From: Actinomycetota bacterium
GTDB taxonomy: Bacteria > Actinomycetota > Thermoleophilia > BMS3ABIN01
Assembly (NCBI GenBank): GCA_016235065.1
Contig: JACRMB010000008.1
Coordinates: forward strand, 11,013-59,399
Length of the DNA stretch: 48,387 bases
Direction: 5' to 3'
Positions 1 through 48,387 of the stretch are shown here, in pieces (within the stretch, counting starts at the first letter, position 1; every line of letters starts with the position of its first letter). The notes below the pieces were generated by a model that worked only from the letters and a program-made list of their open reading frames with translations, was not told the DNA's origin and ran no database searches. The position numbers were made by a program, and so were the translations under genes.

Positions 1-606
1 AAGATAGCCACCCTTTTTCAGCACCCGGTTTATCTCCCTCAGCTCCGAGAGCGGATCCGACAGATGCTCGAGCACATCCCAGAGTACGACCGCGTCGAAC
101 TCGCCGTCGTTATATCCAGCTTCCGCCAGCGGACCGATATGGATATCCAGTCCCAGGTTCTCACGGCCCCAGCGGGCGGCAAACTCTGATATCTCCACGC
201 CCCGCACCTGGAAACCCCGCTTGCGGGCCTCGTCCATGAACCAGCCGGTGGCGCAGCCAGCCTCCAGCAGCCTGCCGCCCTTCAGATATCTTTCCATCAC
301 CTGGAGCCGGCGCTTCGAGGTCTCCCGGATATCCCCCTCGAGCTGCATGTAGTCGGCATAGCCCCAGTCCAGGTGCTCGCCGCTTAAGAAATATTTTTCC
401 TGGTAGTCGGGAAGCAGCTCTTCATAAGTCGGCTGGGGATAGACGAAGATGGCGCCGCAGGAGCCGCACTTCTTCAGCTGCAGACCCTTGATGAGATAGA
501 GATCGGGGACGTCGGATGAGGAACAAAGGCTGCAATGCGCCCGGTCACCGGAATCGCCGGAATCACTGGAGCCGGCACGAGGGCTGGAACCGGCGAAGGC
601 GCTCAT
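1..606 (-). CDS. SAM-dependent methyltransferase with N-terminal zinc ribbon (3' end cut by window)
   Basis: Class I SAM methyltransferase, probably acting on a sugar or lipid intermediate of the surrounding glycan locus (inference from neighbours). After a Ser/Gly-rich start of about 20 residues there is a four-cysteine zinc ribbon (CSLC, then CGSC about 25 residues later). This is followed by the Rossmann motif I LEAGCATGWF and the post-motif VLWDVLEHL that is typical of Methyltransf_11/23 proteins. The gene runs off the left edge, so its C-terminus is not seen. Its ATG overlaps the stop codon of the upstream radical SAM gene (ATGA, 603-606), which implies translational coupling. Family is fairly sure; substrate is unknown. 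Confidence 0.85.
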   Translation of the reverse strand, partial: MSAFAGSSPRAGSSDSGDSGDRAHCSLCSSSDVPDLYLIKGLQLKKCGSCGAIFVYPQPTYEELLPDYQEKYFLSGEHLDWGYADYMQLEGDIRETSKRRLQVMERYLKGGRLLEAGCATGWFMDEARKRGFQVRGVEISEFAARWGRENLGLDIHIGPLAEAGYNDGEFDAVVLWDVLEHLSDPLSELREINRVLKKGGYL

Positions 607-2021
607 ACCCAGTTGAGGAAGTCCTTGAGCATGTGCGCGAAGTTGACCACGTCGCCTGGGGAGCGCACCTTGCGCACGGTGTTCATCACTACGTGCGGCT
701 GCATGTAGAAATCGCGGTACGCCCGTTCGCGGGCTGCCATCACCTGGTCCGCGCGCAACTGCGGCGTTGTGATGACCGAGAAGTTCTGCTCGAAGAATTT
801 CCAGTCAGAGTCGTCGAGCCAGCCGCTCTCCTGGCAATGGTCGTAGAGCTTGGAGCCCGGGAAGGCGACTGCGCAGTAATACTGCACGTAATCCAGTTTC
901 AGGAACTTGGTGAAATCGATGGTCTGCTGCATGGTCGCCTCGGTCTCACCGGGGAACCCGAGGATGCAATGGCCGGTCACTTCCAGCCCGACCTCGTGGG
1001 CCATCCTCACAGCCTGAACCGCCTGGCCGATGGTCGTGCCCTTGCGCACCGAGTCGAGGATCTCCTGGCTGCCGCTCTCGATGCCGAAACCGATCATCCA
1101 GCAACCCGCCCGCTTGATAGCCCTGAGCAGCTCAGGCGATATCGTGTCCACCCTGCTGTTGCAGACCCAGTCGATGTCGAGCCCCCGGCGGATAATCTCC
1201 TCGGCGGTCTCGATGGCATATTCCTGGTCGGTGGTGAAAGATTCCGACCAGATGAGGAAATCGCGGATGCCGAACTCGGCGTTAGCCCATTCCATCTCGT
1301 CCACGATCCTCTGAGGCGAGCGTCGGCGGAGCTTGGCTCCGTAATAGACCTTGTTGGCACAGAAGGTGCAGGCGTAGGGACAACCCCGGGCTGTAGCGAC
1401 CAGCAGAAAACGCTTGCCGCTGAACGGCAGCCGGTAGAGACCGGTGTCGACCAGGTCCCAGGCGGGAAAAGGTAGTTTGTCAAGATTCCTGATATGTGGC
1501 CGCTTGCGGTTGTGCCTTACTTCGCCGGCCTCGTCGCGGAACGACAGTCCGGATACACCTGATAGCGGTTCCCCACCCCTGAGCGCAAGGGCTGAGTCCC
1601 TGATCGTGTACTCCGGCTCACCCTGCACGACCATGTCCAGGTTGGCGTCGATCTCAAAACAGGAATCGGGCAGGGCGCTGGGATGGATACCCATGGCCAT
1701 CGTATGGCTCTCGGGATTCGCTGACTTCACCAGCGAAGCCACGGCGATGTCGCTGTCGATTGATGGCGTCGCAGTGTTGATAACGACCAGCCCGGGCTTC
1801 CAGGAAGCAATCAGAGCGGAAAGCCCCCGCTGGTCCATGTCCTCGACGCTGCAGTCGGCGATCTTCACTTCGAAATCCAGGTTCCTCAGCACAGCCGCCG
1901 TTGTAGCCAGCGATACGGGAGCCCAGACGGAGGTCCAGGCGCCGGTCCGCTGCATGCAGCGTCCCTCGCGGACTACGTTTATCCCCTCGACGGGGGGAGG
2001 ATTCAGGAATAAGACCCTCAT
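603..2021 (-). CDS. B12-binding radical SAM protein
   Basis: A 472-aa member of the B12-binding-domain radical SAM family (BchE/hopanoid-methylase-like superfamily). The N-terminus MRVLFLNPPP and residues about 35-150 form the cobalamin-binding Rossmann domain. The radical SAM triad C214-x3-C218-x2-C221 lies in ARGCPYACTFC and would bind a [4Fe-4S] cluster that cleaves SAM. The TIM-barrel part contains IGFGIESGS and GHCILGFPGET, which are usual for the family. Members methylate or rearrange lipids, sugars and other unactivated carbons; the substrate here cannot be read from sequence. It is 25 bp downstream of a GT2 gene and coupled to a methyltransferase, so a role in glycan or lipid modification is plausible. 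Confidence 0.9.
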   Translation of the reverse strand: MRVLFLNPPPVEGINVVREGRCMQRTGAWTSVWAPVSLATTAAVLRNLDFEVKIADCSVEDMDQRGLSALIASWKPGLVVINTATPSIDSDIAVASLVKSANPESHTMAMGIHPSALPDSCFEIDANLDMVVQGEPEYTIRDSALALRGGEPLSGVSGLSFRDEAGEVRHNRKRPHIRNLDKLPFPAWDLVDTGLYRLPFSGKRFLLVATARGCPYACTFCANKVYYGAKLRRRSPQRIVDEMEWANAEFGIRDFLIWSESFTTDQEYAIETAEEIIRRGLDIDWVCNSRVDTISPELLRAIKRAGCWMIGFGIESGSQEILDSVRKGTTIGQAVQAVRMAHEVGLEVTGHCILGFPGETEATMQQTIDFTKFLKLDYVQYYCAVAFPGSKLYDHCQESGWLDDSDWKFFEQNFSVITTPQLRADQVMAARERAYRDFYMQPHVVMNTVRKVRSPGDVVNFAHMLKDFLNWV

Positions 2022-2046
2022 CAGAAAATTCTACAGCAATCCATGA

Positions 2047-2796
2047 CTACTTCTTAACCAGGCCTTTGATCAGGCACCAGACATAACGCCAGGCCATCTT
2101 CCAGACAACGATCTGGGAATCTCCCGACTCGCGTTTATACTCGTGTGTCGGCGCTTCCGTGACCCTGAAGCCATGCCTCAGGCATTCCATGATCATCTCC
2201 TGCTCGATGGTGAAGATATTCTCAGTCAGGGTAATCGCCCGGCCGGTCTTGGTGGAGATGGCGCGCAGGCCGTTCTGGCTGTCGGTCAGACGTACTCCCC
2301 AGCGGTAGTTGATCGCCAGGGTTATGATCGAGCTGCCGGTGCTGCGGATGAACTTGCCGATGTCGCCGCCCAGCTCGTCGCTGCCGCCGGTCCAGCGGGA
2401 ACCGACCACAAGGTCGGCTTCGCCGGCCAGGATGGGAGCGGTGAGTTTGGGAATGTCCGCTGCGTCGTGAGAACCGTCGGCGTCGATGAACACCAGGGCG
2501 TCGCCGCTGGCCACCTCGATCGCCCTGCGGATGCCATCGCCCTTGCCGCGGCCCGCGTCCCGGTAGCTCACTAAGCCCATGGATTCGGCGATCTCACGGG
2601 TGCGGTCGGTCGAGTTGCCGTCGATCAGGACGATCTCATCGCCATATGGTTTGACCGATTCGATGACAGCGCCCACATTCGCCTCTTCGTTGCGGGCGAT
2701 CACGGCAACCGTCACTGCGATTTTGCCCGCGTCTCTACCTGGGTCTTTTTCCGCAGCCTCGGCCATGGCGCTGTCTGTTTGTTTTTCCGGATTCAA
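2047..2796 (-). CDS. GT2 family glycosyltransferase, dolichyl-phosphate-mannose-synthase-like
   Basis: A 249-aa GT-A fold glycosyltransferase. The core starts near residue 28 (VTVAVIARNEEANV). It has the nucleotide-binding DGNSTDRT motif, the metal-binding DADGSHD (DxD type) and GSRWTGGS followed by SQNGLRAI, the arrangement seen in DPM1-like enzymes that move a sugar from a nucleotide donor to polyprenyl phosphate. No transmembrane segments are evident, so it is a peripheral cytoplasmic enzyme. The first 25 residues are polar and may be non-essential; an internal start is possible. It precedes the radical SAM and methyltransferase genes in one leftward set. The exact donor sugar is unknown. 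Confidence 0.9.
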   Translation of the reverse strand: MNPEKQTDSAMAEAAEKDPGRDAGKIAVTVAVIARNEEANVGAVIESVKPYGDEIVLIDGNSTDRTREIAESMGLVSYRDAGRGKGDGIRRAIEVASGDALVFIDADGSHDAADIPKLTAPILAGEADLVVGSRWTGGSDELGGDIGKFIRSTGSSIITLAINYRWGVRLTDSQNGLRAISTKTGRAITLTENIFTIEQEMIMECLRHGFRVTEAPTHEYKRESGDSQIVVWKMAWRYVWCLIKGLVKK

Positions 2797-2829
2797 AGCA
2801 TCAACCTATCGTCATCCCGAGTCCGGGAC

Positions 2830-3558
2830 TCAAGCCAGTTCCGGAGAACCGACATAATCGACCAGGGCCTGAATGAAAGCTTTCCGTTTCGGTCCCCGCA
2901 GGGCTTCGGATAATTCCTGCCTTATGGGGCTGTCAGTCACCATGAGCGCGATTGTCGACCTGATACCCATGAAGCCCGCCAGGGCAAACAACGCCGATGC
3001 CTCCAGTTCTACCCCGAGGTACCCCTCCTGATTCCAGCTCTGGATCTGCTCGTCGGTCTCACGGAACGCAGCACCTGTGGTAACGATGGGGCCGGTGTGC
3101 ACCGGCAAACCCCGTCGCTGGAAGAATCCTGAAAGCGAATCGGTCAGGGTTGCGTCCGCCGGTATCTGCTGGCCAGACTCGAAACCGTAATGGCTGGCGA
3201 GAGCGTCCCCGGCCTTGGCGGAATCAGCGATGATCAGATCGCCACAATCGATCTCCGGCTGCAGGGCGCCACAGGTCCCCAGCCCGATGACCGTATCCAC
3301 ACGCGTGAAAGCGAGGCTCCTCATGATCCCTTCAAGGATGACCGTTCCCGGCGGCACCTTGATATAGCCGATGCGTCGGCCGGCCAGGTCCCCGGCGTAC
3401 AGCGCCCCAAAATGTTCATGGCGCTGCAGCAGCGGGCTGACGAAGTCTTCGCCAAAGGAAAGCAGGAGTACACGTGGGGTGTAATCGTGGGGGTCGCTGC
3501 CCTGGAATACCCAGCGCTCGGCGACAAAGCGTACGAATTTTTCTTCCCAGGTGGCCAT
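2830..3558 (-). CDS. Nucleoside phosphorylase (PNP/UDP phosphorylase family)
   Basis: A 242-aa cytoplasmic phosphorylase of the PNP_UDP_1 fold, which splits a nucleoside with phosphate into a base and ribose 1-phosphate. Diagnostic segments are VIGLGTCGAL with the downstream GDLIIADSA, and VELEASALFALAGFMGIR, where the Glu and Met-region residues bind the ribose. Length is near the family norm (230-255 aa). Uridine phosphorylase or a purine phosphorylase cannot be separated here. It lies 33 bp upstream of the GT2 gene in the same direction, so it probably heads the leftward transcript, although its salvage role has no obvious link to glycans. Confidence 0.88.
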   Translation of the reverse strand: MATWEEKFVRFVAERWVFQGSDPHDYTPRVLLLSFGEDFVSPLLQRHEHFGALYAGDLAGRRIGYIKVPPGTVILEGIMRSLAFTRVDTVIGLGTCGALQPEIDCGDLIIADSAKAGDALASHYGFESGQQIPADATLTDSLSGFFQRRGLPVHTGPIVTTGAAFRETDEQIQSWNQEGYLGVELEASALFALAGFMGIRSTIALMVTDSPIRQELSEALRGPKRKAFIQALVDYVGSPELA

Positions 3559-3621
3559 GAAATAGAAAGTACCCGGCGTGGCTGCTTTCTTTAGCCGGGC
3601 ATCGTGGATACTATAGCATAA

Positions 3622-5115
3622 ATGCCGTCTGAATCAGGGAAAGAATTGACCACAAAAAGCCGGGTCCCCCTCAACGCCATACTGCTGAGTTCATCGCAGT
3701 TCGTCCGGGCGGCCATCGGTTTCCTTTTTTTCCTCTTCCTGGCGCGACGGCTCGGCCCCGAAGACTTCGGCAAGTACATGTTCGCCTTCTCGCTGGCGGA
3801 GATCTTCTCCATCCTGGGGGACCTGGGCCTGCACGAATACAGCATCCGCGAGATGGCCCGCCGGCCGGAACTCCTGAAGGAACGGCTTCCCGGCATCCTC
3901 GTCCTGAAGACTCTGCTCTCCAGCACCTCGGCGATCATCATGCTCGCCATCCTGCCCCTCCTGGGGAAGGACAAGGCAACCTCGCTGGCCGTCGTCGCTT
4001 TCGCGCTGGCCCAGATCGGCTACGCCTGGTTCTACGCCTCGACGATCGCTTTCGCCGCCCGGCAGGACCTCCACATCCAGGCGTTCCTCTGGCTGATGGA
4101 AAAGGTGCTCTTCGCCGCCGCCGGCGTGGCAGTCATCGTCGCCACCGGCAGCGATTTCGTCCTGGTCGCGTTCAGCAACACATTCGTCCAGTTCTTCGGT
4201 GGTGCCCTCGCCGTAGCGATAGCCTGGCGCAAGTACGGCCCCTGGGTCCGCGACCTTCACCGAGACCAGTGGAGCCGCTACCTCAAGGCCGCCATCCCCT
4301 TCGGCCTGATCGTCGCCTTCTACCTTGTCTATTTTCGCATCGACACCGTGATGATCTCCTTCTTCCGGGGGGATGAAGAGGTGGGCCAGTACAGCGCCGC
4401 CTATAACCTGGTCTCAGCCCTGCTCTTCCTGCCGTCGGGTCTGGTCGCGGCACTCTTCCCCCGTCTGGCAGGCGCCTATCGCTCGCCGGAAGACAACCTC
4501 GACGGGCCTTTCCAGAAAGCAGCCCGCTGGCTGCTCGCCCTTTCCCTGCCCATGGCCGTGGGAATATGGCTGCTGGCCGACCCTCTGGTGCTGGCGTTGC
4601 TCGGCGACACCTATCTGCCCGCTATGACCGCTTTCGCCGTGCTCGGCTGGGTGCTGCCCGTCTGGTTCATAACCTTCCTCCAGGGGAACATCCTCACGGT
4701 AGTCGAGCGCCAGAAGGCGGTGGCCGTTGTAGGCCTCGCCAACATGGTCCTGAATGTGGGGATGAACCTGATAATCATCCCGCGCTACGGCTTCACCGGA
4801 GCCGCGGTGACCACCCTGCTCACGGAAATGCTGGGGCTGACGCTGATGTTCTGGCTGCTGCGGCGGAATATCTCTCTGGTGAAGACCGGCGTCATGGCGC
4901 TGAAGGTCGCGCTGGTCACGGGAGCGATGGGGATACTGGTATGGCAGCTGCGGGATCGGGCTGAAGTCTTCCTGGTCGCGGCAGTGGGAGCCGTGGTCTA
5001 CGCGATCGCAATCGTAGCCCTGGGGATCATCCCCTTGAGTGAGATCAGGGATATCATCAAGCGAAAATCCACACCCGGCGAGCCGCCCGAGATCCATCTA
5101 AACGAAGGTCTCTGA
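3622..5115 (+). CDS. Wzx-like polysaccharide flippase (MOP superfamily)
   Basis: A 497-aa integral membrane protein with about 12-14 hydrophobic helices, typical of polysaccharide biosynthesis proteins that flip undecaprenyl-linked oligosaccharide units across the membrane. The N-terminal LARRLGPEDFGKYMFAFSLAEI and GDLGLHEYSIREMAR are characteristic of the family's first helices (RLGPEDFG motif). It is transcribed divergently from the phosphorylase gene. The sequence just before the ATG has TACTAT seven bases upstream (3609-3614) and no Shine-Dalgarno, so the message may be leaderless. The context of several glycosyltransferases supports a role in exporting a repeat unit. Confidence 0.9.
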   Translation: MPSESGKELTTKSRVPLNAILLSSSQFVRAAIGFLFFLFLARRLGPEDFGKYMFAFSLAEIFSILGDLGLHEYSIREMARRPELLKERLPGILVLKTLLSSTSAIIMLAILPLLGKDKATSLAVVAFALAQIGYAWFYASTIAFAARQDLHIQAFLWLMEKVLFAAAGVAVIVATGSDFVLVAFSNTFVQFFGGALAVAIAWRKYGPWVRDLHRDQWSRYLKAAIPFGLIVAFYLVYFRIDTVMISFFRGDEEVGQYSAAYNLVSALLFLPSGLVAALFPRLAGAYRSPEDNLDGPFQKAARWLLALSLPMAVGIWLLADPLVLALLGDTYLPAMTAFAVLGWVLPVWFITFLQGNILTVVERQKAVAVVGLANMVLNVGMNLIIIPRYGFTGAAVTTLLTEMLGLTLMFWLLRRNISLVKTGVMALKVALVTGAMGILVWQLRDRAEVFLVAAVGAVVYAIAIVALGIIPLSEIRDIIKRKSTPGEPPEIHLNEGL

Positions 5116-5181
5116 GTTTTCCGGCTACGCCGTTGTCTCCTGGGTGCGATCCCAGCCGGCACAGCCTCTCTGAGGTTTCCC

Positions 5182-6153
5182 CTATCCCCGAGCGACAATA
5201 AACACCGTTGAACCCCAGTCCAACGGTAGCAACGGATTCGCCGCCCGCGCCAGCACCCCGGTCAAAAAACTCATGGCCCGGTCCAGCTGCTTGTTGCGGT
5301 CGCAGGCGTGGCCGAAATCGGCTAACAATTTAAGCAGTTTCGACTGCGCCGCATACTCCGGCCCCAGCCGCTTGGAATATTCCTCCGGAGGAAAGATCCC
5401 GGCGCGGAAGAACGGCCAGTTCCTCACGACGTCAAAACCGGCGGCCCGAAAGCGCGCCTCGATCTGCGAAGGCAGCTCCAGGCCATAGTGGCCGTCCAGC
5501 TCGATGAAGTAACGGTCGAAAAGTTCCGGGTCGCGACGCACCATCTTGTAGAACGGCGCCGTACAATGGGCCTCGATGATGTGAAGCATCCAGCCACCGG
5601 GTTTGAGCACCCGCTTCCACTCGGCCAGCACCGCGTCTTTCTGCTCGAAGGGAACATGGCCGAATACATCCCAGCTGTTGATGATGTCGAAGGTGTCGTC
5701 CGCGAAAGGCAGTGAAGTGGCGTCGGCAGTCGCGACCGCCTGGTAGATGCCCTTTGCCGAGCGCAGCCCCGCGAATGACAGGTCGATGCCGACAGTCCGC
5801 CACGGCGCCAGCACCTCGTTGCCGCCGCCGCAGCCCACATCGAGTATCAGGGTCTCCGGGCCGAAACGGCTGAGGAACTCACGGGTGAACTGATGCTTTA
5901 CCGTCGTGGAAGACCAGCGGTCGTAGAAAGCCTTAACCTTACGGGAGACGCCGGTCCTCTGCCCCACGCCGTCCTGGGTAGGCGCCGTGAACTTGCCTTC
6001 ATAGAAGCGGTCCTCAGGGACGAAGCAGGGGATCTCTTCGCGCACGACGTAATCCGAACCGCAGCCGGTGCAGATGAGCTGCTCCGCGGCCTCGGCCTTC
6101 AGAACGCCTCGACAGGACGGGCAGCGGAATAATACAGCTGGTTCCAGGGTCAT
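5182..6153 (-). CDS. Methyltransferase type 11 with Trm112-like zinc ribbon
   Basis: A 323-aa cytoplasmic SAM methyltransferase. The N-terminal CPSCRGVL ... CTGCGSDY is a Trm112p-like zinc ribbon, and ILDVGCGGGNEVL is SAM motif I. It continues with a Methyltransf_11 fold (INSWDVFGHVP, LKPGGWMLHIIEAH). The reading frame is open further upstream to 6306, but those extra residues overlap the next gene and are Arg/Ser-rich without family likeness. The ATG at 6151-6153 (MTLEPAVLF) directly before the zinc ribbon is therefore chosen. It follows the GT4 gene by 40 bp and is probably co-transcribed. Substrate unknown. Confidence 0.85.
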   Translation of the reverse strand: MTLEPAVLFRCPSCRGVLKAEAAEQLICTGCGSDYVVREEIPCFVPEDRFYEGKFTAPTQDGVGQRTGVSRKVKAFYDRWSSTTVKHQFTREFLSRFGPETLILDVGCGGGNEVLAPWRTVGIDLSFAGLRSAKGIYQAVATADATSLPFADDTFDIINSWDVFGHVPFEQKDAVLAEWKRVLKPGGWMLHIIEAHCTAPFYKMVRRDPELFDRYFIELDGHYGLELPSQIEARFRAAGFDVVRNWPFFRAGIFPPEEYSKRLGPEYAAQSKLLKLLADFGHACDRNKQLDRAMSFLTGVLARAANPLLPLDWGSTVFIVARG

Positions 6154-6193
6154 GTTGCAGCCGGCCCTGAGGTAGATTTGCCCGGCTCCAGGA

Positions 6194-7318
6194 TCACTTG
6201 CGTCCGCGACCCTTGCCCGAACGCTGCTTCTCAGACTCTTTGACCTTCGCCGCCACGAACTCGGTGAACTCTTTCTTGAAGCGTTCCTTGGAGAACTTCG
6301 CGGCATGCTTGCTCAGCTTGGCAGGATCAAAATCCTTCGGCCTGAAACGCGAGACCGCCTCGATCAGCGATTCAGTGGTCGCTTCCGGGAACATGACCGC
6401 GGTCTTGCCGTCGACGGCGCTCTCCAGCAGGCCTCCTCGCGCGAGGCCGATCACAGGTCTGCCGGCGGCCATCGCCTCTACCGGGACGATGCCGAAGTCC
6501 TCTTCCCCCGGGAATATCAGGGCCAGGCACCCGGAGATGAGTTCGGGCAGATCGTCCTCGGGAACGAATCCGAGGAATTCCACGGTCGGCCCGGCCATCG
6601 CCTGCAGCCGCTCCCGCTCGGGCCCCTCCCCCACGATCTTCAGGGGAAGACCCAGCCTGGTGAAAGCCTCGACCGCCAGCTCCACCCTCTTGTAGGGAAC
6701 CAGACGCGACACGACCAGGAAATAATCCTGGGCGCATTTGACGACAGGAAAGCGTTCCACGTCCACCGGCGGATAGATCACAGCCGACTCGCGTCTGTAG
6801 AACTTGGCGACCCTCGCCGCCACATGGTCCGAGATGGCGATGAAATGGTCAACCCGGTCGCTGGCCAGACGGTCCCAGAGCCTCAGGTAATGGACCACCA
6901 GATCGTTGCCGGCCTTTACCAGCGGATTGGCGCCGCCGAGCCGCTGGTCCAGATGTGGCTGCCAGGCATACCGCAGTGGCGTGTAGCAGTAGCAGATATT
7001 GAGGGTCTCCGGCCCGGTGAGCACGCCCTTCGAACAGGCGGAACTCGAAGTGATGACCACATCGTAGCCGGTCATGTCGAATGACTCGAAAGCCAGGGGG
7101 AACAGCGGTATATATTTCTGGGAGATCCGGTGCAGCATGGGCAGCCGCTGCACGAACGATGTGCGCACGTCCCACGAGCGGACCGACTCCGGCAGGTTGC
7201 GGTCGGAAAGAAACGTCGTGTAAACAGGAGAGCCGGGATATGCCTCAAGCAGGGTCTCGACGACACGCTCGGAGCCGCCCAGCGTCGTCAGCCATTCATG
7301 GGCGATGGCAACTCGCAA
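6194..7318 (-). CDS. GT4 family glycosyltransferase (WbaZ/mannosyltransferase-like)
   Basis: A 374-aa GT-B enzyme. The N-terminus VAIAHEWLTTLGGSERV is typical of the WbaZ-type GT4 group, which adds mannose or related hexoses to lipid-linked glycans. The donor domain carries YFLVVSRLVPYKRV and the E-x7-E signature around PGEEDFGIVPVEAMAAG. A TTG start preceded by AAGGAG at a 5-6 base spacing fits better than the other options. The C-terminus is a Lys/Arg-rich tail that may touch the membrane. It belongs with the downstream zinc-ribbon methyltransferase and the surrounding polysaccharide genes. Confidence 0.9.
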   Translation of the reverse strand: MRVAIAHEWLTTLGGSERVVETLLEAYPGSPVYTTFLSDRNLPESVRSWDVRTSFVQRLPMLHRISQKYIPLFPLAFESFDMTGYDVVITSSSACSKGVLTGPETLNICYCYTPLRYAWQPHLDQRLGGANPLVKAGNDLVVHYLRLWDRLASDRVDHFIAISDHVAARVAKFYRRESAVIYPPVDVERFPVVKCAQDYFLVVSRLVPYKRVELAVEAFTRLGLPLKIVGEGPERERLQAMAGPTVEFLGFVPEDDLPELISGCLALIFPGEEDFGIVPVEAMAAGRPVIGLARGGLLESAVDGKTAVMFPEATTESLIEAVSRFRPKDFDPAKLSKHAAKFSKERFKKEFTEFVAAKVKESEKQRSGKGRGRK

Positions 7319-7335
7319 AACTGCTCCTTCCGGTT

Positions 7336-7363
7336 TTGATTAAGCGGTCGAAAGCATTATACT
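7336..7363 (+). promoter_or_regulatory. Sigma-70-type promoter of the nucleotidyltransferase-like gene
   Basis: TTGATT (7336-7341) and TATACT (7358-7363) are separated by 16 bp. Transcription would start near 7370, leaving a leader of only about 14 bases without a clear Shine-Dalgarno before the ATG at 7384. The fit to consensus is good, but it is a prediction only. Confidence 0.5.
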
Positions 7364-7383
7364 TTTTCTGTGAGCAATCAGTC

Positions 7384-8376
7384 ATGAAACCCTCAATCCA
7401 TCCTCTTCCAGATCCCGAAGACAGGCCGCTGACAGCTTCTACTCCTGAAGCCCGCAAGCTCCAGGACGAGGCCATGATCAAAGCCCTCTGCTATGCGGAT
7501 ATCTTCGATTTCCCGCTCAGGCTCGAGGAAGTCATCCGCTTCGCCCCGGATGTCGCAATAACTATCGACGAGGCATACGAACGCCTGAACTCGGATGGAC
7601 CGCTATCCGGCGTAGTCAAGCGCTGCGACGACTTCTACTTCCTGGAAGGCCGCGGCGACAACTGCCAGAGGCGGCTCGACCGCGAGGCTGAATCCCGCCA
7701 GCAGCTGGAGATCGCCCTCAGAAGGCTGATCCCGCTGCAGGGCATCCCGTTCCTCCGCGCCGCCGCGATCACCGGCGCCCTGGCGGCGCTGAACTCGCCG
7801 GCCGGTGACGACGTCGACCTGCTTATCGTCAGCTCCCGGGGCCGCACCTGGACCGCTTACTTTTTCCTGCGGCTATGGCGCCGTTTCAGCCATAATCCCG
7901 ACATCTGTTTCAATGTATTCATCTCGGAAGGCGACCTCGTCTTCCGCAATCAGAACCTTTTCTACGCCCGCGAGATCCTGGGCGCTCTGCCAGTGTTCAA
8001 CAACGGCGCCTACGACAAATTCATCGATGCCAACCGCTGGATATTCAATATCTTCCCTTCATGGAGCGCCAGCGCCGACCGCAGCCGTTACCGCCTGCCC
8101 GTGAGTCCCCTCTGGCGCCGCCGTCAGCGGGTTCTTGAACGCCTGCTCACCGGCCCCTTCGGCGACCTGGTCGAGTATCTCGTGAACAAGGTGCAGGTCA
8201 AGAACCTGGTCAGCTCGGCCACGGAGACCTCGATGCGCATGCGGCGTAACCGCATCAAGCTCCACAAGCGCGACAACCGCTCGCCCATCCTGGATAAATA
8301 CGAACAGCGGATAAACACCTGGACTTCGAAGTACCGCGAGTTATCCGGCGAGTCCCCGGTCAAGCCGGTGGACTGA
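7384..8376 (+). CDS. Nucleotidyltransferase-fold protein of unknown role
   Basis: A 330-aa cytoplasmic protein. The N-terminal third (ALCYADIFDFPLRLEEV) looks like a winged-helix segment seen in a family of hypothetical proteins. The middle contains GDDVDLLIVSS, which resembles the Gly/Asp-x-Asp active-site strand of minimal nucleotidyltransferases. The C-terminus is basic (MRRNRIKLHKRDN). The frame is open upstream to 7081, but that part is antisense to the GT4 gene; the ATG at 7384 sits just after a good promoter and is preferred. It stands alone between two leftward glycan genes, so its function is unknown. It could transfer a nucleotide to a small molecule or protein. Confidence 0.75.
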   Translation: MKPSIHPLPDPEDRPLTASTPEARKLQDEAMIKALCYADIFDFPLRLEEVIRFAPDVAITIDEAYERLNSDGPLSGVVKRCDDFYFLEGRGDNCQRRLDREAESRQQLEIALRRLIPLQGIPFLRAAAITGALAALNSPAGDDVDLLIVSSRGRTWTAYFFLRLWRRFSHNPDICFNVFISEGDLVFRNQNLFYAREILGALPVFNNGAYDKFIDANRWIFNIFPSWSASADRSRYRLPVSPLWRRRQRVLERLLTGPFGDLVEYLVNKVQVKNLVSSATETSMRMRRNRIKLHKRDNRSPILDKYEQRINTWTSKYRELSGESPVKPVD

Positions 8377-8422
8377 AGACTCAGCGGCTCCACCATCCAC
8401 GCGAATGGTCCAGGTACGAACC

Positions 8423-9838
8423 TTACGCATCCCGGTCGACAAAGCTCGTGACCGTCTTCAGCAAAATCTTGATATCCAGCCACGGATTCCAGTTCTCGAT
8501 GTAATAGATGTCGTGCTCGACGCGTTCTGATATATCCGTGTCTCCCCTTAAACCGTTGATCTGAGCCCAGCCGGTCAGACCGGGACGCACCCGGTGCCTG
8601 CTGCCGTATGCCTGGATCTCCTGCTCGAAATGTTCCACGTGCTCGGGCCGCTCGGGCCTCGGGCCTACCAGGCTCATCTCCCCCTTGATTACGTTGATCA
8701 GCTGAGGCAGCTCGTCGATGCCGAGCGGCCGGATGAACCTGCCGACCCGCGTACGCCGCACATCTCCAACAGTTGACCAGCCCGCCTTGCCTTTCTCGGC
8801 GTCCCTGCGCATGGAACGGAACTTGAGGATCTCAAACGGTTTATCGTTCTTGCCCAGGCGCGTCTGATGGTAAAGTACGGGCCCAGGTGAATCGAGCTTG
8901 ATGGCGACAGCGACCAGGAGAAGTAGCGGCGCCAGGATAATCAGAACCACGAGGGATATAACGATGTCCATAATGCGTTTGACGAAACCCTGCAGGCCGG
9001 TGATGCTGCTGCGCTTGAGGCCGAGCACCGGCAAGCCCCGGATATGCTCGACGCCGACGCTGTCACTGAAGATCTCGTAAAGCCGCGGCACCATAGTGAA
9101 CTCCACATTGTAGGGTCGGCAACGCTCCATAAGCTCGACAATGGTGTCATGCCTGTCACGTGAGAAGCCCACCACCATGTGCTGGATACGATACTGCTTG
9201 AGTACTTCCTCGAGCTTGTCGTAGTCATCGAAGACCTTGTATGACCCGAAGTCCGCCTCGCGCCCCGATGGTTTCTCATCCAGGAAGCCCACGAACCTGA
9301 GGCCAAGGTCCGGGTTGCGGATGATCTTGCCGGCGGCGCTGATGCCGACCTTGCCTGCTCCCAGCACCAGCGTGTTCTTCACATACCAGCCGCGGCGCCG
9401 CCCCCAGCGGAATATCATGTAGACGATCAGCCGCGCCAGGGAGACGCAGACGATGGTGCTGACCCAGGAGATGACGATGATGTTACGCGAATAGTGGACC
9501 ACCGGGAAGATGAACATGGTTATCGCCAGCAGCACCATCGAAGCTTCGGTCACGGCGGTGACGATCGCCGGCAGCACTTCCAGCAGGCTCAGGTTCAGAC
9601 GGAAACGGTAGAGGCCGTGCAGCTTGAACAGCAGCCAGTAGAACGGCAGGATGCCAGCGGCCAGCGCCAGGTAAAAGTTATAGGAAGGAGCGGCCGCCTC
9701 ACCGGCATAGAGCACGCCCCACTGGATATAGAACAGGAAAGCGAGCCGGAAGCCGGCGACTACACCCAGCATGTCAGCGACGACCAGCGTGACGTGGGAG
9801 AATCGATGTGATGTGAAGAATTTTGCCGCTTTAGTCAA
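8423..9838 (-). CDS. Undecaprenyl-phosphate sugar-phosphotransferase (WbaP/PssY type)
   Basis: A 471-aa polyisoprenyl-phosphate hexose-1-phosphate transferase that starts glycan synthesis on undecaprenyl phosphate. About four N-terminal membrane helices (residues 1-130) are followed by a CoA-binding-like Rossmann domain (NTLVLGAGKVGISAAGKI). The C-terminal bacterial sugar transferase domain has the re-entrant helix KRIMDIVISLVVLI, then DSPGPVLYHQTRLG, FKSMR and the conserved VGPRPERPEHVE. Length matches the family (450-480 aa). It is divergent from the GT4 gene at 9927. The nature of the first sugar (glucose, galactose or an amino sugar) cannot be decided. Confidence 0.93.
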   Translation of the reverse strand: MTKAAKFFTSHRFSHVTLVVADMLGVVAGFRLAFLFYIQWGVLYAGEAAAPSYNFYLALAAGILPFYWLLFKLHGLYRFRLNLSLLEVLPAIVTAVTEASMVLLAITMFIFPVVHYSRNIIVISWVSTIVCVSLARLIVYMIFRWGRRRGWYVKNTLVLGAGKVGISAAGKIIRNPDLGLRFVGFLDEKPSGREADFGSYKVFDDYDKLEEVLKQYRIQHMVVGFSRDRHDTIVELMERCRPYNVEFTMVPRLYEIFSDSVGVEHIRGLPVLGLKRSSITGLQGFVKRIMDIVISLVVLIILAPLLLLVAVAIKLDSPGPVLYHQTRLGKNDKPFEILKFRSMRRDAEKGKAGWSTVGDVRRTRVGRFIRPLGIDELPQLINVIKGEMSLVGPRPERPEHVEHFEQEIQAYGSRHRVRPGLTGWAQINGLRGDTDISERVEHDIYYIENWNPWLDIKILLKTVTSFVDRDA

Positions 9839-9890
9839 CTTTAGTCCCTGCTGTTTATTTTAGCGATTTTCAGGTATTTTATCCGCTTTT

Positions 9891-9920
9891 TTGTCGGCCC
9901 GGCGCCGACGGTGCTAAAAT
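9891..9920 (+). promoter_or_regulatory. Promoter giving an apparently leaderless mRNA
   Basis: TTGTCG (9891-9896) and TAAAAT (9915-9920) are 18 bp apart. Only six bases separate the -10 box from the ATG at 9927, so transcription should start at or next to the start codon, and no Shine-Dalgarno is present. The spacer contains an inverted repeat (GTCGGC ... GCCGAC, 9892-9908) that could bind a regulator. Confidence 0.5.
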
Positions 9921-9926
9921 CGCCCC

Positions 9927-11045
9927 ATGTTGCGTATCGGTATCAACGGTCGTTCCATCTTCCGGCAGCTCACCGGGGTGCAGCACTACGCCCGCGAAGT
10001 AACACGCGCCCTCTGCGCCCTGAAGGTGGAAGACGTAGACTTCACGGTCTTCTCCGGCCGCGAGGGACGGGACGCCGAAACCGGTCTGCCGGTTGAGGTC
10101 AGCCGGGCCCCCGCTGGCGGCCCAGTCCGCGGCCTGGTCTGGGAGCAGACGGTCCTGAGGCGCATGGTCAAAAAGGCGGGCGTCGACGTCCTCTTCAGCC
10201 CCGCCAACGTGGCGCCGCTATATCCGCCGTCTCCAAGCGTAGTTACCATCCACGACCTGTCTTTCCTGCTTTTCCCCGAATATTTCTCACGCAGTTTCGG
10301 CGTCTATTACCGGAACATCATACCGAAGATCGTGGAGCAGGCCTCGGCCGTCATCACCGATTCCGAAAGTTCGAGGGAAGACCTGATCACCCATCTCGGG
10401 GTCGCTCCCGAAAAGGTCACTGCCATCCACCTGGGAGTCTCCGCGGACTTCCGCCAGCGGGTAAGGAAGGACGATCTCGAAACAGTGCGTCGCCGCCTCG
10501 GCCTGCCGGCGCAGTTCTTCCTGTCAGTCTCCAGCCTCGAACCGCGCAAGAACCTGGCGAACCTGGTGAAGGCCTACCGCCTGCTTCCCGAGGAAGTGAC
10601 CGCCGAGAATAAACTGGTTCTCGTGGGCGCCGGCAACCGCCTCTTCTCGGATCCCGGTCTCGCGGATGTGATCGAGCGGCTGCCGTCTGGTTCGGTGATC
10701 GCCCCCGGATATATCCCTGAGGAAGATCTACCGTCCGTCTACCGGATGGCCACGGCGCTGGTCTTCCCGTCCCTCTACGAAGGCTTCGGCTTGCCGGTTC
10801 TGGAAGCCATGGCTGCCTCAACCCCGGTGATCGCCTCAAACCGTTCGTCCGTGCCTGAAGTAGCTGGCACGGCGGCGGCGCTTATAAACCCGGAGAGCGT
10901 CGAGGAGATCGCTGCGGCGATGGAACTGCTCGCCAGCGACTCGGGCACGCGGAACCTGCTGATTGAAAGAGGAAAGAAGCGGGCGGGTCAGTTCACCTGG
11001 GAGAAGACGGCGGAACGGACGCTCGAGGTCTTGCGGGGCATATAA
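9927..11045 (+). CDS. GT4 family glycosyltransferase
   Basis: A 372-aa GT-B glycosyltransferase. The N-terminal GINGRSIFRQLTGVQHYAR is the acceptor-side glycine-rich loop of the mannosyl/rhamnosyl GT4 group. The donor side has FLSVSSLEPRKNL and [17 protein letters not shown] with the E-x7-E pair. Length is normal. It is transcribed alone on the plus strand, with an apparently leaderless promoter directly in front. It resembles the GT4 at 13612-14727 in layout (same motif set), which suggests two sequential transferases in one repeat unit. Acceptor and donor are unknown. Confidence 0.92.
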   Translation: MLRIGINGRSIFRQLTGVQHYAREVTRALCALKVEDVDFTVFSGREGRDAETGLPVEVSRAPAGGPVRGLVWEQTVLRRMVKKAGVDVLFSPANVAPLYPPSPSVVTIHDLSFLLFPEYFSRSFGVYYRNIIPKIVEQASAVITDSESSREDLITHLGVAPEKVTAIHLGVSADFRQRVRKDDLETVRRRLGLPAQFFLSVSSLEPRKNLANLVKAYRLLPEEVTAENKLVLVGAGNRLFSDPGLADVIERLPSGSVIAPGYIPEEDLPSVYRMATALVFPSLYEGFGLPVLEAMAASTPVIASNRSSVPEVAGTAAALINPESVEEIAAAMELLASDSGTRNLLIERGKKRAGQFTWEKTAERTLEVLRGI

Positions 11046-11084
11046 AGCGTTTACTTCTGCCGCTATCCACCAGGGCGCGGCTCT

Positions 11085-11420
11085 CTACCAAGGCAACTGA
11101 TATTCCCCTTTAGATGCCAGATAGATTCCCAAAGCCGAGTTAAATACCGTGAGCACCAAGCCGATGATGCACAGGACTACACCAGCGATCGCCATTCCCC
11201 TGTTTCTGGATTTCCGCCCCTTGATACCCAATACAAGCCCCACGATGTTTACCGGCGCACCAAAAATAGGGATGAACCATGCGAACATTCCAATTATTCC
11301 GAGCACTAAAGAAGCGGTCGCCTTGCCACTGCCTTCAGGCACACCAGAGGAAAGCCGTTCCCCACACGCACACAGAACCGCCGTATCAGCATTCTCTATT
11401 CCACATTTCGAACAATACAT
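11085..11420 (-). CDS. Zinc-ribbon membrane protein, DUF4190-like
   Basis: A 111-aa protein beginning MYCSKCGIEN, a zinc ribbon with CxxC at residues 3-6 and a second Cys pair-like CACG near residue 22. It is followed by two hydrophobic helices (ASLVLGIIGMFAWFIPIFG and a second one) separated by a short basic loop (KGRKSRNRG), as in DUF4190-type proteins. The start is fixed by AGGAGG seven bases before the ATG at 11420; the frame is open further upstream without a better site. It is adjacent to and co-directional with another small two-to-three-helix protein. Function unknown. Confidence 0.8.
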   Translation of the reverse strand: MYCSKCGIENADTAVLCACGERLSSGVPEGSGKATASLVLGIIGMFAWFIPIFGAPVNIVGLVLGIKGRKSRNRGMAIAGVVLCIIGLVLTVFNSALGIYLASKGEYQLPW

Positions 11421-11485
11421 GTCAACCTCCTGTCTGAAATATACCTGAGCAGCCCTGCGGTTTTCCCTATCCATTTCGGTGGCTG

Positions 11486-11797
11486 TCAAAGCATAAAAAA
11501 GAACATGCCTATCAGCGTCAACGCGGAAAAGACGGTTCCGAGGATGGCAAACACATTCTTCCTGTCATTCTGGAAAAGACCACCGATTCCCAGCCCCAGC
11601 GCGACAACGGAAGCAGACAAAAAAGCGAATAGCAGAAGACCTATCATCATCACGCTAACGGATTCCTCATCAATACCACCAGGCGTGGATAACTCCAGTG
11701 CTCCAGCGACAGCGATCAGGACAAATATGAATATTGCCGCCGTGATCGAAACAACGAACGATGCTATACCCAGTCCTGAGTGTTTTGGCTCCATCAT
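11486..11797 (-). CDS. Small membrane protein of unknown function
   Basis: A 103-aa protein with three hydrophobic segments (residues about 11-33, 48-74 and 83-103) and a short acidic loop (GIDEESVS). It looks like the membrane part of DUF4190-type proteins but lacks a zinc ribbon. The sequence opens with two ATGs; AGGAG lies five bases before the second (11794), which is the likelier start. It ends 65 bp before the zinc-ribbon protein and probably shares its transcript. No function can be given. Confidence 0.65.
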   Translation of the reverse strand: MMEPKHSGLGIASFVVSITAAIFIFVLIAVAGALELSTPGGIDEESVSVMMIGLLLFAFLSASVVALGLGIGGLFQNDRKNVFAILGTVFSALTLIGMFFFML

Positions 11798-11855
11798 TAC
11801 TCCTCGCTAATTGGACATACAATCGGCCAGGGTGAGGAGTAACATAACAGCTTGA

Positions 11856-13631
11856 CTATGCCGCCTGCCCTTGCTTCGCACCCTCATCCAGCCAGCTGGT
11901 CAGCCCCAGGTAAGTGAAGAACAAAAACGCCACCCCCGTCTGCCACAGGAAGCAGTCGAGCATCCCGTGAGTTATATAAGCCACGGAGGCCGTCAGAAGC
12001 GCCAGCGACACCAGCCGGGCGCCTGGTTTCTGGATGCGGTCCCGCACCAGCCGGAACTGGACCAGGAACATCATGAACAGCAGGTAGAGCATGGCCGCGA
12101 AGCCGACGACACCTGTCGTGGCCAGCGATTCCAGGAAGATATTATGGGTGCGCACCTTCTCGTCGCGCTGAAGTTCCGGCATATATTCGGTGTAATGTTT
12201 GCGGTACTGGTCCGGTCCCACGCCCAGGATGGGATTCGCCTGCCATGTCTTGATGCCAGCCTGCCAAAGTTGCGTCCTCGGAGCTGAAGTCACGGCTGGC
12301 TTCCCTTCCCGGAACGATTCGTTCGCAGCCGGCAGCACCAGCGGCCTGCTCCTGCCGTTGACGAACTCCAGTGGCACAGACGCCGGCTCCGGTCCAGCAG
12401 CAGAAAACCAGCCTACATGAGCCTTGACCATCTCGATCACTAAGACATACTTACCGTTCTCCGTTGGCGTGTTGAACTCCAGTTGCAGGTCGATCTCATC
12501 GCCCGGAGGTACATCACGTGGCAGATTGGTGATGATGTAATCGACCTCCTGATTCTCCTTCTCGGGATAATTCAGCCAGCGATAGGTGATGGTGACACCT
12601 TCGCTCTCCGAAGGCGCCCAGTTGATAGACCCGGTATTCTTGACATGAAGCTTGGCGGTATAGGTATTCTCAATCGCCAGTTCGGCCGGCATGCTCAATA
12701 TGGTGTATTCGGCCCCATAGTGCTGCTCCTGCTCTTCCACGTCCAGCCTGGCTGCCATCTTGTTGCTGAACAACACCGAAAGCACCACGATCAGCGCCAG
12801 GACCCCGACGCCCAGCACCAGCAGACCCCAGACGCGGCGGCCGTAGCCATAAGCAGCAGCCAGCAGCGCGCCGGTCAGCATCGATATCGGCGTCGCTACC
12901 AGAGCGCTCCGCGTGTATGTATAGACCTGAAGCATCATCACCGCGACCAGCAATACGATCGTAGCCACATTCAGCAAGCGGCGGCGGCTGGCGCTGTTCG
13001 AACGGCGGCCTGACAGCCAGAGCCCGAACGCCAGAGCCAGAGGCAGACACAGTTCCAGATACATGGAAAAAACGGTGGGGAATGGCAAAGTCGAGGCGAT
13101 TCGCACGTTGTAGAAAGTGCCGAAAGTGATGATCCCTTCCTGGAACGGCCTCAGCACCCAGGGCCAGGGCACGAACGTCGTGAAATTCTCCATAAGGCCA
13201 ACAGTAGTCACGATAGTCAATGTAGCCGCCACGGCCCCGGCGACCCACATGTGCGAGCGGGCGCGGGCGGGCAATCGCGATACGCCCAGGTAGACCAGCG
13301 CCGCGAAGGTCATCCTCAGGGAGAACTTGAACGCTCCCGGTTTGTCCTCGGCGGCAATCGCCGCGGAAAGGAAATTGGACAGCAGAAACAGCCCCACTGC
13401 GAGGTCAAGTGCCCGGCGACGGCTGTACCAGGAAAAGTCCGCAGCGGCGTAGACGAAGGAGAAGGCGATGAATATCCCGGCAGCCACTTCTGAGGTCGTC
13501 AGGCTTATCGGCCCCAGCGGCACGGTGACGGTCCGCACCTCTAACGCAGTGAACAGCACCATGAGACAGGCGCCGGCGAGCACCAGGCGCGAACGGATAT
13601 CGATTTGTCTTTCAGGAACGTGCGGCGTCAC
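11856..13631 (-). CDS. O-antigen ligase/polymerase-like protein with inserted Ig-like domain
   Basis: A 591-aa polytopic membrane protein of the Wzy/WaaL (O-antigen_lig) group, which polymerises or attaches lipid-linked glycans on the outer face of the membrane. About ten hydrophobic helices are visible. The C-terminal loop has NPILGVGPDQYRKHY and THNIFLESLATTGVVG, the hallmark of the family's large periplasmic loop. Unusually, residues about 290-415 form a soluble beta-rich insert (TYTAKLHVKNTGSINW, PPGDEIDLQLEF, GKYVLVIEMV) like NBR1-type Ig domains. It overlaps the upstream GT4 gene by 20 bp, so the two are surely one operon. Confidence 0.85.
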   Translation of the reverse strand: MTPHVPERQIDIRSRLVLAGACLMVLFTALEVRTVTVPLGPISLTTSEVAAGIFIAFSFVYAAADFSWYSRRRALDLAVGLFLLSNFLSAAIAAEDKPGAFKFSLRMTFAALVYLGVSRLPARARSHMWVAGAVAATLTIVTTVGLMENFTTFVPWPWVLRPFQEGIITFGTFYNVRIASTLPFPTVFSMYLELCLPLALAFGLWLSGRRSNSASRRRLLNVATIVLLVAVMMLQVYTYTRSALVATPISMLTGALLAAAYGYGRRVWGLLVLGVGVLALIVVLSVLFSNKMAARLDVEEQEQHYGAEYTILSMPAELAIENTYTAKLHVKNTGSINWAPSESEGVTITYRWLNYPEKENQEVDYIITNLPRDVPPGDEIDLQLEFNTPTENGKYVLVIEMVKAHVGWFSAAGPEPASVPLEFVNGRSRPLVLPAANESFREGKPAVTSAPRTQLWQAGIKTWQANPILGVGPDQYRKHYTEYMPELQRDEKVRTHNIFLESLATTGVVGFAAMLYLLFMMFLVQFRLVRDRIQKPGARLVSLALLTASVAYITHGMLDCFLWQTGVAFLFFTYLGLTSWLDEGAKQGQAA

Positions 13632-14727
13632 GCAGGATCTGGAGCGTCTGCTCCGCTGCTTTCTTCCAGCTGAACTTGCCGGCCTGCTCCAGCCCCTTCT
13701 GGCGCAGGTCAGCGGCCAGCTCGGGATCGCTGACTATTTTTTCCATCGCCTGGGCAAGATCGCGCTCGTCCAGTGGATTCACGTAGAGACCGGCATCGCC
13801 GACCACCTCGGGCAGCGACGAACTCCTCGAAACGATGACCGGGGTCCCTGAAGACATGGCCTCAAGAGGTGGAAGCCCGAATCCTTCGTAAAGGGAGGGA
13901 TAAACAAAGGCTGCCGCCTGGCGGTAAAGGGAGGGTAGATACTGCTCCCTGACGTAACCGGTGATATGCACGCGTCCAAGCAGGTCGCGGCGCTCGAGCT
14001 CGTCGAAGATCGCCTGGGCCATCCAGCCGCGGCGGCCCGCCAGCACCAGATGCACGTCCTGCCGGGACTTGGCCACCTTGTCGAAACTCCTTATCAGCAC
14101 GTTGAGATTCTTACGGGGCTCCAGAGTGCCCACGAAGAGGATGTAAGGCTTGATGATCCCGTAATGGGCGATGGCCTCCTCGTCCTCTTCCTGTGGCTCC
14201 GGATTGAACTCGTCCGGCGAACCTTCGTGGACCACCGAGATCTTGTGGCTCGGCAGATTCATCAACCTCACCAGATCGAGCTTGGTGTTGTTGGAGACTG
14301 CGATGATATGGCTGCTGCGCCGGGTGGAGATCGGCACCAGGCTGCGTGCCCAGATGACGTTGCGCAGGGAGTGGGTCCGTGGGAACAGCCTGAATGAAAG
14401 ATCGTGGATGGTGAGCACCATCGGACAGGTCGCAGCAATAGATAACACGAAGTTGGTGAAGAAACAGACGTCGATGTTATGCCGCCTCAGCAGACCCGGC
14501 AGGATGAACTGCCTCCAGGGCTCCTGGTAGGCGAAGCCGCTGCGCACCACGGTCACATTCTCGCGGCCGGCAGCCTCCGGTTCAAAACCAGTCTCCCGGT
14601 TACTGAACAGGAACAGATGCTCACCGGGATCCAGGAGATCCATCATCTCGTGGATCACGCGATGCGTGTACCAGTCCACGCCGCTCTTTGTGGACTGGAT
14701 CGCCGAAAGGTCAACACCGATTCGCAT
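13612..14727 (-). CDS. GT4 family glycosyltransferase
   Basis: A 371-aa GT-B enzyme. It has [20 protein letters not shown] at the acceptor side, [19 protein letters not shown] for the nucleotide-sugar side, and [19 protein letters not shown] with the E-x7-E motif. It is likely to add a hexose or deoxyhexose to a lipid-linked intermediate. Its 3' end overlaps the O-antigen-ligase-like gene by 20 bp. A TAGAAT hexamer ends eight bases before its ATG, and no Shine-Dalgarno is seen, so it may also be leaderless. A 114-bp gap separates it from the LCP gene. Confidence 0.92.
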
Positions 14728-14841
14728 AACGATCCATTCTAGCTATACCAACAACTGAATGCCACAAAAACTCGATCATGAGAGATCAGTCATGTCAGCT
14801 GGCTGCCGGTTCATTCCATCCGGAAAACCGCCTGCCCCGAT

Positions 14842-16119
14842 TCAGCTGGCCAGAAAATCCCTGAGGATGGTCTGATTCGCATCCTCATCCAGCACCACAT
14901 AGGATATGCCGCCGATATCCTCTCCGTAGCCAACCATGACGAATTTACGGTTACGCTCGGCCGGGGTACGGAACTTGACCCAGCCCAGCTTCATCAGGTC
15001 GTTGGTTGAGATATCGGTGGTCATGTTGGCCACGATGTCGGGCGCCATCAGCGGCATCTTCGCCAGGCTGAAGGGACTATTCACCTTCTTCTGCAAGGCT
15101 TCCATGAACTGCTGCTGCCTTCCCATGCGCTGGAAATCATCGTCGGAATAGCGCACCCGCACGTAGACGAGCGCCTCCTCCCCGGTCATGTGTTGCGGAC
15201 CAGCATCAAAGTGGACCTCTGTCCATTCCAGACCCTGGGGATACTGGGAGTCGATCGCTTTGGGGACATCGATGTCGACGCCGCCGAGAGCATCGACGAT
15301 GGATGGAAAACCGGAGAAGTCCAGTTCAACGTAATGATGGATCGGCAGTCCGGTCAACCCTTCCACCGTCTCGATGGTCAGGGCAGGACCTCCCCAGGCA
15401 TAGGCCGAATTGATCTTGTCCTCGCCGTAGCCGGGAATATCGACCAGCGTATCCCGGGGGATCGACAGCTGGGAGATCGTCTTCGACGACCCGTTCACCC
15501 GCATGAGCAGGATGGTGTCAGCGCGGGAATTCTCGCCCGGCCGTTTATCACTGCCAAGGAAGAGGATGTTCACCGGCGTCGAGGCGACATCGCCGGCTGG
15601 AGTGTTGAGTACAGTCTTCACGTCAGCTGGCACCCTGGCGTTGCTGGCCTTCACGGCGCGGTCCAGCCGCCAGTAGGAGACGCCGCCGAATACCAGTAAT
15701 GCCAGCAGCAGGAACAGAAGCAGGTACCCGATCCGTTTGCCCCAGCCACCACGCCTCTTCTTGCGCAGAAGCGGCGCGCCTCGGCCGTCACCTGGTGTGG
15801 TTGACGATCCAGGCCGGTCGCCACTCCCCCCATAACCGCCTGCCTGGCCGGCATCATACCGGCCGCCTTCATTGCGGCCGTTGTCATAGCCGCCCCCGTC
15901 GCGGCCGCGAGAAGCCGCCTCTCCACCGCCAGCTCCCGCCGCGCGGCCGCCTGCCTCAGCCTCGCGATCGCGACCCCTGTCACCGCGTACTTTCAGCGGT
16001 TTTTTGGATCGCAGGCGCGAACTCTTGTAGCGGGTATAGGGTTTCTGCTCAGGTGTTTGGTCGTTATCCAAATCGGGGGTCAGGCCAGATGTCGCAAAGT
16101 TCGCCGGATATGCCGGCAC
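14842..16119 (-). CDS. LytR-CpsA-Psr (LCP) family glycopolymer transferase
   Basis: A 425-aa LCP protein that transfers undecaprenyl-linked glycopolymers to the cell wall outside the membrane. Residues 1-120 are cytoplasmic, Gly/Arg-rich and of low complexity. One membrane helix follows (YLLLFLLLALLVFGGVSYW, about residues 131-150). The extracellular LCP domain has ILFLGSDKR, ADTILLMRVN, SIPRDTLVDIPGYG with KINSAYAWGG, and VRVRYSDDDFQRMGRQQQ, which carry the conserved Asp and Arg residues that bind pyrophosphate. A GTG at 16119 opens the frame; a later TTG is possible. It follows the polymer genes and would complete attachment. Confidence 0.92.
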   Translation of the reverse strand: MPAYPANFATSGLTPDLDNDQTPEQKPYTRYKSSRLRSKKPLKVRGDRGRDREAEAGGRAAGAGGGEAASRGRDGGGYDNGRNEGGRYDAGQAGGYGGSGDRPGSSTTPGDGRGAPLLRKKRRGGWGKRIGYLLLFLLLALLVFGGVSYWRLDRAVKASNARVPADVKTVLNTPAGDVASTPVNILFLGSDKRPGENSRADTILLMRVNGSSKTISQLSIPRDTLVDIPGYGEDKINSAYAWGGPALTIETVEGLTGLPIHHYVELDFSGFPSIVDALGGVDIDVPKAIDSQYPQGLEWTEVHFDAGPQHMTGEEALVYVRVRYSDDDFQRMGRQQQFMEALQKKVNSPFSLAKMPLMAPDIVANMTTDISTNDLMKLGWVKFRTPAERNRKFVMVGYGEDIGGISYVVLDEDANQTILRDFLAS

Positions 16120-16228
16120 GCTGGTACAAACGGGCCTGCAAAACTATAGCAAAAAACCGTATCCCGGAAAAAACCGCCCGGCTCGAGGAATAAGCCCCGC
16201 TCAATCGTGAAGCGCATCCATCAAAAGA

Positions 16229-16255
16229 AAAACCGCCGGGGGTGCCGGCGGTTTT
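16229..16255 (-). terminator. Intrinsic terminator after the DUF5658-like gene
   Basis: An 11-bp stem AAAACCGCCGG / CCGGCGGTTTT (16229-16239 and 16245-16255) with a 5-base loop. On the minus strand it is followed by a T-rich run (TTTTTCTTTTG), 26 bp after the stop of the gene at 16281. Confidence 0.8.
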
Positions 16256-16280
16256 GATCACGAAAGAATGGCAGCAATAC

Positions 16281-16817
16281 TCAGATCACGAGCATTTGGA
16301 AATACAGGTGATAGAGGATGACAGCGCCGTAACAGGCGGTGACACCGGTCATTCCCCGCACTGCGACCGGCAGGTGCCTGAATTTCCAGAGGAAGAGGGC
16401 GCCTGTGCCGACGATGACCGACTTGAAAAACATGCCCATGGGCAAACTCATTTTAAACAAGCCGGCCATCACCGGATTTGCCTCCGCAAAGCCCAAAGAG
16501 AGAGCCCGTGCGGTAAGTAGAGAGTCCATCAGGTTGAAAGTGACCAGGACCACGGCCATGACCAGCGGCAGGGATTGCCGCCAGGTGATATCGCCAAAAA
16601 ACGGGCGAGCCGCGGTGGTGGCGAAATCCACCCCCGCGAACTGCCTGCTGGATGGAAACCAGCTGCTAATAACCCGTCGATCTTCGGAGAGTGACCAGTG
16701 GAGTGTCTGAACCTTTTGAACGCGGCGGTCAGGGATGAGGTTGCCGCAGCCGCTACAATCTGATGCGCAGGTAGAACGGTGTGCCGCATCGGCCTTACAG
16801 ACGAATCTATCAGTCAC
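16281..16817 (-). CDS. DUF5658-like membrane protein with Cys-rich N-terminus
   Basis: A 178-aa protein. The N-terminus has four cysteines in a zinc-ribbon-like layout (VCKADAAHRSTC, SDCSGC). After a polar stretch come three to four helices, with NLMDSLLTARALSLGFAEANPVM, a motif recognised in DUF5658 membrane proteins (Asp, then Glu-Ala-Asn-Pro). GTG at 16817 is the start, with GGAG five bases upstream. It has its own terminator and stands between the LCP gene and the divergent ROK kinase. Function unknown. Confidence 0.7.
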   Translation of the reverse strand: MTDRFVCKADAAHRSTCASDCSGCGNLIPDRRVQKVQTLHWSLSEDRRVISSWFPSSRQFAGVDFATTAARPFFGDITWRQSLPLVMAVVLVTFNLMDSLLTARALSLGFAEANPVMAGLFKMSLPMGMFFKSVIVGTGALFLWKFRHLPVAVRGMTGVTACYGAVILYHLYFQMLVI

Positions 16818-16887
16818 TTTTTCTCCAATCCGCCTCCCCAGGCAGGATAACTTTGTCTATTGAACCATTTTCACCCGCCTCCCTTCA

Positions 16888-16903
16888 ATACCCCATAGGG
16901 TAT
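16888..16903. promoter_or_regulatory. ATACCC-N4-GGGTAT palindrome, CsoR/CstR-like operator
   Basis: A perfect 6-4-6 inverted repeat lies in the divergent region between the DUF5658-like gene and the ROK kinase gene, just upstream of the -35 position for a TATACT -10 box at 16925-16930. Operators of the copper/persulfide sensors CsoR and CstR have this TACCC...GGGTA form (known family feature). No csoR-type gene is in the window. Confidence 0.4.
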
Positions 16904-17011
16904 ATTGTGGAATTCCCTGCGTGATATACTCTCGCTCAATCCGCACTGTGTTTGCCATACTCTGGCTGCTGGCGCGATATCCTGACCACTATTCAGAACT
17001 GGCGGAACCTG

Positions 17012-17998
17012 ATGGCTGCAGATCCAGGAACACTAGTTATCGGATTCGATCTGGGCGGCACCAACATGGCGGCCGCGCTTGTCGACGCCGATCTCGATGT
17101 CATCGAGTCGCTCGAGATGGAGACTCCCACAGCCAGCCAGGAAGCGCTACTGGGGGCGATAGTCTCCATGGTCAGAGACGTCTCCTCCCGCGCCCCCTCA
17201 CCCGTTTCTGCCGTCGGCTTCGGCATCCCCTCGATGATCGACCAGGAACACGGCCGCGCGGTAATGTCCGTGAACGTCCCCCTGGCTGACTGCGATTTTG
17301 TCGACTACATGCAGGCCGAGCTCGGACTGCCGGTGTTCATAGATAACGACGCCAACGTGGCAGCCCTCGCCGAAGTCAGAGCCGGCGCCGCCAAGGGAGC
17401 CAGCGAAGTCATCATGATCACCATCGGAACCGGAATCGGAGGCGGCATCATCATCGACGGCCGCGTCTACCGCGGCTCCACCGGCAGCGCCGCCGAACTG
17501 GGCCACATGGTGATCGACGTCAACGGTCCCCGCTGCCAGGGCTCCTGTGAGAACTACGGCTGTTTCGAGACGATGGCCTCTGGCACCGCGCTCAAGCGAT
17601 ACGCGAAGGAAGAGGCGCTGAGCGCACCGGATTCCAGCCTCGCCAAGGCCCTCGCCTCTGGAAAGGCTCCCGATGGTTCTCTGCTGACAGCCCTCGCGCT
17701 GGAAGGCGACCACGCCGCTCTGGCGGTTTATGAAAAGCTCGGCTTCTATACAGGCGTGGGCATAACCAGCCTGGTCAATATCTTCAATCCCGAAGTATTC
17801 GTGGTCGGTGGAGGCCTGATCAAGGCCGGCGAGCTGATACTCGGTCCTGCCCTGCGAGTGCTGATGGAGCGCGGGCTGCGCCCGAACCGCGACCTGGTCA
17901 AGGTGGTCCCCGCCCATTTTGGGGCTGACGCCGGCCTGCTCGGCGCCGCCTGCCTGGCCCTTGATGAACTCGCAGATAAAAGCGGCAGGGAAGTCTGA
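17012..17998 (+). CDS. ROK family sugar kinase (glucokinase-like)
   Basis: A 328-aa cytoplasmic sugar kinase of the ROK family, most like bacterial glucokinases. It has the N-terminal phosphate loop VIGFDLGGTNMAAALVD, IDNDANVAALAE with the catalytic Asp, GTGIGGGIIIDG, and the ROK zinc site ELGHMVID followed by CQGSCENYGCFE (three cysteines). Start: the frame is open from 16952, but the ATG at 17012 gives the normal short N-terminus (MAADPGTLVIGFD), so it is preferred. It heads a rightward run with the DUF362 gene 42 bp later. Glucose as substrate is likely but not certain; N-acetyl sugars are an alternative. Confidence 0.9.
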   Translation: MAADPGTLVIGFDLGGTNMAAALVDADLDVIESLEMETPTASQEALLGAIVSMVRDVSSRAPSPVSAVGFGIPSMIDQEHGRAVMSVNVPLADCDFVDYMQAELGLPVFIDNDANVAALAEVRAGAAKGASEVIMITIGTGIGGGIIIDGRVYRGSTGSAAELGHMVIDVNGPRCQGSCENYGCFETMASGTALKRYAKEEALSAPDSSLAKALASGKAPDGSLLTALALEGDHAALAVYEKLGFYTGVGITSLVNIFNPEVFVVGGGLIKAGELILGPALRVLMERGLRPNRDLVKVVPAHFGADAGLLGAACLALDELADKSGREV

Positions 17999-18040
17999 AC
18001 TAGTATTTGACCAAGTAATCTTTATCAGGCAGGGGGAATC

Positions 18041-19189
18041 ATGTCAGAAGTCTTCTTCATCTCAAGCCGCGCCGACAGCCGCGAACGCAACCTCACCAAG
18101 TACCGCCGGCTGCTGCAAACGCTGGACCTGGCAAGGGTGGTCGAGAAGGACGCCCTTATCGCCATCAAGACCAGCTTCGGCGAGCAGGGAAACCTGACCT
18201 ACCTCCGCCCCCAGTACATCCGGGTCATCGTCGACGAGGTGAAGCGCCTCGGAGGCCGCCCTTTCCTCACCGACACCAATACCCTTTACGCCGGCGGCCG
18301 CCAGAACTCCCGCGACCATATGATCACGGCCCTGGAGAACGGCTTCGGTTACGAGGTGACCGGCGCTCCCATCGTCTTCGCCGACGGCCTCCTGGGATTC
18401 GAATACCGCACGGTCCCCGTCAATGGCGAGCACTATAAGGAAGCCAAGATCTCGCCGGCGGCGCTCGACGCCGACGCCATCATCTCCGTCGCCCACTTCA
18501 AGGGACACATGATCTGCGGCTTCGGCGGCGCCCTCAAGAACCTGGGCATGGGCTTCGGCGCCCGGGCCGGCAAGCAGATGATGCACTCAGACGTCCACCC
18601 CCAGGTGGCCACGGAAAAATGCGACGGCTGCGCCCGCTGCTATAAATGGTGTCCTGAGAAGGCGATCTCCATGGTCGACGATCCCGAGAGCAGAGGTCAC
18701 AAGGTCGCCGCCATCGACGACCCCGCCTGCATCGGCTGCGGCGAATGCGTCGCCACCTGTTTCACCGGCGCAATCGGCATCAGCTGGAAGTCCGACGCAT
18801 CCATCGTCCAGCAGAAGATGGCCGAGTATGCCGCTGCCGCTCTCCATGAGAAGAAGGACAGGTTCGCCGCCATCAACTTCATCATCGACGTCACCCCCGA
18901 CTGCGACTGCCTGGGCTGGAGCGACAATCCGATCGTCCCCAACATCGGCATCGCCGCCTCGCTCGATCCCGTCTCGATCGACGCCGCTTCACTCGACCTT
19001 GTGAACCAGGCGCGCGGCAACGCCATGAGCGCCCTGGACGAAGCCGGCATGGCCGGCCACGACAAGTTCGGCAGCGTCCACAAGGGTATCGACCCGACCG
19101 CCCAGCTGATACACGGCGAGAAGATCGGCCTCGGCCAGCGCTCCTATGATCTCATTTCACTTGACAAAGAAGACTCGGAAAAGGCATAA
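18041..19189 (+). CDS. DUF362 domain protein with two [4Fe-4S] ferredoxin motifs
   Basis: A 382-aa cytoplasmic iron-sulphur protein. The N-terminal and C-terminal parts form the DUF362 fold (AIKTSFGEQGNLTYLRP, DTNTLYAGGR, ISVAHFKGHMICGFGGALKNLGMG). Between them are two ferredoxin motifs: CDGCARCYKWCP near residue 193 and CIGCGECVATC near residue 229. Members are common in anaerobes and are thought to act in electron transfer; the substrate is unknown. Spacing and direction suggest an operon with the ROK kinase. An intrinsic terminator overlaps the stop codon, so the ferredoxin-rsmI pair is a separate or read-through unit. Confidence 0.92.
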   Translation: MSEVFFISSRADSRERNLTKYRRLLQTLDLARVVEKDALIAIKTSFGEQGNLTYLRPQYIRVIVDEVKRLGGRPFLTDTNTLYAGGRQNSRDHMITALENGFGYEVTGAPIVFADGLLGFEYRTVPVNGEHYKEAKISPAALDADAIISVAHFKGHMICGFGGALKNLGMGFGARAGKQMMHSDVHPQVATEKCDGCARCYKWCPEKAISMVDDPESRGHKVAAIDDPACIGCGECVATCFTGAIGISWKSDASIVQQKMAEYAAAALHEKKDRFAAINFIIDVTPDCDCLGWSDNPIVPNIGIAASLDPVSIDAASLDLVNQARGNAMSALDEAGMAGHDKFGSVHKGIDPTAQLIHGEKIGLGQRSYDLISLDKEDSEKA

Positions 19190-19209
19190 AAGAATAAGAC
19201 TGCCTTTTT
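19179..19209 (+). terminator. Intrinsic terminator overlapping the end of the DUF362 gene
   Basis: AAAAGGCA (19179-19186) pairs with TGCCTTTT (19201-19208) around a 14-base loop and is followed by T residues. The left arm lies in the last codons and the stop codon falls in the loop. Confidence 0.6.
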
Positions 19210-19257
19210 ATGCGTCTCTATCTACGTCGTTAACTGTCTGTTGTGGGAGGTGAACCA

Positions 19258-19428
19258 GTGCCACATGTAATTTCCGAGGAATGCCTTGCCTGCGGGGTCT
19301 GCATGGACGAATGTCCGGAAGACGCGATCTCCGAAGGTGTAGATATTTTCGTGATCGACCCCGAAAAGTGCACCGACTGCGGCTCCTGCGCCGAGGTCTG
19401 CCCCAACGAATCGATCAGCGAAAGCTGA
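19258..19428 (+). CDS. 2x[4Fe-4S] ferredoxin
   Basis: A 56-aa ferredoxin with two classical motifs, CLACGVCMDECP and CTDCGSCAEVCP, each binding one [4Fe-4S] cluster. It is a small soluble electron carrier for low-potential redox reactions. A GTG start at 19258 (VPHVISEECL) is chosen because GGGAGGTG lies at the right distance. Its stop overlaps the ATG of a 13-codon micro-ORF (TGATG), whose own stop overlaps the rsmI ATG. This arrangement was made by a 41-bp tandem duplication. The preceding DUF362 iron-sulphur protein is a possible partner (inference). Confidence 0.92.
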   Translation: MPHVISEECLACGVCMDECPEDAISEGVDIFVIDPEKCTDCGSCAEVCPNESISES

Positions 19429-19477
19429 TGCTCCGCGTCTGCCCCAACAAATCGCTCTGCGAGAACTGATGCTACGC
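19396..19477 (+). repeat. 41-bp tandem duplication at the ferredoxin-rsmI junction
   Basis: Units 19396-19436 and 19437-19477 differ at 6 of 41 positions, and a partial third unit starts at 19478. Each unit contains the ferredoxin 3' end (VCPN...), a TGATG stop/start overlap and the first codons of rsmI (MLRVCP). The second unit makes a 13-codon ORF at 19428-19469 (MLRVCPNKSLCEN) that links the two genes by overlapping stop and start codons. Confidence 0.85.
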
Positions 19478-20296
19478 GTATGCCCAACTCCGATCGGCAA
19501 TCTAGGCGATATCACCCTGCGGACCCTCGAGACTCTCAGAAGCGCCGACATCATCGCCGCCGAGGACACACGGCACACGCGCAAACTTCTCTCACACCAT
19601 GGCATCAGCAAGCCGATGGTCAGCTTCCACGAGCACAACGAGCTAAGCCGCCTGCCCGAACTGCTAGCTAAATTACGCGACGGCAAAGAGCTGGCCCTGG
19701 TCTCCGACGCCGGCATGCCCGGCATCTGCGACCCCGGCTACCGGCTGATCACCGCCGCAATCGAGGAAGGATTGCCGGTGGAAGTCCTCCCCGGCCCCTC
19801 GGCACTGGACACCGCCCTGGTCGCATCGGGCTTCCCCACGGATTCATTCGTCTTCATCGGCTACCTGCCCCGCCGCAAGGGTGAACTGGATAAAGCACTG
19901 GCCTCGATCAGCAGCGAAACCCGGACCTGCATCGCCTATGAATCGCCCCACCGCCTGGCAAAGACCCTGGCTGCCGCCTCACCATTTCTCGGCGACCGTC
20001 GCATCGCCATCTGCCGTGAGCTGACCAAGAGATTCGAGGAAATAACGAGAGGCACAGCAGCGGAGCTCTCCGCCGGGCTCCCTGAAAAGGTAAAAGGCGA
20101 GATCGTGCTGGTCTTCGAAGGCACTGGTACAGCGGAAAAGATTGCTCCTGAAGATGACTCAGCGGAACAGGCCCTCAGAGGATTACTGGAAGAAGGGGTC
20201 TCACCAAGAAGAGCTGCGGAATTGATAGCTCTCGCGACCGGGATTTCAAGGAACCGTCTTTATAAAAAAGCCCTTGAACTAAAGAATGGCAAATAA
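19469..20296 (+). CDS. rsmI: 16S rRNA (cytidine(1402)-2'-O)-methyltransferase RsmI
   Basis: A 275-aa tetrapyrrole-methylase-fold enzyme that 2'-O-methylates C1402 of 16S rRNA. The family markers are CPTPIGNLGDITLR, AAEDTRHTRKLL, ALVSDAGMPGICDPG, LPGPSALDTALVASG and FIGYLPRRK, followed by AYESPHRL and ICRELTKRFEE. The C-terminal RsmI helical tail (SPRRAAELIALATGISRNRLYKKAL) is present. Length is normal. The start ATG overlaps the stop of the micro-ORF created by the upstream tandem duplication, which implies coupled translation. It faces a methyltransferase gene across a long hairpin. Confidence 0.96.
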   Translation: MLRVCPTPIGNLGDITLRTLETLRSADIIAAEDTRHTRKLLSHHGISKPMVSFHEHNELSRLPELLAKLRDGKELALVSDAGMPGICDPGYRLITAAIEEGLPVEVLPGPSALDTALVASGFPTDSFVFIGYLPRRKGELDKALASISSETRTCIAYESPHRLAKTLAAASPFLGDRRIAICRELTKRFEEITRGTAAELSAGLPEKVKGEIVLVFEGTGTAEKIAPEDDSAEQALRGLLEEGVSPRRAAELIALATGISRNRLYKKALELKNGK

Positions 20297-20298
20297 AC

Positions 20299-20375
20299 GA
20301 AGGCGGGAAGGGATGTTTCCGCGAGAACGTATGTCGAAGACCTCAGTGAAAGCGGGAACATCCCTTCCCGCCTTC
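20299..20375. terminator. Long hairpin between convergent genes
   Basis: Arms of 24 bp (20299-20322 and 20352-20375, GAAGGCGGG ... CCCGCCTTC) with one G-T type mismatch and a 29-base loop. It fills the gap between convergent rsmI and the UbiE-like gene. There is no T-run, so it may be a factor-assisted bidirectional terminator or a small palindromic element. Confidence 0.5.
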
Positions 20376-20382
20376 CGAACGA

Positions 20383-21117
20383 TTACTTCCGCCCCACGAT
20401 AACCTCAAAGAATCCTCTTCCGGAAATATGCCGCCGCAGCTCTCGAAAACCCGCTTCCCCCATCTCCCGATACAACCCATCCGACCACATATCAGTCAGA
20501 GTGTCAGTCTCCGCCAGCCTGACGAACCTCATGCCAAGCTTCGTCTTCAGGGTATCCGGTTTGCGCATATCAGCCAGCGCCACCAGCCCCCCGGGCTTCA
20601 GCACCCGCATGATCTCGGCGAGGGCGTTCTCCCTCCCCTTGCGGTTCATCTCATGGATAGCCAGCGAAGCGGTCACCCGGTCGAAAGAGGCATCCTCAAA
20701 CGGCATCTCCTCAGCATTCCCCTGGACGAACTCGACCTGTTCCATCTGGATAAACTTCTGCCGCGCCACCTCCAGCATCTCCTCGGAAAAATCGAGCCCC
20801 ACCGCCCTGCCATCGGGACCGGCACAGGATGCGAGCAGTCCCACCAGTGTGCCGGTGCCGCAGGCGACATCCAGAACGTGATTACCCGGACGCACGTCGA
20901 CCGCCTCGACGATGCCGCAACGAAAAGCGATCTCTCCGCCTACGAAACGAAAGGCATGATGGATGCCGAAATCATAAAGCCGCGACAGCCGTCCGAACTC
21001 ATCCCGATAGTAACCTGAAGGAACATGCTCCTTGCCTGCCTGAGCACCTTCTTCCACAAGCTTTTCCGCCTCGATAGTCGCACCGGATTCCTCTGTCATT
21101 TCCTCCGCGCTGTCCAA
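20383..21117 (-). CDS. UbiE/MenG-like class I SAM methyltransferase
   Basis: A 244-aa methyltransferase of the UbiE/Methyltransf_11 type. Motif I is VLDVACGTGTLVGLL, followed by AVGLDFSEEMLEVARQK, VQGNAEEMPFEDASFD and LKPGGLVALADM. The N-terminal 45 residues are acidic and poorly conserved. It starts at a TTG (21117) with GGGAG at a good distance, 13 bp after the radical SAM gene, so the two are probably one transcript. A quinone methyltransferase (MenG) role is possible but is not supported by neighbours. Confidence 0.85.
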   Translation of the reverse strand: MDSAEEMTEESGATIEAEKLVEEGAQAGKEHVPSGYYRDEFGRLSRLYDFGIHHAFRFVGGEIAFRCGIVEAVDVRPGNHVLDVACGTGTLVGLLASCAGPDGRAVGLDFSEEMLEVARQKFIQMEQVEFVQGNAEEMPFEDASFDRVTASLAIHEMNRKGRENALAEIMRVLKPGGLVALADMRKPDTLKTKLGMRFVRLAETDTLTDMWSDGLYREMGEAGFRELRRHISGRGFFEVIVGRK

Positions 21118-21130
21118 TATGACTCCCTCT

Positions 21131-22426
21131 CTAATCCTGCTGGCTCACCTGGAATAGCTTGCGATAGATAAAACTGTTCTTCATGAAGACGAACGAGCGG
21201 TACGGATTCTTCATATAAGTGATAGACCGCACTCCCCGCTTGATGATCGACAGCCGCGAGTAGACCTTGCCGCACATCTCGTTATACCGCCGCTGCAATT
21301 CCTCGGGCGTCATGTTCTTGGGAAGGTAGACCACGTTGCCTACGTCGTACTTCTCCCAGCGCGAATGGAGTATCCGGCCCTGGGATTCCAGCTCGCTCCT
21401 CAGCGAAGTCCCCGGATATGGCGTCAGCACCGTCAGCTGTGGGCAATCGATGTTATTGCGCCTGATGAAATCGATAGTCTTCCTGAAAACCGATTTGTCA
21501 TCGCCGTCGAAGCCGAAGACGAAGCAGCCGATCAGGCCGATCTTGTGTTTGTGGAAGATGCGTATCTTGTCTTCGTATTCCGACACCCTGTTGGAAGCCT
21601 TCTTGCCGATATCAGCGATATTCTCGTCTGACAGCGACTCGATCCCCACCAGCATGCCGACGCAACCGCTACGCTCAGCCAGCTCCATCAGCTCCTCATC
21701 ATCCGCCATGTCGATCGATCCCTGGCTCAGCCAGAACACTCCCAGCGGCTCCAGCGCCCTGAACAGCCGTTTGGCGTAGCTCTTGTTGGCGGTGATGTTG
21801 TTGTCAGTGAAGAATACGAAACGGTGCTCAGCCGCCTTGACCTCTGCCACCACCTCTTCCACCGGCCGAAACCGCATCCTCGGCCCGTAGAAAACCGTGG
21901 TCGAACAGAACGAGCAGCGGAACGGACATCCCCTCGAAGTCTCGACCTTGGGGATATTCAGATAGGCGTCTTCCTTCATCAGGTCCCGCCGCGGATACGG
22001 CAAACCCGCCAGATCCGGCTTCTCCTGAGCGATGTATCGCGGTTTCAGCGACCCGCTCTCCAGGTCAGCCAGCACTACCGGCCAGATATCCTCCGCCTCG
22101 CCGATTACCACGGAATCCGCGTGTTCAGCGGCTTCCTCAGCCATAAGCGACGGATGCACACCACCGAGCACAACCCGCTTCCCCTGCTTTTGGAACTCGT
22201 CAGCGATCTCGTAAGCTCTCGGGGCCGTCGGCGTCAGACAGGTGATCGCCACCAGGTCCACGTCGATGCCGAAATCCAGCGGTTCGACGTTCTCATCGAC
22301 TACCAGGATCTCGTGCTCCCCCGGCGTCAACGCAGCCATCAGTGGCAGCGTCAGCTGGCTCATATAGATCTTGCCACGGGTCTTTACATTCGACTTATGA
22401 TAGGGTTGGACGAGTAAGATTCTGAT
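21131..22426 (-). CDS. B12-binding radical SAM protein with apparent AUC start
   Basis: A radical SAM enzyme with an N-terminal cobalamin-binding domain. The [4Fe-4S] motif is SRGCPFRCSFC. Downstream SQGSIDMADDEELMEL and MLVGIESLSDENI are typical of the B4-binding-domain/RSAM proteins near lipid and glycan genes. The first ATG (22363) would remove the first beta-strand of the domain. The codons before it read IRILLVQPYHKSNVK, the normal family N-terminus, down to an ATC at 22424-22426. That ATC has AGGAG six bases upstream, and no ATG, GTG or TTG lies between it and an in-frame TAG. The full form would be 431 aa. Confidence 0.85.
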   Translation of the reverse strand: MRILLVQPYHKSNVKTRGKIYMSQLTLPLMAALTPGEHEILVVDENVEPLDFGIDVDLVAITCLTPTAPRAYEIADEFQKQGKRVVLGGVHPSLMAEEAAEHADSVVIGEAEDIWPVVLADLESGSLKPRYIAQEKPDLAGLPYPRRDLMKEDAYLNIPKVETSRGCPFRCSFCSTTVFYGPRMRFRPVEEVVAEVKAAEHRFVFFTDNNITANKSYAKRLFRALEPLGVFWLSQGSIDMADDEELMELAERSGCVGMLVGIESLSDENIADIGKKASNRVSEYEDKIRIFHKHKIGLIGCFVFGFDGDDKSVFRKTIDFIRRNNIDCPQLTVLTPYPGTSLRSELESQGRILHSRWEKYDVGNVVYLPKNMTPEELQRRYNEMCGKVYSRLSIIKRGVRSITYMKNPYRSFVFMKNSFIYRKLFQVSQQD

Positions 22427-22522
22427 GGAAAACTCCTGAAATCGGGGACTTTTTGAACTCTAACAACAGAACCAGACCGACACAAGTTGCCAGGCGCTCC
22501 AGCCGATAGCCCAGGAATCAGA

Positions 22523-23848
22523 TTGGCAGATGTCGTCCCATTTCGAGGTTTGCGTTACAGCCCGGTCGCAGCGCCGGATCTCTCCCTCGTAATCTCCCCT
22601 CCCTACGATATCATCAGCAAGGCCGACCAGCTCCGTTATCACGAGAAGAGCGGTCTTAATGCTATCCATCTCGACTTTGGCCTGGAGCGAGAGGACGATA
22701 ACGAGCAGGAGAACCGCTATACCCGCGCCGCCACTTCCCTGACCCAATGGACGGCTGACAAATCACTGGTCCCAGACTCCGAACCTGCTTTCTACCTCTG
22801 CCGCGAGGAATTCCTGCTCGGCGACGGCTCCACTGCCACCCGTGATGGCTTCATCGCCCTCATCCGCCTGGCCGATTTTTCTGAAGGAATAGTACTGCCC
22901 CATGAGGAGACCGCATCCGGCCCCAAAAAGGACCGGCTGCAGCTGATGCAGGCTACCGAAGCCAACCTGAGCGCCATCTTCTGCCTCTATACCGACCCGG
23001 GCCAGCAGGTTATCGGCGCCCTTTCCGGGTCAGCCGCAGAAGAACCGTCAGCGTGTGTAACCGACGAAGCCGGTACGGTACATTCACTCTGGGTCGTGGA
23101 CGCTCCCGAAGCCACAGCCGCAGTCAACCGCCTGCTCGCCGACAAGACCCTGCTGATCGCTGACGGCCACCACCGCTATGAGACGGCGCTGGCATACCGC
23201 GACCAGCGCCGCGCCGAAGAAGACTCCGATGGCGACGGGCCGTACGATTACATGATGGTCTATCTTTCCGACCTGGAAAACTCCAGCCAGTCCATCCTGC
23301 CGATACACCGCTTCGTCTCGGGCCTGACCGCGGAAACAATCCGCGACCTGCTGCCATCACTGGAAAATTCTTTCGAGGTGGAAGAACTTACAGGCCCCGC
23401 CGACGAATGTGCACAGAAAATGATAGAAGCCATGAACAGCGCCCGTGACGACCACAACATCTTCGGGATGTACCTGGCTGGCACCAGTACCTTTCACCTG
23501 CTCACCGGACGCCATCCACGACCCATGATCAGTGCCGACGAAAACAGCAAATCAGCCGCATACCGCTCGCTGGACATCGCCGTCCTCGACCAGACAATCC
23601 TCACCGGCATCCTCGGCATCAGCCCGGGCGCAGCCAACGAATCCGCCTCCGTGCGATTCGTCGAGCGCACCGAAAAAGCGCTCAGCGAATTAAACTCGCC
23701 AGAACTGGACGTGGCCTTTTTCGTCAATCCCACCAGTATGGAAGAGATCAAGGCAGTTGCCGAAGCCGGAGAGAAGATGCCTCAGAAATCCACCTACTTC
23801 TACCCCAAGCCGGTGACCGGCCTGGTCTTCAGAAGTCTCGGAATCTAA
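22523..23848 (+). CDS. DUF1015 family protein
   Basis: A 441-aa cytoplasmic protein of the DUF1015 family, typical in start (ADVVPFRGLRY) and content (VISPPYDIISKADQ, LPHEETASGPKKDRL, IADGHHRYETALAYRD, MMVYLSDLE). The GHHRYE motif and the conserved His/Glu residues suggest a hydrolase-like or metal-binding site, but the reaction is not established. The TTG at 22523, preceded by AGGAA, gives the usual family N-terminus; an upstream TTG at 22487 would add 12 residues. It is divergent from the radical SAM gene. Confidence 0.88.
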   Translation: MADVVPFRGLRYSPVAAPDLSLVISPPYDIISKADQLRYHEKSGLNAIHLDFGLEREDDNEQENRYTRAATSLTQWTADKSLVPDSEPAFYLCREEFLLGDGSTATRDGFIALIRLADFSEGIVLPHEETASGPKKDRLQLMQATEANLSAIFCLYTDPGQQVIGALSGSAAEEPSACVTDEAGTVHSLWVVDAPEATAAVNRLLADKTLLIADGHHRYETALAYRDQRRAEEDSDGDGPYDYMMVYLSDLENSSQSILPIHRFVSGLTAETIRDLLPSLENSFEVEELTGPADECAQKMIEAMNSARDDHNIFGMYLAGTSTFHLLTGRHPRPMISADENSKSAAYRSLDIAVLDQTILTGILGISPGAANESASVRFVERTEKALSELNSPELDVAFFVNPTSMEEIKAVAEAGEKMPQKSTYFYPKPVTGLVFRSLGI

Positions 23849-23850
23849 TA

Positions 23851-23960
23851 CAGCTCGCCTGCAATGACGCATCAGCTATCGACCGACATCCTATGACGCA
23901 TCTCCGCATCGACCGAAATCCTATGACACTTATGCGCATCGACTGACATCCCATGACTGT
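23851..23960 (+). repeat. 30-bp tandem repeats leading into the antiporter start
   Basis: Three units with period 30 bp begin at 23881, 23911 and 23941 (GACCGACATC, GACCGAAATC, GACTGACATC). A weaker fourth copy lies before them. Each unit has an ATGAC, and the ATG in the last unit is the start of the antiporter gene at 23953. The first two copies open short reading frames of about 10-17 codons. Confidence 0.75.
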
Positions 23961-24951
23961 ACTACTTCTTGTAATGAGCCTCGCCATAATCCTCGCCGGC
24001 TGCGAGGGTTTCACCAACGGCATCGAATGGTTCGGCAAAAAACATGGCCTCGGGGAAGGCGCCGTGGGAAGCGTACTGGCTGCAGTCGGCACCGCTCTGC
24101 CGGAAACGCTGATACCGATGGTCGCCATCATCTTCGGGACCAGCGCCAGCTCCGACGAGATCGGCGTCGGTGCCATCCTGGGCGCCCCTTTCATGCTTTC
24201 GACCCTGGCGATGTTCGTGACCGGCACCGCCCTGGTGGTATTCAAGTTCACCAACGGCCGCAGCATCAACCCCCAGGTCAACCACCGCATAATCGGCCGC
24301 GACCTTGGCTTCTTCCTGCTCTTCTATCTGGCCGCAGTTATAGCGGGAGTCATCCATAGCCGCACCCTGGACTGGATACTGGTCGCGTTCCTGGTCTTAG
24401 GCTACGGGATCTACGTGTTCATCACGCTGAGGACAGAAGGTGACCTCGATGGCCATACACGGCCGCTCTATATGGCAAGCTCCCATCCGCCCCACTTCCC
24501 CCGGCTTCGCTGGATCATACTGCAGGTCATCCTCTCGCTCGGCGGCATCGTCGTCGGCGCCCATTTTTTCGTCAAGGCCGTCGACGAGATCTCGCTCTAC
24601 CTGGGACTGCCGGCACTGGTCATCTCAATGCTGATAACTCCCATTGCCACCGAGCTGCCAGAGAAGTTCAACAGCGTCCTCTGGATCCGCTCCCGCAAGG
24701 ATACTCTCGCCCTGGGAAACATAACCGGCGCCCTCGTCTTCCAGAGCACCTTTCCGGTATCTGTAGGCCTGCTGCTTACCGACTGGAACCTCAACACAGT
24801 CTCGCTGGTCAGCGCCTGCATGGCCCTGGGCTCCGGCTCGCTCCTGTTTTTGTGGATGAAGATCAAACGCACTCTTGCCTGGTGGATGCTGCTACTCGGA
24901 GGAGCCTGGTACACCGGCTTCGTCGTTTACGCGTTGATGGTCACGCTTTAG
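23953..24951 (+). CDS. Calcium/cation antiporter (CaCA family, YrbG-like)
   Basis: A 332-aa integral membrane protein with about ten helices in two inverted halves. The alpha-1 repeat reads AAVGTALPETLIPM and the alpha-2 repeat reads MLITPIATELPEKFNSV. Both have the Gly/Thr-x-Pro-Glu core that binds ions in Na+/Ca2+ exchangers. It would exchange Ca2+ for Na+ or H+ across the membrane. Start ATG 23953 lies in the last unit of a 30-bp tandem repeat, so its translation may be affected by unit number. It follows the DUF1015 gene by 104 bp. Confidence 0.92.
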   Translation: MTVLLLVMSLAIILAGCEGFTNGIEWFGKKHGLGEGAVGSVLAAVGTALPETLIPMVAIIFGTSASSDEIGVGAILGAPFMLSTLAMFVTGTALVVFKFTNGRSINPQVNHRIIGRDLGFFLLFYLAAVIAGVIHSRTLDWILVAFLVLGYGIYVFITLRTEGDLDGHTRPLYMASSHPPHFPRLRWIILQVILSLGGIVVGAHFFVKAVDEISLYLGLPALVISMLITPIATELPEKFNSVLWIRSRKDTLALGNITGALVFQSTFPVSVGLLLTDWNLNTVSLVSACMALGSGSLLFLWMKIKRTLAWWMLLLGGAWYTGFVVYALMVTL

Positions 24952-24961
24952 CGCCCCAGGT

Positions 24962-24990
24962 TTCAACCCAACTGTGCGGTATGCTAGACT
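24962..24990 (+). promoter_or_regulatory. Promoter of the tRNA-Lys gene
   Basis: TTCAAC (24962-24967) and TAGACT (24985-24990) with a 17-bp spacer, about 40 bp before the tRNA. It fits a vegetative sigma-70 promoter moderately well. Confidence 0.45.
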
Positions 24991-25029
24991 ATTTCCCCGG
25001 CCGGGCTTATCCGGCCGATACTTGTATGG

Positions 25030-25105
<76 letters not shown>

Positions 25106-25144
25106 GACTTATCAATGTTCCACAGTGCAATTTTCAGCAATATA

Positions 25145-25168
25145 AAAGGGCCTCCTCGGAGGCCCTTT
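25145..25168. terminator. Intrinsic terminator between tRNA-Lys and the GH26-like gene
   Basis: AAAGGGCCTC and GAGGCCCTTT form a 10-bp stem (25145-25154, 25159-25168) with a four-base CTCG loop. T/A-rich flanks on both sides let it serve the tRNA on the plus strand and the GH26-like gene, which ends at 25193, on the minus strand. Confidence 0.8.
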
Positions 25169-25192
25169 CTCATCCGGCATCTACTCGCATAA

Positions 25193-27631
25193 TCAGCGCA
25201 GCAGCATGCCGGGAAGCTCATCAAAGGAATTGTTGAACAATGTCCGCTGGCTCACTACCAGCTCAGGCTGGCCGCTGGTGCTGACTATCTGCACAGGACC
25301 ATCCATCGTACCCGGGAACGCAGGGGTCACACGCCCACCAGCCGGGATCGAATAGTGGTCCATTACCTCGCCACCGATCAGGATGTCCACTTCAGCGGTC
25401 TGCGTGCTCTGATTGCCTACCATCACCCAGGTCTGCATCCCTGAAGAAGCGTTGTCGTACCAGGCGAACCACTGTTCGCTAGCCAGGTCTGTCGAGTTCG
25501 TTCCCGGCACTTCTTCAAACGAACCCTTGTACAGCGATCTCTGTCCCACGATCAGCGACTGCCCATTGGAGCTTACTACTCTCACCGGACCATCCATAAG
25601 GTTGGGATAATCAGGAGTCACTCGGCCGCCGGCAGGAATCGTGTAGAGACCGACAAGCGTCTCCGCCACATAGATCCCGACCTCGGCAGTCTGGCTTCCC
25701 TGGTTGCCCACAACGATCCAGGTCTGCATGCCGACGCTCTGCTCGTCATACCAGGTGAAGTGGTATTCAGATGCGAGTTGTGTGGCCGGCTTGCCGCCCA
25801 CCTCATTGAAAGCCCCGTTGAAGATTACCCTGCTGCTGACGCTGAGTGGCTGTCCGTTCGACGCCACGACCCGCACCGGACCGTTCATGGTTCCGGAGAA
25901 ATGAGGCGCGATAGTCGAGCCGGCCGGCACAGTGTAATTGCCCATGAGCTGGCCGGCTACGTAGATATCTACCAGCGCGGTCTGGCTGCCCTGGTTGCCT
26001 ACGACTACCCAGTTCTGCATGCCGGCCGTCTGCTCGTCGTACCAGGCAAGCAGCTGGTCGCTGGAGAGGTCGGACTCGGGAACAGCCGGAATCTCGGCAA
26101 ATGTCCCATTGAATGTCACACGCTCACTGACCAGCAGATCGCCACCGGTTGAGGAAACTACTTTGACCGGGCCGTCAGCGACGGCGTACATAGGAGTCGC
26201 CCGCTGCTGCGGAGCGATATCATAGGTGCCTTGCAGGGTACCGCCGATATAGACTTCCGCACGCTGCGCCGTATTGCCCGGATTACCGATTATGATCCAG
26301 TTCTGCATGCCCGGGGTCACGTTGTCATAGAGGCCGAAGTAATAGTTCTTGACAGTTCCGTTCTGAATAGTCACCGGAACGCTGGCAACTGCATAATTCC
26401 CAGCCGGGTCGAATGCCTTCGCCGTCAGAGTATAGCTGCCGTCGGCGAACGCACCGGAAGAAAGGTTGTAGTTGTAAGGAGCGGAGGTCACTGAACCGAC
26501 CATATTGTCCCCAACGAAGAACTCGACCCTGGCGACGGAATCATTGTCCGACGCCGTGACGGCCACGTTAGTGTTCCCACTGATAGTTGCGCCCGGCATC
26601 GGCGAAGTCAGCGAGACCGTCGGTGGGACTGCGTCCGGACCCTGCACTGCATCCCTGAAGCCCTCGAGGCTTGCCGCGGAACTCTCAATCCGCCAGTCGG
26701 TCTCCTTGTTGATATTGAACCAGGTGAGCATCTCGATTCGTGGGAATCTCGTCGGCAGAGAAGCGAAAGCGTCCCTGATCCACTGGCCCTTACCGCCGTT
26801 CTGGACGTTGCCGCCGACTTCCGTCGTCGCTGTCTCGGCGATCACTACCGGCTTGCTCGTATTGGCAACAGCCACGTCGTAGCTGTAACGGATCACGTCT
26901 TCGAAGTCCTGCCAGGAGGAAGTCCACTCAGGAGTGTCATAAAGCGTGCCCCAGTTATACCCGTTGATGCCGATGTAATCGACGTAATTGTCACCCGGAT
27001 AATAAGTGTTGAACGTGGCCTGGGCATCTGCGGTAGAACCGTCGCGATTGGGAGACCAGACCCACATCACGTTGGTAGCGCCTTCCTGCACGAAGATATC
27101 GTGCACATGTCGCCAGGCAGGAATGTAATCATCGGGAGTATTGCCATTCACAGTGCCGCCCCAGGTGACCCAGTCTCCGTTCATCTCGCACATGGGCCGG
27201 AAATAGATGGGATAGCCGAAGTCCCTCAGCTGCCTTGCCCAGCGCCTGATATCGTTATCGAAATCACCAGCGGTGATCCTCTCAAGACGATACTCCGGCT
27301 GGTTGGTGGCGGGACGGGAAAAATCATGTGGCTCCCAGGCCAGCTGGATCGCGCGACCTTCCTGGGCCATCGGCCGGAAGTTATCGGCATAAAAATCCTC
27401 ACCGATGGATTCGTACCATAGGAAGACGTCAGTCTGGCGGCCGATAACTGCTTCAAAATCGTGTAGGTCACCAACAGAAGGAAGCTGCTCGTCAGGAAGC
27501 TGGGGATCGGGGAAGAAAACCCCGAGCTGCACGCTGGATTCGACAGCGCCTGCCTGCGTAACGAACGAGCCGACGAAGAAAACGGAAAGCAACGCGGCAA
27601 CTATGAATACTGTTACCCAACGGGGTGACAC
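25193..27631 (-). CDS. Secreted GH26-like glycoside hydrolase with Ig domain and four C-terminal repeats
   Basis: An exported protein of about 812 aa. A hydrophobic signal segment (VFIVAALLSVFFVGSF) is followed by a GH26 (beta-mannanase-like) catalytic domain to about residue 335. The likely acid/base Glu is in RPMCEMNGDW, and the nucleophile Glu is in PVVIAETATTE. Residues about 340-425 are a bacterial Ig-like domain (SLTSPMPGATISG, VEFFVGDNMVGS). Four repeats of about 96 aa follow, each with a YD(N/E)...GMQ(N/T)W...VGN core. GTG at 27631 is chosen because AGGAGG lies ten bases upstream. A GEMM-I riboswitch directly precedes it, so expression should follow cyclic dinucleotide levels. Confidence 0.85.
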   Translation of the reverse strand: MSPRWVTVFIVAALLSVFFVGSFVTQAGAVESSVQLGVFFPDPQLPDEQLPSVGDLHDFEAVIGRQTDVFLWYESIGEDFYADNFRPMAQEGRAIQLAWEPHDFSRPATNQPEYRLERITAGDFDNDIRRWARQLRDFGYPIYFRPMCEMNGDWVTWGGTVNGNTPDDYIPAWRHVHDIFVQEGATNVMWVWSPNRDGSTADAQATFNTYYPGDNYVDYIGINGYNWGTLYDTPEWTSSWQDFEDVIRYSYDVAVANTSKPVVIAETATTEVGGNVQNGGKGQWIRDAFASLPTRFPRIEMLTWFNINKETDWRIESSAASLEGFRDAVQGPDAVPPTVSLTSPMPGATISGNTNVAVTASDNDSVARVEFFVGDNMVGSVTSAPYNYNLSSGAFADGSYTLTAKAFDPAGNYAVASVPVTIQNGTVKNYYFGLYDNVTPGMQNWIIIGNPGNTAQRAEVYIGGTLQGTYDIAPQQRATPMYAVADGPVKVVSSTGGDLLVSERVTFNGTFAEIPAVPESDLSSDQLLAWYDEQTAGMQNWVVVGNQGSQTALVDIYVAGQLMGNYTVPAGSTIAPHFSGTMNGPVRVVASNGQPLSVSSRVIFNGAFNEVGGKPATQLASEYHFTWYDEQSVGMQTWIVVGNQGSQTAEVGIYVAETLVGLYTIPAGGRVTPDYPNLMDGPVRVVSSNGQSLIVGQRSLYKGSFEEVPGTNSTDLASEQWFAWYDNASSGMQTWVMVGNQSTQTAEVDILIGGEVMDHYSIPAGGRVTPAFPGTMDGPVQIVSTSGQPELVVSQRTLFNNSFDELPGMLLR

Positions 27632-27641
27632 TTGAGCCAAG

Positions 27642-27745
27642 CCTCCTCGGCGGCAGCCAGGCTATCGTAGTCCGAAGACCTTAGACCCTTGGCTTTGCGC
27701 CACTCTGTTTCCAGAGCTTTGCCCTTATCATCCGGGACTTGGCTT
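27642..27745 (-). ncRNA. GEMM-I (c-di-GMP-I type) riboswitch upstream of the GH26-like gene
   Basis: Minus-strand leader with the family core: AAGGGCAAA, a hairpin CTCTG-GAAA-CAGAG with a GNRA tetraloop, GGCGCAAAGCC, then GGGTCTAAGG ... TACGATAGCC, which resembles the tetraloop receptor, and a closing GCTGCCG. These match c-di-GMP-I riboswitches from memory of the consensus. The Shine-Dalgarno AGGAGG (27647-27642) follows at once. The heptamer CTTGGCT next to it (27641-27635) can pair with AGCCAAG inside the aptamer (27694-27688) or before it (27744-27738), a likely translational switch. Alignment is needed to separate c-di-GMP from cGAMP sensing. Confidence 0.85.
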
Positions 27746-28037
27746 CTCCCCCACCAACCGCGCACCGAGATGCGGCCACGTTCTGCGGCCACTAAGTGTA
27801 TCGACTACCTCCCATTACACTTTAGTTTTTAGGCTGCTATTTGCATGATTAGCACCGCTTTTTTGCATCGATTTAAGCGGAAACTTTAGCTTAATGTATA
27901 GTTTGTTTTTACCGAAAGTGTGAGAGATTATATTGAATAAAACCCGCATTTGTGCAAAAATGTACAAGCGTGCAGCCGCACAGAAGCTGAGGGCGCTCGT
28001 GTGGATGCGGGGGAGTATGGGGCCAGGGTCCCCAGCC
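27746..28037. other. Divergent regulatory region between GH26-like and epimerase genes
   Basis: AT-rich to 27930. It holds an inverted repeat AGTGTA-N15-TACACT (27795-27821) upstream of the riboswitch and a CCGCTT ... AAGCGG inverted repeat (about 27863-27888). A TATAGT hexamer near 27897 could be a -10 box for the rightward genes. From 27933 the epimerase frame is open, but the first residues do not look conserved. Confidence 0.4.
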
Positions 28038-29675
28038 TTGAAAAAACTAAAAACAATGACAATTTTCGGGACCAGGCCTGAGGTTATCAAGCTGGCTCCC
28101 ATCATAAGCAGGCTGGAAGAATCGCCAAACTTCGACTCGGTTCTGGTGACTACAGGCCAACACCGGGAGATGCTGGGACAGGCTCTCGGCCAATTCGGAA
28201 TCGAACCAGACTATAACCTTGACATCATGCAGCCCGACCAGGGCGTCAGCGATGTTACTGTCAGCTCGTTGCGTGGCGTCGAGGAGCTGATCAATACCGA
28301 GAAACCAGACCTCGTCCTGGTCCAGGGCGACACAACCACTGCCTTTGCTGGCTGCCTCGCGGCTTTCTATCAAAAAACACCAGTAGGCCATGTCGAAGCC
28401 GGTTTGCGTACCTACGACAAGTACAAGCCGTTCCCCGAGGAAATCAACCGCTCGATGATCACCCAGCTGGCCGACCTCCACTTTGTTCCCACTGTCACGG
28501 CCTGGGAAAGTCTAAGAAACGAGGGAGTTGACGCTGACCGGATCTTCATCACGGGCAATACGGTCATCGATGCGCTGTTCCAGGTAGTCAAGCCTGACTA
28601 TGAATTTTCAAATCCTGAGCTAAAAGGGGTTGGAGAGAACGGTAAACGTCTTGTGGTCGTGACATCCCACCGGCGGGAGAATTTCGGCCAGCCCATCCTG
28701 GATATCTGTAGCAGTATCATGGAGATAGTCGACCGCTTCGAAGATATCGAAGTCGTATTCTCAGTGCATCGCAACCCAAAAGTACGGGTCCCGATTCAGA
28801 CTTTACTTGCTGACAAAGAGCGCATTCGGCTGGTCGAGCCGCTCGATTATATAGACATGGCGAATCTTCTTTCAAAAGCCTATCTGGTCATGACAGATTC
28901 CGGAGGGCTGCAGGAAGAAGCACCGGCGCTGGCCAAACCGGTCCTCGTGCTCAGAGATCTTACCGAGCGCCCCGAAGCTGTGCAGGCAGGCCTGGCGCGC
29001 ATCGTCGGCACCTCCAGGCAGGCGATAATCGGCGCCGCCACGGAACTGCTCACCAATATTACCAGCTATACCGCCATGACCCAGGGAATCAGCCCGTATG
29101 GTGACGGCAGGGCTGCATCACGTATCATAAGTGCGATCGAATATGTGAACGGCATGCGGGCCAATAAGCCGGCGCCGTTTGTGAGCCGTATGGTTACTCC
29201 GGTCACTGGTGACCAGATGCTTGAAGAGCGGCCGCTGACTGACGAGCTTTTCTATCAGCAGCTGGACGAGCGCATAAAGCGAGCCAGGCAAGAGCGGCAG
29301 AGAGTCTCGGTTGCCACGTTTGATATGGAGAACACCGACCGTGAACAGTTCGCTGAGGCGGTCAGGGCGATAACTCGAAGCCTCAGAAAGACCGATACCG
29401 CTGCCGCGCTGGAAGGAAAGCGGCTGGTACTTGTCCTCCCGGGAGCCGGAAAGAAGCAGGCACAACGAACCACAGACAGGCTACTGAAGAATCTTACGGG
29501 ACCGCTCCAGGGCCGGCGTGAAGATGACAAGCTGGAGTCACAATCCCAGGACCGGGTGGAGCAGTTGATCAAGACGATAAATATCAAGATAAAGACATAT
29601 GATGGACAGGAAAGCATAACGAAAACAGTTGAATCAGCCGAAACACATGATGAGGCGGGAACCAGGGCTGACTGA
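28038..29675 (+). CDS. UDP-GlcNAc 2-epimerase fused to a degenerate GGDEF-like domain
   Basis: A 545-aa cytoplasmic protein. The first about 380 residues are a non-hydrolysing UDP-N-acetylglucosamine 2-epimerase (WecB/MnaA), which makes UDP-ManNAc. Its markers are MTIFGTRPEVIKLAP, QGDTTTAFAGC, GHVEAGLRT, TSHRRENFG and MTDSGGLQEEAPAL. The usual family ends there. The extra about 160 residues begin PLTDELFYQQLDERIKRAR, then RVSVATFDMEN, AITRSLRKTDTAAALEGKRL and VLVLPGAGKKQAQR. This is the layout of a diguanylate cyclase domain with the GGDEF motif replaced by EGKRL. The TTG at 28038 gives the family N-terminus; the frame is open back to 27933. Confidence 0.85.
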   Translation: MKKLKTMTIFGTRPEVIKLAPIISRLEESPNFDSVLVTTGQHREMLGQALGQFGIEPDYNLDIMQPDQGVSDVTVSSLRGVEELINTEKPDLVLVQGDTTTAFAGCLAAFYQKTPVGHVEAGLRTYDKYKPFPEEINRSMITQLADLHFVPTVTAWESLRNEGVDADRIFITGNTVIDALFQVVKPDYEFSNPELKGVGENGKRLVVVTSHRRENFGQPILDICSSIMEIVDRFEDIEVVFSVHRNPKVRVPIQTLLADKERIRLVEPLDYIDMANLLSKAYLVMTDSGGLQEEAPALAKPVLVLRDLTERPEAVQAGLARIVGTSRQAIIGAATELLTNITSYTAMTQGISPYGDGRAASRIISAIEYVNGMRANKPAPFVSRMVTPVTGDQMLEERPLTDELFYQQLDERIKRARQERQRVSVATFDMENTDREQFAEAVRAITRSLRKTDTAAALEGKRLVLVLPGAGKKQAQRTTDRLLKNLTGPLQGRREDDKLESQSQDRVEQLIKTINIKIKTYDGQESITKTVESAETHDEAGTRAD

Positions 29676-29778
29676 GTCTAAGAAGAGCTCCTTGGGGTAA
29701 AATTATAGTAGGAGCGGTTTATACTGCTACAATTTGTGACTCTTGCAGTCCGCGATTTGATTGAGGAGGTGCAGTAAG

Positions 29779-29898
29779 ATGTACGGAGTTTTGTTACCAG
29801 TTACCGGAGTAGCGATTGGCCTATACGCCCTGGTCGCAGTTACGTGCGTGATCATCGGTTCTCTGATGAGGATGAGAGGCAAGGGAACCAATCGATAG
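29779..29898 (+). CDS. 39-residue LPXTG sorting-signal micro-protein
   Basis: A 39-aa ORF with a strong GAGGAGGTG Shine-Dalgarno eight bases before its ATG. The sequence starts MYGVLLPVTGVAIGLYALV, continues hydrophobic for about 20 residues and ends with a basic tail (SLMRMRGKGTNR). This is the three-part C-terminal sorting signal of sortase substrates (LPXTG, membrane span, positive tail), with no mature domain or signal peptide in front. It lies between the epimerase-GGDEF and deacetylase-synthase genes, probably in the same transcript. It might be a sortase-anchored or membrane micro-protein, or a relic of a larger surface protein. No sortase is in the window. Confidence 0.7.
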   Translation: MYGVLLPVTGVAIGLYALVAVTCVIIGSLMRMRGKGTNR

Positions 29899-29929
29899 CA
29901 ATTGGCGTCGTAGCTGGTCCTTTTAGGCG

Positions 29930-32818
29930 ATGATTTATCAATCAAAAATTGCATCGAGCTACGGCACTCGATCACATGAGGGCATTTCCCTTAGATTAAT
30001 CGTAGCGTTGCTGTTGCTGGCGCTACTTTTTTTTGTGCTCCCATTTTCGCAGAACGAGAATGCCCTAAGCGCAATATTGCCTCAGATCGCGGCTGATCAG
30101 GCCCCGGCTTCCGCACCCGCGGGACCTCGGGTCCTAATAGTGCATGACCAGATCGATGACCCTCAGCTGGGCCAGGAGCTTGCAGCCCTTCTGGGCCATT
30201 TTTCAGCGGAAAGCGTCATCGTCGAACAGCCTTTCTATGAAGCCGGCAGTATGGAAAATTACGATGTGGTTTTTTATATTGGCGGCTCTCACCGTGAGAT
30301 CAATCCGGATTTTCTCAACGACATCTCGGTGAGAGCCAGGCCGGTTGTCTGGATGGGACGCGGCCTGGACTGGCTTTCAGCGAGATACCCCCTGAGCAAT
30401 TACGGCTTTGAATATGCGCGCGTGGATGGCTCCGGGACCATTAACACAGTCACCTATGAGAATACTTCTCTGGTCAAGACCAACCCGGTCACAAACTTTA
30501 CATACATAACCGATGAAGCCAGGGCGCAGGTTATGGCTTGGGCAGAAGGGGAGGCAGGTACGACTCCCTATGTCATCCGTAGCGATAATTTCTGGTTTTT
30601 TGCAGATGTCCCTATGGTCGGCACAGATGTTAACAGCGCCTATTCGGCTGCGGGAGCAACTGAAGACAGCGCCTATCTTGTGCTGGCCGACCTTCTCCAC
30701 GACATCACAGGGATCGACCATCCGATTCAGCATCCGGCGCTGGTCCGTATTGAGGACATCCATCCCAACACGGATCTCAGTCGCCTCAACTCGGTAGTCG
30801 ATTACCTCTATCACAAGCAGATTCCCTTCGGCATCGGCCTGGTGCCGGTATACAAGAATCCTGAGACTGGTGAGGAAGTCCATCTTTCGGACAGGCCTGA
30901 TTTCGTCGCCGCCATCAAGGAGGCGCAGGACAAGGGTGCGGTGATCGTCCTCCATGGCTACACCCACCAGCGCGTTGGAGAAACGGTCGTGGATTACGAG
31001 TTCTGGGACCGGGACACCCACGCTCCACCTGCCGAGGAGACTGCTGCCGCTACCCGTGCGCGAGTCGAAGCGGCTATTCGCGAGACTGCCGAAGTCGGGA
31101 TCTATCCTCAGATCTGGGAAACACCCCACTACGCTGCCTCCGATCAGACCCACGATATAGTGGCTGATTACTTCAAGGTTGTCTGGGAGCGAAGCGACGC
31201 GCCCTTCTTCCCTTACCTTGTCCAGCTGAAGACAGACCAGACAGCCCTTCCCGAGACTCTCGGTTATGTCAATCCTTCGGAGGGATATCCCGGACAGGGG
31301 CATTCGGCCGAAGACCTGCTCGAAGTCGCCGCCAAACAGAAAGTGGTAAGGGATGGCTACGCCGCCTTCTTCTTCCACCCCATGGTCGACGGCGGGGAGT
31401 TGAGGGAGATGGTGGAAGGCTTGCAGGACCAGAACTACAGGTTTGCGTCTCCGGCACAGGTTGCCGGACTCCCATATAGTCCGACTGAGCCGCCCTCCTG
31501 GTACTCGAACCTGCTCTGGCAGGTATCAGACCGGGTGGGAAGGCTGATGCCTGATAACGCCCTGGATTCGCGCATCGTCACCGTCATAGCCCTCTTCGTC
31601 ATCCTGTATTACTGGGGCATATTCCTGCTGTCCCGCAAACCGGCACCTGTCACAGATCCCCCGGACCCGAGCCTCCATTTCGTGATCGTGGTTCCCTGTC
31701 TCAACGAGGAGCTGGTGATTGCGCGCACCCTTGACCACCTGCTTTCATTGCCCGAGCGAAATCTCACGATCCTCGTAGTCGACGATGATTCGGATGACCA
31801 AACCAGGGAGATCGCCCTGTCCTACCCTCGTGACAGGGTGACAGTTATCGACCATCCTCGTGCAGAGGCACGCCAGGGAAAAGGCCGAGTGCTCAACTAC
31901 GCTTTCAGATACCTGATAAATAGCCCACTCGTGGCAAAAAACGGTGCGAACAAGGTCATCGTCGGAGTCATCGATGCTGATGGCCGGGTCGAGGCAAACG
32001 TGGTCGACACGGTCAATCCCTATTTTGTGGACCACAAGACAGGCGCCGTGCAGGTCGGCGTCAGGATCTCCAACGCGAACACCAACGCGCTCACCAAATG
32101 GCAGAATTTCGAGTTCCTCACATTCGCCCGAATCTCCCAGAAAGCGCGTGAACATCTGGGAAGCGTCGGTCTCGGCGGCAACGGCCAGTTCGTGCGCCTG
32201 TCAGCCCTGGCCACGCTCGGCGATGATCCCTGGACAGACTGCCTGACCGAAGACCTCGATCTTGGAATCAGGCTGATGCTACTGGGCTGGGTGAATCATT
32301 ACAGCCCGGACAGTTTCGTTTCCCAGCAGGGAGTGCCGAAGATGCGCCCGCTCATTCGCCAGCGAACCCGCTGGTTCCAGGGACACATCACCTGCTGGCA
32401 TCATATCCCGGCCCTCATGGGCAGAAATTCACCAGTGATAGCCAGGACTGACACTATTTATTACCTGCTCGCGCCGGTGCTCATATTCATGTTCCTTCCC
32501 AGCTCAATGATCTTCCTTGCCTGGTCGATATATTTTCTGGTTTCTGGCGCGTCTTCCGTGGTGCTTTCTCCGCTGAACTACCTGCCCGTGCTGGTCGCGT
32601 GGTATCTGTTTTCCTTCGGGGCGCTGCCGACAGTCGTCTGGACCTTCTGGAGGGAAGAGAAAGAGATCAGCGCCTGGAAGGCGTTTCTGTGGGCCCATAT
32701 ATTCTCGTTCTTCTATGTAATCTGGTTTATCGCCGGTTGCAAGGCTATCTATCGAATCGCCCGCGGGCAGGGAGCCTGGGCAAAAACCGCCCGCACAGAG
32801 GAGTTGCCACCAGCATAG
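29930..32818 (+). CDS. DUF2334 deacetylase-like domain fused to a processive GT2 synthase
   Basis: A 962-aa membrane protein. A helix at residues 22-40 anchors an extracellular region (about 66-530) of the DUF2334 polysaccharide-deacetylase superfamily, with RIEDIHP, LHGYTHQ and FFHPM as likely metal and catalytic sites. A second helix (about 550-567) brings the chain back inside to a GT2 domain of the PgaC/cellulose synthase type: VVPCLNEE, DDDSDD, DAD at 682-684, TED at 773-775 and QRTRW at 811-815. Three C-terminal helices follow. It would polymerise an amino sugar or glucose and modify it on export, combining roles that PgaC and PgaB split. It is probably coupled with the preceding genes. 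Confidence 0.9.
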   Translation: MIYQSKIASSYGTRSHEGISLRLIVALLLLALLFFVLPFSQNENALSAILPQIAADQAPASAPAGPRVLIVHDQIDDPQLGQELAALLGHFSAESVIVEQPFYEAGSMENYDVVFYIGGSHREINPDFLNDISVRARPVVWMGRGLDWLSARYPLSNYGFEYARVDGSGTINTVTYENTSLVKTNPVTNFTYITDEARAQVMAWAEGEAGTTPYVIRSDNFWFFADVPMVGTDVNSAYSAAGATEDSAYLVLADLLHDITGIDHPIQHPALVRIEDIHPNTDLSRLNSVVDYLYHKQIPFGIGLVPVYKNPETGEEVHLSDRPDFVAAIKEAQDKGAVIVLHGYTHQRVGETVVDYEFWDRDTHAPPAEETAAATRARVEAAIRETAEVGIYPQIWETPHYAASDQTHDIVADYFKVVWERSDAPFFPYLVQLKTDQTALPETLGYVNPSEGYPGQGHSAEDLLEVAAKQKVVRDGYAAFFFHPMVDGGELREMVEGLQDQNYRFASPAQVAGLPYSPTEPPSWYSNLLWQVSDRVGRLMPDNALDSRIVTVIALFVILYYWGIFLLSRKPAPVTDPPDPSLHFVIVVPCLNEELVIARTLDHLLSLPERNLTILVVDDDSDDQTREIALSYPRDRVTVIDHPRAEARQGKGRVLNYAFRYLINSPLVAKNGANKVIVGVIDADGRVEANVVDTVNPYFVDHKTGAVQVGVRISNANTNALTKWQNFEFLTFARISQKAREHLGSVGLGGNGQFVRLSALATLGDDPWTDCLTEDLDLGIRLMLLGWVNHYSPDSFVSQQGVPKMRPLIRQRTRWFQGHITCWHHIPALMGRNSPVIARTDTIYYLLAPVLIFMFLPSSMIFLAWSIYFLVSGASSVVLSPLNYLPVLVAWYLFSFGALPTVVWTFWREEKEISAWKAFLWAHIFSFFYVIWFIAGCKAIYRIARGQGAWAKTARTEELPPA

Positions 32819-32829
32819 TCTGAATGTAT

Positions 32830-32865
32830 CCGGAGCAGGGAATAATAATCTGTCTCCCGCTCCGG
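32830..32865 (+). terminator. Hairpin after the deacetylase-GT2 gene
   Basis: CCGGAGC and GCTCCGG (32830-32836, 32859-32865) extended by GGGA/TCCC with one bulged A. It lies 12 bp after the stop codon. There is no T-run, so intrinsic termination would be weak. Confidence 0.45.
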
Positions 32866-33039
32866 CGGATGGATAACCCACCGATTATGTCCAAAGCCGA
32901 TGAACTTTGATGGTGTACGTATGCCCGTCCGGGGGAAAAAGATTGACTAATGTGGTACAATCGCCGCTTGGCATTTGTCCAAATTGGGCAAAAAGAGGAT
33001 AAGACAACGACAACTAGAAAGATAAAACAAGTGACATCT

Positions 33040-34104
33040 ATGACTGAATTGCCTAACGAATTGACTCAAAGCCTCATAACACAGGGACAGGATAAGGGTT
33101 TCCTTACCCTTGACGATATCGCTGATGCGTTGCAGGAAGCCGACCTCACAACCGAGCAGATCGAAGAGGTCTACTCCAAGATCGCTGATGTCGGTATAGA
33201 TATAGTCGAGCACGACGAGACTGAAGACATCCTCGAAGAGCCTCCCGTCGTTGAAGAGACCGTCGAGCGCCCAGCGGCCGCCACAGATGACTCGCTGCGC
33301 ATGTATTTGCGTGACATCGGGCGGATACCGCTGCTCTCCGCTGCTGAAGAGGTCTCTCTTGCCAAGCGCATGGAGCGCGGCGACATGGAGGCCAAGAGCC
33401 GCCTGGTCGAGGCTAACCTGCGCCTGGTAGTCAGTATCGCCAAGCGCTATCTGGGCCGCGGCCTTTCGTTCCTCGACCTGATCCAGGAAGGCAATCTGGG
33501 ACTCATCCGCGCCGTGGAGAAATTCGATTATCGCCGCGGTTACAAGTTCTCGACATACGCGACCTGGTGGATCCGCCAGGCCGTGACCCGCGCCATTGCC
33601 GACCAGGCACGGACTATCAGGATCCCGGTGCACATGGTCGAAAAGCTCAACCATCTGGTCAGGGCCAAGCGTCAGCTGGTCCAGGACCTCGGCCGCGAGC
33701 CGACGCCGGAAGAGATCGCCAAGGTCATGGATACTTCTGAGGAGAAAGTGCAGCACCTTATCAAGATATCCCAGAGCCCGGTAAGCCTTGAGAAGCCCGT
33801 CGGCGATGAAGAAGAAGCCGAGTTGGGCGATTTCCTCGAGGATGAAGGTACTCCCAAGCCCCTTGAATCAGCGATGTCCGAGATCAAGAAGGACGACCTC
33901 AACAAGGTACTGGACTCGCTGCCGCACCGGGAACGCAAGATCCTTGAGCTTCGCTATGGACTTAACGGCGAGCATCCGAGGACGCTCGAACAGATCGGAC
34001 GGCGTTTTGGTGTGACCCGTGAGCGGATACGCCAGATCGAGGCAAATACCCTGGCGAGGCTCAAAGAGCTGCAGGAGACGCAGCACCTGCGCGAAAGCGC
34101 CTGA
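33040..34104 (+). CDS. rpoD: Primary sigma factor RpoD/SigA
   Basis: A 354-aa primary sigma factor. An N-terminal region 1.1-like part ([18 protein letters not shown]) is followed by region 1.2 ([17 protein letters not shown]), region 2 ([58 protein letters not shown]), region 3 and region 4 ([27 protein letters not shown]), which bind the -10 and -35 elements. The ATG at 33040 gives the usual start; the frame is open to 32950. The -10/-35 boxes seen elsewhere in the window match what this protein recognises. A hairpin and then a strong terminator follow the gene. Confidence 0.95.
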
Positions 34105-34106
34105 GT

Positions 34107-34173
34107 CCGGGCGGCACGCCCGGGCCTGGGGCAGCACTCCTGAGTCTTTGGAGGACTCCTGAGTCTGTTGAGG
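34107..34173 (+). repeat. Hairpin and 19-bp direct repeats after rpoD
   Basis: CCGGGCG-GCA-CGCCCGG (34107-34123) forms a tight hairpin three bases after the rpoD stop. Two 19-bp direct repeats (34136-34154 and 34155-34173, ACTCCTGAGTCT...GAGG) follow with two differences. Role unknown. Confidence 0.55.
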
Positions 34174-34207
34174 TGTGGCGGAGTGCAGGGAAGTGAACGG
34201 AAAAACG

Positions 34208-34234
34208 AAGGGACGGCGCAAGCCGTCCCTTTTC
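34208..34234 (+). terminator. Intrinsic terminator of rpoD
   Basis: AAGGGACGGC-GCAA-GCCGTCCCTT (34208-34231), a 10-bp stem with a GNRA-type tetraloop, followed by TT and CTGTTCTGTT. It is about 100 bp past the rpoD stop. Confidence 0.85.
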
Positions 34235-34334
34235 TGTTCTGTTGATTAAGAAATCCCACACTCGGGATTCTCGCTCCGAGGCACTGTTTTTTTGCCTTGG
34301 GGCACCGCTTTCAAGCCCCGACGAGGCTCCGCTT

Positions 34335-34973
34335 CTAGCCCTGAGGCACCGCTAACTGGGTGCTGGAAAACTGGTCGAGGAAAGATTTTGACTCGACGCC
34401 GATCGGGGTGTTGGGGTTGAGGGCGTAGGACTTCTCCCAAGCCGCCCTGGCGTCTGTCAGGTTCCCGGCGCTATTGTAGAGCACCCAGCCCAATGAGTGC
34501 CAGGCCCTCTGGTTGCCAGGTTCTGCAGCCGTGGCAGCGTTGAGTTCCCGCAGGGCGATGTCTATCATCTGCAGATAAGAGTATGCAAGACCGAGGTCGA
34601 TACGGACTTCGACGCCATCAGGCTTGATGGCAAGATACTTACGATACTGATCAACCGCATTCTTGTAGCTGCGATAGGACTCGTTCTCCTGGCCGGCTTC
34701 TCCCTGATAGGCGCCCATCTCGAGATAGCTGTCCCCCATGCCTTTCATAGCGTCGATATCATTCGGATTCCTTTCCAGCAACGCCTGATAGGCACTGATG
34801 CGCTCCTGGATATCATCCACCTGCAACTGCACCGCCTGACTCGCCTGCTTGGTGGTCGACGTCTCTTCTTCGCCGCCGTCATCATTCAGCAGCTGAGTGG
34901 GGATGAGATAGCCCAGCGATATCGCTATCGCAAAGACCGGTATCAGTAACAGCCATTTGAGATTATTTTTCAT
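34335..34973 (-). CDS. Membrane-anchored TPR protein (CcmI/NrfG-like)
   Basis: A 212-aa protein with one N-terminal membrane helix (WLLLIPVFAIAISLGYLI) and an outer-side helical domain. At least three TPR units are readable (NPNDIDAMKGMGDSYLEMG, KPDGVEVRIDLGLAYSYLQ, EPGNQRAWHSLGWVLYNSAG). Its ATG overlaps the TlpA stop (ATGA), so the two are translated together. The location next to TlpA and CcdA suggests a cytochrome c maturation scaffold like CcmI/NrfG (inference). The sequence around and past its stop holds degenerate repeats of its own last codons (AVPQG). The TPR call is firm; the role is tentative. Confidence 0.8.
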   Translation of the reverse strand: MKNNLKWLLLIPVFAIAISLGYLIPTQLLNDDGGEEETSTTKQASQAVQLQVDDIQERISAYQALLERNPNDIDAMKGMGDSYLEMGAYQGEAGQENESYRSYKNAVDQYRKYLAIKPDGVEVRIDLGLAYSYLQMIDIALRELNAATAAEPGNQRAWHSLGWVLYNSAGNLTDARAAWEKSYALNPNTPIGVESKSFLDQFSSTQLAVPQG

Positions 34974-35575
34974 TGTGTAGTCAGCAGGTGCTGGATAAGC
35001 ATGTTCTCGGGAGCCTGTGAACTCGCCCAGTTTACCGGGCCGAGTATGTGATCCCGGACAACGCCGTTCTTGTCGATTATGAAGGTTTCCGGCACGCCGG
35101 TTGCCTGATACATGTTGTTCACTTTTTTGTCCGAATCAAGAAGGATCGGAAAGGTAAGTCCCAGCTTCTTGACGAAAGGCTCTACGTCTTTCGAACCTCT
35201 TGTGTCGATGCTGACCGCCAGGATCTCGAAGGGCTTGCCCTTCATGTTCTGGTAAAGCTGCTCCATCGACGGCATCTCTTCCCGGCAGGGATTGCACCAG
35301 GTGGCCCAAATATTCAGAAGAACGACCTTGCCCTTGTAGTCATCGAGGCTGACATCTCCGCCATTCATCAGGGGCAGGGTGAAATTAGGAGCCTGGCTGC
35401 CTTCCTCCACCGGCGGGCTTTTCCGCGCCTGCCAGAAAAAGTAGCCACCTACAGCTATGGCGATAATTCCAACGAATATACCGATCCCCACGATGTACGA
35501 GATCGCGTCATCTCCCGACAATCCTTTATCAGGCGGCTTTGAGTCCATCGAATTTTGTTCATCCAGATTATTCAT
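34970..35575 (-). CDS. TlpA/ResA-like thiol-disulfide oxidoreductase
   Basis: A 201-aa thioredoxin-fold protein anchored by one N-terminal helix (YIVGIGIFVGIIAIAVGGYFFW), with the domain outside. The redox site is ATWCNPCREEMP (CxxC), followed by FPILLDSDKKV and the cis-Pro region GVPETFIIDKNG, as in ResA/TlpA. It would reduce apocytochrome c cysteines before haem attachment, using electrons from CcdA, encoded just upstream. A candidate promoter (TTGAAG-N18-TAGTAT, 35804-35775) lies in the 279-bp gap before it. It is translationally coupled to the TPR protein. Confidence 0.93.
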   Translation of the reverse strand: MNNLDEQNSMDSKPPDKGLSGDDAISYIVGIGIFVGIIAIAVGGYFFWQARKSPPVEEGSQAPNFTLPLMNGGDVSLDDYKGKVVLLNIWATWCNPCREEMPSMEQLYQNMKGKPFEILAVSIDTRGSKDVEPFVKKLGLTFPILLDSDKKVNNMYQATGVPETFIIDKNGVVRDHILGPVNWASSQAPENMLIQHLLTTQ

Positions 35576-35854
35576 AATATCTTTTGCTCATCCCGATTTT
35601 CATTCCATTAAATTCCTGGTCCGCGTTCGTGACTGCCAACGTGCCGCCCGCTGTCATCAGTCCAGTCATCAGCGGCAGGCCAGCCCATGAAGGCAAGCAT
35701 TTCCTGACGTTCTGATCATGCGGGCGAAAGAATGCGAGGCGCTGGCATCGGCGGGGACGTATAAGATTCTGAACATACTAGCATCTGGCAGCCCCTATCT
35801 TCAACATGATATCTTCCCCGGTCTTCAACTGGATGCCTTGAGACCGCGGAGCGA
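35576..35854 (-). promoter_or_regulatory. 279-bp gap between ccdA and the TlpA-like gene with candidate promoter
   Basis: TTGAAG (35804-35799) and TAGTAT (35780-35775) with an 18-bp spacer could start a TlpA-TPR transcript near 35768. Only reading frames shorter than about 35 codons without family likeness are present, so no gene is called. Confidence 0.35.
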
Positions 35855-36613
35855 TCAGACATCGATGGCAGGCAGCCAGCCGCGCATCCATTCGGTCAGG
35901 ATCTCGATCTGTCCCGTCGCCAGCAACACTCCAAAAAGGATCAGCAACGAGCCGGAAACTATCTTTATCGCGCCAAAATGCCTCTTAACGAATGAAAATG
36001 TGCCCATAGTCTTGGCGAACAGCATTCCGGAAAGGACGAATGGCAGACCCATGCCAAGGGCATATACGAAAAGCAGGCTCGCACCGGCTCCTGGATCCTC
36101 GGTGCCGATGGCCAGCATGTAGATCGAGCCGAGAAGCGGTCCGGTACAGGGACCGATCCCCACGGAGAAAACCATGCCGGCAGCAAAAACGCCGAACAGC
36201 CCCATCGGCTTTTTCAGCAGGCGCAGCCGGCGCTCCTTTTCAAACCACGCCGGATGGAATATCCCGAGGGCGAAAACCCCGAAGACTATCAGGAAGATGC
36301 CGGCAAAGATCTCGAGGTAGCGCTTGCCTTCACTTCCGTTGCCGGTGAAGAAAGAAAGGAATGAACCAAGTTCACTGCCAGCCAGTCCCGCTGCTGCGCC
36401 CTGAAGGCTGAACAGGATGACAAAACCGGTGACAAATGCGGCGCTCGCGATTGCGACCTTGCGGACATTGGCGCCAAGCTCGTCAACGCCGACGCCGGAA
36501 ACATAGGAAAGGTATCCGGGCAGCAGCGGCAGCACACATGGTGACAGGAATGAGGCCAGGCCTGCAACAAAGGCCCAGACAAAAGCGATAAGTGATACTT
36601 CGGTTATTTCCAA
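35855..36613 (-). CDS. ccdA: Cytochrome c biogenesis protein CcdA
   Basis: A 252-aa membrane protein with six to seven helices, typical of CcdA/DsbD-beta, which passes electrons from cytoplasmic thioredoxin to outer thioredoxin-like proteins. The N-terminal AGLASFLSPCVLPLLPGYLSY carries the first redox Cys with the S-P-C-V-L-P motif. The second Cys is in GIGPCTGPLLGSI. Length is normal. It lies upstream of TlpA and the TPR protein and downstream of lgt, all leftward. The multihaem cytochrome at the right end of the window is a plausible client (inference). Confidence 0.93.
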   Translation of the reverse strand: MEITEVSLIAFVWAFVAGLASFLSPCVLPLLPGYLSYVSGVGVDELGANVRKVAIASAAFVTGFVILFSLQGAAAGLAGSELGSFLSFFTGNGSEGKRYLEIFAGIFLIVFGVFALGIFHPAWFEKERRLRLLKKPMGLFGVFAAGMVFSVGIGPCTGPLLGSIYMLAIGTEDPGAGASLLFVYALGMGLPFVLSGMLFAKTMGTFSFVKRHFGAIKIVSGSLLILFGVLLATGQIEILTEWMRGWLPAIDV

Positions 36614-36710
36614 GGAGAAAAGGGCTCTGAGGTGGTTTTATAGTTCCGCTGATCGCAGATGAATAGTGCTTGCAGCCATGAATCCAATATAGCAGAGGCA
36701 CCCGCTACTA

Positions 36711-37466
36711 TCAACGATATCCAGGTTCCGGCGACGGCCGCGACTGTATCCAGATGAAGGCTGCTCCTGCCACGAGGGCCATGGCCAGTGCAAGTATCTG
36801 CTGCTGGGACTGCCCAGTCCGGTTCGCCCGCACGAACTCCACCAGGAAGCGTTCCAGGCCTCCCAGAAAAAGGTAGAGACAGGTTATTGCCCAGTCGCGC
36901 TTAAGCTTCTTCCTGGCGAGCATCAGTACCGCGAATATCAGCAGCGATGAAAAAGACTCATAAAGCTGGGTGGGCTGGACCCTGACGCCAAACGGGGTCG
37001 GCGGGGAGCCGTCGGGAAATTCCATAGCCCAGGGCAGATCTGACGGCTTTCCATAATCGTCGCCGTTGAGAAAGCAGCCCATGCGCCCGAATGCATAGCC
37101 GAGAGCAAGACCGGGCGCTCCGGCGTCGAATGCCTTTCCCCAGGGCAGCCGGTATAACCTGATGACGATGATGGCGGCGCCAAGGCCTCCGATCAGGCCG
37201 CCATACCATACCAGGCCCGCACCGCTGAAAGCGGAGGACAGCGGGTCATCCTTCAGGTCATCGAGATGCAGAAGCAGATAATGGACCTTGCTGCCGATGA
37301 GCCCGCCAGCGGCAGCGGCGATGGCTATCCAGTAAACGCACTCAGGATTCAGGCCCTTGCGTTTTAATTCGTAGTAGACGACCGTACTGGCGGCGACGAA
37401 TCCGAGCGCCATCATCAGGCCGAAAGTGTGGAATGTCAGTGGTCCTATGGAAAAGTCTGGGTACAT
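36711..37466 (-). CDS. lgt: Prolipoprotein diacylglyceryl transferase Lgt
   Basis: A 251-aa integral membrane enzyme that moves diacylglycerol from phosphatidylglycerol to the lipobox Cys of prolipoproteins. The N-terminus FSIGPLTFHTFGLMMALGF and the Lgt signature AFGRMGCFLNGDDYGKPSDLP (Arg, Gly and Asn-Gly-Asp) are present, along with VQPTQLYESF and RFLVEFVRAN. About seven helices are seen. It starts the leftward group followed 97 bp later by ccdA. It is divergent from the riboswitch-controlled gene at 37858. Confidence 0.95.
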   Translation of the reverse strand: MYPDFSIGPLTFHTFGLMMALGFVAASTVVYYELKRKGLNPECVYWIAIAAAAGGLIGSKVHYLLLHLDDLKDDPLSSAFSGAGLVWYGGLIGGLGAAIIVIRLYRLPWGKAFDAGAPGLALGYAFGRMGCFLNGDDYGKPSDLPWAMEFPDGSPPTPFGVRVQPTQLYESFSSLLIFAVLMLARKKLKRDWAITCLYLFLGGLERFLVEFVRANRTGQSQQQILALAMALVAGAAFIWIQSRPSPEPGYR

Positions 37467-37584
37467 GCTCGCACGATCCTCAAATGATACTGTTCACAAA
37501 TTTCTCATGTATTTATACCAATCTTAAATGACTAAGAAAACGCTAAAGCTATTCTTTGAAATGTCGATAACGCTCTCGAACGCA

Positions 37585-37665
37585 TCATATACGAAAAGGC
37601 AAACCCGTCGCGAGGCGGGGACGCAAAGCCAGGGGTCTCCCCCAGAGACAGCCCAGCTGCCGAAG
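37585..37665 (+). ncRNA. Second GEMM-I (c-di-GMP-I type) riboswitch aptamer
   Basis: Plus-strand leader with ACGAAAAGGCAAACC, a hairpin CCCGTC-GCGA-GGCGGG with a GNRA loop, GACGCAAAGCC, then a second hairpin GGGGTCTC ... GAGACAGCCC and the closing GCTGCCG. The core strings match c-di-GMP-I riboswitches (known family, recalled from consensus). The tetraloop-receptor side lacks the usual TAAG/TATG pair. A terminator follows about 60 bases later and the first gene starts at 37858. Which ligand (c-di-GMP or cGAMP) is bound needs alignment. Confidence 0.85.
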
Positions 37666-37727
37666 CTTTTAAGCGCAAGCTCTGAGGTTTTGGGAACTGG
37701 GCTATATTTATGGCCCTGGTAGAGCAC

Positions 37728-37773
37728 AAGCTCAATTGCTTTGGCATACCCAAAGTAGATTGAGCTTTTTTTA
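37728..37773 (+). terminator. Riboswitch expression-platform terminator
   Basis: AAGCTCAAT (37728-37736) pairs with ATTGAGCTT (37759-37767), with an inner CTTTGG/CCAAAG stem, and is followed by a run of seven T (37766-37772). An upstream copy of the left arm (GCAAGCTC, near 37676) and AGCCCAG ... CTGGGCT pairing offer alternative folds, so ligand-dependent termination is likely. Confidence 0.75.
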
Positions 37774-37857
37774 TAGATTCGTTCGGGCACGAGGGATGAG
37801 GTCAGCTAATCTTCCGCCTGGGTGGGCGGGAGGCCAAAGTGACAAGGGGGTCACGAA

Positions 37858-38400
37858 GTGAGATTTCCAGCAAAAGTAGCAGTTCTAGCCGCAACATCGA
37901 TGATTCTGGTGCTGGTCCTGGCATCAGCCGTATACGGGGCTCAGGCTTCCGATCCGGTGACAGTAAGCGTAACGGTAGACAATTTTATCTCCATCAGCAA
38001 TCCTGGCGACGTGGCACTCGCCAACATCGCCGGATCCGGCGGTTCTTCCGAAAGCAACGCCACCTGGCAGGTTGCGACCAATAACGATCTCGGATACAAA
38101 CTCGAGATGTCAGCAACCGGTTCGCCGGCAATGACCAAGGGCGCGGACTCATTCGCCGATTACAGCGGAGCCGGCGTGTGGTCGATAGCCGCCAATCAGT
38201 CAGCCTTTGGTTTCAGCGTCAATGGAACCAATGGATATCAGGGATTCTCGGGCGCGACCCCGATCGAGATAGTGAACAATCCCAACGAGACGGCGGGAGA
38301 AGACACGACTGTGTACTTCCGGGCCGAGGTCGGCGCAAGCCACCTGCAGGCCAGCGGCAATTACGCCGCCAACCTGACAGTTACAGCCACGACGCTGTGA
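37858..38400 (+). CDS. Secreted beta-rich protein, WxL-like, riboswitch-controlled
   Basis: A 180-aa exported protein with a signal peptide (VAVLAATSMILVLVLASAVYGAQA). The mature part is Thr/Asn/Gly-rich with alternating beta-strand patterns (VTVSVTVDNFISIS, TWQVATNNDLGYKLEMSA, FGFSVNGTNG) and ends in FRAEVGASHLQASGNYAANLTVTAT. It resembles WxL and other small surface beta-proteins (TWQV, GNY...VT ending), although no true WxL double motif is seen. GTG at 37858 has AAGGGGG seven bases upstream. It is under a GEMM-I riboswitch and terminator, and may form a surface fibre or matrix element (inference). Confidence 0.75.
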   Translation: MRFPAKVAVLAATSMILVLVLASAVYGAQASDPVTVSVTVDNFISISNPGDVALANIAGSGGSSESNATWQVATNNDLGYKLEMSATGSPAMTKGADSFADYSGAGVWSIAANQSAFGFSVNGTNGYQGFSGATPIEIVNNPNETAGEDTTVYFRAEVGASHLQASGNYAANLTVTATTL

Positions 38401-38449
38401 TTGTATAACAACTTCATAGCAGCACGTCAAACGCAAGCTTAACGGCCGG

Positions 38450-38476
38450 AGCCCCCTCCTCAACCAGGGGGCTTTA
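38450..38476 (+). terminator. Intrinsic terminator after the secreted beta-protein
   Basis: AGCCCCCT (38450-38457) and AGGGGGCT (38466-38473) with an 8-base loop and a short TTTAG tail, 50 bp after the stop. Confidence 0.7.
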
Positions 38477-38551
38477 GTCGTTCCCGGGCCGGAAAAATGT
38501 GTTAAACCGCGTGAAATGGTGCAGGATAGCAGGAAAAGCGGTAGAGGAAAG

Positions 38552-38567
38552 CGAAGTCTAGACTTCG
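38552..38567. repeat. 16-bp perfect palindrome CGAAGTCTAGACTTCG
   Basis: A self-complementary 16-mer, 50 bp upstream of the DUF916-like start. It could be an operator or part of an RNA hairpin. The flanks show no long T-run. Confidence 0.5.
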
Positions 38568-38616
38568 AACCAGGCTGGAGTTGAGTTCCATGCCCAAATA
38601 CTGATTTTCCGAATCC

Positions 38617-39978
38617 ATGTCATCTGAAAAATTCAGCTTCCTGCGATTTTATGGCGCCGTCGATGCGGTGTCTTTACGGCTGGGTATCTCCGGACCGGTG
38701 CTTGCGGCATTCGTGGCAATCCTGCTTTTCATGACGCTGTGGCCAGCCGCAGCAGATGGCTATACGGTGGAGAAGCATGACGACGCGGTGACGGGTCAGT
38801 TTGTCATCTCGCCCACGAAAGTCGAGCTGGAGATGAAACCCGGTCAGTCGGCGTCGCGCGATATCATGGTCGCCAACAGGACCGGCTCTACCGTCACCAT
38901 CGAATTCTCGATGGAAGACTTCGAGGGATCCACCGACCCGTCACAAGCAACGGTCTTCATGGGAGAGGAAGACAGCTCCTGGGGCGCGCGCAAGTGGCTC
39001 GAACCTGAGATATCGAGCATAGTGCTCAAGCAGGGAGAGACCGTCACCTTCCGCACCAAGGTAAACGTACCAAGCACCGCGGAGCCGGGGGGCCACTACG
39101 CAGCCCTCTTCGCCTTTTCCACTTACGAGACCGAAGATGCGGCAGGTACCGCGATCAATATAACCAGCAGGGTCGGCACGCTGTTCCTGATAAAAGTAGC
39201 CGGGACCGTTGAGGAGCAGGGCAACCTCAGCAAACCGGAAGTGTCGGGCTTCTCTGAATATGGCCCCATAGACATCGGCCTGGTCTTCAATAATGAGGGC
39301 AATGTGCATCTCAAGCCTTCCGGCCGGGTGATCGTCACCAATATACTGGGCCAGGCCGTCGCAGAAATACCGGCCCCGGAATGGGTGGTGCTGCCTGAGT
39401 CATCGCGCCGCAGCGTGGTCAAATGGGACAGCCATTACCTTTTCGGGCGCTATACAGCAAGGGCTGAGATAGCTTACGGGCCCGACGGCACTCCCATCAT
39501 CGCCTCAACCACATTCTGGGTGGTTCCCTGGAAGATCGTCCTGGCCATCGCCCTGGGCATCGGCTTGCTCATAGCATTCGTTTCCTGGCTGGTGCGCAGG
39601 AAGCGAGGCACACGCCGCGGCCTGGAAGATGAACTTGAAGAGCTGCGGGCGGCGCAGCAGGCCGCAGCATCACAAGGAACCGGGCAGGCCGACGCAGGAT
39701 CGCAGGCGGCTGCACCCATACCTCAGAATCTTGTCGCGCTCAACGCGCTCTTCCCCTCCACCGGTGACGATAGCATCGTCAACCTGGCTGATGAAGAGAC
39801 CCGAAGGCTGATCGGTGACCTGGTCCGGCAGCACATCGACCTGGCGGAAGCATATATATCCGAGCGCAGGCTCGATGAGGCAAACAGGGAACTCGCTGAA
39901 GCCCGTGCTGCTGCCATGCGGATAGATCTTCTCTTCGAGATCGGCGTCATCGACGATATGCTGCGCCAGCTTCAGTAG
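38617..39978 (+). CDS. DUF916/WxL-binding-like surface protein with cytoplasmic helical tail
   Basis: A 453-aa protein with an N-terminal membrane/signal segment (about 28-47). The extracellular part has FVISPTKVELEMKPGQSASRDIMV, STAEPGGHYAALFAFS and LKPSGRVIVTNILGQ, which match the DUF916-type fold that accompanies WxL proteins in Gram-positive bacteria. A second helix follows (WKIVLAIALGIGLLIAFVSWL, near residue 305). The cytoplasmic tail of about 120 aa has an acidic, Ala/Gln-rich linker and a predicted helical domain (RRLIGDLVRQHIDLAEAYISE). That tail is unusual for DUF916 proteins. A 16-bp palindrome lies upstream at 38552-38567. It may anchor the neighbouring beta-proteins (inference). 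Confidence 0.75.
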   Translation: MSSEKFSFLRFYGAVDAVSLRLGISGPVLAAFVAILLFMTLWPAAADGYTVEKHDDAVTGQFVISPTKVELEMKPGQSASRDIMVANRTGSTVTIEFSMEDFEGSTDPSQATVFMGEEDSSWGARKWLEPEISSIVLKQGETVTFRTKVNVPSTAEPGGHYAALFAFSTYETEDAAGTAINITSRVGTLFLIKVAGTVEEQGNLSKPEVSGFSEYGPIDIGLVFNNEGNVHLKPSGRVIVTNILGQAVAEIPAPEWVVLPESSRRSVVKWDSHYLFGRYTARAEIAYGPDGTPIIASTTFWVVPWKIVLAIALGIGLLIAFVSWLVRRKRGTRRGLEDELEELRAAQQAAASQGTGQADAGSQAAAPIPQNLVALNALFPSTGDDSIVNLADEETRRLIGDLVRQHIDLAEAYISERRLDEANRELAEARAAAMRIDLLFEIGVIDDMLRQLQ

Positions 39979-40071
39979 CCTCTGCAGATTGACAGCCTTA
40001 ACCCCCTCGTGAGACCATTGCTTCCGTCTTGTTTTATGTAACGATGGAGGCAGTCGCTGAACTTCGCCCGA

Positions 40072-40383
40072 TTGAAAGTAAAGATTTGCACCGGAATGGC
40101 CGTCAGCTTCGGCCTTCTCCTTCTGATACACGGGATCTTTGGAGGCATGGCTGCTGGATCGCCGGCCAGGGGTGCTGGATTGGCGGCCAGGGCTGCTGGA
40201 TCGCCGGCAGGCGACGCTGGATCACCGGCTGGGGCCACACGCGATACAAACAGTTTTACCGTCGGGCTTACTGTTGAGGACGCGCTGGGAGTGAGCCTTG
40301 ATGGAGAGTCATCCTGTGACAGTGCCATCCGCATCGGTGACCCTGCCACTGGAGTGGTTTCCTACGTGATCCTGGACGGTTGA
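40072..40383 (+). CDS. Small secreted protein with a 7-residue repeat
   Basis: A 103-aa ORF with a good signal peptide (MKVKICTGMAVSFGLLLLIHG) from a TTG start; ATG 40096 is an alternative. Next come four 7-residue repeats (AAGSPAR, GAGLAAR, AAGSPAG, DAGSPAG; 40150-40233) and a short domain NSFTVGLTVEDALGVSLDG that resembles the first strands of the WxL-like proteins around it. The protein ends soon after, so it may be a truncated relic. No Shine-Dalgarno is seen. It is convergent with the 1113-aa surface protein gene. Confidence 0.5.
   Translation: MKVKICTGMAVSFGLLLLIHGIFGGMAAGSPARGAGLAARAAGSPAGDAGSPAGATRDTNSFTVGLTVEDALGVSLDGESSCDSAIRIGDPATGVVSYVILDG
40150..40233 (+). repeat. Four 21-bp tandem repeats
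   Basis: Period 21 bp, four units, each with GCTGGAT and GCCGG-like cores. They stay in frame in the small secreted protein and encode the Ala/Gly/Ser/Pro heptads. Confidence 0.7.
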
Positions 40384-40401
40384 GGACAGCAGCCCTGCGC
40401 G

Positions 40402-43400
40402 TCAGGATGAGGGATAAGCGGTATAAACTACGGCAGTGGAATAGTTTCCCGAAACGGCAAGCGTGGGAACGGCAAGCCGGTAATCGAAGAAGAACGGGTA
40501 GTTGTCAGTTGCGTCCTGCCCAGTCGCTATGATCGTCTCAGCCGGAGTCTTGACAATTGACTGATAGGCGGCTGGAGCCTCTCCGTCCTGTTTCCACTTC
40601 AGGTCCCCGATGTCTATCGTATTCGCCGGATTGAGCTGGGCCAGGTCTCCCGTAGCAGCAACCTTCAGGCCCCACATGGTGTTCGACTTGATCTGCAGCT
40701 TGACGGCATACGGCGGTGGATCCCCCTCCCCCACATCGTAGTTGCTTCCCGGGCTGACATTGCCGAAACCGACTGAACCTCCTCCTGAGCTGGCATCCCG
40801 GTTATAGGTCTCGCTCACCGTCAGCGTCATCGATCCGGGAGCTGGGACATACTCGACTGTCAGCTTGGGCCGCAGGGAAGGATCTCCCAGATACTCAGAT
40901 GAGTAAAAGGTCTTGAAATCCCTGACCGCCGGATTCTCCCCGGACTTCTTCACGAACATCCCCTCATTCGCGAGAGAGCCGCTTACCCAGCTCTGAGTCA
41001 GCCCGGTTATCTGGAAATCCAGCCAGGCGCCGGTCGAATCGGGTGCGATCGCGGTTGCTTGTGCCGTCCCGTTGAAATCGCCACCAGCGCTGCTCCAGTT
41101 GCTGAGGCCGTCGTAGGTGTTCCAGGTGGCTCCGTCAGCAGTCGCGGTGCCACTGCCAGTGCCTTCGGTCCAGGAGCGCGTGGCGTAGTAAACGCCCAGC
41201 TGTGGCGTCGAAGCATCTTCCTGTGCGTGCTGGTACAGGGACATCGTCGCCGCATTCACAGTGGAACCCACCGGGATCACGGAGAGGTCGAACCTGAGCA
41301 GGCCGCGCCGGTTGTCGCTGGATGCGTTGTAGTTGCCCACCACCAGATCAGTCGAAGCTCCATAGTTTAGCGTGGCGCCGGCGTTCGCGATCCAGGTATC
41401 CTCCCCTTGGGAAGGTGATGGCTGGATGGTCACGAGCCTGGCAGTCTGGAAGACATAATCCCCGGATACGGTGGTATTGCCGGCTCGATCAGTCGACTTG
41501 ACCCGGTAATGGAAGACGGTGTCCTCGGTGAGCCCTGGCAGGGCAACCGTGTGCTGGTTGACCATAGCCGGAGCGACTGTCGTGCTGGAGCCGTAACTGG
41601 TCGTGGTGCCGTACTCCACCTGGGAATTGGCCTGCTCGTCGGTGGACCATCTGATGTTCGCTGCTGTCCGGGTGATATTGTCCGCGCGCACTTCGCCGAT
41701 GGCCGGCGGCGTGACATCGGTGCCGAACCATTCGATCGTGAGCTTCGGCCTCAAAGATGCATCCGTAGTGAATTCTGATGAATAGTAGGTCTTGGCATCG
41801 CTGACTGCGGGATTCTCCAGGCTCTGCTTGATGATGGCGCCGTTATTGGCAATTGAAAGGTTGGTCCATGACTGAGTCAGGGCGGTTATATCCCAGTCCA
41901 CCCAGGATGCTGTCGAGTTCGGCGCGGAAACGCTGCCGCTTATGCCCGCGTTATAGTCGCCGCCAGCTGTGGTCCAGTTGCTGACGCCGTTGTAGGTGTT
42001 CCAGGTGACGCCGTCGGCCGTGGCTGAACCTGTGCCGGTTCCCTGGACCCAGTCGCGTGTCAGGTAGTGGAGGTCGAGGGTCTGCGGGTTCGTGTTTCCC
42101 TGACCCATCTGATAGGCGGATAGCCTCGCGCTCAGGACAGTCGCACCCGATGGGATCCCCGATAGATCGAAGCGGATGGCGCTACGTAGAGTCCCCAGGC
42201 CGGGCGTCGCCATGTCGCCCACGCTCAGAGTCGTCTCGGCGCCGCGGTTCCAGGTCGGTTGGGCCGTGCCGAAATACGTATCCCTGCCAACGGCGGGGAA
42301 CGGCTGCAGGACCGTCAGGTTAGCAGTGGTGAGATTCTGTTCCAGCGAGTACGATACCAGGCCCGCGGCGTCAGCTGATCGGGCGCGATAATAATATGTT
42401 GTCGAAGGCTGCAGGCCGGTCAGGGGCACACTATGGTTGGTCATCATCGCCGGATCCAGTGTCGTGGAATACGTATAGACGCCCGGACTGGTGCCGTATT
42501 CCACCTGGGAGTCCGCAGCCTCGTTCGTAGTCCAGGTTATGCTGGCGCTGCTGCTGGTGACGGATGTCGCCTGAAGGGCTGAGATGACCGGCGCATTATT
42601 ATCGACGTTGACCTGCCTGGTCGCCTGCGAAGTGTTGTAGGCGCGGTCTGTGGCCGTCAGGCGCAGTGTGTACAGTCCGTCCGTGACGGTGGTGGTGTCC
42701 CAATTTTGCAGCAGCCCGGCAGTCACTGGGGTGTAAGTCGTCGTGCCTATGGCCGTCCAGGAAGATGGCGAGGCACCCGCGCCGTATTCCAGTAGATAAC
42801 TGTAGAAGCTGAAGGTGTCGGTGGCGGTGCCGTCAACGGGTACGGTTCCATTGACATACGCGCCGGCTGCCGGTGAAGTTATGGCCGTCGTGGGATTGGA
42901 CCCGTCGACCTGGATCATCCGGGAGTTCCTCTCGATGGTGCCACCGGCGGAATTGCGCAGTAAGGTCCGGACCCAATACCAGTTGCCGTCGATCAGGCCT
43001 GAGGCTGGCAGGGTCAGCGCGAAGTCGTACCAGTTGCCCGCCTGGGTGACCGCCGGCGCCGCCCAGAAAGCCGCCTGGGCATTGGTGAAGCTGTACATCC
43101 GGTTGGTGGTGCTGGTCTGAGCGGCATCGACCACATTGCCATTGCCATAAGTCTTGATATACATGACGGCGCCAGGCCGGAATGTGTAGGATTCGTCGGT
43201 GCGGGCGGCGTCACTGTAGAAATGGATGAAGCGGTTGACCGTTGGGATGTCGATCGCTTCCTCGAACTGGATCCTGGCGCTGGTGCTGCTGACGATGGAG
43301 CCGACCAGTTTGAGGCCGTTGACGTTAGCTGCCGGTATGGTGACAGCGCTGGTGTAGACATATGGCGAAACCGCGCTTACCTGTGTCCAGACGCCAGCGG

Positions 43401-43743
43401 TACCTATGGCACCGTGCTGGTAATTGTAAAGCCTGGGGACGCCGCTTGCCCGGTTGGCTACCCGCGTGGTAGTGACCCTTATGTAGACGATGCTGCCGTT
43501 GGCAAAGGTGTTGGTGTGTGTGGTGCAGGCGGCATCGGCGCAGATCTCGATGATGTCGCCGTTGTTCTCTGTGTAGATCCCCTCCGGGCCGATCACGGCT
43601 TCTCCGGAGGAAACCAGCATAAATGCAGTCAGCGTGGCGCCGAGCAGCATCACCAGCAAGACAATTGTCAACCAGCGAACGAGCGAACTGCTGTCACGGC
43701 GTGTACTGATCACAGCCCCTTCATGGGACTCGTTAAAGAGCAC
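40402..43743 (-). CDS. Large surface protein with duplicated FnIII-DNRLRE modules
   Basis: A 1113-aa exported protein. The N-terminal membrane segment (WLTIVLLVMLLGATLTAFML) may be an uncleaved anchor or a signal peptide. Domains in order: an Ala/Thr-rich beta region (50-285), a bacterial Ig-like domain (about 285-385, NPTTAITSPAAGAYVNGTV), a fibronectin III domain, a DNRLRE-type domain (GRDTYFG ... LRPKLTIEW), a second FnIII (IRWSTDEQANSQVEYGT) and a second DNRLRE domain (GEDTWIA ... LRPKLTVEY). The C-terminus is WxL-like (SNTMWGLKVAAT, VSGNYSTAVVYTAYPSS). GTG at 43743 has GGGAGG five bases upstream. Likely adhesive or structural. Confidence 0.85.
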   Translation of the reverse strand: MLFNESHEGAVISTRRDSSSLVRWLTIVLLVMLLGATLTAFMLVSSGEAVIGPEGIYTENNGDIIEICADAACTTHTNTFANGSIVYIRVTTTRVANRASGVPRLYNYQHGAIGTAGVWTQVSAVSPYVYTSAVTIPAANVNGLKLVGSIVSSTSARIQFEEAIDIPTVNRFIHFYSDAARTDESYTFRPGAVMYIKTYGNGNVVDAAQTSTTNRMYSFTNAQAAFWAAPAVTQAGNWYDFALTLPASGLIDGNWYWVRTLLRNSAGGTIERNSRMIQVDGSNPTTAITSPAAGAYVNGTVPVDGTATDTFSFYSYLLEYGAGASPSSWTAIGTTTYTPVTAGLLQNWDTTTVTDGLYTLRLTATDRAYNTSQATRQVNVDNNAPVISALQATSVTSSSASITWTTNEAADSQVEYGTSPGVYTYSTTLDPAMMTNHSVPLTGLQPSTTYYYRARSADAAGLVSYSLEQNLTTANLTVLQPFPAVGRDTYFGTAQPTWNRGAETTLSVGDMATPGLGTLRSAIRFDLSGIPSGATVLSARLSAYQMGQGNTNPQTLDLHYLTRDWVQGTGTGSATADGVTWNTYNGVSNWTTAGGDYNAGISGSVSAPNSTASWVDWDITALTQSWTNLSIANNGAIIKQSLENPAVSDAKTYYSSEFTTDASLRPKLTIEWFGTDVTPPAIGEVRADNITRTAANIRWSTDEQANSQVEYGTTTSYGSSTTVAPAMVNQHTVALPGLTEDTVFHYRVKSTDRAGNTTVSGDYVFQTARLVTIQPSPSQGEDTWIANAGATLNYGASTDLVVGNYNASSDNRRGLLRFDLSVIPVGSTVNAATMSLYQHAQEDASTPQLGVYYATRSWTEGTGSGTATADGATWNTYDGLSNWSSAGGDFNGTAQATAIAPDSTGAWLDFQITGLTQSWVSGSLANEGMFVKKSGENPAVRDFKTFYSSEYLGDPSLRPKLTVEYVPAPGSMTLTVSETYNRDASSGGGSVGFGNVSPGSNYDVGEGDPPPYAVKLQIKSNTMWGLKVAATGDLAQLNPANTIDIGDLKWKQDGEAPAAYQSIVKTPAETIIATGQDATDNYPFFFDYRLAVPTLAVSGNYSTAVVYTAYPSS

Positions 43744-43774
43744 CCCAGCCTCCCGATTTCCTTATTTTTCGCGC

Positions 43775-43803
43775 AATAAAAAAGGGGTCTGCCCAGGACC
43801 CGT
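43775..43803 (-). terminator. Intrinsic terminator between the DUF916-like and large surface genes
   Basis: On the minus strand GGGTC-CTGGGCA-GACCC is followed by CTTTTTTATT. The stem is only 5 bp but the T-run is good. It lies just after the stop at 43816 and separates two leftward genes. Confidence 0.55.
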
Positions 43804-43815
43804 TCCTGCGCCGAT

Positions 43816-44667
43816 CTAGTCCACCTTTCGCCCATTCCGGGAAAATACCTTAGCTAAAGAAGGCTGGAAACGGGCTCCCACAGCGGCAATCGCAGCCATC
43901 AGCGCGAGCATCAGCAGCAACTTCCAGGGAAAGATCAGGATATAAGCCTGCCGTTCTACCGGCGACCCGACTCCAGAGCTTAGATCGAGCTTCACTTTCT
44001 TGATAGCAAAGAGGGGGACTTCATCCCAAACAGCCTGCAAAGAGGCACTTTCTCCGACCGCGACCGGATCGCTTGCCGCCAGCAGGCTGTTGTTGCCTTC
44101 GAATATCCCCGAGATGATGGCAGTCCCCTCGAGCCTGGTAGTGAAATTGCCAGTGTTCCGGCCTTCCATCCAGAATGTGACCTGATCCATGGAATCGACG
44201 ATGCGGGGGAATGACCATGAGACATCTGATACCGGGTGGATGACTTCGGTGCTGATGGCGACGCCGACCTGGCCGACTATGGATACATCCCTTGTGCTGG
44301 CCGAGGCGGCATCGAAAAGTACCGAGGATAGCCGTCGGCCTGGTTGGGCATCTTCAGGAACCCTGATGTGGACAACAACCCGTGCGAAGCCGCCCGGTGG
44401 CAGAATCACCTCGCCGGGCTCCAGGCTTATCTCCGGTTCAGCACGATCGCCGCTGGCACTTACGTGCGCCTTGACGACGATCTCATCGCTGGAGGAGTTC
44501 TGCAGGGTGACTGTCTCGTCCGTCTGGTCGCCGACGGCTATGGTCGAGTTGATGCTGGTGGGGCTGATATTGAAGCCGACATCCGGTGCAGCCTGGGAGA
44601 TCGTGACTGTCATCAGAAAGACGACAAGGCAGGCAAAAACGATCAGAGGTTTGAAGGTCCCGTTCGT
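43816..44667 (-). CDS. DUF916-like membrane protein with apparent ACG start
   Basis: A protein of about 283 aa with an outer DUF916-like region (VGFNISPTSINSTIAVGDQ, VTLQNSSSDEIVVKAHVSA, VILPPGGFARVVVHIRVPED) and a C-terminal membrane helix (WKLLLMLALMAAIAAVGARF) followed by basic residues. The first ATG (44613) lies inside a signal peptide. The codons before it read NGTFKPLIVFACLVVFLMTV, a complete signal peptide, back to an ACG at 44665-44667. AAAGGA lies about six bases before that ACG. No ATG, GTG or TTG exists between it and an in-frame TGA. It is paired in layout with the plus-strand DUF916-like gene. Confidence 0.75.
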   Translation of the reverse strand, partial: TNGTFKPLIVFACLVVFLMTVTISQAAPDVGFNISPTSINSTIAVGDQTDETVTLQNSSSDEIVVKAHVSASGDRAEPEISLEPGEVILPPGGFARVVVHIRVPEDAQPGRRLSSVLFDAASASTRDVSIVGQVGVAISTEVIHPVSDVSWSFPRIVDSMDQVTFWMEGRNTGNFTTRLEGTAIISGIFEGNNSLLAASDPVAVGESASLQAVWDEVPLFAIKKVKLDLSSGVGSPVERQAYILIFPWKLLLMLALMAAIAAVGARFQPSLAKVFSRNGRKVD

Positions 44668-44797
44668 GTTTGTTCCTTTACAGCTGCTGGGTCAGCCGGC
44701 GCCCGCTGATAAACCGGTTGATGTCGTAACATATTAGTTATGTTAAGTTCGCCATTTAATGTGAATTAACCTGCAATCTGCGGTTTACATTCACAAT
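44668..44797. other. AT-rich spacer with imperfect palindrome at the 3' end of uvrA
   Basis: TGTGAATTAACC (44760-44771) and GGTTTACATTCACA (44782-44795) form an inverted repeat with a 10-base centre, directly at the uvrA stop. The outer TGTGA...TCACA resembles CRP/FNR half-sites, but the layout also fits a small dispersed repeat element. Confidence 0.4.
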
Positions 44798-47596
44798 TCA
44801 AGACCTGACCCCAGGGAGGTGGGGGCGCAGGGCTTTACCGGTCTGAGACTTGCGTTTTTTTGTCAGCTCCTCGGGAGTGCCGGTGGCGATGACGTAGCCA
44901 CCCTCATCGCCGCCTTCGGGGCCGAGATCGATTATATGGTCGGCGCACTTTATGACGTCAAGGTTGTGCTCGATGACGACGACAGTGTTGCCGGCGTCGA
45001 CCAGGCGCTGCAGGACCTCAAGCAGTTTCTCGATGTCGGCGAAATGCAGGCCGGTCGTCGGCTCGTCGAGGATGTATAGGGTGTTGCCGGTGGCGACCTT
45101 GTTGAGCTCGGATGAGAGCTTGACCCGCTGGGCCTCCCCGCCGGACAGAGTCGTAGCCGGCTGGCCCAGGCGGATGTAGCCGAGACCGACGTCGACCAGG
45201 GTCTGCATCCGGCGGGCGATTCGCGGGATAGCCTCGAAGAATTCGAGGGCATCGGCGGCGCTCAGATCGAGGACCTCAGAGATGTTCTTCCCCTTGAAGC
45301 GCACCTCCAGGGTCTCGCGGTCATAACGCTTGCCCTTGCAGACCTCGCAGGGCACGTAGATATCAGGCAGGAAGTGCATCTCGATCTTGATGGTGCCGTC
45401 GCCGCGGCAAGCCTCGCAGCGGCCGCCGCGCACGTTGAAACTGAAGCGGCCGGGCTTGTAGCCGCGGACCCGCGCTTCTGGCGTCACCGCGAACAGCTGG
45501 CGGATGTGGTCGAAGACGCCAGTGTAGGTGGCGGCATTCGAACGGGGCGTGCGGCCGATCGGTGACTGGTCGATATTGATGATCTTGTCGAGCTGGTCGG
45601 TGCCATCGATACTGTCGTGGGCTCCGGGCGCTGTCTTGGCCCGGTATACCGAGGCTGCGAGCGAACGATAGAGGACATCGTTGATCAGGGTCGACTTCCC
45701 CGAGCCGGAGACGCCGGTTACACAGACGAACTTGCCCAGGGGGATCTCTACGTCTATGTCTTTGAGGTTATGCTCCCGGGCACCGCGGATGACGATGCTG
45801 CCGTCTATGACAGCGCGCCGTTCTGGGACGGGGATGGAGCGCCGGCCGTTGAGATAGGCAGCAGTGAGGCTGGTTTTTGATTTGAGGATCTTCTCCGGCG
45901 GGCCCTCGGCGATCACCTCTCCCCCGCGCTCGCCGGCGCCGGGGCCCATGTCGACGATGTAGTCGGCCTCTCGCATGGTCTCCTCGTCGTGCTCGACGAC
46001 TATCACGGTATTGCCGAGGTCGCGCAGGCGGTGCAGGGTATCGATCAGCTTGCGGTTGTCGCGCTGGTGGAGGCCGATGCTGGGCTCGTCCAGGATATAT
46101 AGTACGCCCATCAGGCTGGAACCGATCTGGGTCGCCAGGCGGATGCGCTGGCCCTCGCCGCCGGAGAGCGTGCCGGCCTTGCGGTCGAGTGTGAGATAGC
46201 CGACGCCCACGTTGTCGAGGAACCGCAGCCGCTCACTGATCTCTTTGATGATGCGGCCACCGATCATCTGCTCGGTGTCGGAAAGCTTGAGGGCAGCGAG
46301 GAACTTCTCTGAATTCCTGATGGGCATGGTCGAAAGCTCATGGATGTTGGTGTCGCCCACAGTGACCGCCAGGCTCTCCGCCTTGAGCCGGGCACCCTTG
46401 CAGACTGGGCAGGGGTGCATGGCCATCAGCTGGGAGATCCGGTCTCGTGCCATCGTCGACTCGGTCTCCAGATAGCGGCGCTCGAGGTTGGGGATGATGC
46501 CTGTGAGGATACGGCTGTTTCGCCGGCGGCCACGGCTCTTCTTCCGGATGGTCTCGTCTGGTCCGTAGAGAATAAGCTGCTGTTCTTCGGGTGTCAGGTC
46601 CTCAAAGGGCGTGTCGAGGCTGATGTCGTAATAGCGGGACATCATCCGGATGACATGGCGGAAGCCGCTGCTCCAGGGAAGGATGTTTGCCTGCCGCAGG
46701 CTCTTGGTCTTGTCGGGTAGCAGCAGGTCGATGTCGATCTCTTCCTGATAGCCGAGGCCGGTGCAATGCTCACAGGCTCCGTAGGGGCTGTTGAACGAGA
46801 AGATGCGGGGCGCCAGTTCCGCGAGGCTGACATTGCAGTCGGGGCAGGCGAACTGCTCGCTGTAGGTAGTGACCTCCCCATCCGCCGTCTCGATGTTGAC
46901 CAGCCCGCCGGAAAGCGCACCGGCTGTCTCCACAGAATCAGCCAGCCGATGGCGGATATCGCCCTTGAGGACGAGGCGGTCGACGATGACCGAGATGTCA
47001 TGCTTCGTCTTCTTGTCGAGCTTGATGTCCTCGTCGAGCATACGGATCTCACCGTCGATCTGAACGCGGGTGAAACCGTCGCGCCGTACCTGTTCGATCA
47101 GATTGTTATATTCGCCCTTGCGGCCACGGATGAGCGGCGCCACCACCATGAAACGGGTGTCGGGCGGCATATCCAGGATCTGGTCGACGATCTGCTGCTG
47201 GGACTGTGCCGAGATCAGCTTGCCGCAGTTGGGGCAGTGGGGCTTGCCGATGCGAGCGTAAAGCAGCCGCAGGTAGTCATATATCTCTGTGACCGTGCCC
47301 ACGGTTGAACGCGGGTTCTTGCTGATAGCCCGCTGATCGATGGAAATGGCCGGCGACAGACCCTCGATGCTGTCGATGTCGGGCTTCTGCATCTGGCCCA
47401 GGAACTGGCGGGCGTAGGCGGAGAGCGACTCCACATAGCGGCGCTGGCCCTCGGCGTAGATGGTGTCGAAAGCCAGGGAGCTCTTGCCCGAGCCGGAAAG
47501 GCCTGTGATGACGATCATCTTGTCGCGCGGAAGTCGGAGCGAGATATTCTTGAGATTATGCTCGCGGGCGCCGGATATCACTATTTCGTTGGACAT
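44798..47596 (-). CDS. uvrA: UvrA excinuclease ABC subunit A
   Basis: A 932-aa ABC-type ATPase that finds bulky DNA lesions with UvrB. It has two Walker A motifs (GLSGSGKSS and GVSGSGKST), two signature motifs ([12 protein letters not shown] and [12 protein letters not shown]) and Walker [21 protein letters not shown]. Zinc sites are seen at CPNC, CPDC...CEHC and CEAC...CEVC, and there is an insertion with GRKGEYNNL. Length is normal. A perfect TATAAT ends seven bases before its ATG, so the mRNA is probably leaderless. The last codons run into the palindromic spacer. No LexA-type box is obvious. Confidence 0.97.
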
Positions 47597-47603
47597 ACGA
47601 GTA

Positions 47604-47609
47604 ATTATA
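47604..47609 (-). promoter_or_regulatory. Consensus -10 box of uvrA (leaderless)
   Basis: TATAAT on the minus strand with seven bases to the ATG (47596), so the transcript should begin at the start codon. The -35 region (about 47627-47632) is a weak match. Confidence 0.5.
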
Positions 47610-47710
47610 GGGAAGAAGGCGGACGACTGCTTCGTCTCCCTGATTGCAGCACCTTTTCCTGACTACTCCCCCAAGATCGACTGGACCCCCGGTTCGCCAG
47701 TTTTTTAGGG

Positions 47711-47752
47711 GGACAAATGTCCCTGGATATCAGGGACATTCGACACTTGTCC
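47711..47752. repeat. Nested palindromes built from GGGACA/TGTCCC units
   Basis: ATGTCCCTG-GATAT-CAGGGACAT (47717-47725, 47731-47739) is a perfect 9-bp stem, enclosed by GGACAA ... TTGTCC (47711-47716, 47747-47752). The left part also reads GGGACA-AA-TGTCCC. A further GTGTCCC lies near 47795. It could be an operator array or a REP-like element. Confidence 0.6.
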
Positions 47753-48027
47753 GGTATGCGCTCCAAGATTCATTATTAACATTACTTAATAAAAGTGTCC
47801 CGCTAGCTGGTGGCATTTTTACTGAAACCAGAATCGGAGATCGGCCTACGGAGAGCAGGTTCCTTCCGTCACTCATTCCCAAGTGGAAATTCTGCTGAAT
47901 ATCGATCTCATTTGGAATCCGATCGTCAACCATTCTATTGCAGGAGGTGGACTATCAGGAAACGGGTGAAAGATTCAAGATTAGTTGCACCAGAAATAGT
48001 CGCAACAAATCACTTAAGGGAGCAAGT

Positions 48028-48387
48028 ATGAGTACAAAGCACAAGAGACGTATCAAATACATGGTGTTCACTCTGGTGCCTGCCTTTCTGATAATGCTCG
48101 CGGTCCTCATCCCCACCATGTCTGTGGGACTGGCGGATCCGCAGGTGCCAGCGGAATATCTGACCTGCACAGAATGTCACAACGACACGACTTTGATCAC
48201 CGGCAAGGTTGCCCAATGGGAAGAGTCCGGGCATGGAACCGGTACGGCCTTCATGGAGGAAGGTCCGAATAAAAGCTGCGTCGGCTGTCACTCCGGTGGC
48301 GGTTTCAGCGCGATGATAGCGGCGGGGCAGAAGCCTAACCAGCCCACAGTCGGCGATAACAACCCGACTCCTCAGAACTGCCGTGCC
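48028..48387 (+). CDS. Multihaem c-type cytochrome, N-terminal part (cut by window end)
   Basis: The first 120 residues of an exported cytochrome. A signal or anchor segment (YMVFTLVPAFLIMLAVLIP) is followed by two haem motifs, CTECH near residue 46 and CVGCH near residue 83, with QWEESGHGTG giving a possible distal His. Layout fits the cytochrome c554/NrfH-related or decahaem groups, where cytochromes act in respiratory electron transfer outside the membrane. The Shine-Dalgarno AAGGGAG lies five bases before the ATG. CcdA and TlpA encoded nearby could serve its maturation. The family cannot be set without the rest of the gene. Confidence 0.85.
   Translation, partial: MSTKHKRRIKYMVFTLVPAFLIMLAVLIPTMSVGLADPQVPAEYLTCTECHNDTTLITGKVAQWEESGHGTGTAFMEEGPNKSCVGCHSGGGFSAMIAAGQKPNQPTVGDNNPTPQNCRA

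Follow-up and report, generated by a model that had tools for sequence, protein, structure and literature searches.

A non-hydrolysing UDP-GlcNAc 2-epimerase with a long C-terminal extension is encoded at positions 28038–29675 of the analysed DNA stretch (hereafter the window; 48,387 nucleotides), and this protein is, with a probability of about 0.58, a c-di-GMP-regulated enzyme in which a catalytically dead GGDEF domain serves as an I-site receptor.

Architecture of the Fusion Protein

The open reading frame 28038–29675 is real and encodes a WecB/MnaA-type epimerase followed by approximately 165 extra C-terminal residues. The first-pass annotation had placed the start at TTG 28038, which is the likely start, being supported by an ATG at this codon in the relatives L071, L076, and L077; its description of a WecB enzyme with about 160 additional residues also agrees with the complete WecB and the extension found here. 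The full-length model comprises the enzyme, a low-confidence linker (residues 384–402), the GGDEF domain, and a tail disordered from residue 518. The range previously given for the domain, nt 29205–29522, is too short, the domain covering approximately nt 29235–29600. Residues are numbered from ATG 28056 (residue 1), and the features of the gene are as follows:

28038–29675, + strand: wecB-GGDEF fusion gene, 545 aa from TTG 28038
28056–29150, + strand: non-hydrolysing UDP-GlcNAc 2-epimerase domain, residues 1–365 (profiles, residues)
29151–29234, + strand: linker, residues 366–393, partly of low confidence in the model
29235–29600, + strand: shortened degenerate GGDEF domain, residues ~394–515 (Pfam, AF2, Foldseek/VIA)
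29385–29396, + strand: I-site RxxD, R444-K-T-D447 (PleD R359/D362), Arg and Asp invariant in 8/8
29412–29426, + strand: degenerate GG(D/E)EF position, EGKRL (sequence, alignment)
29478–29480, + strand: third I-site arginine, R475 (PleD R390), invariant in 8/8
29601–29672, + strand: C-terminal tail, disordered and fast-evolving (full-length model, pN/pS)

The WecB part matches TIGR00236 with 490 bits (cut-off 210) and PF02350 with 384 bits (5e-115). The catalytic Asp, Glu, Glu, and His correspond to D92, E114, E128, and H205, the substrate-binding Arg and Lys to R7 and K12, and further substrate or catalytic residues are R132, S282, and E288. The UDP-GlcNAc allosteric site is represented by Q35, H36, Q62, R206, and H238, and at its third position stands Glu (E38), which belongs to the pair of residues usually found at this place; the roles of the catalytic, substrate, and allosteric residues have been described for MnaA (PMC11464976). 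Since all of them are present in the sequence, the epimerase of the fusion should be active. It is the only WecB found in the source genome. The solved WecB/MnaA structures (3BEO, 1VGV) resemble the fusion in the whole enzyme domain, including the catalytic and UDP-GlcNAc allosteric residues, but the solved WecB chains listed comprise 375–413 aa, and none is long enough to hold the extension.

Fold of the C-Terminal Extension

Searched by itself, the extension matches the GGDEF family PF00990 with 30.0 bits (E 5e-7), and the whole protein does so with 25.1 bits, both values exceeding the gathering score of 23.8. A profile of the eight orthologous extensions retrieved canonical diguanylate cyclases phylum-wide (396 genomes searched) with E-values of 1e-6 to 1e-9. 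The AF2 model of the extension, built on an alignment of its orthologues alone, was of middling confidence (pLDDT 68, pTM 0.56), and the order of secondary-structure elements in the modelled domain is H-E-H-E-E-H-(loop)-H-E. A Foldseek search of the PDB with this model placed PelD (4etz) first (E 1.3e-4), and all 50 among the matches listed were GGDEF proteins; VIA-align likewise gave GGDEF proteins throughout among the matches listed, with Z of 9–11. The extension had been read as a degenerate GGDEF domain in the first-pass annotation, and this reading is borne out by profile, predicted fold, and conservation; with a GGDEF-like fold found by Pfam, Foldseek, and VIA, we consider it nearly certain. 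The view of the extension as a random or disordered tail is rejected by conservation, the AF2 fold, and pN/pS, and holds only for the last 20–25 residues.

In direct sequence searches of the PDB, the extension matched mainly TAL-effector repeats with phmmer, and its profile matched mainly one designed protein; in both cases single stretches were insignificant, and these matches were dismissed as repeat artefacts. The diguanylate cyclase 5m3c was among the PDB matches of both searches.

Loss of the Active Site and Retention of the I-Site

The sites were compared in an alignment of the eight fusions with 37 GGDEF domains from the source and related genomes. The GG(D/E)EF position reads [ED]G[KRG][RQ][LM] in all eight fusions, and the FKxxND..GH..GD loop forming the guanine/metal site is deleted in every one of them, so that an active diguanylate cyclase is rejected. 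The loss of the motif reported earlier was thus correct: EGKRL stands at its position, and the cyclase site is gone. One could propose that GTP or some other nucleotide is still sensed in the old active site, which would link the supply of UDP-ManNAc to GTP levels, and the position of the first metal-ligand Asp (D423) is indeed invariant in the fusions. However, with the GG(D/E)EF motif replaced in all eight proteins and GTP binding made unlikely by the deletion of the guanine-contacting loop, this explanation is barely credible.

Despite the loss of the active site, the alignment shows that every same-chain residue of the putative c-di-GMP inhibitory site is retained. R444, D447, and R475 (R72, D75, and R103 in the numbering of A1) are each invariant in the eight orthologues, and in the source protein R475 sits at +31 from R444, as in the R359/D362/R390 set of PleD, for which the roles and numbering of the I-site residues are described in PMC7288161. 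The RxxD motif precedes the motif position by the canonical five residues in seven fusions and by eight in L010, where a three-residue insertion separates them; the canonical spacing was also seen directly in the retrieved cyclase sequences. The fourth I-site residue, contributed in PleD by R313 of the neighbouring GGDEF domain, may correspond to R409; this position is occupied by Arg in six orthologues, Lys in one, and Ala in one.

The invariance of the I-site trio is suggestive only, since the domain is well conserved overall: 31 of its 89 columns are invariant, and the chance of the three named columns all being so is about 0.04. Besides, active cyclases of the same genomes commonly carry the I-site, and therefore its presence in the fusion could be mere inheritance. 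Among the unrelated degenerate GGDEF proteins retrieved by the searches, four (L054, L068, L067, and L018) have kept R-D-R after the loss of the motif, and one (L017) has lost both. Regarding the two ligands offered in the first-pass annotation, the case for c-di-GMP is strengthened by the invariant R-D-R set, and that for GTP is weakened by the loss of the A-site motif and the guanine loop.

L054 and L068 (G200:C30) are adjoining multi-pass membrane proteins combining GAF-like regions with a degenerate GGDEF domain. They share the loop deletion of the fusion and keep the I-site R-D-R; they are probably unrelated c-di-GMP receptors.

Distribution and Evolution of the Fusion

A look for the same fusion in related genomes, suggested by the first-pass annotation, revealed it in eight genomes of four genera, all belonging to one Thermoleophilia family; a ninth candidate, in G099, is interrupted by a contig end. 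All the relatives compared are draft genomes, most evidently MAGs. The fusion was not seen outside the family among 199 genomes of the class and 396 of the phylum. The class-wide matches L012–L020 were rejected as epimerase fusions, being, with frames as read, ordinary or degenerate GGDEF proteins. In G030, the orthologue is unfused, stops just past the linker, and adjoins the same synthase. The WecB tree is best explained if the fusion was acquired once, at the base of the family, and was lost a single time, in G030.

The pN/pS ratio is approximately 0.1–0.3 over the GGDEF domain, which is somewhat higher than for the enzyme, and over most of the C-terminal tail it is 0.4–1.0; by this measure, the GGDEF domain is under purifying selection. 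These data bear on the possibility that the domain binds no ligand and has a structural or oligomerisation role, as a cyclase relic kept for folding or stability. Such a role would fit a shortened domain with no A-site, as well as the unfused G030 orthologue, which shows that the enzyme manages without the domain; nevertheless, the purifying selection over the domain and the invariant I-site trio speak against it, and we regard it as quite improbable.

In L074 (G066, 8958–11855), the synthase and GH26 genes are gone beside the epimerase, and the fusion protein stops prematurely, without reaching the final strand of the domain, possibly reflecting decay in progress. The coupling of fusion and synthase is not obligatory, since the enzyme is unfused beside the synthase in G030 and fused without it in G066.

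Genomic Context

The neighbourhood of the fusion gene contains the following elements:

25193–27640, − strand: GH26 glycoside hydrolase with an Ig-like domain, divergent (Pfam)
27649–27733, − strand: c-di-GMP-I riboswitch aptamer RF01051, before the GH26 gene (78.6 bits)
29779–29898, + strand: 39-aa micro-ORF MYGVLLPVTGVAIGLYALVAVTCVIIGSLMRMRGKGTNR, with LPVTG, TM, and a basic tail (conservation)
29930–32818, + strand: DUF2334 (deacetylase-like) plus processive GT2 polysaccharide synthase, with DAD, TED, and QRTRW motifs

The polysaccharide synthase previously noted downstream is confirmed as the DUF2334-GT2 protein at 29930–32818. The divergent c-di-GMP riboswitch is real as well, but the gene in front of which it lies is that of GH26, on the opposite strand, rather than that of the epimerase. 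The block of GH26, riboswitch, epimerase, and synthase is conserved in L072, L073, and L075, and in genus g3 the synthase comes before the epimerase. Within the family, synthase and WecB occur together in eight cases, each alone in two, and neither in seven (Fisher p 0.023). A Pfam scan of 29930–32818 found no MshEN or PilZ domain on the synthase, and since no known c-di-GMP domain is thus detected there, the epimerase is the candidate sensor. With regard to the polymer, a deacetylase combined with this synthase would be just as compatible with poly-GlcNAc. The GH26 hydrolase is possibly under c-di-GMP control, trimming the polysaccharide.

The micro-ORF between the epimerase and synthase genes is kept in eight family genomes, all of them with WecB; two copies are present in G042, and one weak match occurs elsewhere in the class. 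It probably belongs to the locus, and its product, which resembles a bare sortase sorting signal, may be a small synthase subunit or an anchored peptide; the source genome has three sortases. A second riboswitch, of the c-di-GMP-I-GGC class, is located at 37589–37665 (+) of the window and at similar places in L072–L075 and L078. With 20 GGDEF matches, fusion included, the source genome is rich in c-di-GMP signalling.

Comparison with Known Systems

PelD (P. aeruginosa, B. cereus), the best Foldseek hit, shares with the fusion a degenerate GGDEF domain with RxxD and the third Arg, as well as an exopolysaccharide (EPS) locus. PelD of B. cereus binds c-di-GMP with a Kd of 103 nM, and binding is abolished by mutation of RxxD or the third Arg; the receptor role is thus measured for PelD, while for the fusion it is predicted. 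SDR-epimerase-PelD proteins are known in Brevibacillus and other Gram-positives, and the N-terminal nucleotide-sugar epimerase domain carried by some PelD is a parallel to the fusion (PMC7112168). However, PelD resides in the membrane and contains a GAF domain, and where it has an epimerase domain, this is of the SDR/GalE type and its catalytic residues are often altered, whereas in the fusion a complete and unrelated WecB carries the GGDEF domain directly. Pfam detects WecB and GGDEF in the fusion but not GAF; lacking GAF and lying outside a pel locus (the synthase is GT2-DUF2334), it falls outside the definition of PelD.

Listeria PssE, which binds c-di-GMP with a Kd of 0.79 uM and drives synthesis of a ManNAc-Gal EPS, and B. 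subtilis YdaK, whose I-site is required for EPS and which clusters with DgcK, are further receptors of this kind (PMC4125290, PMC5422440). Both have a degenerate GGDEF domain in which RxxD is placed five residues ahead of where the motif was lost and are encoded in an EPS operon but, unlike the fusion, they are stand-alone receptors with no enzyme attached. In E. coli, WecB (NfrC) supplies UDP-ManNAc to the c-di-GMP-controlled GT2 synthase NfrB, which is activated through direct contact with the cyclase DgcJ, and wecB often adjoins nfrB (PMC8669469, PMC8669472); that WecB feeds a c-di-GMP-dependent ManNAc EPS is well supported in this species. There, c-di-GMP is sensed by the synthase via MshEN, while here the candidate sensor is the epimerase.

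These contacts give some ground for the alternative that the GGDEF domain serves for targeting or scaffolding: by binding a cyclase or the synthase, whether or not c-di-GMP takes part, it would bring an epimerase of constitutive activity to the EPS machinery. The flexible linker of the model and the conserved locus with the synthase are in line with it, along with the NfrB-DgcJ contact and the clustering of YdaK with DgcK. By itself, however, scaffolding leaves the invariance of the I-site alongside the loss of the A-site unexplained, and in G066 the fusion persists although the synthase is absent, so that we consider this alternative unlikely.

The closest precedents are the PelD proteins that carry an SDR epimerase domain at the N terminus and the NfrB-WecB pathway of E. 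coli. The first-pass annotation knew of no described epimerase of this form. A fusion of UDP-GlcNAc 2-epimerase and GGDEF was indeed not found in the openly accessible literature searched, a weak indication of absence; but an unrelated family of enzymes does offer a counterpart to the principle of an epimerase joined to a dead GGDEF domain, as the SDR-epimerase PelD is known. What appears to be new is the WecB-type enzyme with a degenerate GGDEF domain, degenerate I-site receptors and SDR-epimerase PelD being already known.

Proposed Mechanism and Significance

For the preferred reading, that of a c-di-GMP-regulated epimerase, binding of c-di-GMP by the GGDEF domain appears probable, and control of the activity or placement of the epimerase by the messenger somewhat favoured. 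Intercalated c-di-GMP dimers would occupy the I-site in the manner of PelD, PssE, and YdaK, linking adjacent GGDEF domains within the WecB dimer. The tuning of UDP-ManNAc supply put forward in the first-pass annotation is likewise a prediction. The changed geometry would switch, more likely raise, epimerase activity or dock the enzyme on the membrane synthase; at high c-di-GMP, UDP-ManNAc would then be produced at the place of its use by the DUF2334-GT2 synthase, and the riboswitch would meanwhile adjust the GH26 hydrolase. Activation rather than inhibition is a guess from the behaviour of known receptors of the PelD/PssE/YdaK type. The shortened domain, the middling model, and the separability of fusion and synthase (G030, G066) count against this reading.

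Control of exopolysaccharides by c-di-GMP is known to operate mostly via the synthase or a partner protein. The chances are about even that here the 2-epimerase is itself the receptor, the messenger acting in cis on the supply of UDP-ManNAc and not on the polymerase, with the riboswitch controlling the matching hydrolase. A compact soluble protein would allow signalling from the I-site to the enzyme to be measured by a simple assay, with the unfused G030 orthologue as a natural control. If the proposed regulation is true, metabolic supply becomes a direct target of c-di-GMP, via a receptor inside the precursor-making enzyme, in a little-studied actinobacterial class.
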